Part shown: one piece after another, positions 1-64,000 of the stretch
Layout of the letters: each line of letters starts with the position of its first letter
Position numbering within the stretch: position 1 is the stretch's first letter
Assembly (NCBI GenBank): GCA_011634665.1
Contig: WAEK01000002.1
Span: 765,001 to 829,000, forward strand
DNA: 64,000 nt
Source of the DNA: Mortierella sp. BCC40632
Lineage: Eukaryota > Mortierellomycota > Mortierellomycetes > Mortierellales > Mortierellaceae
Reading direction: 5' to 3'
The notes under the pieces: model-generated
What the model saw: the letters and a program-made list of their open reading frames with translations, nothing else
The model's database searches: none
Told to the model about the DNA's origin: nothing
Made by a program: the position numbers and the translations under genes

Positions 1-2627
1 GATATCAAAGTGTATTTTAAGCCAAGACCTTTGAAGAACCTGTTGCTTGTTGATGAGCTTACTAGCATGTCTCCATTAACCGATGCGAAGGTGCGTACCA
101 GAGCAAAGCACTGTCACTTATGTGGAGGTTCGCCATTCTGATTACTGACCGAAACTCTTACCTCTCCTTCTTTCCCTAGGTTATGAATCTGACTGACGAA
201 GATACGCCTCAGATTTATGCGCTTTGTGGCCGAGGTTCCCGTTCAACCATGAGGATATTGAGACACGGATTGGAAGTAACAGAACTGGCTGTATCACCAC
301 TGCCTGCAAATCCAACTGCAGTGTGGACCACTCGGCTAAAGGCAGATGATCTTCACGACCAATATATCATTGTATCATTCTCGAACGCGACTCTAGTTCT
401 CTCGATTGGCGAAACAGTGGAGGAAGTGACAGACACAGGCTTTTTGGCCACCACGCCAACTATTGCTGTGCAACAACTCGGTCAAGATGCTCTTCTTCAG
501 ATTTACCCACAAGGTATTCGACACATCCGAGCAAATCGACAGGTCACGGAATGGAGAGCCCCTGGAGGCAAATACATCGTCCGCGCAGCTACAAACCAGC
601 AACAAGTTGTGATTGCTCTTACAGGGGGCGAGCTTGTCTACTTTGAGGTTGATGAAAGCGAGAACCTAAGCGAGTCTCACGTGCGACGTGAAATGTCGGG
701 TAATGTCACTTGTTTGAGCATCCAGCCTTTGCCAGTAGGAAGAAAGCGTGTTCGTTTCCTAGCTGTGGGTTGTGATGACAACACTGTCCGCATCCTGAGC
801 TTGGCCTCGAACTCCTGCCTTGAACCTCTGAGTATGCAGGCTCTTTCAGCTATCCCCGAATCATTGGTGATGATTGACATGCCGGACCAAATCTCAGAAG
901 GATCATTGACAACACTTTACCTGAATATTGGTCTTCAGAACGGAGTTTTGTTGCGGACGGTGCTGGATCAAACTGCAGGATTGCTCTCAGATACTCGCAC
1001 GCGTTTCCTGGGCGCTCGCGCTGTTCGGCTCTTTGAATTGAATATGGCAGGAAACCCTGCTGTGCTGGCCTTGTCCAGCCGGCCGTGGCTCAGCTACCAG
1101 CTTCAGTCACGCATCCATCTCAACCCATTGTCATATGAATCGCTTGAGTATGCTGCTAGCTTTACGTCCGAGCAGTGCCCAGAGGGAGTTGTCGCCATTT
1201 CAGGAAACGCACTCAAAATTTTTACGATTGAGAAGTTTGGTCAGGTGTTTAACGAGACGGCGATTCCATTGAAGTATACACCTCGTCATTTTGTTGTCAA
1301 TCCTATTCAGAAAACGATTGCTATCATTGAGACCGAGCATAGCACTTATTCAGCGATGGAGAAGAAGAAGGCGCTTGAGGAGCTTGGACTTGAGGATACT
1401 GCTGAGCAAGAGGGGCTGGATCCGGTTGTCTTTGGAAACACGCGCGCCAAGCCTGGAAAGTGGGCGTCACTCATCAGGGTACTCAACCCATTGAATGGCG
1501 AGACGTCGTTTACGCTGGAGCTCGAGAAGAACGAAGCAGCGTTCAGTATTGCAGTCTTGAACTTTGCAGTAGAACCTAGCGAGCTGTTCCTGGCCGTTGG
1601 CACAGCTGCCGATCTCACGCTAGCACCCAAGTCGATCTCATCTGGATTTATTCACATTTACAAGTTTGTCAATGAAGGAACGGCACTCGAGCTAGTGCAC
1701 AAGACTGCCGTTGATGAGATCCCTTACGCACTCTTGCACTTCCAGGGACGACTCTTGGCCGGTATTGGCAAGGCCCTCCGTATCTATGATCTGGGCAAAC
1801 GCAAGCTGCTGAGAAAGTGCGAGAACAGAACTCTACCCAACTGTATTGTGACTCTTCACAACCAAGGTGGTAGAATTGTTATTGGCGATGTGCAAGAATC
1901 AGTTCACTATGCTTCGTATGTCGCAGCTGACAACAAGATTGTAGTCTTTGCGGATGACAAGATGTCGCGGTGGATGACTTGCTCAGCCATGATTGACTAT
2001 GATACAGTAGCGGGAGGAGACAAGTTCGGCAACTTTTTTGTTGATCGACTCCCCCAGAAACTGAGTCAGGAGATTGATGAAGATGAGGCAGGAAGCAAAT
2101 CTGTTGGCAAGGGCTATCTCCACGGAGCGGCACACAAGGTGGATATGGTTGCACATTACCATGTGGGCGATATCTTGACCAGCTTGGCCAAGACGAGCTT
2201 CGTTGCTGGTGGCCGGGAGTTGGTTCTTTACACGACCATTTTGGGCGGAATTGGTATTTTTGTCCCTTTCCAGACGAGGGAGGACATTGACTTTTTCCAG
2301 ACCCTAGAGATGCACATGAGGAATGAGATGCCACCGCTTGCGGGTCGAGACCATCTAAGCTACCGAGGATACCATGTCCCTGTTAAGGTGAGTGCCAGTT
2401 GGGAAATCAATCGGGGAAGAGTTCTTGTTCCTTCTCAGCATAATCTCAACATTCTTTTTTTGTTATTGTTTTTATTATTCTATCGATAGGGTACCGTTGA
2501 TGGTGACATCTGCGAGCAGTACAATTTGTTGACGGGAGACAAGAAGAGGATGATCGCTGAAGAGTTGGACCGGTCACCAGCCGAGATTCAAAAGAAGATC
2601 GAGGATATGCGCATTCGTGCCATCTAA
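1..2627 (+). CDS. RSE1: Splicing factor SF3b subunit 3 (Rse1/SF3B3/SAP130), 3' part
   Basis: Scaffold of the SF3b complex of U2 snRNP, which helps hold the branch site in the nucleus. Only the C-terminal part is present, because the gene runs in from the left edge. Exons 1-90, 180-2387 and 2490-2627; introns 91-179 and 2388-2489 are both phase 0 with GTGCGT and GTGAGT donors. The protein carries the family's beta-propeller/CPSF-A signature blocks: LRHGLEV-like near the start of exon 2, [32 protein letters not shown] and NTVRI. The C-terminus in exon 3 (CEQYNLL, then MRIRAI before TAA) closes like Rse1 proteins. The segment is about 811 residues; full-length relatives are about 1200. A possible poly(A) signal AATAAA lies at 2691. 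Identification is firm. Confidence 0.96.
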
Positions 2628-3972
2628 GACAGAAGGTATAACATCGAGCTCTTGAAAAGGATTTCGTTGTTAGAAGCAAGAAACAACAGGAATAAACGGA
2701 TTTTAGAGTGTAATGAGGCCACTGTGTATCTGACATGTGCCTCCACCCTTTCAAGGACATTCACGGGCAGATTTGAGGGTGTAAGAGAGAGAGAAAAAAG
2801 AGGGTATTAGTAGGAGACGAGATGAAAAGCTATGACGAGTTGTGTTCTGGCCAAATGAGCTCGATACTTGTAAAGCCGGATTGCACCAGACCGAAGCTAG
2901 ATGCACGAAATCTTTACAGCAACTCGGTGAGTACTTCCTCTCATGGTATTCCCTCTATCCAGTTCAATCAAATCCCATCCAGCTACTCCAGGACTGGATA
3001 TGCGAGAGGACGATGAAGTGCCTGGGAGAATGGTGGAAGTGGGTTCTTGTCCAGCAATATGGACCAGATATTGCAATTGCCATTGCTGTTTTGTATACCA
3101 AGCATGAAAGTATGGCCAGTCCGGATTGACGCACTCCACTGCGTTGTTTACCCTCGCCAACTTGGTTGTACCATTCGCAATCCTTTGGGAACGGGCAAGG
3201 TGCATTTGGCTGAAAACAAAGCACGCGAGTATTGCTCGAAACCCGGCTGTAATGCGAACGCAATAACTCCGGCATTCTTTGACTATATCTGGGTCATCTA
3301 CTGCAATCCTACGGGATGCAGTGTTTTCTTCCTTCTTGAGCTCACTGAGTGTCCGTTCTGCTTCACTGTTTGTCTCGAACCTCCTTTCTCTCGCCCGTGC
3401 ATGCCTGGTCGAGAAAGTGACGATGCTAATCCTTGCAGTTGTAAATATATGAAATCAACATTGTGTTTGCATCCATGGCGGTAGGCTCTTTCACTTCGGG
3501 TGCTGTCAGCATACTACCACTCCCAATGTCCTTTGGTGTTGGAACTGAGGAGGTCGACATTTTAGACGAGTTAAAGTCTGGAGCTGACTCCCTGTAAATT
3601 TTGAGGAGAGTTCTCTAACATTGACTTAAAGCCTATAATTCTTCTCGGTAGGGTGCTTCCATCCAATACAATCATAAATGATAGGAATCAAAACCGCCCC
3701 TACCATGCCAGATCCTGACAGGGAGAAAACTCTGGACATCTATTAGAGTCACTGTACAGTACCGGTATTACTCCCCCTCGCCATATTCTGTCATGAGAAC
3801 CGGCATCCTAAGAACATTTTATCCATCCATGCCAGTTTAGTTTGTTATTTTTGAATTAATCAACTTTATGAAGGAAGCGTGTAACCAAGGGTATATTAGC
3901 AATGGGAATGAAATGCTGAAATGAGATGCTTTGTTCTCCCTCTCTCTCCCTTTTTCTTTTCTTTTCTTTTTT
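2628..3972. other. Intergenic spacer between two convergent genes
   Basis: This stretch holds the 3' ends of the forward RSE1 and reverse MFS genes. AATAAA at 2691 fits the RSE1 3' end. Short open frames here (for example 3047-3484) overlap each other on both strands, lack ATG starts or family motifs, and are not supported as genes. I see no RNA gene or repeat. Confidence 0.6.
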
Positions 3973-5719
3973 TTACACGGCAGCAGCTCTCTGCTGGGCC
4001 AGCATACGGCCCTTCCGCATGTGTGCCCAGAACAAAAGGCCGGCTGAAAGGACGCAGACAAGCTGGAGCAATGAGGCCAACTTAAAACTGGAGTCGTAGC
4101 AAGCATGGCCGATGCAAGTGACATGACCATCCTGACTGGCCCCGGCGCTGTTGGCGGCGATCGCCGAGGCAGAATCCATGTTCTTGACAGCGCGATCGTA
4201 AAAGACACCATAGATGGCATTGGCAATGAAGGGGTTGAATCCGTTCAAGACCATGACCATTCCGCAGTTGGTACCATAGTATCTTTCACCGAAAAAGTCG
4301 CGAGTCATCGAGGCAAAGAGAGCACCCGTGGCGCCATAAGTAGCACCAATGAGACAAGAGCTGGCGACAAGGGCAGCGGTGGTGACAAGAGGCTGAGAGA
4401 AGCCCATGATCAAGAGTGGGATCAGAATCAAAATTTCAGATCCAAAGAAGAAGATGGAGCGAGAAATCCGGTAGCGACTAATGACCCAGTCAGAAATCAT
4501 GCCAGAGGCAAGACGACCGATACAATTTCCGACTGAGATCAAAGTGACATGCATGCCAGTCATGGAAACGGCACGGGAAGCGGTGGAAGGGTCATTGGGA
4601 TCAAGGATCGCATGGACGATCGAGTCAATATTGTTGATGTAGGAAAAGCCCTGTTGGGAGACCTGAGCGATGACAAAGAACCAGAACGTGGCTTCAAATA
4701 GCAAGGCCTTGGGCTTCATATCGACAGAAGTCAAGTATGGGTTGAACCAGCTGCTGTTGCTGCCATCGGTCTTCTTCATCACATCTGCCTCATGCTTGGT
4801 CTCAGGGATTTCGTCTCCGTTAGGCTGGTTAGGTCCCTCACGACCATTGCTCATTGACGGCGTGTAGGTTGTAGTCCGGGACATGGCCTGGACAGGGCGA
4901 GGCTTTGTCTCAATCTCGTTAACAGTGGTGGTGGAGGATGAGCCAGAATCGAGGGCCTTGGCGGGGTCAGAAGGTTTCTTAATCTTTACCATCAAGACAG
5001 CAGCAATGAGGTAAATGGCTGTGGTGATGATAGTCAAGAAGAGGAGGAAGTTTTGGGTAGCCTTGGTTCCACGAAGCGTGGCATTGGGGTCCACTACCTC
5101 ATTCTGGCCAGAGAATAAGTGAGTCTTGATCTGAGAGAACAATGTTGCTGAGAGACCAAAGAAGGCAAGAAGGACACCAGATACAGTGCCGGAAGTCGAA
5201 GCGGGAAAGTTGGCCATGTTGGCTGCCAATGCAGCCAGGTATCTAAGCGACGAAGGAAGAAAGTAAAGCAATGGCGGGGTAAGAAATGACGAGCGCTAAA
5301 ATGACGGGAACACCAATTCATTGGACCTCAGTCCTTGACGCGTTTTCTTACCCAGCAGTTGAAGCAATACCGGCAAGACAGTAAAGGACCATGTTGAAGC
5401 CGAGACCGCCCCAAGCCTTCGCATAAGAGATATACATGCCACCATATCCGAGGAAGGTCAAGACACTGGCGGTGATTAAGGTCCAGCGCTCACCATAGTG
5501 GTCGTAAATAGGTCCGACGATCAAGAAGCCGACATACATCGAAGTGTCACCGATTGCTGCCAGGAGGTTGATATTCGAGGATGTGAATCCGAACCGGGCC
5601 TTGAGATCCGTACCAAAGGAAGCAAAAGAGAAGAGAGAACCCGAGAGGGCCATCACCAGGATACCGACCACAAGGGACAGGTACTTCATGGCTTTTTCTG
5701 ACATGAGCCTTTGAAGCAT
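3973..5719 (-). CDS. MFS transporter, nodulin-like/MCH type
   Basis: Predicted multi-pass membrane transporter; substrate unknown. Exon 1 is 5352-5719 and exon 2 is 3973-5242. The 109-bp intron (donor GTAAGA at 5351, acceptor TTAG) joins in phase 2 to read AGYLAALAAN. The protein is 545 aa. Six hydrophobic segments in the N-terminal half include GPIYDHYGER, the MFS loop 2-3 signature (G-x3-D-x2-G-x-R). A hydrophilic Ser/Thr/Pro-rich central loop of about 100 residues follows, then six more segments (FWFFVIAQVSQQG, IGRLASGMISDW). The N-terminal half resembles the nodulin-like/Mch1 group rather than sugar porters. A second ATG 18 nt downstream is also possible as start. Monocarboxylate or similar transport is only a guess. 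Confidence 0.88.
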
Positions 5720-6072
5720 GGCGAGATCAATTTTTTTTCTTTCTTTCTGTCTTTTCTCTCTATATGGATTCTAGATACGCGAGCTAACAGAGAGGCGCGC
5801 GCGCTGTAGACTAGTAATGGAAGGAGTGTGTACCCAATGGATAATTGGCGGGAAGGAAGAGTGGCAAGGAGAGTCTTTTAAACTTGGGGAGAGGTAAAGA
5901 GAAGTACTGCGGTAAAGTAGGGGACAAGAGTGGAAGAAGAGTGAGGAGCGTGGATCAGTGAAGCAAATAGAATGACAGGTAACAACGTATGAGATTGGCC
6001 TGAGAGGAGAGAAGGGAAAGAAAAGGATGGAATGAAGGAAGAGTGAAGGAAGGAGTGGGAAGCGAGCAGGCC

Positions 6073-6080
6073 TTTTTATA
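6073..6080 (-). promoter_or_regulatory. Candidate TATA box for the MFS gene
   Basis: Reverse-strand TATAAAAA about 355 bp upstream of the MFS start codon. The interval to the start is purine-rich on the forward strand, so the putative leader is CT-rich. Position is plausible, but there is no transcript evidence. Confidence 0.35.
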
Positions 6081-6118
6081 AAGATGTCGTCGGGAAGAGT
6101 CTGGAGGTTTGGGGATGG

Positions 6119-6120
<2 letters not shown>

Positions 6121-6153
<33 letters not shown>
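6121..6153. repeat. (GA)n microsatellite
   Basis: Nearly pure GA dinucleotide tract, about 16 units with one interruption, just upstream of the candidate TATA box of the MFS gene. Confidence 0.9.
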
Positions 6154-9100
6154 TCCTTGGCTGTATATTCTTGTTCGCAGCCCGACTCGGGCAAGAGGAG
6201 CAGCGCTGCAGTCGGGGATCCCCAGCAGCGTGGTTTCAAAGATGGGCAAAGTGGCCCTTCGAGAAGGCACAAAATTTAAGGTCTGAGAAAGGAGCCAGCT
6301 TTTTTTTTCGAGGTATTGGGGTATGAATACGATAGACTGAATTGGCTTCCACCTGCCACGCTGTGTTCCCTCTTCCCCCTCCTCAGCCTCCACGCCTCGC
6401 CTCTGCTTCTGTTATCCCTGCAGCCTTATGTTGCCCCTGCGCAATTGCACGCGTTGTACACCTAGTCGAGCAACCCGATCCTACCCACACAGGCGAGCCA
6501 GTGCTCTTTTTGCTACGCCTTTTTGTGGTCTCATTCTTTGTCCAAGCCCGCAGAGAACACGATGTTTCCTTGTACTCTTATGCCCGCTCTTGGCCGTTTT
6601 TCCTTCACACTCATACCCGTTTATCGTCGATCACCCCGCTTGTCCTCCGCTACAGCTCCCCCTTTCCTCTAGAGAGTAACATAAGACCCAATATCATTCT
6701 CTAGAAAGTGCCAATAAAAGTTACAGGCGCTGACAGGCATGCTTTCCTCTCCTAAGGAACCACAACTTTTAAAGATGCACACATGCTGAATGGCGGATGT
6801 AAGAGTAATGCCCGACATTGCCTTGATCCCTCACAAATACATGATCGAAAGTATCCTCGTTTTCACCTTACTCTCGTTATTCGGTTCATGGTTGGAATTA
6901 TGTATGTCCCTAATGGACTTTGAATTCTCGAGTCTCTCGTCTCTGGGCCGTGTACATTTTCCCTCCCAAGAAAGGGAAGGTACTCTTGTCTACCGGAGTT
7001 GAGTTGAAGAAGTGACTCTTACAAGGGCTCAAGCATTGGAGGCAGAAACAAGGGTCGTGGGGAGACATCAAAAGATGGGGGGAAGCAAAAGAAAGTGCGG
7101 GCATGCGCAAGAAGAATAGAGACAGGCGTTTTTTTTTTTTTTTTTTTTGTTCTCATGGGCTTGCTCAGTCTGTTCCTGTCGAACCGCGTTTTCAGCGTCG
7201 AACAACAAACGAACAAGCAAAATGAAGGACAAGAACTCTAATTCGCCATTGAATAGAGACTGAGTAGGGCGCTCCTATATGAAAAAATGTCGGTTCAAAA
7301 AGTTGACTCCTTTCCCATTCAAAGGCCGACGCGCGCGATCTGTTCAGGAGTGGGTAAAGGGGGGGGGGGCACTGCTTCTTTTCCAACCTCGTTCTCATCT
7401 CTCCTCGATCCATCTGCCATCAACCAATGCTTTCTATTCGTTACTCCCTTGTGAATCGGTCGGGGATAGACAGGCCAAAGGCAACCCATAGTCAAAATAA
7501 TCTTTGATCTGTCTGATTGTTGTCGCCAAGATTTGCCTAGGAGAGGTGAGGGATGGGTACCCTTTGATTGTGCAGGGTCCTTCATGACCTCGAGCGCTTA
7601 CTTCTCTCCCCACACTTGGTCGGGCCTATGCAGGCTGCATGAGCAGGGGCCAGGGTCTCCGGTGGCCATTGCTGAGTAGCAGCGGTCTCGGAGTAAGACT
7701 GCTAGACCAAGTTACCGAAGCGGAGAGTATGTAGGCAACATCGCAAACCGACGAGGCGCCCGACTGTATGTATGGCGAAAGATGCAATAGCGGGCCTTTA
7801 GACCAATGTCGCAATCTATCTCTCCCCTCCGAAAAGACCACAAGAGCAAAAGGGCAACGGAGTGAGAACTGCTGCCTTTTGCCTCGTAGCCTAACATCTA
7901 CCCACTCGTATTTTGTGTACACCCGTTGCTCACTGCACGAACGAATAAAATTCGGCGAGGGCGGATTGTCGCCCCAAAAGGGCAACTTGTCAAAATTCTC
8001 AGGAGTACTCAACATATCGCTGAATTCTTTTGCGTCACTCTAATAGAAGTGGTGCTGAATCATGTCTTCCCTGGGTTTTGCTAAATGGTCCGACTCATGG
8101 AAGGAGGATCTCTCTTCCTCCCACCCTGCTGCTCGATCTGGCGCGAGTACCGTTAATGTTACTAGTTTGTACCTGTCGCTTTAGCATACTCTGCTGATCG
8201 CCTGTCAAGGAAAATACCCAGGCTAGGATTACAGGTCTACTTACAGTGACGACTTCTGAGTAAGTTTTGTTGGCCACAATCACTGGGCGGAGTGTATGAG
8301 TGTATGGCCTAGTTTGCCACTCTGAGATTGTGGTACTATTCGTGCCTGATAGTTGCATGTTGCTGAGAATTCAAGTTAATCCTCAAGGTCTAAAGAGTCC
8401 ACTGGAATCAAATATGAGTAACTTCCTTCCATCATCCCTTTATGTCTATTGTACATGTGATGGTGTTCTAGGACTGGTGTTCCAGTAGAGGAGCATCATG
8501 GCTTCCTATAGTGGCTAGGCTCTGACCCAATCCTTGTATCTTTTGATACAAGCTACTTTGGGCAAACATGACCCCTAAAAAGTGTGTGGATAGCTTCATG
8601 TTTTGTCATCATGGCCTTGTGCAAAAGCCGCCATGTGAATTAAACGATGGGTCGCCCTAACATTTGCCCTAGGGATACTATTTCGGTCCATCTAGCTGGC
8701 GTATTTCCTCTAGCTCTCTTTTGAACTTGCTTGGCCTTCAGGAAAAAAAAAAAAAAAAAAAAAAGGCTGAATGCTCTTCTCAAAGTCGGTTCTTTGGTTC
8801 AAAGTTTGCTAATGTTCTTGCTGGATAGTATACTCACAGGTTCCGCGAAGCTCGAAATTTCTGTATGTAACATAGCAATCGCCAGGGCCAGGAGGTGGGT
8901 GTGTAGATCCTCGATGGGTTAGAGGTCGCCTTTCTGCCAGTTGACACCAAAAAAACTGACCGATATATTTGATTGCCTGTCTACCTTGTCTTTAGCTACT
9001 CTTGCCCTTTGAGAAGTACTGGTCGAGAAGGTTTTGAAAAAGTACTGTGGATTATTTTCGTTGGCGATCCATGAAGCAATGCCAATTTACCTCCTAGATT

Positions 9101-9528
9101 CTTTATCCCAGCTAGTCTGGCACTGACTTCTTAAATAGCTTGTAGAATATCATGCCCAGGAATCGTGGGAGCCTTGTATTTGAGGAAAGTGTCCTAGTGG
9201 TATGTTGGTTTCCAGCAGCGTCACTTTTGGTAGGATCAAAAGAGGCCATTTTTTTGAGAAGATCCAAGACAACTTACCTGTTTCTGTGATAGAGGTTGAG
9301 ATGTCCCTAAAGAGAGAATGAGAGTCGTGGATAATGCTGAAGACAATGTCTGGATGTTTGAGCTGCGCTTGTGAGCATTCACTCTCTACGCGTTCAGGCT
9401 TCATGGAGACCCTTCTTGGGAACAGTGTCGCAGAAGATTTACAAATAACCGTTGTATCAGGTGATAATGACCAAGTCCGCTTGTTTTCTCTCCTTGCGCC
9501 GGCCAATGCTCCATTGTTTGCTCTTACA

Positions 9529-11634
9529 ATGCCTACGCCCCCTATCCAGGGCCACAGCCAGCACTCCATCAACAGCGACAATTGCGGTAACAGCAATGCA
9601 GGATCACCCAAGAAGCAAGCTTCAAGCGATCAGCTGAATTGTCCAGAATGTCTCTCTCATAATGTTCACCATGACGACAGCATCGGATCAATCATTTGTC
9701 ATGATTGTGGCATGGTCATTGCCGAAAACCAGGAACATGAGGTTCATGAAGACAGCGCATCGACTTTTGTGCCTTCCTATGGCACAACCTGGGTAAATGC
9801 CGTTGGGCGTGCTCACGACGAACGACCATTTGCTTTCAGGGGACAAGGGCGAGAGCTCTTCCAGCAGGATCCTGCTCAGAGGCGGCAGCATCGTGGTAAA
9901 CGACTATCTGTCATAAAGGAATACCTCCAACAAATCTCTCTTGGCACAGGATCTTCAGCGACCGATGTTAAGCGTGCGTTGTACCTTTGGAGGATTGTTA
10001 TGGATAAAACTCAACGCAGAATTGACCGTGTTGCTGAGGATTGGGCTCTAGCGTGTTTGTATTTTGTCGCGAAGGAGACAAAGAAGGCCATCTCTCTAGT
10101 CCAGATCGCCATCTCTGCTGAAAGGGCACCCAATGTGATCGGGGTAAAATATCGGCAACTCAAGATGATACTACTTGAAGAGGGCTCCATCACAAAGGAA
10201 CACATTTGCTTTAATGCTGACGAGGATCCGTGGATCGTCCTGGAGCGAATTTTGACCATTGGATCAGAAGAATCTCAGCAGCAGGGCCGTTATGATCTCT
10301 TACCTAGCAATATCAAAGGCGTCCTCGGCATCGGGGTAACAGATCTTGCCTCAAGACGATCCTGCCTCCGATCACTGCTGGTTTCTTCTCAAAAATGTTT
10401 GACAGTTGCCCTGGACTCGACCCTTTTGACAGGTCGTTACACCAACCCATTAGCAGCTGCATGTCTTGTTGTGTCGATTGAGGTCAAGCTGGAATTAGAA
10501 AAGTGTCCTGACGAGCTGTTTGATTTGGTGGCAACTGAATTCTTCTCGACAACTGATACGGTCCGAACTCGGTACCATGAGCTCAGAAGATGCATGCTTA
10601 ACTGGGCAAAGCGACTGCCCTTTTTGTCAGGAAAAGTGTCCAAAGGAAAGATCAAGCAGGAGCAGCTGGTGTATTTCATGGAAGATGTCTTGAATTTTTT
10701 TGGTCAGCTTAAAGACCAGAATCAGAAATTGTGGCTCAACATCGAAAGGGACACCGACGCCGAGTTGGAAAGGGCTGAGGCTGAGGCTGAGGAGGAAGGT
10801 TCCTCATGGAGCGAGGATTCATCAGATGAGTCAGATGGGTCAAAAGCACCAGAAAGGCAGGCCGTCTCTTTAACAGCAGAACCAAGGGATAAAGGAAATG
10901 AAAAGGTACCTCTAGAAGGTGATGCTTTGGGCGAGGCGACACATGTAGAAGGCTCTACGCATCCGCCCCCACCTTCATTCCAGACGAACAGAGCACGAGA
11001 TGAGCGGCTGCTGCGACAGTTTCGACGTGCCAAAGAAATCTTGGCGCAACAGCGTCCTAGTTGCGAGTGTGATACGGATGAATTTGCAAATGAGGACACT
11101 GGAGTGAAGCGGATACTGACTCTCTTGAGACTTGGAAAGCGAACGGAGCAAGAAATCCTTTCGGCTCCGATGAATACACTAGAATACTGGTGTAGACGCG
11201 ACGAAGCTGCGGAAGGATCAAGGTTGGAAAAGACTGATGCGGAACTTGACGCCATAGACCTGACGGAGAGTGATCTAAGCGACCAGGAATACGCATTATA
11301 TTTGAGAACACAGGCAGAGGCAAAGGCAGTTTTGCAGGTCAAAGGACAAGATTTTGCTGAGGCTGAGAAACGCTCCCAATTGATCGCCAATGAGGCTAGG
11401 GAACGACAGAAACGCAAGGAGAGGAGACAATACCACATGGATATCAAAGCCTTTGGAATTGCAGATCGGGGTGGAACCCCCAAAAATGACCGAGGCAAGG
11501 GCCGTACTGATAGTGACGGACAGGTCAGCACCGTGGATAAAAGACCAACCAAACGTACCAAAACCGGGAGATCGGAAAAGCTGTGTCTAGAGGCCTTGGA
11601 GGCACTGGAAAGAGAGCAGCAGGAATTGGAGTAA
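9529..11634 (+). CDS. TFIIB-family factor, TFIIIB Brf-like (BRF2-like cyclin region)
   Basis: Predicted RNA polymerase III initiation factor subunit; single exon, 701 aa from the ATG chosen at 9529. An in-frame ATG at 9334 would add 65 residues with no family resemblance. Residues 38-60 form a Cys4 zinc ribbon (CPEC...CHDC, ending in G like TFIIB ribbons). Two divergent cyclin-like repeats follow; the second contains TGRYTNPLAAACLVVS where canonical TFIIB/Brf1 has TGRRP-x-x-x-CGAA. After an acidic linker, a block near residue 576 (DLTESDLSDQEYALYLRT) matches the conserved Brf C-terminal homology segment (DxxDxEI-x2-YL-x-T-x-E). The tail is basic. Family level is secure. Whether it is the Brf1 orthologue or a BRF2-like paralogue is open; the divergent cyclin region favours the latter. 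Confidence 0.85.
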   Translation: MPTPPIQGHSQHSINSDNCGNSNAGSPKKQASSDQLNCPECLSHNVHHDDSIGSIICHDCGMVIAENQEHEVHEDSASTFVPSYGTTWVNAVGRAHDERPFAFRGQGRELFQQDPAQRRQHRGKRLSVIKEYLQQISLGTGSSATDVKRALYLWRIVMDKTQRRIDRVAEDWALACLYFVAKETKKAISLVQIAISAERAPNVIGVKYRQLKMILLEEGSITKEHICFNADEDPWIVLERILTIGSEESQQQGRYDLLPSNIKGVLGIGVTDLASRRSCLRSLLVSSQKCLTVALDSTLLTGRYTNPLAAACLVVSIEVKLELEKCPDELFDLVATEFFSTTDTVRTRYHELRRCMLNWAKRLPFLSGKVSKGKIKQEQLVYFMEDVLNFFGQLKDQNQKLWLNIERDTDAELERAEAEAEEEGSSWSEDSSDESDGSKAPERQAVSLTAEPRDKGNEKVPLEGDALGEATHVEGSTHPPPPSFQTNRARDERLLRQFRRAKEILAQQRPSCECDTDEFANEDTGVKRILTLLRLGKRTEQEILSAPMNTLEYWCRRDEAAEGSRLEKTDAELDAIDLTESDLSDQEYALYLRTQAEAKAVLQVKGQDFAEAEKRSQLIANEARERQKRKERRQYHMDIKAFGIADRGGTPKNDRGKGRTDSDGQVSTVDKRPTKRTKTGRSEKLCLEALEALEREQQELE

Positions 11635-12487
11635 GGAAAAGAGGGTGCCTCCGGAAATGATGACGCACCTTAGTCTAGACTGCAGGATCTTCTCCATCGT
11701 GGGAGGAACACTTTTAGTCTTGTACACTGAACATCAAAAAAATATCTCGTTGTTATTGTTCATCTGCCAACTACTGTAAGCGGTTAAAATTTCAAGAGCC
11801 CTACCACGTTTTCGAGGATGTGGATCAGGTATTGTGATACTATTTGAAGAGCGCCTTGCAGGAAGGTCGGGTGGGGTCTTGGCATGCAGATGGATGTCGA
11901 GCACAGATAAACAGATGCTCAGTAGCAGAGACAAGGGCAGATAAACTACGTTACCAAGCTTCTCCGACACTCGCGTGCACAACGGGTTCGGCAGGCTACT
12001 CAAAGCGCTCTTCACGTGCCGGCACGGTCTGTCCTCGGAGAGGTCTCTCAGGGCGTGCCCGCACTTGGCTCAAAGTACCAGATTGGGCTCCTCTCGTCTT
12101 CTTCCTTCGCCTGCCATCTCCATCTAACCACCATCCACCATCGGCGCTTGTCATCTGCCTTGAGTGCCCAAATCGGAACTGCCAAGAACTCAGAGACATT
12201 TTTCGCCCGCCAGTCGATCTCTAATCCCTGATCATTCACTCTCCTCCAGACTCACCTGCACGCTGAACCATCTCTCCCTATTGTCGACCCGAAGAGGATA
12301 TTGAGCTCACGCTACTTCAGACTGTTGCTCCATTATACCCTTTCCCTGCCAGGCCGATACGCGCTCGCGTCCATCTATCCAAGCTGCAGGCTGTTGTCCG
12401 ATACCTTAGCCACCCACCCTTCTTCTCGGAACAAACGCTACATTGACACACTCATTCATTGGCGCCAACGACAAAATATAACTCGCT
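11635..12487. other. Intergenic spacer, 3' of Brf-like gene and 5' of thioesterase-like gene
   Basis: No open frame with family motifs. The part before 12488 is pyrimidine-rich on the forward strand, like other 5' leaders in this window. Confidence 0.55.
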
Positions 12488-14058
12488 ATGCCAACACAGT
12501 CAAAGCTTGCCATCTATAAGATGCTCCCGACAAAATTCACAAAAAAGATCCAACTGGAGCTGCAACGGACGTTTGTTGTCCTTGTCTCGTTACTCAGGAC
12601 ACATCGGCGAAGGGCCTTTCTTCTCTCGCTAGGACCTTCAACGATCCTCAAGTTTGTGACCGTAATGCTGCCGATTATCAAACTCCTCCCTCCGACCATC
12701 AAAGCCATCCGGACTCTCTCCTATTTTACCAAGAGTAACAGCAACAATAATAGTGGCACAAGCAGCAGTAGCAGTACCAGTCATACCCGAATGCATGGAG
12801 CCGGAGGAGCCGTGGGATCCGACGGAATCACCATGTCTATGGATGAGCTGAGTGAGATCCTATGGACGCCAGCAGAGGAATCATATTGGGAGCGGGTGCA
12901 TGCGATGGTGACACGCCATGGATGGTACAAGACCATGGGCGTGTCCCTGGCCGGAGTACGGCCCGGCCGGGTTGAAGTCGTGATGCCCTTCCGTACCGAA
13001 GTCTCTGGCGAAGGCGGAACCTTTCATGGTACTTGTCGATCAACTTGCCAACTCGAAAAAACGAGTGTTTAGTAATATTTGAACGTCTGTGCCGATGCTA
13101 ACCAGGGTGATCTCTCCAATAACAAATAGCGAGTCTTATCCCAACACTGATTGTATTAACTGGTCAATTGACAGGAACAACACTACTTCCTCGCCATTTC
13201 GCACTTCAACCAATCGACCTGAAATGCAATATCCTCTCTGCATGCGATGCTTCAACTTTCCTTCTCATTGCTCGGGGTGCAGTAGTTGTCCGGGGCGACC
13301 ACAGCATCACGGTAAAAGTCGAGATCTTGAAGGCAAGTGGACAGGTGCCTGGATCGACTCAGGTAGTCACTCCTTCGTCTAGACCTCCATTACTTTCTTG
13401 GAGCTCTTGGGTCGGATCGTCAACTGCCCCTACTGCCTCAGCCTCATCTTCCACTTTGGGCGCCTCAGCAATGAACCTCCTCATCCCCGGAACAGGTATC
13501 GAGCGAAATAAGCTAGTGCTCTGCGCCACTGGAACGCAAACCTCGGTCATTATTCGTGCCGACACAGATCTGAACAATGAAGAAGAAAAGGAGATAACAC
13601 GGCTTCGGAAAGAGCGGGAACAATCACGGACCCGGGGGTCATTCTCATCAACCACCTCATCTTCTGCATCCACTGTGCCATCGTCCTCTGTTGGGGCTGC
13701 GGCAGCCTCATTAGGGATTGTTGGATTTGGTAGTGGGAGCGACAATACGGTGATGGACGAGTCTATTATCTTGGGAGACAGTTTTCAACTGGGTGCTCTT
13801 TCGAGCCGACACTCGCCCGAACCTAGTTCACCTTCTTCTCCACGGCAACAGTCTCTGAGTGATTCTTTCTTTGAGGTAGAGTCACCCAAGAACAATGAAC
13901 CCAATATGACTACAGTTTCGGCCGCAACGACAAAGACCAGTTCGTCCCACTCGATAGCGCATTCAATGTCGTATGCATCTGCCGTCCGATATGGTACCGA
14001 TCAGGATCATGACCACCAATACGATGAAACGAGTGACACTGAGGCATGGCGAAAGTAA
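12488..14058 (+). CDS. HotDog-fold thioesterase-like protein (PaaI/DUF4442 type)
   Basis: Exons 12488-13028 and 13175-14058; the 146-bp intron (GTACTT donor, GACAG acceptor) is phase 1 and reads FHG-TTLLPRHF across the join. Product 474 aa. The N-terminus has a basic stretch and a hydrophobic segment (VTVMLPIIKLLPPTIKAI). The fold starts near W137 with a W-x-RV helix, then GVSLAGVRPGRVEVVMPF and GEGGTFHG, as in 4HBT/PaaI proteins. Exon 2 continues with the later strands (LLIARGAVVVRGDHSITVKVEIL). A long Ser-rich, low-complexity C-terminus follows. The usual central HotDog helix after F-H-G-G appears missing at the junction, so either a small exon was overlooked or the enzyme is altered. AATAAA at 14118 fits the 3' end. 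Confidence 0.72.
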
Positions 14059-14313
14059 TAGACTTGGTATGCTTTCTATCCCTATCTCTCTCCCTCTCTC
14101 TCGCACACGAGTTTGACAATAAACTGTTTACAAAAAATAAAAAAATAAAAGGCGTAGCTCTTTGAATACAGGTCTTTATTTCTCTGGCATGGCACTGTTA
14201 TTCAAAAGGTGAATTGGCAAAGCACAAAGCGCAGAAAAGCAAAGAGAGAGAAGACCCCTCCCTGTCGTAACTGTTGGGGGGAGGATTTGTGAGGAGTTAG
14301 GGATGGGGTTGGT

Positions 14314-16010
<1,697 letters not shown>

Positions 16011-16480
16011 TTTGAGACGAAATTTGAAAGAGAACGTTCCTCTGTGTGCGGGCACTCGAAAATTTTATGTGTGCCCGGCCTCCTGTCTGTGGCGAAGCCC
16101 TTAAGGTGAGGCGAGATCCATTTGACTTAGGTGACCACAGAGCCTCGCTCGTGGAGTGGTGGAGAAGGCCAGAAGGGGTTAGAGATAGGTGTGGGTAGGG
16201 GTTCTCATTCACTATCCATTTGCGCGATCTCAAGAGACAAGGGGCCCTGAAGATAATGACCAGATATGTAGTGTGTATTATATAGTGGTGATCCTCTGCT
16301 CTTCTCAATCTCTTTACGAGGTCCTTTTAATAACTGGGATAACAGAAAGCCTATTTCAAGTCAAGGCCACAAGATGACTGAAAAAAAAAAAGAACTGCTT
16401 TAATTGATTTTCTATGAAATGGTTTAGATGGGAATATGGGATAAGCAAGAGTAAAATCTCTTAGTTATCCAAGATGGTCT
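16011..16480. other. RPS23 promoter region and 3' flank of the DNA ligase
   Basis: The 470-bp spacer lies between two same-strand reverse genes. It must hold the RPS23 promoter and the ligase 3' end. I see no clear TATA box and no gene. Confidence 0.5.
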
Positions 16481-17885
16481 CTACTTGTGTGGATGACTAA
16501 ATCGCTTGAGATGATCTGGGTTCTTTCGATAGCAATGAATGCCATATCGGCAAGGCTCCCGCTTCGGGCTATTTCCCTTTGCAGAGTCGCTTGAGTCATC
16601 GTCGAGTGAGCGTTTCTTGCTGGCGGATGCACTAGGAGTTGACGACGAAGAGTTGGATGTTGATGAATCCGAGGGTGATGGCGAGTCGATAGTCATATCA
16701 ATACTATCCGAGTCTTGGTCGTTATCAGTGCTCTGGTCATCGTCATCACCATCCACAGAAACGGTCACTGTGGTGCTTGTAGTAGTGGTAGTGGTAGTGG
16801 TAGAGGTAGTGGTGGAGGTAGTAGAACTATCGTCCTGGAAAATTAGACTCTTCTCTTTCAATAATGTCACCACCTTTGCGGGAGTTGCAACTTTTTTGAC
16901 TGGAGCCTTATAGGTCTTGCAGTAGTCGTTCCAATTGATGTCAATTCTTTCGCCCACAAAGGTTGGGAATCGTGGGATAAGTCGATTGCTCAGTTCTTGA
17001 AATTTGTATGTGATGACGGTGCCGACCTTCGGCGGTTTGATCCGTTGCGCATCGGTAAATCCAGAGCCAACAGAAAAGCAGCGGCCATCAGGCGTCTTGA
17101 CCTCAATATGACCCATTCGGTTCGAGTTCTTGCCTGAGCCCTGAACGTGGCCCATGATAATAGCCTCCTCATCAAAGAATGTCTTGACCTTGAGAAGAGT
17201 TCTCGATCGCTTGAACTCGTATCTTGATCTTGGGGCACGAAGCTATTTGTTGGGTAGGTAGGAGTAAGCGAGCTAGTTAGGAATAGGAGGCGTTTCTGAA
17301 CAAAAGTAAAGATAAAAGGCGAATGTCTTGACATACCATGATACCCTCGCCGCCATGGTCTTGAACATGCTTCAGCTCGCGCATGAGGTGCGTTTTAGAT
17401 AGACATTTCTGCACAGGAACGAGTCGTGCATATTCTGGGAGATTCGTGTTTGTTGATTTCGCTTGGGATGAGGAGCCAGCAGACGGCGTTAGCTGATCCT
17501 TCCCAAAGGTAGGCATGATAGACTTTAGGTACTCGAGTCGCTTTTCATAGGCTAGATCCAGCTGAGGCGCATCAAAGACGAGATAAGTCATTTCTTTCCA
17601 TTCGTCTGCTCTGTCATCCTTTTGGTTCCGAACGATAGAGATGCATTGTTGAAATCGGCCGCGACCGAGCCATAATTCGCCATCGAGATGTTGGTTCTTG
17701 GGGAGGTTCTTGCTGAAGAAGGCAGGGACGTGGAATTTGTTACCAGCACGGGAATAAAAGTTGGTACCGTCAAAGTATGCACGGACGCCATCTAGTTTCT
17801 CGGCCATCCAATATCCTGTGGGGTCGATTCCCGAGTCCTCTGTCCAACCGTGGGCGAGCATCACTTGTTGAGCGAGTTGAGCCAT
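16481..17885 (-). CDS. ATP-dependent DNA ligase with C-terminal PBZ zinc finger
   Basis: Seals DNA nicks through an enzyme-AMP intermediate. Exons 17337-17885 and 16481-17242, with a 94-bp phase-0 intron (GTATGT...AAATAG); 436 aa. Adenylation motif I is KLDGVRAYFDG with Lys30 as the expected nucleophile. Further nucleotidyltransferase motifs are LDGELWLGRGRF, YLVFDAP, GGEGIM and a lysine-rich motif V around TLLKVKTFF. A compact OB-fold follows (IIMGHVQGSG, VGSGFTDAQR). This short catalytic-core-plus-OB layout resembles bacterial/viral/kinetoplastid-type small ATP ligases, not LIG1/LIG4. After a Thr/Ser tract and an acidic linker, residues 414-433 form C-x5-C-x6-H-x5-H, an intact PBZ finger known to bind poly(ADP-ribose). 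It is divergent from the hydrolase at 18964. Confidence 0.9.
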
Positions 17886-18963
17886 AGTTAATCAGTGATA
17901 GGAAAAAGAAGAGAGGAAGAGAGTGATGGAGAAGGTAGAAAAAGTGCAAGGAAAAGGTAGGAAGTGCGAGAGTAAGGAGAGAAAGGATATGAGGTGCAAA
18001 CTGTCTTGTGCTACTGATGGAGATGATGGAGAGATGGAGGCGAGTAAACGTTTAAATAGGAATCATTTTTTGACTTGCCGCCATTTTCGCCATCGCCACC
18101 GCCCAACCAGCGGGCTGTGCCTGAGGACATTCTCACTTGACGCATTATCATTCAGGGATGAAATTAGGCTCCTCATTTGTCAATTGAGGAGCTCCCTGTA
18201 TCCCCTTGTACGACCTCCAAAAGAGCAATTCCTTTTCTATCTGTTGCCTCCAAACACAGCCTAACAGATTCAATGCGTACATGTACACATCGCGCGACCT
18301 ATTATTGACAGGCTCACTCCTCGCAGCAGCCACCGATCGGTCACAGTCCAGAGTTGATGATCGGAGGAAGGGTGACAAAAGCAACGTGGGCGTGCGCGGA
18401 TCCGATCTATTGTTTGGTATGAACCATATTGGTTCCCGCTGCCCAGGCAAGCAGGGCGTCGGGACAAGGGAAAACGATTGAGTTCAACGCAAACAGGATC
18501 GCATTTGTCAGGACCTTCTGACTGACACGTGATGGAGATGGGCCCTTGGTTGACAGTGCTGGGCGCCAGAAGACTGATTGACCTGCTGCGCTTGGTCGTT
18601 CCAAGGCTAGGGGCAGAGGTGGCATCAAGGAGGAGAAGGAGAAGGAGAAGGAGGAGTAGGAGGAGGGAGTGAGGGAGACGAGGAAAGGAGAGGACGAGGA
18701 TAGAGAGAAGAGAGAGGTAGGAACACGAGAGAACCAAGATTAGACACGAGGCCACAAGGGGTTCCCTTCCCTCGGCTGCATCGAGTGTCACTTTCCAAAG
18801 CAAGGAACAAAGAAGGAAGAGGGCGAACCGGGAATGAGTTCACCCTCCATTTCCTTCTTAACCCCTTTCCCTCGCTTCTTTCTTGTCATTACCCTCTTTC
18901 TCCATTTACTCATTCACCATTACTAGCGAAAGCCCTCATTTCTCCATTCATCAGTCTTCTTCA
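17886..18963. promoter_or_regulatory. Divergent intergenic region (ligase / hydrolase)
   Basis: About 1.1 kb between two divergently transcribed genes, so it should contain both promoters. It has GGA-repeat purine tracts around 18630-18720 and a CT-rich leader before 18964. No conserved element is recognised. Confidence 0.5.
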
Positions 18964-20166
18964 ATGACAGCATCCGATCCTGCTCCTTTGAATGATACCA
19001 GCAACAATGGTACAAACGGATACAAGCCGGAGCCAGTCGTGATAACAGCCTTGGATGGATTCCTCCTCAGTGGAACACTCTTTCTGCCTCCAGAGCCCGT
19101 TGTGACCAGCACGACTAATACCTCGGCCATATCTGGCCCACTTGCAGGCAGTGACTCGGCCAACCTTTCTGCTGGAGCAAAGAATAAGCAAGACCTGGAT
19201 CGGTTGACTAAAGCAGTAATCATTAGTTCCGCAACAGCTACCATTCAAGACTTTTATTACAAGTTTGCTCAATATCTCTCTCAGGAGCTTGGCATGATCG
19301 TCCTCACCTATGACAATCGCGGGGTGGGTCGATCCATGCCTTACAACGAGGATCTTATCCGCCTCAAGGTTGGCTTAGGGTCTGGATTGAAGGCACAGGC
19401 CCCATCAAGCTCAGGACGGGATCAAGGCACTAAAAAGGAGAATAAGAAGAAGAAGCAGAGCCCTTTGGTCGGGTTCCAGGCAACTATTGTCGATTGGGCA
19501 ATGCAGGACCTACCAGGCGTATTCAACTTTTTATTGGAACGGTACCCAAAGAACCCAACCTTCTTCGTCGGACACTCTGTTGGTGGTCATATTCTGCCTG
19601 CGATTGATCCATATTATACGCGGAACTTGGAACGGTGTCTGTTTGTGAGCGTCACGACAGCATACTGGCGCACCATGAACAGCCCCTTGTTCACTTACTG
19701 GTTCTTCTATATGGCCTCACCGCTTGTCAATTCGCGCTATGGATACTATCCTGGAAAGACTTTATGGGGCGCTATGGAAGATCTACCCAAGGGATGTTTC
19801 GAGACATGGTCTTATTGGGGCTCGTTCAGGGACTATATGCTCGGTGGAAACCCCGAGTGGAAGCCCAACTTTGAGCTATTCAAAGTCCCGATCTATTCTC
19901 TGTATTTTTCAGATGATGACTTTTCGACCACATCTGCTCCTCATATTATGAAGCTGATCCCGAACACGCTTCGAAAGTGTGTTGGACTTGACCCAGTCAA
20001 TGACTTGAATATGAAGAAAGTAGGACACATGGGCTTCTTCTTCAACTCTTGCAAGCAAAAGCTGTGGAAGACAGCAGTCAAGGCCTGGTTTGTGGATGGA
20101 CAAGCGCTAGACCGTGAAAGCATCAAGGAACAGGCTGCTGTAGAGAGTAGCTATGCAAGGCTGTGA
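18964..20166 (+). CDS. Alpha/beta hydrolase (COG4757-like)
   Basis: Serine hydrolase of unknown substrate; 400 aa, single exon, no signal peptide. The start is the first ATG; upstream frame lacks one. The fold begins with VITALDGFLLSGTLFLPPEP. LTYDNRGVGRSMP is the oxyanion-loop region. The nucleophile elbow is GHSVGG with Ser205, the acid is probably in the FSDDD segment, and His355 lies in VGHMGFF. The middle block (AYWRTMN, then GYYPGKTLWGAMEDLPKG, then W-x3-GSF) matches the predicted hydrolase group COG4757, which I know mainly from bacteria. A roughly 25-residue lysine-rich insert (KKENKKKKQ) lies between the oxyanion region and the elbow. RAP1 starts only 133 bp after the stop. Confidence 0.87.
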   Translation: MTASDPAPLNDTSNNGTNGYKPEPVVITALDGFLLSGTLFLPPEPVVTSTTNTSAISGPLAGSDSANLSAGAKNKQDLDRLTKAVIISSATATIQDFYYKFAQYLSQELGMIVLTYDNRGVGRSMPYNEDLIRLKVGLGSGLKAQAPSSSGRDQGTKKENKKKKQSPLVGFQATIVDWAMQDLPGVFNFLLERYPKNPTFFVGHSVGGHILPAIDPYYTRNLERCLFVSVTTAYWRTMNSPLFTYWFFYMASPLVNSRYGYYPGKTLWGAMEDLPKGCFETWSYWGSFRDYMLGGNPEWKPNFELFKVPIYSLYFSDDDFSTTSAPHIMKLIPNTLRKCVGLDPVNDLNMKKVGHMGFFFNSCKQKLWKTAVKAWFVDGQALDRESIKEQAAVESSYARL

Positions 20167-20299
20167 AATAGATTTGTGGGCATAAAAAATTAAAAGTCAC
20201 TCGCTTTCTTTTCTACCAACATTACATCCTCAGCCAGGGACAGCAACTGTCTCTGAAAGGATCAACCAAGCACCTGGCTGTGCATCTAAACACATTATC

Positions 20300-23200
20300 A
20301 TGAGCCAACCAGAGATTAACACTTCCAAATTAGCATCCGCCACCACATCAGCTCTTCCAGAGGAATCGTCAAACGGCGCAGGGTCTCGATACTCACAGAG
20401 AATCAGAACCAAGAGGAGCACGGCGGCATCTTTGTCACGATTGTTTGTTGATGAACGGTCTGTTCCGCTACAAATCTGCCTTTCCAAATCCATCAATGAC
20501 TTTGATGACCTTGCGAAAAAGATCAGAGTACGACTTTTGGTTTAAGCAAAAGGGCAACAGGCTACTTGTCTGGCCGTTCAAAGTGACTGAATATTCCCAC
20601 TCTTGATTTATTCTACTCATTTACTTTTGCCACCAGGACAATGGAGGAGCTGTGACCCAGAACGAGAGGGAAGCCTACGTTTGTCTTGCCGATCCTGGAC
20701 GAAAATACGAGCATCCCATGTTTTCGACTACCTGGGTGCATGATTCTGTCCGACATCAGAGGTTACTTGACTTTGATAAGCCAGAATACCGCCTTAGACT
20801 TTCTGCCCGAAAAGAGAGGAACCCTTTTACTCGAGAAGATGATCAAAAACTCAGGGATTATGTCCAGCAAATGACACAAAAAAACCAGAAAGTCCATGGA
20901 GATAGGATCTACATTGAATTTGCAGCTATGGCAAGTAACAGTTTCAGCTTCTCAAGATAATGGACGCAATATGATATTTCAAAGACTCAAAAGCTAACAA
21001 GGTGTGGAATACTTTGGCTCATGGAATTGCATTAGCATCCCGAACATACGCCTCAATCCTGGAGAACTCGCGCGGTCCAAGTGCTAAAGTTGACTGCTCA
21101 ACCATCACCATACAAGGCTGCTAATGTACGCCGAGAGAAAATTTCACTAGGGCAAGCACGGGGACGGCAGGAAAAGGCATCCACTTCTATCAACCCGGTC
21201 ATCAACACTGCCATCAGTCCTCCATTGCCCGCCACAAAAATCTCTTCTACAGCTCTACTTGGACCAATCTCGCCAGTAGCACCAACGATAGCCCCTATTT
21301 CCCAGAGTAACAAGGAAAAGACTGCTGGTCTACTACCCACTGTTCTCTCACCTCCTCAACTACCGGTTCCTCTTCAATCATCTCTTTTAAAGGATCCGGA
21401 ACCAAATCCACCTTCCAGCCAAATATCCGAGGTTTTTTCGCTCGACTTTAGCGATATCAGTTCCGATGAGGAGGAGGATTTTATCCACAAGGAAAATCTA
21501 TCGCAATTAATACACCGAAGAAAGGGCAGATCCGATTCACCTATGAGAAAGCTAGCACCGATTCCTCCAAAGCGTCCCTCTTCTCATTCAAAACAAAAAC
21601 AAAACCTACTTGAATCAGGTCGACATGATCAAGCACTGGAGCAGAAACAACAGCTGCAAAAATCAGCACCCAGCTTGTTTGTAGACAAGCATCCCGAGCA
21701 TGTGGATGTTGCTCCCCGCCCAACCGATGATAACATCACCGAAGCACATTTTGTTGACAGGATACCAACTATCAAAAGCAGTTCATCATCGGATGACAAG
21801 ACTCAGGAAAGCAGCGTTCAACATGCGAGATATTCTTCTCTACCACCCAGTAGTGCACAAAACTATCTGCTCTCTTTCAGCAAGATAGGCGCAGAGATCA
21901 GGACTGAGAGGTCGCGTAGATCGCTTCCCAACATGCAAATGAGAGAGCCAAGGATACCTACACCAAAGTCCCAGAAACAAACAACAGAAACGTTGATGCA
22001 GAAAAGAGGCGAAATTCAGTCTACAACGATTCAGCCTGTCTTCCAAAGCGACCATTCCGAACTCGCTCACAGTGCTAGCAGTGGCTCCATGGATGCAGTT
22101 CACACATCGATTCCGAGCTGGAGGAATTCGCCCCAATCAGCCCTTTCGGCCCCAGATAGTTTTTCGCTACAGCCAGATCATACAGTGCCTCCAGTGGACT
22201 CACTGCCATCACTACCGGAACATGGGATCTTTTTTGATGAAAAAACACCCTCGAGTGCACTGCCTTTAGATGAGGATGACGCCTTTATCTTAAAAAAATT
22301 CTTGGGAAAACAACGCATACATCAGGATGATCCTATCCACAAGGAAGATGGGCCCGACAAAGAAAGCAAGGTTGAGCAGGAGGAAAGTCGGCAGGAGTTA
22401 GACTACTATAGGGAGAAGTCAGTTCAGGAAGACCGAAAACCAAAGGATGGGCTTGATCCCCAAGATCAATGGGAGCAACAATTGTCCTCGTCTGAACACT
22501 CATCGTTTGACGAAAACTACTTTGATGACAGCAGATATGATTATATCAGCGACTACTTTGATAATGGCAGCGGTGGCTCAGATTCATTTCAAGAGGAGCA
22601 AGAATCGTGGCTCAATGAGCTGTCCGTTGAGGCAACAACCATTAACAAATCCCATCAGAACCTGTCGCTGGTTGAAAGTGAGCACCATGATCCCGAGAAA
22701 ACTATAGCTTCGAGAGACAAGAGTCGTCAGACCATGGAGGGCGGTAGCCTCGAGGTAGATTGCGAAGAGAGACTGAATGTTGAAGAGGATGAAGAGTATT
22801 TGACCCGAAAGCAGTCATTAGGTAGCGACTCTCCTGTACACCCGCCAAAATATCCAGAGGAGCAGAGTCAGCCAACCCCGTCAATATCGACGCCAATTGA
22901 CCCAGACGAGGATGGAGTGTACAACCAAGTAGAATTGCCGGCAAAACTATTCATGGCACCCCCGATATCCAACCGTCGTCGTCTACAAGGCCTGAGATCT
23001 GCATTGCGGGGCAGCGTGGATCCTGATAGCCCAGAGTCTTTGGAGCCACTCCTGAAGCCAACAGAGGTAGCTCGCGTAGGCGTGGATCTTATTGAGGACA
23101 ATCATTCATCACGGGGTTCGATCCCGCCTGTCGGAAAAGACAAGCTGATAGATGACTCGAGCGAGAATAAGACTGCTGAATCTGAAGAGATGCCCAGCAA

Positions 23201-24394
23201 TGAGCAGAAGGATGGTTCCCCTGAGATCCTGCACGAGAACTCGACAGCAGTATCAGGGGCTGCAGTTAGTAAGGATCAAGAGGACGTACAACAGACGAAT
23301 AGTAACGCCAACATTGAACTAACTAATCAAGATATGGATACTCTCAACGAGCAATATATCAAGGAGTCAGGAAGCGAAGCTCTGCGCAAACACGCGCAGA
23401 ATGAACTGAAAGGCACCTCGGCTGAGATGAGCAGTAAAGATTGTCCAGAGAGTGTACAGGATGTCGAATTGGAAGTAGCCATTATACTCGCACAGGCAAA
23501 GGATATTGTATCTGCAAGCAACAATGCTGAGCATCATCCTTGCATTGAAAAGTCAGTAGAGAGGGCTGCGGAGCCAAGTGGCGTCGAGGACAACCCTAAC
23601 CTTTTAGGTCATTCTCCTATCTTGGAACAATTGGCGCTGGATGTAGTACAAGGAGCGTCAGCCGATTCGCAGAGTCCATCCCAACAAGCAACAACTGAAT
23701 CAATGGCGCAGTCATTGGGAACGAACCGATCGGATATGATAGCCAGAAGGCGACCGTCTGCTCAGCCTGAAGACGTTGACAATGTGGAAGAGTTTTATTC
23801 GAAAATCCGTGGCAGTGGAGGTCTACAGGCTAAAAAAGTCTACAGACGCGCACACGATCAGCTCTTGCTCTATCTAAAAGATTTATACAGGGCAGAAATT
23901 CGGGAAATGATGTTGATGGAGCTAGTACCTCCTTTAAATGCGATCGATATCCTAGATGCCTGTAGTGGAGACATGAAGACAGCGCGTCAATTCCTTAGCT
24001 TTGGAATGACCAGTAAGTTTTGTTCTAGAGTTGTCGTTTATTTTTGTTTTTATTTGGACCTATCATTTACGTTTTCCTGATCCATTTCCTTTTTTGTGGT
24101 CCTTCAGAGGATATTGAGAGCCATTTTTGGACGGGTATTGAGGACTCCAAAGTGTTTTCATCAGATAATGATGATGTGACAAGTCTACTCAGTCGTCATT
24201 CGTTTGTGGATATCGTACAACGTACACAATACTTGACAAAGACCCGACAGGACGCAAAACGGTTCAAGGTTACGGACGAGGCCATGCATTCAATCTATAC
24301 ACTAAAAAAGCGATCCACGCGAGCCCGTTCCTGCTCCCGTATCCGCTCAATGTCACCCGCGAGTAAACGACGGCGGGCGATGGAGCACCAATAA
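20300..24394 (+). CDS. RAP1: Telomere-binding protein RAP1 (TERF2IP-like): BRCT, Myb, RCT
   Basis: Shelterin-type telomere protein. Exons 20300-20527, 20637-20930, 21036-24012 and 24108-24394; 1261 aa. A BRCT domain spans about residues 45-130 (VPLQICLS, then DNGGAVT, ADPGRKYEHPMF and TTWVHDSV). A Rap1-type Myb domain (about 137-190) reads NPFTREDDQKL, DRIYIEFAAM, then HPEHTPQSWRTRA, joined across intron 2. Intron 2 uses a GC donor (GCAAGT at 20931), the only join that keeps the Myb helix and frame. About 950 residues of Ser/Glu/Gln-rich, probably disordered sequence follow. The C-terminus (DILDACSGDMKTARQFLSFG joined to KDIESHFWTGIED) is an RCT-like protein-interaction domain. A basic tail ends the protein. 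It is larger than human (399 aa) or yeast (827 aa) RAP1. Confidence 0.9.
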
Positions 24395-25655
24395 ATGGCG
24401 CAGGGATAGAGAAACAATATGACATCTCAATTGGCTTTCTCTCTTTCTCCTTCTCTCTTTACCGCCTTTTCGCCCTTCTCCTTCCTTCTCCCTATTTTCT
24501 TTCGATGGCCTTTGATGTGTACGGGACGTATTTGGGGGGGCACAATGCAGCAATATACATTCAAACACTTCTACTTTGGGAGAGCATAATTGTCTCTAAC
24601 TTGCGTTGCTCTCCCACTCTGTGGGATGTAACACAGGCAAAGTGGAGCAACTTTTTTTTTTTTTTTTAGGATGGCAACATAGGCAAAAAAAAAAACTACT
24701 GCAAGGCCATCACATGCCCTTCCAGCGATGCCCCGCATGGGCACGCACCAGGGGCGCAGAGATAACCATAGCCATTACTCCGCTTTGCTCTGGCTCCCTT
24801 AGTTGGACATCTTTTTTTTTTTTTTTCTCAAGCAGCTTCACATCGCTTCTTCCACAGCACTCCCCGCTGTTTACTATTGGATGTAATCCAGAAAATGATG
24901 AGATGTTTCAGTAACTATTACTTTTGTCACCTTGAAAAAATGCTTTCCAGGTTATGCTTGGTATTGCTGGCACAACACTGCGACATTGGGAGCTAAACGT
25001 CCATTGAAGGGAACTACATTTGGTCTGACGCCTCAGGAGGCTTCGTGGGAATAAATTTCCGACTCTGGTTAATCGCTTGTCCCTGGGTGCCGCTAGACTA
25101 AGCGAGAAGGCGCAAGCTTCGCCTCTGTGTTAAACAAAATTCCCCTCGTATGTCTGCGAATAGCACTGGATGCAGTCTTGCAGCGACCTCAATATCAACT
25201 ACAAGGCCGCATTGTAACTCCTTTGCACCTTTTCTAGACTCTGTGATGTATTTCTGTCCATGTTGGTGGTTTGGACTTAAAATCTTATCAGCGCTGCAAG
25301 GGGGACAGTCCAACGACTCATTAAGGAAGTCTGCGTCGGGCGGATCGTAGCGAGTTTATCGCAGCTGCCAACCTCTTCCTCTGTGGCTTTTCCTCTGGAA
25401 AATCAGTCGTTCCTCTCCTTCTTCGTCCGACTCCTCTCAAGGTTGTCGCCCCTTGTTATTCCTTAGCAATGTCGACAGGGTCCCTTCGTGGAGGTGTCAA
25501 TTGATATTGTTGCTGCAGTTGATCCTCCAGGTGATGACATGCAACAGCGTATCATGCTCTCAGTTTTTCCCGGAGGTCAAATTTGTCTTTTTGCGTTACC
25601 CAGTCTTCGAGTGCAATAGGGAGTAGTAATGACAAGGAGAATCCTCGGGCTGTGG

Positions 25656-25692
<37 letters not shown>

Positions 25693-25930
25693 GAGTCAAA
25701 ACGGCACTGAGAGACAGCTTGTGGCGCTTGCGGACTTTAGACGGTTTGAGCGAGTCGTCCTTAAATAGGACCTATCTCTTTTTTCTTTTCTTTTTTTCCC
25801 CCTCCCTCTAACCCACCCTCTCATCCCACTCTCGCCTACCAAGTCAACCCACTACCTCTTCTTCCCATAAGCAGAAGCCCAAGACAATATCAAGAGCGGG
25901 AACCCTCTATTCGAATATATCAAGCAAATC
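24395..25930. other. Intergenic spacer
   Basis: About 1.5 kb without a supportable gene. Contains T14-T15 runs near 24651 and 24813 and an A33 run at 25658-25690. The sequence just before 25931 is a CT-rich probable 5' leader of the GNAT gene. Confidence 0.5.
25658..25690. repeat. Poly(A) homopolymer, 33 nt
   Basis: Uninterrupted A33 in the spacer about 240 bp upstream of the GNAT start. No target-site duplication or transposon body was recognised next to it. Confidence 0.9.
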
Positions 25931-26647
25931 ATGGCAACAACAACAACAACAGCAGGAGCCTCAACTAAGGTCGCTGCCAGTCTTCCGGATCACTTAGTCG
26001 TCCGCCCTATGACAATCGATGATCAAGAGGAGGTGGCTGCACTCTTTGCAAAAACCTTTCAGCGGGAGCCACTCGGGGCTTTCAAGGGTGTGCAGATCAC
26101 TGAAGGTCGACATGTTGCAGCACAGGCTATTCTGGATCCAGTCTCGTTTGTAGTTGAGGACACGACTCTGGATGGACCTAAAAAGTTGGTTGCTTTCCGG
26201 ACTAGCTCGATCCTGACTAAGGCTAAACTGGACGCCAAGAAGAAAGCCTCTGAAGATCAAGAAGGAGACATGGATACTGTACAAGCAATTCTGAACAGGA
26301 TGACAGAGCTCTGGAGAGAATCAACCACGGTCTTTGAGGAGAACCCGGACGCCAAGGTATTCAAGTTTATCGCTCTTGGAGTGGATGATAATTATGAAGG
26401 ACTAGGACTAGCCAAGGTGTTGTTGAACGTTTCAATGGACAAGGCTCGGGCATTGGGATGTGAGGCCGTGATGGTAGTGGCGTCAGCCTTTGCAACCCAG
26501 CATTTGTTCAAGAACCGGTTTGGATTTGAGCTAATGGGCCAAGTCAAGTACCCAGAGTTTGTTATGAAGAGTGGCAAGGAAGAGGTGCGCCCTTTCATGT
26601 TACTGACGGAACCCGAGTATTTGCAGGTCTATGAAAAGAGGATCTAG
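25931..26647 (+). CDS. GNAT-family N-acetyltransferase
   Basis: Acetyl-CoA-dependent acyltransferase, acceptor unknown; single exon, 238 aa. The Ala/Thr-rich N-terminus precedes VRPMTIDDQEEVAALFAKTF, a typical GNAT beta1-alpha1 start. The central part KFIALGVDDNYEGLGLAKVL is motif A, with a variant acetyl-CoA loop (E-G-L-G-L-A instead of Q/R-x2-G-x-G/A). The end (ATQHLFKNRFGFELMGQV) is motif B. The size and order resemble the fungal and animal arylalkylamine/polyamine-type acetyltransferases, but the substrate cannot be told from sequence. An AATAAA at 26663 fits polyadenylation. Confidence 0.85.
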   Translation: MATTTTTAGASTKVAASLPDHLVVRPMTIDDQEEVAALFAKTFQREPLGAFKGVQITEGRHVAAQAILDPVSFVVEDTTLDGPKKLVAFRTSSILTKAKLDAKKKASEDQEGDMDTVQAILNRMTELWRESTTVFEENPDAKVFKFIALGVDDNYEGLGLAKVLLNVSMDKARALGCEAVMVVASAFATQHLFKNRFGFELMGQVKYPEFVMKSGKEEVRPFMLLTEPEYLQVYEKRI

Positions 26648-27332
26648 AGCTTGATTACCTAGAAATAAAAAGTAGACGAAGACTGGTGAGGACAATAAAG
26701 CCTAGAACATGTGTCTGAAGAAATAACCCAACCAAGGTGGAAGGTGGAACAAACACAAAAAAGACGAGCGCAGCCTAGTGCGGCGTGGGCGGAGGATAGG
26801 GGAGGAGGGAGTGTGAGAGAGAGCACAAACGAACGGATAATTTCCTGCCCGAAAGCTGCTCTGTGCCAAGGCTACTTGACTGGAGACTGGCATTTTGGAC
26901 GCCCCCACCCCCCACATACACCTGGGCTTGCGTGGTCTGCGGAGAGATCACTGACCAGGGAATGCAAGGGTGCGTAGGTGTCTTGTTCCCGGTCAGACAT
27001 TCAGAGGCAGTGCAACCTTGTTTGTCATAAGCTATTAGTTCGTCGTTCCAAACGTCGAGAATTACTCCGGTTCCGTTCTAGCTCAAGGGTAAGCCTCGCC
27101 ATCGCTGGCTATCGATCACCAAAGAGTGGCGGCGAGCTGTTGCCTATAAAAGCGAGCCAAATGCAAACAACATTTCATCACCATTTCTTCTCCTCTCTCA
27201 CTTTCTTCCTTCTCAAGGCTACTCAGCTTTCTTGTCGATTTGAGCATTTTCCAACAACAACTACAACACCCATTGCTGTTGCTGCCATCTGTACTCTCCA
27301 TCTTGCCACTATCAAATCACTACATCGTTGCC
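26648..27332. other. Intergenic spacer with candidate promoter of the PRXL2-like gene
   Basis: About 0.7 kb with no gene. It ends in a CT/AC-rich leader before 27333. The only notable element is the TATA-like box listed separately. Confidence 0.5.
27145..27151 (+). promoter_or_regulatory. Candidate TATA box of the PRXL2-like gene
   Basis: TATAAAA 188 bp before the start codon at 27333, followed by a pyrimidine-rich stretch as expected for a fungal leader. Confidence 0.45.
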
Positions 27333-28640
27333 ATGACCAAGACTATTAAAACCCGCTACGATGACATTAAAGACGTCCAGCTTGTCGATTTTTTGGATGT
27401 TGAATCCGAACGGACCTTTGCCGCACATGAGCTGTGGAAGGACCAGCCTACAATAGTCATCGGTAAGGAACACGCGACCGCTCAGGCTCTCTTCTTCTCC
27501 CTTTGTGTGTGTTATAGATCTCATCTTAACCTCCTTTGATTGAATGCAACCTGTTGTGTTTGACCAACCGTTTGTCTGCAATAGTGATTCGTCGTCCAGG
27601 ATGCCAGTTTTGCCGTGAGGAGGCTGTCATTTTCCATGCCAACCGAGAGACAATCGAGAAGATGGTATGTTGTCCCTTTTTATGCGGAATAACAGACAGC
27701 TTCAGTCAAACGCAAAGAGCCAAAAAAAAAAAAAAAAAAAAAAAATGCAAGCGAGCATCCTTCTAAAGTTTGTGTTTTTTGATGATCAATTTAGGGTATC
27801 AATATGATTTGTGTGGTTCACGAGAAACTCGGTGCAGACATCTTTCAGCAAGAATTTTGGAAAGGAAAGGTGTACTTTGATCAGGACAAAGGATTCTACA
27901 AGGCCCTTGGGTATGGGACGCACAAAAGGCTTTTGTCAAATGCTTTTCAGCAGACCAGCCAAATAATGACTGATGGGTGGTCAGCAGGATGGCCTCTCAA
28001 TCCTCTGTTCTTTCATCTAACAAATCTTCTTGTCTGATGATTTTTGTTCCTTCATAAAAAAAAAAAAAAAAAAGTGGTGGTAGACTCCGCACAGGAGGAT
28101 GGGGCCAGCTCATCCGCCCTTTCTTTTGGGTGAACCTTGTCCGGAACAAGCGCTCTGGAGTCCAAGGCAACTTTATCGGCGATGGAAGGTAACAACGCCT
28201 CCCTCCCCCCCACTTCCTGCTCATCATTTGTCCCGTCTCTGAGAACCACAATCCATGGATCGTGCATTGACAAAAAAAAAAAAAAAAAAAAAAAAAAAAC
28301 TAACGACTGCAAGCGTGCCTTTCTCCTCTCATACTCTCTTTGATACAGTATTCTTGGCGGACTCTTCCTCCTCAAGTCTGGTAGTCAGGGAATTGCATAC
28401 GAACACATTGAAAAAATCTGGGGCGATATTGCACATCCTGACAAGGTATTAGAGGCCTGCAGTCAAGTTACAGGCGTCGCGGTGAGCAAGGAGACGATTA
28501 CTAAAGCCCAAGAGGACCATGATACACTCTACAGCAAGATGCAAAAGTCCCAGTATGCAAAGGGCAATGATACAGGAATCAAAACCGACAATGGTGAACC
28601 CACAGCCTGTACACCAGCTAAATCATCGCCTGTCGCCTAA
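27333..28640 (+). CDS. Peroxiredoxin-like protein, PRXL2/FAM213 (AhpC-TSA_2) family
   Basis: Thioredoxin-fold redox protein. Five exons: 27333-27462, 27585-27664, 27795-27910, 28075-28188 and 28349-28640; 243 aa. The joins rebuild the family layout: IVIVIRRPGCQFCREE (redox CxxC, Cys50 and Cys53), then ICVVHEKLGA, FYKALGGGGRLRTGGW, GNFIGDGSILGG and SGSQGIAYEH near the end. Three of its four introns hold A18-A28 homopolymers; in intron 3 the A18 run directly precedes the acceptor AG, leaving no pyrimidine tract. The family includes human PRXL2A/B, the latter reported as a prostamide/prostaglandin F synthase; the fungal substrate is unknown. The C-terminal 50 residues are polar and not conserved. 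Confidence 0.88.
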
Positions 28641-29288
28641 GTCGAAACGATGACAGTGCCTTGTTGGGACCTTAGTTTTTGTTAGAGCCCTCCTCTTCTT
28701 CTTCTGTACTCCATCTTCATTGTGATATAAATATGGCTCCCTTGCTTCATACCTGGAACGCTCCTCATTCCTCCTGACCAGAGGCTTTTCTGAACAAAAG
28801 CTTCTCTTGGGTGCTGCGGATGGTGCCATCAGACGTGCCAGATGTGTGTGTGAATGTGTATGTGTGTGCGTATGTCCTGGAGGGTCTACAAATAGTGCGC
28901 TCATAGGAGGAAGGGACGTGTGTCGTGTGTGAACAATGCAAGGAGGAGTCTTCGTTTCCTAAAAAAGGGTAGAAAACCACCCAGCGAGCACAGTGCGCTG
29001 AATCCCAGTCCAACAGCGCGGAAAGGATGAAGCAAGGGCATTCGCCGCGGTGCGGGTATTCCTGAGAAAAAAAAAGTTTAAGGCCTTAAAAGCGCGTTTT
29101 TCCAAGCTGGCGCACCTTTCTCTCTCTTTCTCTTTTTTTTTTTTCTTTTCTTCTTTGCTTCTCCACCTTGCCATTCTCTTCCTGATCGTTTTTCTTTTTC
29201 CTTTCTTCTTTTTTCTTTGCTTCCAATTGTACATTCTGATCCCGTTTCCCCCTTTTCCCTCCAGTTCCTGATTGTCTCCCCATTCACC
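28641..29288. other. Intergenic spacer upstream of the carboxypeptidase gene
   Basis: About 0.65 kb. TATAAATA at 28726 is a weak promoter candidate. A (TG)n-like stretch lies near 28845-28872 and a long CT/T-rich leader at 29105-29285. No gene is seen. Confidence 0.5.
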
Positions 29289-31527
29289 ATGGGTCTCTCG
29301 AAGCGCCTGGCCGTTACAGGCTTGCTCTCGCTCGCAACCACAATTCTGCTCTGCTCATCCCCCACAGTGGCCGAGCCCTTGTCGCTCAACACCTTGGGCA
29401 GAGATGCCGAACAGTTCATTGACCAGACGATGAACACACTTGAAATCAACTGGGACAATGTCGATGAGAAGGTCCACGACGTCATCGACACTGTTGCAGA
29501 CAAGTTTAAGCATACGTACAACGAGGCTACCAAGTGGGCCAAGATCCTGACTCACGAAAGCTTCCCAGGTGTCCAGGTTCGCATCAAGGAGCCCAAGCTC
29601 TGCGATCCTGATGTCAAGCAGGTATGTGTAGCTGCCACCACACACGCATTCCTCTCACGAGAGGCGGGGTCCTATTCCTCGTTGAGATTGGGGGGTGTGG
29701 AGGGAAATGTCTTTCCTCTCCTCCACTGAGACCCAAGTGAGCTTGTCAACGTCTTCTCCAGTCATCTATGGCCCTGATGCGACCCAGCCACTTATGAGTG
29801 GAGAAAAGAGATAGAGGACAGCTACTTGGACGACCAATGCGCCCCCAGACTGGCATTACTAGGGGAGAGCAAACGGGACCAAATAATCAGACCTGGAGAT
29901 GTCAGACCAGGAGAAAAAAAAAAAAAAAGGCTGTTGAGAGCAAGTACCTAGTTTTGGGCCCAGTGGGTGGTTCTGTCATTACGTGGATTTTGTGGATGCG
30001 ATGTGGGGACTTCTCGGGTATTTCCCTCCTGTCGACTCTCTTGGCAATATATTTCTTCTGCTCCTGTGACCACCTGGGCCGAGGCCTTCAACTTTATTCT
30101 CCATCGATGAACTAACTAACCCGTACGTGTTTATCTTCTCCTTTGGGCCCTTTCGACAATACGCGTCAACTCATAGTACTCTGGTTATCTTGACGTGGGC
30201 CAGAACAAGCACTTCTTCTTCTGGTTCTTCGAGTCGCGCAACAAGCCAAAGGAGGATCCATTGACACTCTGGCTCAACGGTGGTCCAGGATGCTCGTCGC
30301 TTACCGGTCTCTTCATGGAGTTGGGACCCTGCAGCGTCAAGGAAGACGGCTCAGGCACGGAATACAACCCCTACTCCTGGAACTCCAACTCGTCAGTCAT
30401 CTTCCTCGACCAGCCCACGAATGTTGGTTACTCGTTTGGTGATAACGTTTCCAACACCTTTTCTGCCGCCAAGGATGTCTATGCTCTCCTTCAAGTCTTC
30501 TTCAAAGAGTTCCCCCACTACCAGCGTCTCGATTTCCACGTTGCTGGAGAGAGCTATGCTGGTCACTACATCCCAGCCATCGGTGCGGAGATCAATAAGC
30601 AGAACAAGAAGATTGCCACGCCTCTGCTTCGTGCTCCTGGAATCCAGCACATCAACCTTGCCTCGCTCATGATCGGAAATGGACTGACAGACCCTTTGGT
30701 TCAGTACGAGTACTATCCAAAGATGGCCTGTGAGAACTCGTATGGTCCAGTCCTTAGCCAGTCCACCTGTGACCAGATGGCGGCCGCTTACAGTACTTGT
30801 GCTGATTTAATCCAGAACTGCTACGACACCGACTCGGTCTTCCGTTGCCTGCCTGCTGCTTCGTACTGCAACCAAAAGATGATTGGACCCTACCAACAGT
30901 CGGGACAGAATCCCTATGATGTACGCAAGAAGTGTGAAGGTGATAACCTATGCTATCCTATCTTGGGTGCTATCCAGGACTACTTGAACCAGCCTGAGAT
31001 CATGGAGGAGCTCGGTGCCCAGGTTGACAAATACCAATCATGCAATATGCAGGTCAACTTCCGATTCATGCTCCAGGGTGACTGGATGAAGCCCTTCCAC
31101 CGCTTGGTCCCTCCACTGCTTGAGGATGGTGTCCGCATCTTGCTCTACTCTGGTGATGCTGACTTTATCTGTAACTGGATGGGTAACAAGGCCTGGGCTT
31201 TGGCTTTGGAGTGGTCTGGCCAGCAGAAGCTTGTGGAGCAGAAGGATCGCAAGTGGATTGCTAACGGAAAGCATGCTGGTGATGTGCGCCGCTCGGGTCC
31301 TTTGACCTTCCTCCGTGCTTTTGGAGGTGGACATATGCTTCCATAGTAAGTGTTGAAGCTTGGCTTTTTTTTTTTTTTTTTTTTTTTTTCCTGGAAAAAG
31401 CTTCTTGGGTTTGTGATAGGACACTCACCATTTTTTTTTCTCTTTTACTTTCCTACTCTTTAATAGTGACATGCCTGCCGAGTCGTTGGAGATGTTCAAC
31501 ACCTGGGTTTCTGGAAAGCGTCTCTAG
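29289..31527 (+). CDS. Serine carboxypeptidase, carboxypeptidase Y-like
   Basis: Vacuolar/secretory serine carboxypeptidase (S10). Exons 29289-29621, 30177-31345 and 31467-31527; 520 aa. The first 28 residues are a signal peptide (hydrophobic core LAVTGLLSLATTILLC), and exon 1 otherwise encodes the propeptide region. Exon 2 has the substrate-binding WLNGGPGCSS, the nucleophile GESYAGHY (Ser237), paired Cys residues, and the acid in GDADFICNWMGN (Asp440). His497 lies in GGGHMLP, and the small last exon completes PYDMPAESLEMFNTWV. All catalytic parts are intact. The first intron is 555 bp with an A15 run; the second has T25. AATAAA at 31577 fits the 3' end. The next gene starts 173 bp downstream on the same strand. 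Confidence 0.93.
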
Positions 31528-31700
31528 ACAATGTAGATCAGCACTTTGTTATCTTTACCAATGCAAAGTAGAGTCAAATAAAGTCTTCACACTTCTCCCG
31601 CTTCTGTCCCAAATGGAAGCAGTCACTCTTCTATTTTTCGTGCTTGGCCCATCTACATCTCATTACATTGCCTTCCTCCCCCCCCCCTTCTCCCTCGATT

Positions 31701-31858
31701 ATGAAGATTGTTCTTTTTCGACATGGCCATTCGCTGGCCAACTTAGAGTCCAGGATTGTCTCGTCACTCGAAAACGGGACTGCGACAATCGGTGGACCCA
31801 CAGGAACAGGGTTTGGTCTGTCGCCTCAGGGCGAGACTGAGGTCACCAAGGTAAAAAC

Positions 31859-31895
<37 letters not shown>

Positions 31896-32658
31896 CCTGG
31901 AAAGGGTGAACTTGAAAAACACCTGACTGGATGCAGAAAAAATGGCTGCTGAAGTCAAGGCCATGCGGAGAGAGAGGAATGATCAACCAAGCACTTCCTC
32001 ACTCTTCCTTCTCTCTTCTCCTTTTTTCTTGCCGACGCCATGCCACAAGTCAGCAGAACTGCTTGCAAAGCACATTCTGCAGCAGTCGAAATTAGGAACA
32101 GGGCAGGGAGAACAAGGCCGTGCACAGATCAGGATCTTGACATCGCCCTTTCAACGGACTCGTCAGACAGCTCGTCTCATCTATAGTGGCTTCCAAAAAG
32201 TTCAAGCAGAGGTCCAGCAAGCTAAAGAGCGAATGCTATTGTCAATTGATTTGGAGGAGGCCGAACCCCAAGATATCATGGATCTCCGGGAAAGGTTCTT
32301 TGGGGAGTTTGAGATGCAAAAGCCTTCGGATGCTCTCTATGATCGAGTCTGGATTGAGGATGCAAAGAATCCATTTCATGAGCAATTTGGGGTCGAGAGT
32401 GTTGCAGCCGTCACCCAGCGTGTGACAGGTGTCGTGCGATCACTTGAAGAGACCGAGACGAAGAAAATGTTTGAACAAACTAAAGTTCGGGAGGATGAAT
32501 TGTGGGTCATCTTGGTCAGCCATGGGGATGCACTCCAGATCTTGCAGACAGCGATGAAAGGCTGGAGTGGAGATCGTCATCGGCAGCTCGAGCACTTGGA
32601 CACAGCCAGTTGGCGTCATGTTGAGTGGTGCCCTGAACTAGCACCCGCTCACCAGTAG
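31701..32658 (+). CDS. Histidine phosphatase (phosphoglycerate mutase-like)
   Basis: Phosphohydrolase of the histidine phosphatase superfamily, substrate unknown. Exons 31701-31850 and 32050-32658, phase-0 intron of 199 bp containing T34; 252 aa. Residues 7-9 are the catalytic RHG (KIVLFRHGHS), followed by GLSPQGETEVTK. The second arginine motif is ILTSPFQRTRQTA and the second catalytic histidine is in ILVSHGDALQ. A glutamate of the proton-donor loop lies near LRERFFGEFE. The acceptor choice at 32050 gives TKSAELLAKHIL, as in family members. Cytosolic by default, since no targeting signal is visible. Confidence 0.88.
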
Positions 32659-34040
32659 TAGAAAAGAGTTTTATAGAGTCACTCTCTCATGTATTCCCTG
32701 AGGAAAATTTAGAACATAGAACACAATGCTTGTGGAAGCTTGTAAATGCGATGAAAATTTATGAAGCCAGAGTTTTCCTATTTCCCTATTTTATTTATTT
32801 TATTTTTTTATTTTTTGCCCTGACCTTCCTCTTTCTTCGAGTCTCCATACAGCTATGCGTTGAATAATCACCGAGTAGAGTCGTTGAGGATCACGAGCCA
32901 TTTTGTGAAGTAGCCGTTGAGGAGACGAAGAGTTTGATCCGCTTACTGTTCAAAATCTCAAAGATGGGCGATACTTTTTTTCTAACCATCATTCCTCTCC
33001 TTTTCACTCCCTCAATAAGCCTAGACAGTTAATAGAGAGGAATGCGTGCTATGAAGAAAAAAAATGAACGCGTTTGACATTATGACCTTTGTTCAAGTCC
33101 TCCTAGGCAGACCGACTGCGGAGAGAATGCCTTTACTCGAGTTACGGTACGTAGCTTTCCTCCTCGTGTCTGGTGGTATTGGATTAGGGGAAAGCTCCCT
33201 TGGGCAAAGCGGCATTGATTGACGACCCAACAAAACAAAAGACGAGAAAAGAGGAAGTCATTGGCGGCGCTATCCCGCCTAGGAGACCTTTGATAGAGGA
33301 TATCAACATCTGTCAGCTAGATATGACCTCTCTCCTCTCTTCAGGGGCTCGGCAATTGTAAGGCCGACAAAAGTATACTGACAAAAAAGGTATCAAGCGA
33401 AAGAGAGACAGACACGCATTAAGCTTAGGCGTTGACCCATAATTATCCTTTGTTATCTTATGGAGTACTGTACAATCGCCAAGTAGACAGGGGTTTGAGG
33501 GCGAGGGAGGAAGGAGGGGAAGGGCGTCGTTGGATAAACGAACCGTGCATGTAAAAGCTATGGGGAAAAATCTAGGGGGCAGTTTTTTTTTTTTTTCTTA
33601 TTTACTAGACCAGCACAGGCATAACTTGAAGAGCTACCGCTGAGACAAGCCCATGGATTTCGGGCGTTTATTGTATCCCTGACCACTTAGAGCATCATGG
33701 CGCGTGCCGAGAACGAGAGCCTAGTCGCGAACCGCTATTATGCGGCTTCCCTCTTTTTTTTTTTTTGGGACGCTTTCTTTGGTTCCCCTCATCCTCCTCT
33801 CCCTATTGACGGCGCAAGGAAGACCAACGGGCGAGCAATGGTGTGAGACAAGGCAGAAATGGTTCGCCCTGTACAGTACGAACGCTGGCATCTTCGAGAA
33901 AAAGAAAAGAGGAACAAAGCAATAAGGACGGGGAACCTCTAAACACCTGTTTGTATATCGACCGCTGAGCATTAAAGATATTATTGGGACCTTTGCTCAG
34001 CAAAAAAGATCGATTGAGATGTATCTAAACAGCAACCTCG

Positions 34041-34063
34041 CCCTTGCCCCTTGCCCCTTGCCC
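34041..34063. repeat. Heptamer tandem repeat (CCCTTGC)3
   Basis: Three perfect copies of a 7-nt unit in the gene-free region. Confidence 0.85.
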
Positions 34064-37000
34064 ACTGTCTGGTTCAGCAGAAGAGGAGCCGGAAAGTAGG
34101 GCTATCAGAAGAATTCATCACTCTGAAACGATGGCACCACTACATCGGGAACGTGGAGCGAGCGGCAAGCAGGAATTAACAAGGAGACGTTGCAGCGACA
34201 TGTTTTTGTTTGTCGTGCAAAATCACGCTCAGGATGACGAGCGATCCTTTAGAAAGAGGGGTTTTGCTTTGCTATCGGTGCTGTGCGCCTAGCTGGTAGG
34301 TCTAGGCGAGCGGCAGCATTCACCATGACATGCAGTCGCCAAAGGAAGAGCCGATTGGTAGGAAAGGAGAGGCGCAGGCAATACTTTTAATCTGCTGGAT
34401 CACGTACCCGCTAGTACATCAGTACTGAACCGATATGAAAGACAAAGGCCGAGCGGCGCGAGGACATCGGCTGTGTCAGCTATGTACTCTTTTACAGCCC
34501 AGGTACATTTATCGAGTCGAACCATATCGATATCTAGGTGGAGGAGTAAGGGACGGAGACTTAGTTATCATTGATCGTCCAAAGAAAACTCGAGCCGTCA
34601 CCTCTCCGACGTGCTAAGTTCTGCCGCCTGTCCGGTCCCCGGCTCTTTGCTCTCTGAATGACTCGAAGACACCATCAGAAAAGAAAGAGGGAACCAGAAG
34701 ACGGCGCGACCGGGGTGCTTCTCGGATCGATATGGATTTGGATATACCCATCCACGAGGGATGATGGAGTCAGAGGCAAGACTCAGGGTGTGAGCAGCGC
34801 CTGCTGACTTTGAAGGGGATCTCTTTTCTTTGTGCCTCCGCTCACGGACTCTACTGTCAATGGGAGAGAGATCAGAGAGCAAGAGGGATTTTAGCCGTTG
34901 TGAGGTGATCCATGTCTGGAAGGTCGGGGCGGGTGAAGAAGGGTCCGACCGCAATATAGTCCATGGGCGAAGGCGGAAGCGAACAGATTGGGTGGTGATT
35001 CCGATGCCTTTGATGCAGGCGCATAGATAAGAAACTGGACGTGGTGCACATGGCTAGGCCTCTTTCTGTATTCTCAATGGTGTTCCCGCCAGTACAGGGG
35101 TCGAACATCTTTTTCAGGATGCCTCTTAGTTACTACCTACTCATTTGCCACCCCTACTCTTGATGTTCCGCCCATCTTGAAAGTCTTCCAGCTTTGGTCG
35201 TTCATAACCAATGCTGACGCATCGACCCAGAAATGTGGTGTGTGCAGCAATGGTGCCCTGTGACCGTTCTTGTGCACCGTTTCGGGAGCCACGTTTCTTT
35301 GTCCTTCCCCTTTTGATACCTGTCATGGGGAAGACACTCTTTCCCGTAGACTGAGAAACGAAGGCCAAACCACAGGGCCCGGTCCTCGGAGTATGCTCAC
35401 TGCGCGTGAAGGAAGGGGAAGCGCGTGTCTGTAGCCTGACGGGGTCAGTCACTCTGCGGCCTACAATGGCCTGACAATTCTCTACGATCTACAAAGCCGC
35501 GAGATACTCTTGCGATGACCAGTCGCGCGTGCGTCTTTCCTGCCTGGCATGAGGCCACAGGCCAAGGAAATGTCCTCATCGTCTGCGTGGTTTTCCACCA
35601 CCCCTTCTCTTGTGTTTTGTCTCCTTCTCCCCCTCTCCATTCCGTGGCCTCAGGACTTGGCCCCTGCGCTCGCATGTGAAGATGGCGAATACGACAGGCC
35701 TGCCTCGACTGGCCGGGCATCCTTATCCGCTACACGCTCTCGTACTCTCACCCCATTCAGCCCCCGCCCCACCTCTCCTCCTTCTCCTTGTGAATTACTC
35801 CACAACCTGCAATGTCGTCCGTGGTATCGCGAGGTCTCTTTCCCCATCCCACGCTAGCTTTCACATGCTATTTTCACAGGGTTTGATGGTCCGGTGCAAC
35901 CCAGTTTGTTCTTGCTCCCCCTCCCCTCTTCTGCTATTGCTTGCTCCCGTCCACCTTATCCCGTCTGCTCCCGCTCAGGGTCTTGCATTGGCCTCTCCAC
36001 GAAGCAGGGGGGAGAGAGGGGATACTTGCTCCATTGTTGAACCAGGCTATTCCTTGTGAGAACCAAGTGGCCACAAACTCCTGGGGTGAGGAAGAGAATG
36101 GACCCCAAGATGATCGTCTAGTCCTTTACCATGAGGTGACTTTTACTTTACTATGACAATGACTAAAGAGGGAAGTGGGGAGAGGAGGTCATGCAAGGAA
36201 GCAGAGGCTATTGTTACAACGGACCGTTGGGACGAGAGCCCTTCCCATTTTTCTATTTGAGAGAAAAAAAAGAAAGCGAGAACAAAATGGCTGTCTTGGT
36301 AATATGATATGACAAATGAGTCGTCCATTGTAAAGAATGTATGTCCACACGCAGGAACTGTGACCTCCACGTTTTTGCACCTCCCACTTTTTCCTTTCAA
36401 GTGAATCCAAGAACCGTTAGGGCATTGAGAGAGAAAAAGGGCCAAGGCTCTCGAATGTTTGCTCTCTCTATTTTCTTTTTATTTTTTGACTCGCTTTGCG
36501 CTCACAGGATTACTTAATTAAGACGTGCAGCGTTCGTCGTACAACAAGAGTAGAGGAGGGTTCCTTCTTCCCCTGCGCTACCTTCTCTTCCCGGCTCGGT
36601 CGGGATCGGGTCATCCTGGTTCAAACCCGTATGTATCCGATTGGCACTACAAGACCCCCCCCCCTCCTCCCTCCCCTCTTTCTTCCCATAGCAACTGGTT
36701 CATCTTGGTTAGACTCTACAACCATCTCTTGTTCTCCAGGTTTTGCTCCGCGGATCCAACCTTTTCCGTAGCGCCAGGTTAAACTAAGAAAAAATAACAT
36801 GAGTCTTTGACTCGATCTTCATCTAGTTTCCCCACAGAGGGAGCCGTTACAATGAGATGGAGTAAAAAAAAAAAAAAAAAAGCGTTGCTCCCTTGTGAGA
36901 GCATTGTAGATAACTGATTGTTGACTGGACAGTTATCATACCAACCCAATTATTGAATCTTTCCTCCCTATCCCTCTCTTTTATCCCCAAGAGGGCCTCT

Positions 37001-37443
37001 GTCGATGACAGCAATCCAGGCACGAACTCGCGGAGTTACGTCTCTGTAAAATATATCAGTGAGATCAAGAGTGAATAGAGATAGAGAGGCGCTGTCGTTG
37101 TTGGGACAGAAGGATTGAACACGTTCCTCTCTATTATTATTTTTTAAATCCACTACTAAACACGTTGGGAGAAAGAGAGAGAGGGTAAGACGAAAGAGTA
37201 GGACCCGGAGTTAGGCTGCAGTTGCGTGTGCTTGAGGAGCAATGGCGAGGCATGCTCCGCTGGTGTGGTAAGCGCCGACTGGACTATCCCCAGAGCAAGA
37301 AGAGCACAGAATAGGATGGCCAAGAATGTAATCACGCAGTGTCGTCAGATCTGCCTGGATTGGTACACACTCTCATACCTTTGCTCAAAACCCCACAAGA
37401 ACAGAACTGCGAGCAGCCGAAATGGAAAAGAGATTGAGGGAGG

Positions 37444-37447
<4 letters not shown>

Positions 37448-37486
<39 letters not shown>
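37448..37486. repeat. (GA)n microsatellite
   Basis: About 19 GA units preceded by GGGA repeats, in the gene-free region. Confidence 0.9.
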
Positions 37487-37490
<4 letters not shown>

Positions 37491-38993
37491 GACGGGTGGG
37501 GAATACACCGGATCTGGCATTTCATTTGTGGTCCGTCTGGGAGTATTAAAAAGGAAGAGGAAGGGATGATGCGACTTGCCAAGCAAGTGGTACTGGTCTT
37601 TGAATTTCTTGTCGGGTTACGCAGACGCATTGCCGTTGCGTAATAGTCAAGACGGACTAAAGGGTCTCCGCCCAGCCGAGCCTTGGCCCAAAACAAGAGC
37701 AGAAATGGGGTCGAGACTCTGAGGGGGGGTGTCAATGAGGTGGGGTAGAAGGAGGGTGGGGGTGGGGTGCACGGCATATAGTTTTATGCTTGACCCGAAT
37801 CGGTGAGAAAGTGGCTATAGAATGACTACTCTGGCAGAGTCAATGCATGGTACGATTGCAGTGCTTTTGTTTGTTTGTGCCCTGAGGGGTTCTAGTAGGA
37901 ACTAGGTCAGCGCGGCAGTGTACCATCGAGTGCATCGAGAATGAATGAGGGGTGTTGTCTTGCGTCATGACCATGGGTGACAAGAAAGGTATACTCTGTA
38001 CATACAGAGTATCTTCCCTGGATCGAATGCCAACCCGTTCTATCCTCCGGACCTGGATCGGCTGGCTGCTCTTTAGTCGCTCGGTTGATTTGTAGCTCGT
38101 TTATCGCTCTCTCACCCTATTGTATGTTAGAGGTGATCGTACTCGCTAAAGGCGCAATTCGGTCGACATAACGCCTTCAAGAAGCCAACAATGCCATGTC
38201 GTGGGGACGGGAGGAGTAAGACAGTCAGTCTGGGCAGAGCTAAGTAAAGAGGAGAAGAGATGAGGCAGAGGGAGAGAGGGGAGGGACGCGTTCGAGCCGT
38301 CTCGGCCATGGGTTGCACAAAAAGCGTATCCGAGCAAAAACAAGGTGCTGACAACGAGACGCGCATACAATCTCGTCGTCTTCAGCCGTGCGTCGCCCCA
38401 AACCGTATCATATTGCCCAGGCTGTAATTGGTCTTATCCATCCTTCGGCAGCCATCTTCGGCTGGGACCCGACCGAGGTCAAGACGAGGTAGAAAGGGGG
38501 TGGAGGAGACGTGGGGTGATCAAGGCTGGGCGGGGACAGGTGCGGAGAGTGTGGAGATAGCGACAAAGGACCCTCATCTCCTGCGACTCTCTTTTTTTTT
38601 CTTTCCCTGGCCGCCTCCCTGCCTGGGAGGAGGGAGGAGGGAGAGAAAGAGAAACGGACATAGACGATCGGGATGCACAGGTTGAACGAATTCAGGCACC
38701 GATCTTGATCTCTCGTGATCAGCGGTCGTGCGATCTGCAGCAGCGGGCGCCTGTTTCTCCATTCACCATGAGAGGAACAATAGCACGGCGGAGACGGCAG
38801 TATGAAGAAGCCGTGAACAAGTGAAGAGGAGAAGAGAGGGAGAGCAGACCAAGGCATCCTCGGTCTTGGAGCAGAATAGTGTTCGCATTAGGATTAGGAT
38901 TGGCAGTATCAGCAGCATTATCAGCAGCATTCAGAGTCAACAATAACAAGCAAAAGGGTGGCATGGCGGCAGAGCCGTGGTCCGTCCAACAGA

Positions 38994-39018
38994 ATTGATA
39001 TTGATATTGATATTGATA
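38994..39018. repeat. Hexamer tandem repeat (ATTGAT)4
   Basis: Four perfect copies of a 6-nt unit. About 110 bp away, near 38887, are two copies of TTAGGA, which is not a telomere repeat. Confidence 0.85.
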
Positions 39019-40295
39019 GAAGGAGAGAATAAGAGACAGGCGGTCGCTATAATAAGAGCTCTCCGCTCTCGGCCTCTCCCTCTCTTTCTTATTCTCTCTA
39101 CCCATAGCGGCGGCCTGTCTGGGAGAGGCCGCACGGGAGGCCGTGAGCGGAGCGAGTTAAACACACGGATGGGCGAAACAAGGTTTTGAGGCCCCTCGGT
39201 GTGCTTTTTCCCAGCAATCTCCACATTTCTGCGTTTGTTCTCTTTCACATGCCAGACAGCGCGGGCGGGGGAAGACCAAACTGGTCATCCTGGGCCATTG
39301 CCCACAGGGGAGAGAGAAGGAAGGAAAGAAAAGACTCAGAGACAGTCAACACGGATGAGGAACAGACCAGTCGCACCTCGAATGAGACGCATTCCCTTTT
39401 TTTTTTTTTTCTCTCTCACCCCCCTTTTTCGTTTATCTCTTCAATGGATAGAGAGGAAGGGAAAAAAAGAAAGAAAAAAAAGAAAAAAAAAGCCACGTCG
39501 CCTGTTATGCTGGCATATGCCTCTCGGACCCCTACCTCCCGCAGGAGCCCGGATGGACATGACCAAGGGCCCACAGTGGAGGACAAGGAGAGAAAAGGGT
39601 GTGCGTCAATGCATGATCGGTGCGAGCGTACAAGAGGTCCTTTGCCGGTGTGTCAGCACAATTTCGAGCGCCGGCCCCCAATGTTGCGAGCAGGGAGAAG
39701 GGGCCTTGGCAGAGAAAGGTCTATGGAGAAGAGGGGAAAAGAGTGGGAGCCAGCAAGGATTCAAGGCCGCACCGTTAGGGCAGTCGCGGGCGATAGCCAA
39801 GGGAGGGGGACAGCAGGCAGGACGACAGGCAGGACGGCAGAGTAATGTTGCCGGCCGCTGTTGTGATTTGCCAAAGCGACGAAGGGCCGTGGAGTTGAAA
39901 TCAAAAAATGAGCCATTCCAGCGGGGTGGAGTTAGTTTAGTCGGTTCAAGTGAATGCGACCGAGTGAATGGAGACCGTCTCGACGAGCGATAAGAAGTCG
40001 CTAGAACAGCTGTTTAGCAAAAGGTGAGAGGGCTATCTCGCACCAGACAGCGCACTGCTACTGCTACTGCTGCCGCTGTTGCTGCAAGTATGTGCGTGTG
40101 TGTGAACAAGAGAAAGAAAAGGTATGAGAAAGGAACACGATCAGCATGTTTGGTAGAGCTCTGGCGCCGATGCTTTCTACTTTGCGACACACTCTTCCCC
40201 AGGCTGGACTGGGCTGGACTGACAGAGGGGATCGAGTGGTCGACACACAGACACATGGGCCCTGTCCTGTGCAGAGAGGCCGTGCCAGCCGCACA

Positions 40296-40301
40296 TATAA
40301 A
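40296..40301 (+). promoter_or_regulatory. Candidate TATA box of the zinc-finger regulator
   Basis: TATAAA about 305 bp before the ATG at 40605, followed by a CT/CA-rich leader that is open in the coding frame but lacks ATG. Confidence 0.45.
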
Positions 40302-40604
40302 GCCCGCCTGTCTGCCCGCCTCTTCTCGCACTCTTTTCCTTCTTTGTCCTCGCTTCTCTTTCTCTCCTTCCTGCAATCCTGCTGCAATCCCTCTGCAACC
40401 TTTGCTGCATCCCGCTGATCTGTGCCCATCGTTCACCACCACTACCCAAAACCACTACAATCATCCTTATCGCTGCTACGACCACCACCCTCACCCTCAA
40501 CCACTACAACTGTCTTTGTCACCGGCCACACCTTCCTTCACCTCTGCTGCCGTCGCCATCAAACTTCTCTTACACACACAACACTCAAACACCTCCTACC
40601 CATC

Positions 40605-41741
40605 ATGTCCTCCGCACTCTCGCTAGCGGCTATCATGAACGACCCGCTGCCTGCTTCCACCGCAGACATGGAGAACCAGGCGCGCCCATACGAGTGCCAC
40701 CTTTGCGACAAGTCCTTCTTCCGTCTTGAGCACCAGACTCGTCACATTCGCACCCACACGGGCGAAAAGCCCCACCCGTGCGACTTTCCCAACTGCGACA
40801 AGCGCTTCTCGCGCTCGGATGAGCTCACTCGTCATATGAAGGCCCATACCTCGGCTTGCAAGAATGGCAATGCTGACTTGCTCTCGACCTCTCCTCACCA
40901 CTATGCCACCTACGAAGAGTACCTGCGCGCGTTGGAGTCCGCCGAATGGGCCCGCAAGCATATCTGCCCCGTTCCCGGTTGCTACAAGTCCTTTACTCGC
41001 TCTGGCCATCTTGCCCGTCACATTCGTTCGCATACTTCCGAGAAGCTGTTTGTTTGCCCTGTCGAGAGCTGTGGCCTTGGCTTTACGCGCTCTGATGCAC
41101 TGCGCGAGCATGCCCGCACACACGTTGTTCGCTCTCGTTCCCGCAAGACCCATGCTAACGCTTCTGCCACGACAGGTGCAGATGCTTCGACTAGGTTCAA
41201 GGGAACAGGTTCCCACTCTCCAATCGACTCTCGATCCGCTCCTCATTCGCCCTCGTCTACTCCCCGGTCCTCGATGTCGCCCTACCCAATGTCGCCCTTG
41301 CAATCCGAAGCGGAGGAGCCGACGGTTGAGCCGCCTTCGTGGGCAAGGATGCCACCTATCCAGCCAAACACCAACACTAACGGATTCGCCATGCACCAAC
41401 CACTCCATACGCCTAACAAGTCGATTCAACCTCCTTCAGGAATGTTGCACACGCCGCCTTACTCGCCCCCAACGTCGCCTCGATATGGCACAGTCAGCTC
41501 GACGAGATATGCTGTTGCGCCTTACCCACAGCTCAAGACTCAACCAACGTCTCCATCTGTGAATCTGCCATCGCTGATGGAAGTCAACTACAACTTGCAC
41601 CAGCACCACCGTCGCCAGCAGCATCGCATCTCGGATATCATCAATGGCTCCAGAGATATGTCGCTCCCATTGCCAACGGTCTCGGCTGGCCCAGGACCGG
41701 ACTTTTACCGGTCGTTGCCACCTATCTCTACTCTGTTCTAG
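40605..41741 (+). CDS. C2H2 zinc-finger transcription factor, Mig1/CreA-like with four fingers
   Basis: Nuclear DNA-binding regulator; 378 aa, single exon, start at the first ATG in frame. Fingers 1 and 2 (C31-H51, C59-H81) match the Mig1/CreA pair: [18 protein letters not shown] joined to [11 protein letters not shown] 39-residue linker follows. Fingers 3 and 4 (C121-H143, C151-H173) are of the same style: [14 protein letters not shown] and [14 protein letters not shown], joined by TSEKLF. A basic patch (RSRSRK) after finger 4 may be a nuclear signal. The rest is Ser/Pro-rich with many SP and TP sites and ends in [10 protein letters not shown]. CreA proteins have only the first pair, so glucose repression is a hypothesis. 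The long upstream region suggests complex control. Confidence 0.88.
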
Positions 41742-44256
41742 AGAAAGGAAGCTTTACTTCTTCTTTTTTGTTATCTTTTCATTATTGTTGTCTCTTGCCT
41801 GTATATAGAATTTTATTATCGCGCCATTGTACTGTACTATCTCTGCATACCCTCGTCCTCTCTCCTTCTCTCTCTCCCCTTTTGGTTGTAATACGCGCTC
41901 CCCAGTCTGCTTAGAAAAAGATTAACCGTAGAAAAAGAAAAAAAAAAAACAAAAACAATAATAATAATCGCCTCCAAAGGCCATACTTTTTTTTTAGTCC
42001 AACTAGTGCAACCGTCCTGCAAGGACTTTCACCCTTTTTTGAAATGCAGTGTTTGCTGGTGAATGCCACGGAACCCATGTTCGGTTTGTGCTCTCGGCTC
42101 CCTTTCTCTCTCCCTACTTGCTTGTGTCCCTGAGAACTGACAATGGCGACACAAGGACAATGAGAAAAAAAAAAAATGTGGAGCCGATTAGCGGCCGAGA
42201 CGCCCGTGGACGAAACTGTGGGGACAGCAACAGAGAAAGAGTGTATATGCAAATGAGGGGGAGAAGTAAGAACGAGGGAATAGAGAGACCGTGATGGAGT
42301 TTGAAAAACACTCACACATATTCAACACACGCAATGCAAGAAAAAAAGGTATACCGGTGCTGCGACAATTAAGAAGCCCGATGACTGATACGGTAGCCAA
42401 CCTTCAGGCCATTTTTTAGACTACTAACCCTACGATCACGATCGAGTAACAAGACCGAGAGTGAGAATAACCAGCCTGTTGCCCGTTCCTTGGAAAACAG
42501 CTCGCAAGGGTGTGGACTGACGGCGGGGAGGAGAAGGGGAGGGGGAGGGAGGGTACTGTGGAGGAAGACGAGAACGGGAACCGAAGCGGGGCTACAATCT
42601 GTCCACCAGCAAGGCTCGAATCGGGGTGCACCACACGAACATGAACTCTGGGCAATTTCTTCCCATCGTCGGTCTTCGTTCCGTCTCTATTTGCTCTATC
42701 CTTGTCTTCGCCGAGACAAAAAAGAAATGCATCAAAATGTAGGTGGGTCGAGCAATTATGGCCTGACACACACACAAAACACACACATTTACACTCATGA
42801 GCCAGGAACCATGAGCTGTGAGCCGTGGATATGTCTCTCTATTTGGTCTGTTACCCAGACAGAACACAGGGCTTCGCCCTAGTTAAGAGAGAGAGAGAGA
42901 AAGAGAGAGAGAAGAGAGCCACGGCTTCAGATGCCGACCTTGCTTTGTCATTCTGAAAAGGGAAAACAAGTCGTGTTTGAGGCAGGATAGGCCGAAAGGT
43001 TGTGTGCGCGCACGCGTGTGTGAGGATTGCGGGCGATTGCCTGCCCCACCTCTTCAACCCTTCTCCTTCGGCGAGCCTACGCTAGCCGGGCTGGGCGTGG
43101 TTTTCCCTCATCTTTGTCCTCTTTGTCCTCTTTGTCCTACAGTGTTTGCACGACTGGGTAGCGTCCAGGGAAGGAAGGAAGGTTGGCTTTTGGCGGTACA
43201 GACAGCCAACGCTCTCTTCGCTCTGCGATCAAGACACAGATTGTGGAGTGGAGTTGCAAAAAAAAAAAAAAAAAAGTGAGAAAAAGAAACTTTCGCCAAA
43301 AGGGAAATTGAACTGAAATTGAGCCCAAAGGAGCGAGTAGAATGGAGGAAGAAGAATTGGAAAGAGGAAACGAGCTTGCAGCCATGACGACGACTCGGAT
43401 GGGAATGTCGACAGGTGTACGCGCGCGCTTTTTTTTGTGAATGTGCGGGCCGTGATGCTTCAAGCCGAGCCGAACTCTCCAGAGCTGTCCCTCCGCCTAT
43501 CGTTCTCCCCATCCACACACATCCACACTCCACAATCATGATTTCTCTATTTCTTCTTCCTACCCCAACCCGGACATTGGTCCTCTCTTGAATGACCTCT
43601 GACCACTATCTTGTCTGCAACCGTACCGCGGCTTGGAGAGAAGTCCGCCACGAAGGCGGCTAAAAGCTGGAGAATAGCCCGAGCCTACGCCGGTTCAATG
43701 AAAACTCCCGATGTCCCTGAGGAAAAAAAGAAAAAAAAGTCTGTTTCGGCGAGCCATCTGGCTGGTTGCAGGTCTTATGATGGTCGTGGTAGCGGTTGTG
43801 GAAGAGTTGTAATTTGTATTTTCTTGAGTCGCGTCTGTATCCTGGTATTTCTATAGGGCGACGAACTCGCATAGAGGACAGTAGTGCGCGTGCATCAGTA
43901 AAGTGTATTATCCAAGCAACATTAAAACACCAAACTGAAACGCTAGACACCTATGAAATGATCAAAACAACAAAAGAATCGCGTCCCAGGCTTGACCTCC
44001 TGACACTATTCACCAAGAGGGAGAATGAATTGAGCCCAGCAGGTACAATTTGGACGCTCATAAGGTCAACGAGAACTGTCCCTGTCCTGGGTTTGGTTTG
44101 GGCTGAGCTCCATTAGGTGGCTTGAGGATTTGGTGGCAACACGAGGAACGCACCCATTGGCGCCAATTTCTTGAAGTTATTTTCTACACCATTTTGCCAT
44201 CGCTTTCTTCTTCACTCTCCTTCTCTGCCTTCAATTGAAATCATCAGCATATCCTC
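41742..44256. other. Intergenic spacer between the zinc-finger gene and CHFR
   Basis: About 2.5 kb with (GA)n near 42884-42911, a 9-nt repeat at 43112-43138 and A runs near 43258-43275. All open frames are short and overlapping, with no family motif. The last 100 bp are a CT-rich leader before CHFR. Confidence 0.5.
43112..43138. repeat. Nonamer tandem repeat (CTTTGTCCT)3
   Basis: Three perfect copies of a 9-nt unit in the spacer. Confidence 0.85.
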
Positions 44257-46971
44257 ATGGACAACCAAGAACAATCATCCACCTTGGTGTTTGACAATGA
44301 CATTGCAGAACTACCCGAGGATGAACCTATGAACCAGGAGGATCCGGCTTCTTCAGCGCGGTCACTTGTGACTCTCATCTCCCTCAATGCAAACGCAAAG
44401 GATGTAGACCTAGTCCTTAAAAAAACCATCTTTGGGCGAGATGGAGGTTAGTTCACTCATCGCAACTTTTATGGGCTTTTCATATGTCAATGTCAGCTTT
44501 GAAATGAAAGAGATGGGCTGATTCCTATCAAAAGAGTCACCAGTGCCACGAACTGACTCTTTTGTTGTCTTCCCTTCTAAAACTGTGTTTTAGATCAGTG
44601 TAGTCCAGGGGCTGTCCTGTCAGGGTCCAACTTTTCTCGAGCCCATTTTGAGGTCTCTTCTAGATCATTTTCGGACGTTGACGCGGTTATCTGGATCAGG
44701 GATTTATCATCAAATGGTGTCTGGGTGAATGAGAAACGCATTCCAAAGGATCAGCCTATTAAGATCTTCAACAAGGATATCATCTCCTTTAGTGCGGGCT
44801 CTATCACCGATCATCGTAAGTCGAGGTTTTGTCCGAGTTTTCATAGGCCATTGCTCTCCTCTTCTTCTTTCCAAGCGTCCTTCTTTCTAATGACTGTTCT
44901 GGAATTCATTGAACATATCTTTCTGTTCTGACAGGGTCATTCCCTGCCTTCATGCTTGTGGATAAACGGAGCCACTCAACACTCAAGAACCAGCAGAATG
45001 ACCATGCCAAACGCATCGCTGAAGCTATTGACGCAACCAATGAATCTTCTTCTCAGGAACAATCCAACAAAAAGCGCAAGACTGACTCTGATGCCGATCC
45101 AGAACGCGATATAAATGAGGATAACAATAGCAAGGAGAAAGACCCACTATCGGACACAATTGAGAGTAAACCACAGAGATTGGTCGCGACGTCAACTGAG
45201 ATCGAGGAGAGTGCCTTTGAAAAAGAGTTTGAGTGTGGAATCTGTCACGAGATCATGCACAAGGCACTCGTCCTCCAACCATGTCTGCATGCGTTTTGCA
45301 AGGAATGCTGCAAGGGCTGGTTTGCATCGTAAGAACAGCATAATCATATCTGTCAATTTACTGTCTATCTGTCGATCTCCTACTAGATCTACTCACTCAG
45401 TGAGTTTTTTTTTGTCTGATATCTTGGCTTTATTAGGAATTCTGAATGCCCGAGCTGTCGCCAAGAGGTAACCAAAACCAAGCGAGATTTCAAGCTCAAC
45501 AACCTGATTGCCCTATTTTTAAAGAACCGGCCACACATGGCGCGTGAGGACGTGGATGGGGACGGAGGAGTCGATAGTGATACATCTGACGTTGTACGGA
45601 GGCATAGAGCAGCTGGTGGCTATGATGATGAAGATGAAGATGATGAAGAAGAAGAAGATGATGATGGGGGACATCATTGGTTTGGATTGAACCATGCTGA
45701 TTTCCGAGATCATCGATATATAGGGCCACGGTTGCCCGCAACATGTCCCTGCTGTGATCCCGCCAACAACACGGGTTATGTGTGTCCTCCAGAAGTACGA
45801 CTGAATCCTCTGGCTGACAACGTAACTTTCAGAGAATATCAGGCGAGCCGTGAGCATAAACCTGGACATGGACAGTGTCAATGCGGACGACATACTCCAG
45901 ATATTCAACTTCCAGGACTCGAAGATACAAAAGATTTGTTCCGATGTAAGGTTCTTGGTTTAGTCGTGCCAAGATGAAAGCGTTATTATCTCTTGCCCTT
46001 CCCACCTTTTCTAATACTCAATGGTGCTTTACTACATTGTAGGCAAGATGTGTCACATAGCAAGCTGTGGTTGTAATATCAGTAGTGTGGAGGATCATAT
46101 TGTAAACAACGAGTTCTTTGACTGGGTCTTTAACCAGCAAGAGCTCTTGGTCATTAAGCGGTATCTTCATGGAAAAAACCAGACCTACAAACACATGTGG
46201 GAAGAAGTCAAAGAGGGCATGAACAATGGCACGCTTTACTTTTTGGGAACTCGGGACGCACCTAGCCAGGCTGCCCTTTCTGCTGCAGCAAAGGCAGCAT
46301 CAGTTCCAGCATCATCATCGTCGTCGTCATCGTCATCATCATCGTCATCATCATCGGCACCCCCAGCTTCTGCAACGGCAGCAGCTGGAGAGGGGGCCTC
46401 ATCTATACCAGACGATGCCTCAACCTCACCCTCTGGATCCTCTCAACCGGCTGCATCAGCCCAAACTTCTTCAACGGATACTCAGGACGGTGAGGGTGCG
46501 GGGGCAGCCCCAGCAGCCCCTGTAGTAGCCCCAGCAGTAGCCCCAGCAGTAGCCCCAGCAGTAGCCCCAGCAGCAAATCCACCAGTGGCTCCACTAGGAG
46601 CTCAGGGTGCCTTGCATCATAGAGCACAGTATAATGGTATAGTCTTTCACCCCATGGTTGGCCCGTACCATTTCCTCCCACGGTTAAGGCCATGGGTTGA
46701 TGGACCTCTTCCGGCGGTCGAAGCCCAACGAGGCGCAAGAGCAGAGCGTGCTGCGACACTAACGAGTTCAGACAAACTGTGTAACTCGTGCCGAGCAGAA
46801 TTCCACTCGAACGGGCCTTTGTACCAATGGCGTAAATCACTGGATCCTGCAGTGTTGGCAGCCTATGTCATCAACCGGGCTGATTGTTGGTGGGGACGTG
46901 AATGTCGAACACAGTTCAACAATCCTGCACATGCAGCAAGACTAAACCATATCTGTGACAAGATTCGCTAA
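44257..46971 (+). CDS. CHFR: CHFR-like E3 ubiquitin ligase: FHA, RING, Cys-rich region, PBZ
   Basis: Checkpoint ubiquitin ligase of the CHFR/Dma group. Five exons: 44257-44446, 44594-44815, 44935-45328, 45437-45945 and 46043-46971; 747 aa. The FHA domain (about residues 40-135) contains FGRDGD, NFSRAHFEV and DLSSNGVWVN. The RING (C238-C276) reads ECGICHEIMHKALVLQPCLH, then FCKEC and ECPSC, split by intron 3. The Cys-rich region with CPCC and CQCG pairs, then KMCHIASCGC, is CHFR-specific and absent from yeast Dma proteins. The last 25 residues form a PBZ-like finger, C-x5-C-x8-H-x5-H (WWGRECRTQ to LNHIC), known in human CHFR to bind poly(ADP-ribose). Poly-Ser and APAV repeats interrupt the Cys-rich part. 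It is convergent with the RING-BRCT gene, 240 bp away. Confidence 0.92.
46525..46572 (+). repeat. 12-nt coding repeat within CHFR (APAV units)
   Basis: About four copies of GTAGCCCCAGCA encode repeated APAV. They follow a TCA/TCG-coded poly-Ser tract at 46312-46356. Both lie in the insert between the CHFR Cys-rich segments. Confidence 0.85.
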
Positions 46972-47211
46972 ACTTTTCTCTCTCTCTCTCTCTCTTTCTC
47001 TCTCTCCCTTTGAGGAGACAACACGATCAACAAACCATCCCTGAGCGCAGAGGAGTCCGAGAAGAGGATAAGAGATCTCGTTTTTCTTCAAGACAGTCAA
47101 CACAAGCAGAGCATTCAATAAACCATCGTATTAAAAACAATTGCATAAATAGGCCTTGCGCCTGCATAGCTCATTTGAGTAGGTGAATCAAAACACGAGA
47201 GTATCCATTTC

Positions 47212-50200
47212 CTAGGGTGTTCTTCTTGAATGCCACAACGCCCAAGCCCGATCTAGTTGGTCAAGTGCATTTTGTCGAGCCATTTCATCCGTATACAGAA
47301 GCTCCATATCCTGAGATCCCATCACGCCACAAGAGACACAATTCAAAAGCCAATGAAGTGACACAGCTTGATAGTCCAGTAACCACCCATGTTTCTTGAG
47401 ATCCGCTGGTGGTAAAGACGAAGGCAATGGCGAGGATGGGGTTGAAGTCAGGATCGGGGTCGGGGTTGGGGTTGGAGTCCTTCTCTCTCTTTCTTTCTTT
47501 ACTTGTGGTCGTGAGCTTGTCGGCTCGGTCTCTGCTTCCAACAGTCGTGATGGTGATGAAGAGTCGACGGCAAGTGCGGAGAAAATCGAGGGGTCACAAA
47601 CAATGATCGGTGTATTCCGATCGATCGGAACCTCCCAAGGTTTAGCCTCTTCAGTAATATACAAGGTCTTGCGTTCCTCTCTAAAGAACCGTTGGCTCTC
47701 TGTTAGTAGGACAGGCGTCGATGGCGTCGATTTTGAGCTGGGTTTCGTAGGTCGCTTACGAAGTGCAGTGGCTCCCCCATACTGCACTAACCGTAGCAGG
47801 TCCTGTTTCTTGAACGTAGATCTTTGGCCAAGGTTTTTAAAGTCCCCGTAAAAGAACATTCTGCATGACCCGAACAGTCTCTGATTCTGCATATGTAGTG
47901 CATACGATCGACGATATCACATTTTGTAGAAGGGCGAGGGTTGAGTGCAGGAAAAAAAAAAAGTCTTATCAGCAGAAAATACAAAAATACAAAAAAAAAA
48001 AAGTCCATAACAAGCCAAGGAAGACATTGAATAAAATAAGATGCACACTCGTACCTGCTGTTTCCGGAGTTCGCGTCGAAAGAGTGAGCCAGGAGCCGGT
48101 CCAAATTGCGTGTCCCCCTGGATAAGGTACCTTGGATCCGGTAAGGGGAGCCAGGTCTTATCCTTGATGCTGTCTATGAACCACTCGTACCGAACAATCC
48201 ATGTATTTGAGAGCATCCCAAAGAGATATTTTTGCATTCGGGGGCACAGAGCCCATTGTCCATGATAACTCTCATCCATTTCCTCTTCACCCATGTCGGC
48301 ATCACGAACTCCGAGTGAGGAAGTTGAGAACCGCTCCACTCGTTCGACGCTTGTGATGATATGGGTTACGGACTCGTGAAAATCTTGGTCCGGTAGGTGC
48401 TCCATTAACAACCCAGCCTCGATCAACCGGGTCGCATCCATATCAAATGCATCTCGATGCTCCCTGCGTAAGCCCGTAAAGATACAAGATATCATATTGC
48501 TCTTTCCCTGTTGGCCAAAGTTGGCTCCGTTGTCAGTGTGGGGACGGGAAGCACTTTGATTGGACAGCTGACTAGACTTGGAGCTATAATGTTCTTCGTT
48601 TTCCATATCGACAACAGCTGGGCTAATTCCGTGCATTTGGTAATCACTCTCCGTATCTCCCATATGGCTAGCATGTTGAAAGCTGTTTGGGGTCGGTGTG
48701 GCGGCCTTTGCCCGGGATGGACGGGGCTTCTTTGACAACGAGGGATAGACAGGAGTTGAACTAGACAACAGTGGACTCGACTCTTGTGATTCCATAGGCT
48801 GTATATCTTGCCGCCTTCGTTTTTGTCGTGACGGTGGCGGTGGCGGTAGATCTAGGTCCGTGTATGGTAATAGACTTGGCATGTACAGATCATTGGATGG
48901 CTGAGAGGATTCTATCACAATCCCCTTCTCTCCCTGACCCTTTAAACGAGTATTTTCCTCGCTCATTTGCGATGAATGTCCAGGTGCATCGTATTTAGAT
49001 CTCCTGGACAATTCAGTGTGTGAAAGTCCCATCGCTGGAGTCTGAGGCTGTCCACAAACAGGGCAATGGTCCTTCTCGCCATCATCCACTCCAAGCTCCT
49101 CGGTGTGCGTGCAGTATGGACAGATCCATCTACGAGTCGGACGCAACGAGGCCCTCCCTTGAGACTGTTGTTGAGACTGCATCCGTAAAGGCGGAGATGG
49201 TGTGGCTGGGGTATGGCTCAATGCCAACTCAGGAAAGGATGGAAGCAAAGGCAGTGTAGGCGATCTCGGCATGCTATTGGAAGGAGGCGCCGAGTTGGGC
49301 CTTGGTCGATCGAGATGCCTTTGATACATATCCTGTAACTCGAGGGTCTCCTGGACACCTAAAGATCCTACCGCATAGGCACTATCTGATTCTGAACTGG
49401 ACCGAACCCGTAATGACCCTGAAGAAACTGTGCGCGAGGGCTGGCGACTAGGAAGTGATCGTTCTGATTTGCTCATAGAATAGGTCGAGGGATCAAGTGA
49501 CATTGGAAGCGCTGCAAACGAAGGTGTAGGCATCCGAGGCGTACAAAAGTTAGACCCATTCTATATAGCGAAGTTTGCGCCGGTTCGTTTATTTAAGAAG
49601 ACCAACGGCATTCGGAGCAAATGTTAGAGTTACAATTAGTTCACTCAAGAGCCACTGCAGATCCTTCAGATTTTGATCAGCTTGCTAAAGAGTTATTCCA
49701 TAAAACTTACCAAATCGTCATTCGTAAGCATGGGCAAGCTGGGTAAAACAGGTGATTGTGTTGACTCCTCTACTTCCTGTGAATGCGGAACAGTACTTTC
49801 CTCTTGTCCTTTCATATCAAGCAACTGATGCAGCTGTGCCATAGTAGGTGGGGCCCTTTCATGATACTGTTGCTGGGATAGTTCGCGAGATATTTGCTGC
49901 GGTAATGACTGTTTTGATCCCTGCGGTTGCTGAAGTAGCCGTTGTTGGAGAGAGTGAGGCGGTGGGGTCTCCTGGCTATACTGTGTGCTTTGTCGCTGAC
50001 TCAGTGATGGTAGCTCCATGGTGGTTCCTGTGTCGTTAGTTGCCATGGATGTAGCAGCCGAGGTACGACTCAAGCTCGCTGTCGACTTCTTGCTATTGCT
50101 GGAGGGATGTCTTGATATCATGTCATTTTTGTGAGATGACATGGCGGCGCCAAGTGACGGTAGCGTTGGGGGCTCGATAGATGGAGGAACGGCAAGCGCT

Positions 50201-50972
50201 GCAGGAAGACTCAGTGGGATCAGATCTGGAAGAGTAGGACCACAATCAAATGTCCAGACCGGGCTGCCAACCGGGGTTCCTGACGCTATGCTACCTTCTC
50301 TCATTTGCTGTGAAGTAGATGTCTCTTCTGCATCGGGCCGCTGATTTGAGTCTAAAGCAGGATACCAAGAATCGGAAACAACAATGGTTAGCAAAGAGTC
50401 GTTGAAATGAATTTGTAGTACTAAAAAAAAAAGAGCAGAAGGTACAAAAAGCTCGAGTGATCGATACCGTTGGGCGGCCGCACTCCCAATGACTGAAGCT
50501 TGCTTGTACAGGCCAACATGATATCATAGGAGCTATTCCTGATTAGATTGCCTACGCGAGCAGGCAGCTTGCATGTTGGACATTTGCACAGAGTTCCTAA
50601 CACCGGCTCAATACACTGTCTATTGACAAAAAAGAAAAGAAGCAGCCGAGGAAGAAACGATGAAAACCAAACTTCCTCTTGGTTTGCTCTCTTTACTACA
50701 GTAGCACTCTGAACTTACTGACAGAAGTGATGACCACATTCCTTGACGGTGTAGGTTTCCCTAAGTTCCTTTCCACTGCATGGGCAGTCCACGCGGCATT
50801 AAGAACAAAATAGAAGTTGAGCGAATGAAACACGGTTGAGCTCAGTGGCTACTAGTCGATCCAAGACGAAAAATGAAAAAAAAAAAAAAAAAAAAAGGGT
50901 GCATTACCACAAAGGGCACAAGAAGAGACTTCGTAGGTGCTGTAGTGCGTTATCAAATGGGGTCGCAGCCAT
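47212..50972 (-). CDS. BRCA1/BARD1-like protein: N-terminal RING, zinc ribbon, tandem BRCT
   Basis: Predicted DNA-damage E3 ubiquitin ligase. Six exons: 50908-50972, 50719-50775, 50468-50619, 49711-50351, 48055-49560 and 47212-47886; all phases join and give 1031 aa. The RING starts at residue 19: CPLCGKELRETYTVKECGHH, then FCQQC and CKCPTCKLPARV, split over three exons. It is preceded by an amphipathic helix (NALQHLRSLF) and followed by NSSYDIMLACTSKLQSL, like the BARD1/BRCA1 helices. A Gln/Ser-rich linker holds a Cys4 ribbon (C452, C455, C471, C474). BRCT1 (about 660-792) has FTGL, QKYLFGMLSNTWIVRYEWF and YLIQGD. BRCT2 (808-1031) has RLFGSCRMFFYGDF and VQYGGA, with long inserts. T667-G668 and K749 align with BRCA1 phosphopeptide-binding S1655-G1656 and K1702. 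No ankyrin repeats. Confidence 0.88.
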
Positions 50973-51132
50973 GGTGATGGCTGCGCATGAAATGGGATGA
51001 AGAAACAAAAAGAACAAAGGAGACACGATGCATCATTTGCGGAAATGCGTTGTTTGCCACGATCGGACTGTTGAACGCCACCAAATTTGCTCTCCTCCCC
51101 CACCCCTCCTCGTGCTGTTTTTAAAAAAAACT

Positions 51133-53262
51133 TTACTTTTTGTTTTCTATGACCTTTACTTTTGGATCACGTCGCGATCCCCAACCTTCTGGTCCTCTAA
51201 CCTCGTCGTTCTTGGGCGGGAATTCAGCCTCAAAATTACGTCGCGAGATGGCATAAGTGGCATCAATCATAAGGATGATTTCACCAATGCCATAGACAAG
51301 TCCGATAGCATAGAAAAAGTTAGCGTTGCCACTTCCGACATAGATCCAGAGATACCAGAATACGGGGGCAAGGAATGACGAATACAGGTACAGGTTGACA
51401 ATCAAGAATGTATAGCGCATGTCTATTCGTAATTGAAAATAAAAGCAAGCGGTCAGTTGTCTGGAATAGAAGGGCGGATTTTAGACCACTATGACGCTCA
51501 GATTCCACCAAGATTTACTTACATTGAAAGATCTCGGAGCTGAGAGGCAGAAGGCCCAAGTACAAGGCAGCATCTCCAACTGCTGGGTATCCTTTGAACG
51601 TTCCAATGATAGCACTCAACAGGAACGCTACATACAACGGGTATTTTCTAAAACAGATCCAAGCGTTCAGTCAATTGGCTACACTCTATAACCGAAAGCA
51701 GGAAACACTAACTCAAGAAAGACATATACCTCAGCTTGAGAGCAACTGGCACAGCAAAGATAAAGACATGGATCTGGAAGACGATCAAGAAGAAGGGTCT
51801 AAATTGATCAAACATCTCGATGAAGAAATACCACAGCAAGCCCAGGTTCGGCGTCAAGTCTGCGACTCTGAAGCTATTAAAAAAAAAAAAAACAGAATAG
51901 GAAACCGTGAATATATAAAGTGAGTCTTAAAAAGAGAAAACGGGACCTTCAATGGACGTTCGAGAGTGTAACAGTAGTATCGAGAGAAGTCATACATGGT
52001 TCCATAGACACTTCCAAAGAATCCTACTCCATCCACCAACAAAGCTGAAAGACCAAAAAATGCAGACAAGAATGTGATATAGAGGCCGACACTTTGACCA
52101 GCAACCTTCTATATTATCGGGGGGAATGGAAAGAGTCCAATGTCAGTACGAGAAATGGCAGGATGATTATTTTCGTCATGCTCCAGGAGGTGCAGCTAGC
52201 TCAAATCATATCAAGTGGATTTACCCTCTGCAAGGTAATGTCCGACTGGTTGCGGTTGAGCAACAGGATGACTGGGATAATGATGATTGCTGGATACACT
52301 GACAGGTAGGACGCCAATGCAACACTAAACATGGCAAAGCTGATATTGCCTAATTTTCATGATGTGACCTTAAATGTGAATATCCATCCTCATATGAACT
52401 CACTTCAGGTCGGACAAAACTTCTCAAGATAAACTAGTCACTCACCTCGCATTCCCATCAGGATACTCGCGACTACAGAGATGTTGGAAAAGAGAATAGT
52501 ACTCCTGCCAATACAACTTGCAATCGAAAACGGGTTGAAAAGGTAAAGCGCAGCAACCTTGGCGCCATTTAGGCCAGGCTCCTCAAACTTTCCTCCATAC
52601 AGACGAATTTTCTTTGCTGTCTCTGCTTCTTTGTCCTTCAGTTGCGTGATTCGAAGAAGCATCAGTCCAACCATGATATCGCCGATGGAGAACAACAGTT
52701 TGATAAGGATGGGGCTATTGGTGATCGGATAGAATAGTCCTAGTAGCAGTGGAGCCTAGAGAGGTATTGAAGGCGATTGTTGGTCAGAGATCCTCCATGG
52801 TATCCTGGCTGTTATTGGCAAGCCTCATTGTAGTCCTACCTGATGGAATACACCTCCGTCATATGGAGGCACGCCGTTCCTGAACAGAAAGACACCTTCG
52901 GACACTAGCATTCATATTGCGGACAGAATCACAATAATCCGTAAGGTGAGTGAATTCAAGGCTGATCTTTTTCTGTCAATACACTGGGCACTTGAAAAAA
53001 GAGCTCCTAGGATCAATGCTGTAGCCTTACTTCTCTTGAAACTGGTGACAGGTGTCGATATCTCGACCCGATCCCCTAAAAATTCAGATAGCCCTGGAAC
53101 CTGGAAGAGTATCAGGCGGAGGATGAGAGCTAGTCCGAAGACCATGTGGGCAGCAGCGGCCTCCGACATGCCGGACTTTTTCGTTGTCGAGGATATAGAT
53201 GGTTCTGATGATGATGATAACTTGGCCATGGATGCCTCATGATCCCGTTTGGGTTGTGACAT
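51133..53262 (-). CDS. GAB1: GPI transamidase subunit PIG-U/Gab1
   Basis: Multi-spanning ER membrane subunit of GPI transamidase, which attaches GPI anchors to proteins. Eight exons: 53031-53262, 52840-52904, 52446-52755, 52225-52349, 51942-52108, 51730-51873, 51523-51647 and 51133-51422; 485 aa (human 435). The joins rebuild the family landmarks: [90 protein letters not shown] and [20 protein letters not shown]. The fifth intron is short (68 bp) with a weak GTTTTC donor; it was chosen by phase, and that boundary is the least certain. The N-terminal 35 residues are polar and extra compared with animal proteins. The start lies about 290 bp before the next homologous feature-free stretch; its promoter must be in 53263-53851. 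Confidence 0.92.
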
Positions 53263-53851
53263 GGCGCGTTGGACTAAGGTGACTTCTTGAACTTACATGC
53301 AGATGTGATACCATCATTTAGATGGTGGCGGACAATGGCCCCAGCCACGTCACAAATATCGCAATTGCTGCGCGGTGCGGCCATGCTGCCAGGGGCTACT
53401 TGAACTGAAGAAGAGGGGTTGGCTCAAAGGCACTTTTCAGCTGTGTCTCCAGGCTGGAGATATTTTTGGTCTTTGTTGATGATTCAAATGGGACTCAACG
53501 TCCTGCACTCAGTCTTCGCTTATCAGCCTGACTGATAAATACCTCGCATCCTGGACACTTTTTGGGCGTGTAAAACTCGTTTGCTCCAACGACGATTTAT
53601 CTTTTTAACTTTGAAAGATTATTAAACGTGGGGGATGTTCCCTCTAGACCAGAGAGTTGACAGTGGCATTGCCTTTTGCACAAAGTACAACAGAAATGGC
53701 TCAAGCAAAGACAACAGTCGATTCCTATATGTAAATTTGCCCATTCCAACAGTAACTATCACTCTTCATTCGATTGTACTAATTATCCACCAACCATATT
53801 ACACTAACAATCCATAGTCTTGTACTCTTCCTCCTTGGCTCATTTAGTATC
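53263..53851. other. Spacer upstream of PIG-U
   Basis: About 0.6 kb with no gene. It should include the PIG-U promoter and the broken end of the neighbouring transposase remnant. No terminal repeat could be identified. Confidence 0.45.
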
Positions 53852-54790
53852 CTACGCGCGTCTCTTGAATCGCATGCTGTAAACGTTATAGGATTCATCG
53901 AGCCACCTCTCTATTCCCTTGAGGGTCTGGTGACGATCCTTCCAATTGGCACCCCTATCTCGAAGTGGAGGAAAGTCGCTTTCGAGTTCTGATATGCATT
54001 TCCCTCTATTGGTCGGGTCAGCTCTTTTCTGTTCTTCCATCCATCGTTGATGCTTGAAAACAGGCCGATACATTGCTTTCTGTTTTACTGCCAAGCAGTG
54101 AGACGTGCCTTGGGAAGGGGAGGAGACTCGGGAAGTAAGCATGCGTTGACAACAAACGCCTGACCAGGGTCAAGTCCAAGAGTCTTGATTTGCTTTGGAT
54201 CATAGTTCCAAAGGTTCGCGACATCTTGCGGCGTCTAGGTAGTGTTGCAGACTTTGGCCAGAAAATAATCAGCTCTCCAAGGGTAGTTGCGACTCGAGGG
54301 GAGGTAGTCTTCACGATTTGATTGGGAAACTGCCCGACCAGACTGACTACAGCTCTTTCAGATTGAGTCCGAGAAAGCAAATCCAGTTGCCTTCAGTCAG
54401 GGTATTGTCACGAAGGATGTTGCCTTTTCGCACGTATTAAGCCAGTCTCACATCAGTCTTGACTCTAGCCTTGGCAACATCTGAAAGTGACCTCGTGATC
54501 AGAAAGCCTGCCCTCTTTGGATATGATGAAGTTCTGCACTTCCAGTTGTGCTATCCGAAGCATGGATGTATTCGGGAAACCTGGACTCGCCAATTGCCGT
54601 CCTATTTTCTTCCTGTGCCCTTTTCAGTCCGAGCTCTCTCACGGTGAACGATCCAAAACGACGCTCTACAAGTGCCAGAGGAACAAACCGGCGACTGAAC
54701 CTACCAGTCTTGACCAAGGCAATGTAGCTCTCGATGGCGGATCTGTCTTTGTTGATGGTGATGCTGATATCCTTGGAGAGCAACCCTCAG
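53852..54790 (-). pseudogene. Decayed TnpB/Fanzor-like transposase remnant
   Basis: A reverse-strand coding trace is broken by stops (TAA 54437-54439, TAG 54347-54349, TAG 54235-54237) and at least two frameshifts, one near 54120. Readable pieces in order are ESYIALVKTGRFSRRFVPLA, then RNYPWRADYFLAKVCNT, QDVANLWNYDPKQIKTLGLD, DPGQAFVVNACLLP and LAVKQKAMYRPVFKHQRWME, and the trace stops at SMRFKRRA. The GLDPGQ segment after a hydrophobic lead resembles the first RuvC-like strand of TnpB/Fanzor proteins. The part that would hold the later RuvC residues and zinc ribbon is missing. Assignment to that family rests on my recollection of similar proteins in Mucoromycota and is an inference. That it is a dead coding sequence is clear. 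Confidence 0.6.
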
Positions 54791-55055
54791 CTGCAGTTAC
54801 TGTAGCCACACTATTATGGCGAAGTTAGAGAGGGGGAAAGGTCTTGGGTGAGGAGGAGCGGTGTGCTGTGCTCAATAGTGACCTGAAAAAAAAAAAAAAA
54901 TGAAGCGGGTGACGTCGCTCGTGTGTGTGTGTGTGTGTCTCCTTCCCCATTACCTTTGCGACGACACCTCTCTCTCTCTCTCTCTACATTCCCTTTGATC
55001 CCTGCTGTGCCGCGACGCCCTTCTCTCTAACCCGTGGATACCCGACTTGACAGCA

Positions 55056-58000
55056 ATGGCTACTGATAACCGAACTTTCCTCGAGATGCTGCAGGGTGGC
55101 GCTGGCCAGGGGCAGCAGCAGCCGCAGCAACAGCAACAGCAGCAGATTTCGCCTGCCCAGGCGCCAGGCCAGGGTCAGTTCCCACATGGACTCCCTCACC
55201 AGCACAGCTCGCCGATCAACGAGATGTCGATGCCACCACCCCCGCCAATGTCACATCCATTTTTCCCAGGTATGGGGTCCACACCACCACCACCCATGGG
55301 AATGATGCCGGGTCTTGGATTCAATCCACAGCAACAGCCGCCGATGCCGCACCCCCAGCAACCAAGGATGGATCAGCAGCATCAGATGCTTCTGCAACTG
55401 ATGCAAGGTGGTGGTGGGCAACAGCAGCGAGGGCCTCCAATGGGGCCCTATCCTACGGGTCTCCTTCCTCCCCAGAGCCGGCCACCGCCGCCAGGCAACG
55501 CGTTAGCGTCTCTGCTTCAGAGCTTGAACCAGCCTGCGTCCTCGACCGCGTCACCGACGATCTCGTCCACGGGAGGAACCTTCGGCGGACCATCTTCACA
55601 GCCACCTCTTCCCACGCCTCCACTTCCAACACAGGGCTCGCAACACCAGTCGCTGCCACACACACCCCCAGCCCAGGCAGACCTCCAGGCGAGCACAGAA
55701 AGTCTGAAGATGGCACTCTTTGGTGGATCAAAGCCCGAACCAACAGCTCAACAAAAGACTGAAGACCTGAAGATGGCGCTCTTTGGACCTCGACCAGACC
55801 TTGCACACCCACAACCAAGTCCCAAGAAAGAAGAAGTGTAAATACCGCACCGCATTCTCACGCCTGTTTGTGTGCATCGCTGTTTGCTGATACCTTTTGC
55901 AATCTTGGTTGTTAATCCTTTCTATCGATCAATCTATTTTTTTTTCTATCAATTCGTGATTCATGATATGCTCAGTAATCTACTGGCAATGCTTCAAAAG
56001 TCATCCAACACTTCTTCGCCAACACCCTCTTATCCAGATCCAGCAACTGAGAGCATGGTAGAGCCCAAGACAGTAGACCTAAAGAAAGAAGGTGCCCACA
56101 AGACTGCTTCGTCGTCCAAGGATACTACACCTCAATCGATATCCAAGGCCAAGTTTACCTATGTCAACCCATTTAACTCGTTTACGAGCTCCGCTGCAGC
56201 GATAAATGCGAACGCAAACACTAGTTCAGTAACGGCAACTACGACAACGACGACCTCGCAGACTATCGCCACTTCCTCTGCCACTGTAACGGCTAGCTCA
56301 CCTCCCGTCCAGTCAAGAACGACAACACCCGTATCTGGGCATCAGGATAGCATTCAGAGTGGTACTAACAGTGCTGTGTCTAAGAGACCATCTACAGCAA
56401 ATCCTGTGCCGCGTCGTGAAACGCCAACGCATGGAGAGAATGAAGGAACAGGCCGTACTCATGAGCGTGATCAGAAGCGGTACCAAGTCGATCAGCTCCT
56501 TCCCCCACACTCGGCCTGGAATCACCGAGTCCAGAAGCTTGCCAAGGGAAGCTCGAGGTATGAACAATGAGCTCCAGACTTGGACAAATTAGGCTAGCTT
56601 GTTGCTTGCATACTGATCTATTTAAGGATGAGCTAGGAGTGACGACTGACTGACAGAATTATTTGTGATTTGATTGAATAGTATTCCTGACGGTGTTTAC
56701 CTCACCCATCCCAAAGTCACTTCCAACATCTACGACACTGGGCTTGATAACCTGGACGCGATTTTTTCTGAAGATTTAGAAACTATCCCAATTACCCTTA
56801 TTCCAACTGATGTTGAATATAATACTGGCAAGATGGTGGCTGTGAGCAAAGGATATATCAGCTATGCGGCCAAAGGTATTGTTGTTATGCCGACTCATTT
56901 GGCATGCAATTGAACCCCTCCCCCCACTTTCTCTTATTCTAACACTTTTAATATATTATCCATCAAAAATAACCCAATAGGTGGAAAGATCCGAGTCCTT
57001 CAACAAGCGCATGGACACAGGACCCTTCTCCGAGGACATTCCGATCAAGTGATTGATATGGGATTCTCGTCTCCTATCACAAACGACCCCTCGGCATCTC
57101 AGCTCTTGGTGAGCGTCGGCAGGGACAGCAAGGTTATCATCTGGAACCTCTCTGGATCCGATATTGACTCGACCGACATTGCCCACTCAAAATACATGGA
57201 GCTGGTCGGTGTCGCACAAGCAGACCAGCCTCGGTACAGTCGAGCTGTATGGAGTCCAACTCAGTCCTCGACATTGGCCCTTGTAAATAACGATGACCAC
57301 CTAGTGTTGATTGTCGACATCCAGAGTTTGATGAACTCACAGTCTTCCACAGTTCTTGATGAGGCTCAATTCCTTGAGCATGCTATTGTGATCTCTGCAC
57401 ATGATCAGGTAAATAGAATGAAAACTATTATTAGTATTTTCTTACCAGAGATACAGTCCGTTAGACTGACTTGAGCTGTAAAAGAGAGAAACTAACACCT
57501 TTTCTTGTCCTGATCCTTCTACTAAATAGACAATCAATGATATTACCTTCTCACCAGATGGCACTGTCATTGTCACAGCTAGCGAGGATGGCACCATCAA
57601 GTACTGGGCAATCAACGCAACTTCGGCTACACTCCTTCACGAATTTGTTCCGCACGGAGGTCTTGGTGTCACGAACGCCATGTTCATCGACGAGGTCGAA
57701 AAGTCAGCCGCTCGGTGTCTTGTAACGGCTTGTCGTCGTGGAACAGAATTGAGTCTTTGGGATGTCACTGGATCTAGTCCATTAGATCTCTTTATCTTCA
57801 AAGAACCTCCTTCTTCGGCCCGTCGGTCATCTCTCGGGAAGGCTGCCTCGAGGCTGCAGGATATGAGAATGTTCAATTTCATGGGATATGACTTTGAAAC
57901 CTCAAGTCTTGTCCTGGCCAATAGTGCACGTTTGTCTCTCTTTGGACTTAAGATCAGTGTCTCATCATCTTCAGGAACTGCCCGCGGTGGTGCCCCACCT

Positions 58001-60499
58001 CCTCCAGGCTCTTCAAGCCAGGCACAGTATATCAAATCAAGACTTTTGGCAGGAGATGGAGCCTCCTGCGGCGCCAAGTTTGAATTTATGATCGAGTACC
58101 CTATGCCACAACAGGTGATCAGTTTTGTCGTAATCCCAGATTCCTCGCCAGAGTACAATGGCTTTTCTGTTTACTGTATTCAAGCCAAGGCTGTACAGCA
58201 ATATATTATCAAGGGGCTCGAACCTCACGACAAGCATAAGTGCCATACCTTTACCACTTCGCCACCTGCCTCCAAGGCAGCAGAGACCAAAGGAAAACCA
58301 GGCAGCAAGCAAGCCGCTACCTCGGCTACATCTACTGGTGTACTGCCTGGTGCTGGGGGTTCAAAGACGGCTGGTTCGTCGGCAGCCAAGGGACCCGAGG
58401 CAGCTGAGTCTACTCCTGCCAAGGATGATCAGGCTACAGAACAAGCCGTAGGCACGCAGTCATCTGCAACGGAGACTGCGACAACAGAGAAGGAGCCAGA
58501 AAAGTCTCTGAAACTTCACGGTCCAGTGATTAACGGGGCAATTGCAAAATTGAAGGAGAAGAAGAGGAACGCTGCCGCTGCTGCTGCTGCTGCTACTGTC
58601 CCGGCTCCTAGTTCTGCTACAGTTTTGGGCACAGAGACTCAAGGAGGAGTGATTGAAGGTGGTGACAAGAAGGAGTCGCCCAAGATGGTGACGCCCGGCC
58701 GCATGGGCCGTAAAGGCAGCCAAGACATGTCGGCTCAAGAAACTGCATCTGGCGCATCTACTAAGAAGGACAAGTCGGGACCATCCGAGTCGTCCAAGCG
58801 TGGTGGAGGAGCAGGCGCTAGCGGAGGCGGTGGACGACAACAAGCGACTCGTCAACAGGAGCAGTTCAGCTCCAATTCTTCGGCCACTAGTTCAACTACA
58901 GGTCTCCAAGCACAGACATCCCCACCCTTGTCGACAAACGGCCAAGTAACTGTTTCCATTTCAGACTTGCAGACAATGTTGCAGAGCATGGAAGAAAAGA
59001 TCTCCGCTCGAGTCGAGAAGCGATTGAGTGCAGAGCTGGAACAACAGTACCACAAGGTGGAAGAAAATCAATTAATGCGACAGGAAGCAATCTTGAAGAT
59101 GGTTTCCCAGGCATTGAGCACTAATACGGAGCAGGTCCTTGTCCAAACCGTAAACAAGGAGATGCAACAGTCGGTCGTGCCTGCGCTGAACAAGATTGTC
59201 GGGTCAGCCGTGGAGCGTCAGCTCTCACGAACCCTGAATGATATTGTGGCCAAGGTATTTTTCAAAGCAGGGCATAACCCATTAAGAACCAAGAGGTTAA
59301 ATAGCAATTGTTTTTTGTTTTGTTTCCTAGTCTTTTATCGTTACTAACACTGTTATTTTATTAATTGATGGTGATGGTGGACCTAATAGACATTGCCTAC
59401 CTCCATTGAGTCTGCGGTGAACGAACAAGTCGAGCGGGTGCTTGGCAGCTCGGCATTCATGAGCAAGTTGACGAACCAGGTGGCAACGACCATCAAACCC
59501 TCGATTGAAGAATCGTTCAAGGACAGCTTCTCAAAGGTGCTAATCCCTTCGTACCAAAAGGCGACGCAGGCCATGTTCCAGCAGATGCATTCGGCATTCC
59601 TCGGTGGAATTGAAGATCTGACCAAAGTAGCAGGCAGGGATATTGAGACCACTGGAGAGCTGGTGACGAGTTTGAATAGAGTTGCTTCAACAGTGGATGC
59701 GATGCAAGGTCAGCTCACACAAGTGACAAGAGTGCAGTCGTATGGACTCTCCCACCCCCATCACCCAATGGATATGGGCGCTTCAGGAATGCAACCTGCA
59801 TTCAGCTCCAATCCTGCACAGGATCATCGTCGCAGTGTAGCCAACGGGCTTCAGCGCGCCCTTCAGGGTGAAGAACACGTCAATGTAGGAGCCGCAGTGG
59901 GAGCAGGAGATCAGGGGTCAAGGAGGACGTCTCAACAGATGAGCTCGCCAACGGAATCTAGACAACAGCAACAGAGCACCACATTTGATCAGCTCATTGC
60001 TTATGGCGATTACGAAAAGGCATTTACGCAGGCACTGTCGACCAATGATGGGAATGTTGTTTTCCAACTCTGCTCCAAAGTGTCTCCAAGAGCCGTCTTC
60101 CAGGCCACAGCAGCCAATCCGTCAGGCACGTTGAGCCAGCCAGTGCTTTTGGCGTTGACGCACCATCTTGCGAATGAGGAGACGTCTAGTCAGACCAGCG
60201 TAGGAACTGGAGCTTCAGGCGCTGTGAATGGAAATCAAAGTAACCTGGGAATCAAATTGACATGGTTGCAAGAAATCTTTTTGCGACTGAACCCTCGCGA
60301 CCCAATGTTGGTCGAACATATGTCACGGATCCTGCCTATTGTACAAGCAAGACTTGAAGGGGTTTATGTGGAGGTGACCAAGGATGGTGAGCCAAGTCCT
60401 CATACGAACGCACTGCAATTGCTGTTGAGATATATCGCGTCAATGATGCAGCAGTTGCGGCAGCAACAACCACCCCGAGGCCCATCACAGCAGCAGTAG
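55056..60499 (+). CDS. EDC4: Enhancer of mRNA decapping 4 (EDC4/Ge-1/Varicose-like)
   Basis: Scaffold of the decapping complex in P-bodies. Six exons: 55056-55837, 55976-56557, 56682-56875, 56981-57408, 57530-59254 and 59390-60499; 1606 aa. Residues 1-450 are Gln/Pro/Gly- then Ser/Thr-rich and carry repeated short hydrophobic motifs. A WD40 propeller begins after the third exon: VLQQAHGHRTLLRGHSDQVI, then VSVGRDSKVIIWNL, ITFSPDGTVIVTASEDGTIK and CLVTACRRGTELSLWDVTG. A long Ala/Ser/Gln-rich linker follows. The C-terminus is helical (ARVEKRLSAELEQQYHKVEE, then VNEQVERVLGSSAF) and ends in the alpha-alpha repeat AYGDYEKAFTQALST, NVVFQLCSKV, as in Ge-1. The first intron is phase 2 (EE-V-NLLAML), which shows that the Gln-rich N-terminus belongs to this gene. 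The ATG at 55056 is the first in frame. Confidence 0.92.
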
Positions 60500-60582
60500 T
60501 CAACGGTAGTTGGAAAAAGCAGTTGTCTATCGTCTCCTTTTTTTTCATAGTGGAATCATTACTAAAGTAACCATGCACCGGG

Positions 60583-60632
60583 AAAGAAAAGAAAAGAAAA
60601 GAAAAGAAAAGAAAAGAAAAGAAAAGAAAAGA
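60583..60632. repeat. (GAAAA)n pentamer microsatellite
   Basis: About ten near-perfect copies, starting 84 bp after the EDC4 stop codon, so probably within the 3' UTR. Confidence 0.9.
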
Positions 60633-61236
60633 GAAAGAAAAATGTGACTGAGAAAGAAGATGGATCAAAAGACATTCTCGTACGATGTATGCGCTAGGGA
60701 GAGGAGTGTCTAGAAAAGGGTGAGCGTGGGACCTGCTATGTGATACAATTCGATACCAACTGCTCCCGGGAATTCAATGAGCAAGCTTTCTGTTTAAGGA
60801 TTTAAGAGGCTCAGGGAGATGGAATGATTTTTGTTGGCGTGCATACGTCGCACGTTTTTTTCTTACTTTTTTTTTTTTTATAAAAGTAAAAGTACTTTGT
60901 ATGTATGCAGGAATGAGTGTAAAGAGTCCAAAGAAATGTCCAAAGGTTGACAAATGGTGGGTGATCAAGTCCGATTGTGAGGTAGTGACAACAGCTCTCT
61001 CTCTCTCTCTTTCTTCTTCTCTCTCTTTTTCAATTTTATTTCCTCCATCACCTTCCCTTTCAAATGTCAAGAGAGAGAGAGAGAGAGAGAGAGCTGGGAT
61101 ATCAATCTGTATTGGGCCCAAGAGGTGTTATTAGATCTCTATATCAGATTGCTTGTTTACGGCATTGACTTGACGATCTCTAAATAAACACCTGTCAAAA
61201 AACCCCACCTGTCAATTTTTTATCCACTATCATTCG

Positions 61237-61265
<29 letters not shown>
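61237..61265. repeat. Poly(A) homopolymer, 29 nt
   Basis: Uninterrupted A29 in the spacer after EDC4. Confidence 0.9.
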
Positions 61266-61267
<2 letters not shown>

Positions 61268-62542
61268 AAGACTAGCCTTACGCCTCAGGACCTGGTTTCT
61301 GATTGGAGACAAAACTGGAGGATAAAAAAATACCCTTCTCGATGGAAGTGTTCTGAAGAGAGGAAGAACAACCGCGAGTAACACCGCAGTCTTCTGGAAA
61401 AGCTCCGCTTACAGGACGAAGTGGAGACAAGTACGTGCACGCGTGTGAAGACAGCAATAGAAGACAGGGGTGGGAAGTAGGGGTAGAATTGAGACAGGGC
61501 AAGAAGAGAGATGAGGGGGGGATTGAAAAGAATCAAGTGCTCCTCTACACACGAAAGAAGGAAAGACAACAACAAAAAAGAAGATACAGAGAAGGGAGAG
61601 GAAAGGGGAGAATAGGAGAAAATGGTTGGGGGAGGGAGGTTGGGGGACGGGGGCGGGGGGTGAAGAAACTTAAGGTGAAAAGAAGCGCAGACAGGTTGCC
61701 GTACAAGTAAGGCATCAATAAAGGCCACAGGATAAAGTCAAACCGCGACTAAAAAGTCGAGCATCACTATTGCTCTTGCTAGCGGCCAAATTTCATATGC
61801 GGAGCAAAACAACAAGCTTTTCTTGGATTCCCCGATTTTGACAGGTAGGTGAGTCGCGACAAAAGTATAAAGAGAAGAATGGAAAGAAAATAGCTCACTC
61901 ACTCAGCTCTTACTCTCCAATGACGGATGAGGCATTTTTTAGACCTTTTGACATGCATCTTTGTTGTGTCAACATTAAATCTATGGGAACTGACAAAGAG
62001 GGCTCGGGAAGGACGGAACGAGGCCTTGAGAGAAGTGAGTCTGTCCTCCCCTACCAAAATGAAAAGGAAAAGAAAAGAAAAGAAAAAAAAAGCCCCTGCT
62101 TAAATCTTGTTTGACAGGCTGTTCCAGTCAGAGCGCTCGGGGCGCCTGTCAAACATACGCAACTGCAAGTGAGGGATTTTTTGTTGAGAAGGTTCAGAGT
62201 CCGCTTACTTTGACAGGCCTGTCAATCTTGGCAAGCCATCGTCCCGTCGGTTTGCTTCCCACCTGAGGCCTGTCCACGCCAACCACATACACGATTCTGC
62301 TGGAGTCTTCCCCCGATCCGGGTGCTGAGAGGCCGCAACTAGGCCAGGTGGCAGGCAACAGACGGGTCGATGTGCATGAGAAAAGTGGCGATTTCCTGGT
62401 ACTAACACAACTCTGCATGCCATCGAAGCGGCGAACAAAGGCACTGCAGAAAACATGAGCATGTTGCAGCATTTGACTCTATCCGGGAAGCGCAGCGATG
62501 GGCAGAATGCCGATCCAAATAAAGGACATGTGAGTTCCCGCT

Positions 62543-62550
62543 TATAAAAG
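62543..62550 (+). promoter_or_regulatory. Candidate TATA box of the CDF transporter gene
   Basis: TATAAAAG about 545 bp before the ATG at 63094, followed by a long pyrimidine-rich stretch. If used, the leader is long or contains an intron. Confidence 0.35.
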
Positions 62551-63093
62551 GGGCAGCCTCCTTCTAGTGCCCCCGTTCTTTTATCCCTTGCATTGACATC
62601 GACCGCATTTCCGCCATCCCGGTCCCAGATATCTTCATTAACAGCCCTTCTTTCCACCAATCCCACTTTATCCGCGGTCAAAGCGAACGCCTTTGTTCCC
62701 CGCCTCTCTGCTCCCACCCCTCCCCCCTCATTCTTCTTTCGGCACTTTTTTCTTAGACCTCAGAAACAGGGCCCGTTTACCCTGCCCTCTGTCTGTTCCT
62801 TCTTCTGAGCCTGTGTCCGTTTCGAACAACACCTCAGTTGAACCTGCACCCCTCTCCCCCTTTCCATCCCTTCCCTAGGCCCATACGAGCAACGCCGTTT
62901 TTTTTTTAAAAAAAAAAAAGAAAAAAGAAAGAAAGAAAGAAATCATCTCCTCGCCCCATTTCTCATTTCTCCATCCTCACATTCATTCTCATCTCACTTT
63001 TAATTGTATTCGCTCTGCGCTCCTGCACCTCTGGAAGGAGCCCACTCCCCACAATTTCCACTGCCCTCCTAATACCCTTCACACCCCGTCACA

Positions 63094-64000
63094 ATGCCAA
63101 TCTTTACTCGGTCGGGTCGGATCGTCTTTCTGTTGGGCCTGAACATCATTGTCTTCCTAGCAGAAATCATCGTCGGCTACCTGACTGGATCGCTTGCCCT
63201 CATTGCCGATGCCTTCCATATGCTTTCGGACGTGCTCTCGCAGATCATTGCCCTCTACGCCATCCGAGTACGTTCCTCGTTTTCATTGCTCTCGTCCTCT
63301 CCTACATGCCTCTCCATATTGACTGAACTGGGCCCAATGATTCCTAACTGTTGATAGGATACCTTATCCTCTCTCTCTCTTCATTTCTGCCATTCTTCTC
63401 GAATAGCTTGCAGCAAAGACAAAGTGGCAAGCAAGTCTCTCGTATGGGTGGCAGCGCGCAGAGCTTCTGGGTGCACTCTACAATGGCGTCTTCCTGCTCG
63501 CTCTCTGCTTCTCAATCTTCTTGGATGCTGTTGAGCGGTTCTTCAGTCCGAAAGGTACGGCAAAAAGAAGACCCACTTTTTTTTTTCTTGGACACAAGCA
63601 GAGACATGCCCGATTTCTCTTTTCGCTCTCCCTCCTGTCATTCTCCCTAAATCTCAAAGGACTTACCTTTCTTTTGGTTCAAAATCCGGGGCTCCCTTTT
63701 TTGGATTAGACATTGAAAACCCAAAGTTAGTTCTTGTCGTCGGAAGCATCGGTTTGGCCTGCAATTTGCTTGGACTTTTCCTCTTCCACGATCATTCCCA
63801 TGCAGGCCACGCCCACGGTCACTCCCATGGCCATAGTCACAACTCCAAGGCCAAGGACAGCAAGGAGACCAGCGGCTCGGCCACAGTTCCACAGCAGGAG
63901 AGACTAGAACAGCAACAAGGGTCTGAGGTAGCTCGTCCTACCTTGCGGTACCAATCTTCGCTTGAGCGGATCTCACCATTGAGACAGGAGAATCTCCACA
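63094..64000 (+). CDS. CDF zinc transporter (Zrc1/Cot1/SLC30-like), 5' part
   Basis: Cation diffusion facilitator that exchanges Zn for protons at the vacuolar or other organelle membrane. Visible exons are 63094-63267, 63407-63554 and 63710 onward, leaving the window at the right edge. The joins give ALYAIRLAAKTKWQASLSYG and RFFSPKDIENPKLVLVVG. Transmembrane segment 2 holds the HxxxD zinc site (ADAFHMLSD). YGWQRAELLGALYNGVFLLA is TM3, and SIGLACNLLGLFLFHDHSH is the end of TM4. A His-rich loop (HAGHAHGHSHGHSH) begins the cytosolic zinc loop, followed by Gln/Ser-rich sequence. Zinc rather than manganese is suggested by the His at the TM2 site. Both introns have standard splice sites. Confidence 0.9.

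Follow-up and report, generated by a model that had tools for sequence, protein, structure and literature searches.

A conserved BRCA1/BARD1-type RING-BRCT gene with a central zinc finger in Mortierella and its relatives

The early-diverging soil fungus Mortierella sp. BCC40632 carries a real, conserved gene of the BRCA1/BARD1 type, whose product joins an N-terminal RING to a C-terminal tandem BRCT with a zinc finger between them. We consider it quite probable that this protein belongs with the BRCA1/BARD1 kind of RING E3 ubiquitin ligases and acts in the DNA-damage response. Its gene is found on contig C2 of a genome of 49.9 Mb (62 contigs), where it occupies the minus strand at positions 50972-47212 of the window, the whole stretch of 64,000 nucleotides that was analysed. 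From an ATG at 50972 to a stop codon that ends at 47212, six exons with GT-AG introns join in phase into 3,096 nt, or 1,031 residues. Exon 1 (50908..50972, on the minus strand like every feature given below) holds the start codon, an N-terminal helix and the first two RING cysteines (C19 and part of C22); a similar short helix opens the RING models of relatives. Exon 2, of 57 nt (50719..50775), covers the middle of the RING with C35-H37-C40, and exon 3 (50468..50619) supplies the remaining RING residues (C43, C54 and C57) together with the C-terminal helix. Exon 4 (49711..50351) encodes linker; an alternative acceptor at 50420 is likewise in frame (1,054 aa) but would leave an intron of 47 nt, and a branch-like CTAAC lies upstream of the acceptor at 50351. 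Exon 5 (48055..49560) contains more linker, the zinc finger and BRCT1, and exon 6 (47212..47886) contains BRCT2 with a low-complexity insert and the stop codon. The exon joints within the RING and the BRCT pair align without gaps with relatives, and a reading of the sequence upheld the six-exon in-phase model of the earlier note in its coordinates, strand and exons. (RNA folding of the 3' end of the gene showed no feature. Note also that a CHFR-type ligase gene, which the earlier note had missed, adjoins the RING-BRCT gene.)

That the copy is conserved, as the earlier note had put forward, is borne out by relatives across the Mortierellaceae and by a second set in the Mucorales. A search with the BRCT region returned 23 proteins, 22 of them from named Mortierellaceae and one unnamed, without reaching the Mucorales; 12 of the 23 are named 'BRCA1-associated RING domain protein 1'. 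A profile search returned 29 proteins (27 from named Mortierellaceae, the same unnamed one and the metagenome protein P0033), 18 of which carry that name at NCBI. The nearest relative aligns with 71% of the query at 74% identity and comes from Lunasporangiospora selenospora, a member of the Mortierellaceae, the family to which we presume the other relatives in these sets to belong. When P0033 served as the query, 12 proteins were found, namely P0033 itself, one unnamed protein and ten named Mucorales records from nine species: Pilobolus umbonatus, Rhizopus arrhizus, R. microsporus (two records), R. delemar, Sporodiniella, Blakeslea, Mucor velutinosus, M. bainieri and Choanephora (the order was confirmed by look-up for Choanephora). 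No member from Dikarya, chytrids or Glomeromycotina appeared in these word-based searches, whose reach is limited and which returned no animal BRCA1 either.

The RING exons and the BRCT exons very probably form one gene, a reading supported by annotated relatives that carry both domains in one protein. Annotated models with a full RING pattern and the BRCT pair make up five of the 23 proteins of the Mortierellaceae set (one of the five, P0006, is itself fused to a third gene), and a full RING and BRCT stand in one protein in five of the 12 of the Mucorales set (P0035, P0036, P0039, P0040 and P0041). In the other models of relatives the RING is missing in whole or in part, and the 18 of 23 public models without a full RING would speak for two separate genes that our reading had merged. 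Against this stand the one-protein models in both taxonomic orders and the exons that join in phase; moreover, the public models P0021 and P0022 seem to join exon 1 directly to exon 3, as fits a skipped exon 2. We regard two merged genes as very improbable and have rejected them. The frequent lack of the RING in public gene models of relatives hides the family.

A C3HC4 RING, flanked by a helix on either side, spans residues 9-85. As a single sequence the RING matched that of human BARD1 with an E value of 4e-9 over 77 residues, many other RINGs being weaker and a fused RING2-BMI1 chain ranking first only because its two RINGs add up; a profile of five family RINGs matched the BARD1 RING at 7e-14 in an alignment that spans the RING and both helices. 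In the ranking of PDB chains by this profile, the RING2-BMI1 chimera (3e-17) stood ahead of BARD1 (7e-14), RING2 (1e-10), BRE1 (1e-9) and RAD18 (4e-8); the BRCA1 RING was not among the best 60 of 103 matches. The flanking helices are present in the structure model of a relative, P0019. The Pfam model of the BARD1-type RING, PF14835, gave 23.6 bits here, 31.6 for P0003 and 33.4 for P0035 from Rhizopus (cut-off 35), and rad18 was the only NCBIfam listing for P0003 and P0035, far under its cut-off. The sequence and profile matches to human BARD1 and the model of P0019 bear out the complete N-terminal RING with flanking helices that the earlier note had described. In direct comparisons, in which BRCA1 was represented by a provisional RING sequence, BRCA1 was not the closest match of any of three profiles: the Mortierellaceae profile gave 54.8 bits for BARD1, 36.4 for RAD18 and 22.8 for BRCA1, the joint profile gave 65.6, 59.4 and 41.8, respectively, and the Mucorales profile placed RAD18 (41.8) above BARD1 (35.9) and BRCA1 (24.6). 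At the E2-contact position, which we take to correspond to Ile26 of BRCA1, all eight aligned fungal RINGs have L, I or V, whereas human BARD1 aligns there with Arg.

The BRCT pair consists of BRCT1 (residues about 661-777; 48145..48495), placed by a BRCA1 match, the family alignment and a profile, and BRCT2 (residues about 808-1005; 47293..47886), placed by the family alignment and profile, in which the low-complexity insert is long. Both repeats superpose on those of BRCA1/BARD1 in the structure model of a relative. The single sequence of the pair matched BRCA1 at 4.9e-7 and BARD1 at 1e-4, with nothing else below 0.3, and a profile of eight members matched the PDB chains of BRCA1 (1.9e-16) and BARD1 (5e-11) well ahead of other chains, among them SLF1 (2e-4), the trypanosome kinetochore protein KKT4 (0.005) and microcephalin (0.2). 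Chains of Rtt107, Brc1, Crb2, TopBP1, MDC1 and 53BP1, types that the PDB does hold, were absent among all 30 matches with E <= 10. The scores for BRCA1 vs BARD1 were 56.3 vs 45.2 bits with the Mortierellaceae profile and 75.5 vs 58.6 bits with the Mucorales profile. Among PDB chains, however, the latter profile ranked BARD1 first, nearly tied with the BRCA1 BRCT. The earlier note had reported that the phosphopeptide-binding Thr-Gly and Lys are kept, and indeed Thr667-Gly668, Lys749 and Arg746, the last presumably at the position of R1699 in BRCA1, occupy four columns that are invariant in all eight aligned family members. BRCT1 also has C-x-R-x-x-K-Y and a G-D motif, as in BRCA1. The Pfam listing of the protein at E <= 1 contains no BRCT model, which argues that the pair is divergent, and genome scans with PF00533 and PF16589 missed it.

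Between the RING and the BRCT pair runs a long, poorly conserved linker of low complexity. One motif stands out in the family alignment at residues 117-131 (..GSPVWTFDCGPT; WTFDCGPT; 50233..50277), in which G120, W124 and D127-T131 are invariant in ten aligned family members. Further on lies an NZF/RanBP-like zinc finger of the form W450-x-C-x2-C-x15-C-x2-C (W450, C452, C455, C471 and C474; 49054..49128), drawn from aligned family members and from a match to PF16988 (E 0.016) below the cut-off. Its x15 spacing is wider than that of the Mucorales form, W-x-C-x2-C-x3-N-x6-C-x2-C, which we take to be the NZF/RanBP consensus and which 11 of the 12 Mucorales-set rows contain in the stretch from RING to BRCT. 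PF00641 scored 14.6-16.6 bits in three of five Mucorales proteins scanned (cut-off 27) and was not listed for P0033; the UniRef name of a Mucor relative includes 'RanBP-type'. The wider-spaced finger is found in 13 of the 23 proteins of the Mortierellaceae set. Because the place of the finger is common to Mucorales and Mortierellaceae, the sequences suggest that both groups inherited a single RING-finger-BRCT layout from their ancestor. Ubiquitin is a frequent ligand of NZF fingers, and some bind RNA. In plants, BRCA1 and BARD1 combine a RING and tandem BRCT with a PHD-type module in mid-protein, the place where the fungal protein has its NZF-like finger instead; a plant-specific PHD is mentioned in the available part of PMC8483008. 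(The central finger, common to the Mucorales, was missed by the earlier note.)

The earlier note had proposed a search of the whole genome for a second RING-BRCT gene. We queried the genome with PF00533, PF14835, PF16589, the protein's own BRCT, P0035 from Rhizopus, a Linnemannia RING and the human BRCA1 BRCT, and found none in the 49.9 Mb, with scans that were read exon by exon, so that divergent or intron-split partners can escape them, and of which those with PF00533, PF16589 and PF14835 miss even the RING-BRCT gene itself. Human BRCA1 BRCT matched this gene alone in the genome (E 0.014), and the BRCT part of the full-length Rhizopus relative matched no other place. The own BRCT found one further place, on C5, at the chance level of E 0.13, and no BRCT was seen there on reading. 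Apart from the gene itself, the strongest RING match in the genome is a RAD18-like gene on C19, and the best other place of PF14835, C11:920477, was discarded as a partner on proving by eye to be a gene with a RING and WD40. Other BRCT genes, as named by eye, are RFC1, Chs5, PARP, ligase IV, Nbs1, pescadillo, an Rtt107/PTIP-like gene and, on C13, a gene that has several BRCTs. When seven of the stretches (all but pescadillo) were scanned for RING patterns, none appeared, full or half, and in the control the gene's own intron-split RING was found as a half pattern only. The RING places on C14, C15:17k, C18 and C19 were read, and no BRCT match lay within 25 kb of the RINGs at C15:1127k, C16, C22, C9, C2:240k, C2:1101k and C2:2177k. 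Thus, the proposed search yielded no second gene, albeit in part with scans that overlook the known one, and as far as sequence matches go such a gene is likely absent from the genome.

The two ends of the protein disagree in sequence, the RING being BARD1-like and BRCT1 BRCA1-like; given this disagreement, and tree alternatives that were not rejected, the gene may be an orthologue of BARD1, an orthologue of BRCA1 or an unduplicated form. In a tree of 18 BRCT pairs, with BRCA1 and BARD1 represented by human sequences only, the fungi fell with BRCA1 at 86/84, which is not firm, the human and Rtt107-like rows having very long branches. The best tree separates Mortierellaceae from Mucorales unless BRCA1 is included, and a tree uniting both is equally likely. 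Placing the fungi with BARD1 (p 0.189), by themselves (p 0.468), or with the genome's own Rtt107-like pair and apart from BRCA1 plus BARD1 (p 0.115) was not rejected. The tree proposed earlier leans to BRCA1 without settling the choice, and by itself does not reject Rtt107; the proposed profiles did point the BRCT to BRCA1/BARD1 rather than to Crb2/Rtt107-type proteins and the RING to BARD1, the Mucorales profile preferring RAD18. A RAD18- or Rtt107/Crb2-type repair protein is scarcely credible on this evidence, even though the model RTT107_BRCT_5 matches BRCT1 of Mucorales relatives (best 27.4 bits, cut-off 27, one above it), P0033 alone weakly matches PTIP (0.005), and RAD18 shares the RING fold with both helices in the structure model of a relative. 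RTT107_BRCT_5 is not listed for our protein, and we rejected the Rtt107/Crb2 type on the BRCT profile, with its lack of any such chain at E <= 10 beside BRCA1, BARD1, SLF1, KKT4 and microcephalin. RAD18 has the order RING-UBZ-SAP in place of a tandem BRCT, and its identity was rejected because the RAD18-like gene on C19, which has a second zinc finger of its own and no BRCT in the frames read, is separate.

It is possible, if somewhat doubtful, that the gene is a BARD1 orthologue, the non-catalytic half of a heterodimer whose BRCA1-like or RING-only partner was missed. The RING scores (54.8 bits for BARD1 vs 22.8 for BRCA1 with the Mortierellaceae profile), the NCBI names of relatives, both flanking helices, the P-A-x-x-x-[DN]-L run behind the RING and the C-terminal tandem BRCT are all as expected of BARD1, and a partner could have escaped through the insensitive Pfam scans and the introns that split RINGs. 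However, human BRCA1 BRCT and the Rhizopus BRCT part lead only to the RING-BRCT gene, the extra place on C5 holds no BRCT, the E2-contact residue is hydrophobic rather than Arg, BRCT1 has the BRCA1-like C-x-R-x-x-K-Y, the BRCT scores lie nearer BRCA1, and no ankyrin model is listed at E <= 1, the protein having a zinc finger instead of ankyrin repeats; the higher score of RAD18 in the Mucorales RING profile weakens this reading slightly. A BRCA1 orthologue that has lost its BARD1 partner we hold to be rather unlikely. BRCT scores (best with human and rat BRCA1), the phosphopeptide residues including Arg, the two BRCT1 motifs, the hydrophobic E2-contact residue and the best tree agree with it, as does the naming of fungal homologues as BRCA1 in the available part of PMC11061109; yet the RING favours BARD1 and RAD18 in all three profiles (with the provisional BRCA1 RING sequence), grouping with BARD1 is not rejected (p 0.189), and the fungus has no PALB2 match above the cut-off (best PALB2_WD40 match 0.089). 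Human BRCA1 is, moreover, far longer. Slightly less likely still, and offered tentatively, is a single-gene RING-NZF-tandem BRCT ligase of Mucorales and Mortierellaceae that would, as a homodimer, fill the roles of BRCA1 and BARD1 alike, either never having undergone the BRCA1/BARD1 duplication or having assumed both roles after loss of a partner; its RING would write ubiquitin and its NZF read it, in place of the ankyrin-BRCT reader of BARD1. If the duplication never took place here, the plant and animal pairs would be separate duplications.

As a ligase of the damage response, the RING-BRCT protein would act where damage kinases phosphorylate a docking protein, on which the tandem BRCT would dock through T667-G668, K749 and R746. 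BRCT of BRCA1 binds ligands of the pSer-x-x-Phe type, and the fungal ligand may be analogous. A RING dimer, its flanking helices being of the dimer type, would then bind an E2 and ubiquitinate a nearby chromatin target, and ubiquitin or RNA may be what the NZF-like finger recognises; possibly the protein dimerises with itself. Speaking against this picture are the Pfam BRCT models that miss the pair, the long low-complexity insert of BRCT2, the weak conservation of the linker, a PALB2_WD40 match no better than 0.089, the higher score of the RAD18 RING with the Mucorales profile and a tree that does not place the BRCT pair firmly. The prime candidate substrate would be the lysine-rich H2A tail; BRCA1-BARD1 acts in the H2A tail region. 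The fungal H2A copy (one of two equally scoring matches) ends in LLPKKSKKGGVASQEM, with lysines in the tail region and an SQ site.

The earlier note had described BRCA1 and BARD1 as known from animals and plants; the BRCA1/BARD1-type protein in a fungus stands, but it is not a first, given the NCBI names and PMC11061109. In its available parts, the latter surveys 40 proteins of the Fanconi pathway across 183 proteomes of fungi and five of other opisthokonts, assigns BRCA1 in its table by the BRCT model PF00533, and reports BRCA1 as expressed in Lobosporangium and upregulated in Mucor lusitanicus and Rhizopus delemar. Its main text nowhere contains 'BARD', and the RING, the finger and BRCA1 copy number are absent from the sections examined. 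Its fungal BRCA1 and the BRCA1-associated RING domain protein 1 of Mortierellaceae are probably the same family, Lobosporangium transversale being in both. According to the parts available, PMC3969565 describes BRCA1, BARD1 and others as lost in model fungi and present in other species, and, by the account of PMC8483008, no BRCA1 from fungi is found in databases. The open-licence PMC literature yielded nothing relevant on BARD1 in either Mortierella or Mucor. Fungal presence is thus known in outline; as far as we searched, the finger, the apparent single copy and the protein's mixed character have no earlier description. BRCA1 and BARD1 are a human tumour-suppressor pair, and an obligate one; a single RING-BRCT protein of such mixed character would offer a simple natural system for the role of each half. 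With BRCA2 and FANCD2 present in the genome, the pathway would become accessible in filamentous fungi amenable to laboratory culture.

The RING-BRCT gene is convergent with a gene for a CHFR-type ligase (44239-46971, plus strand), whose end lies approximately 240 bases short of it. The product of this neighbor matches FHA (1.2e-10) and RING (25.3 bits against a cut-off of 25.2), together with matches below the cut-off to the CHFR cysteine-rich zf-CRD (0.006) and to PBZ (1e-4). The two adjoining genes are both likely to encode damage-response ubiquitin ligases. Note that outside the window the genome contains further repair genes, namely RFC1, Nbs1, BRCA2, FANCD2, an Rtt107/PTIP-like gene, a several-BRCT gene and a RAD18-like gene (loci L009, L013-L015, L033, L035 and L058), some of which were identified by eye.

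Exons of the GPI transamidase subunit PIG-U (matches of 4e-15 and 8e-17) are found at 51136-53292 on the minus strand. Because PIG-U is joined to the RING-BRCT gene in 4 of the 23 database models of relatives, the order of these two genes looks conserved, and the fused models are likely mis-joined.

Within the linker, the motif G-x-x-x-W-x-x-D-C-G-P-T (50233-50277, minus strand) shows no variation in an alignment of ten Mortierellaceae proteins (10/10), and is perhaps a binding motif. (The fungal BRCT profile also weakly matched the trypanosome kinetochore protein KKT4, PDB 6zpk, with an E of 0.005.)
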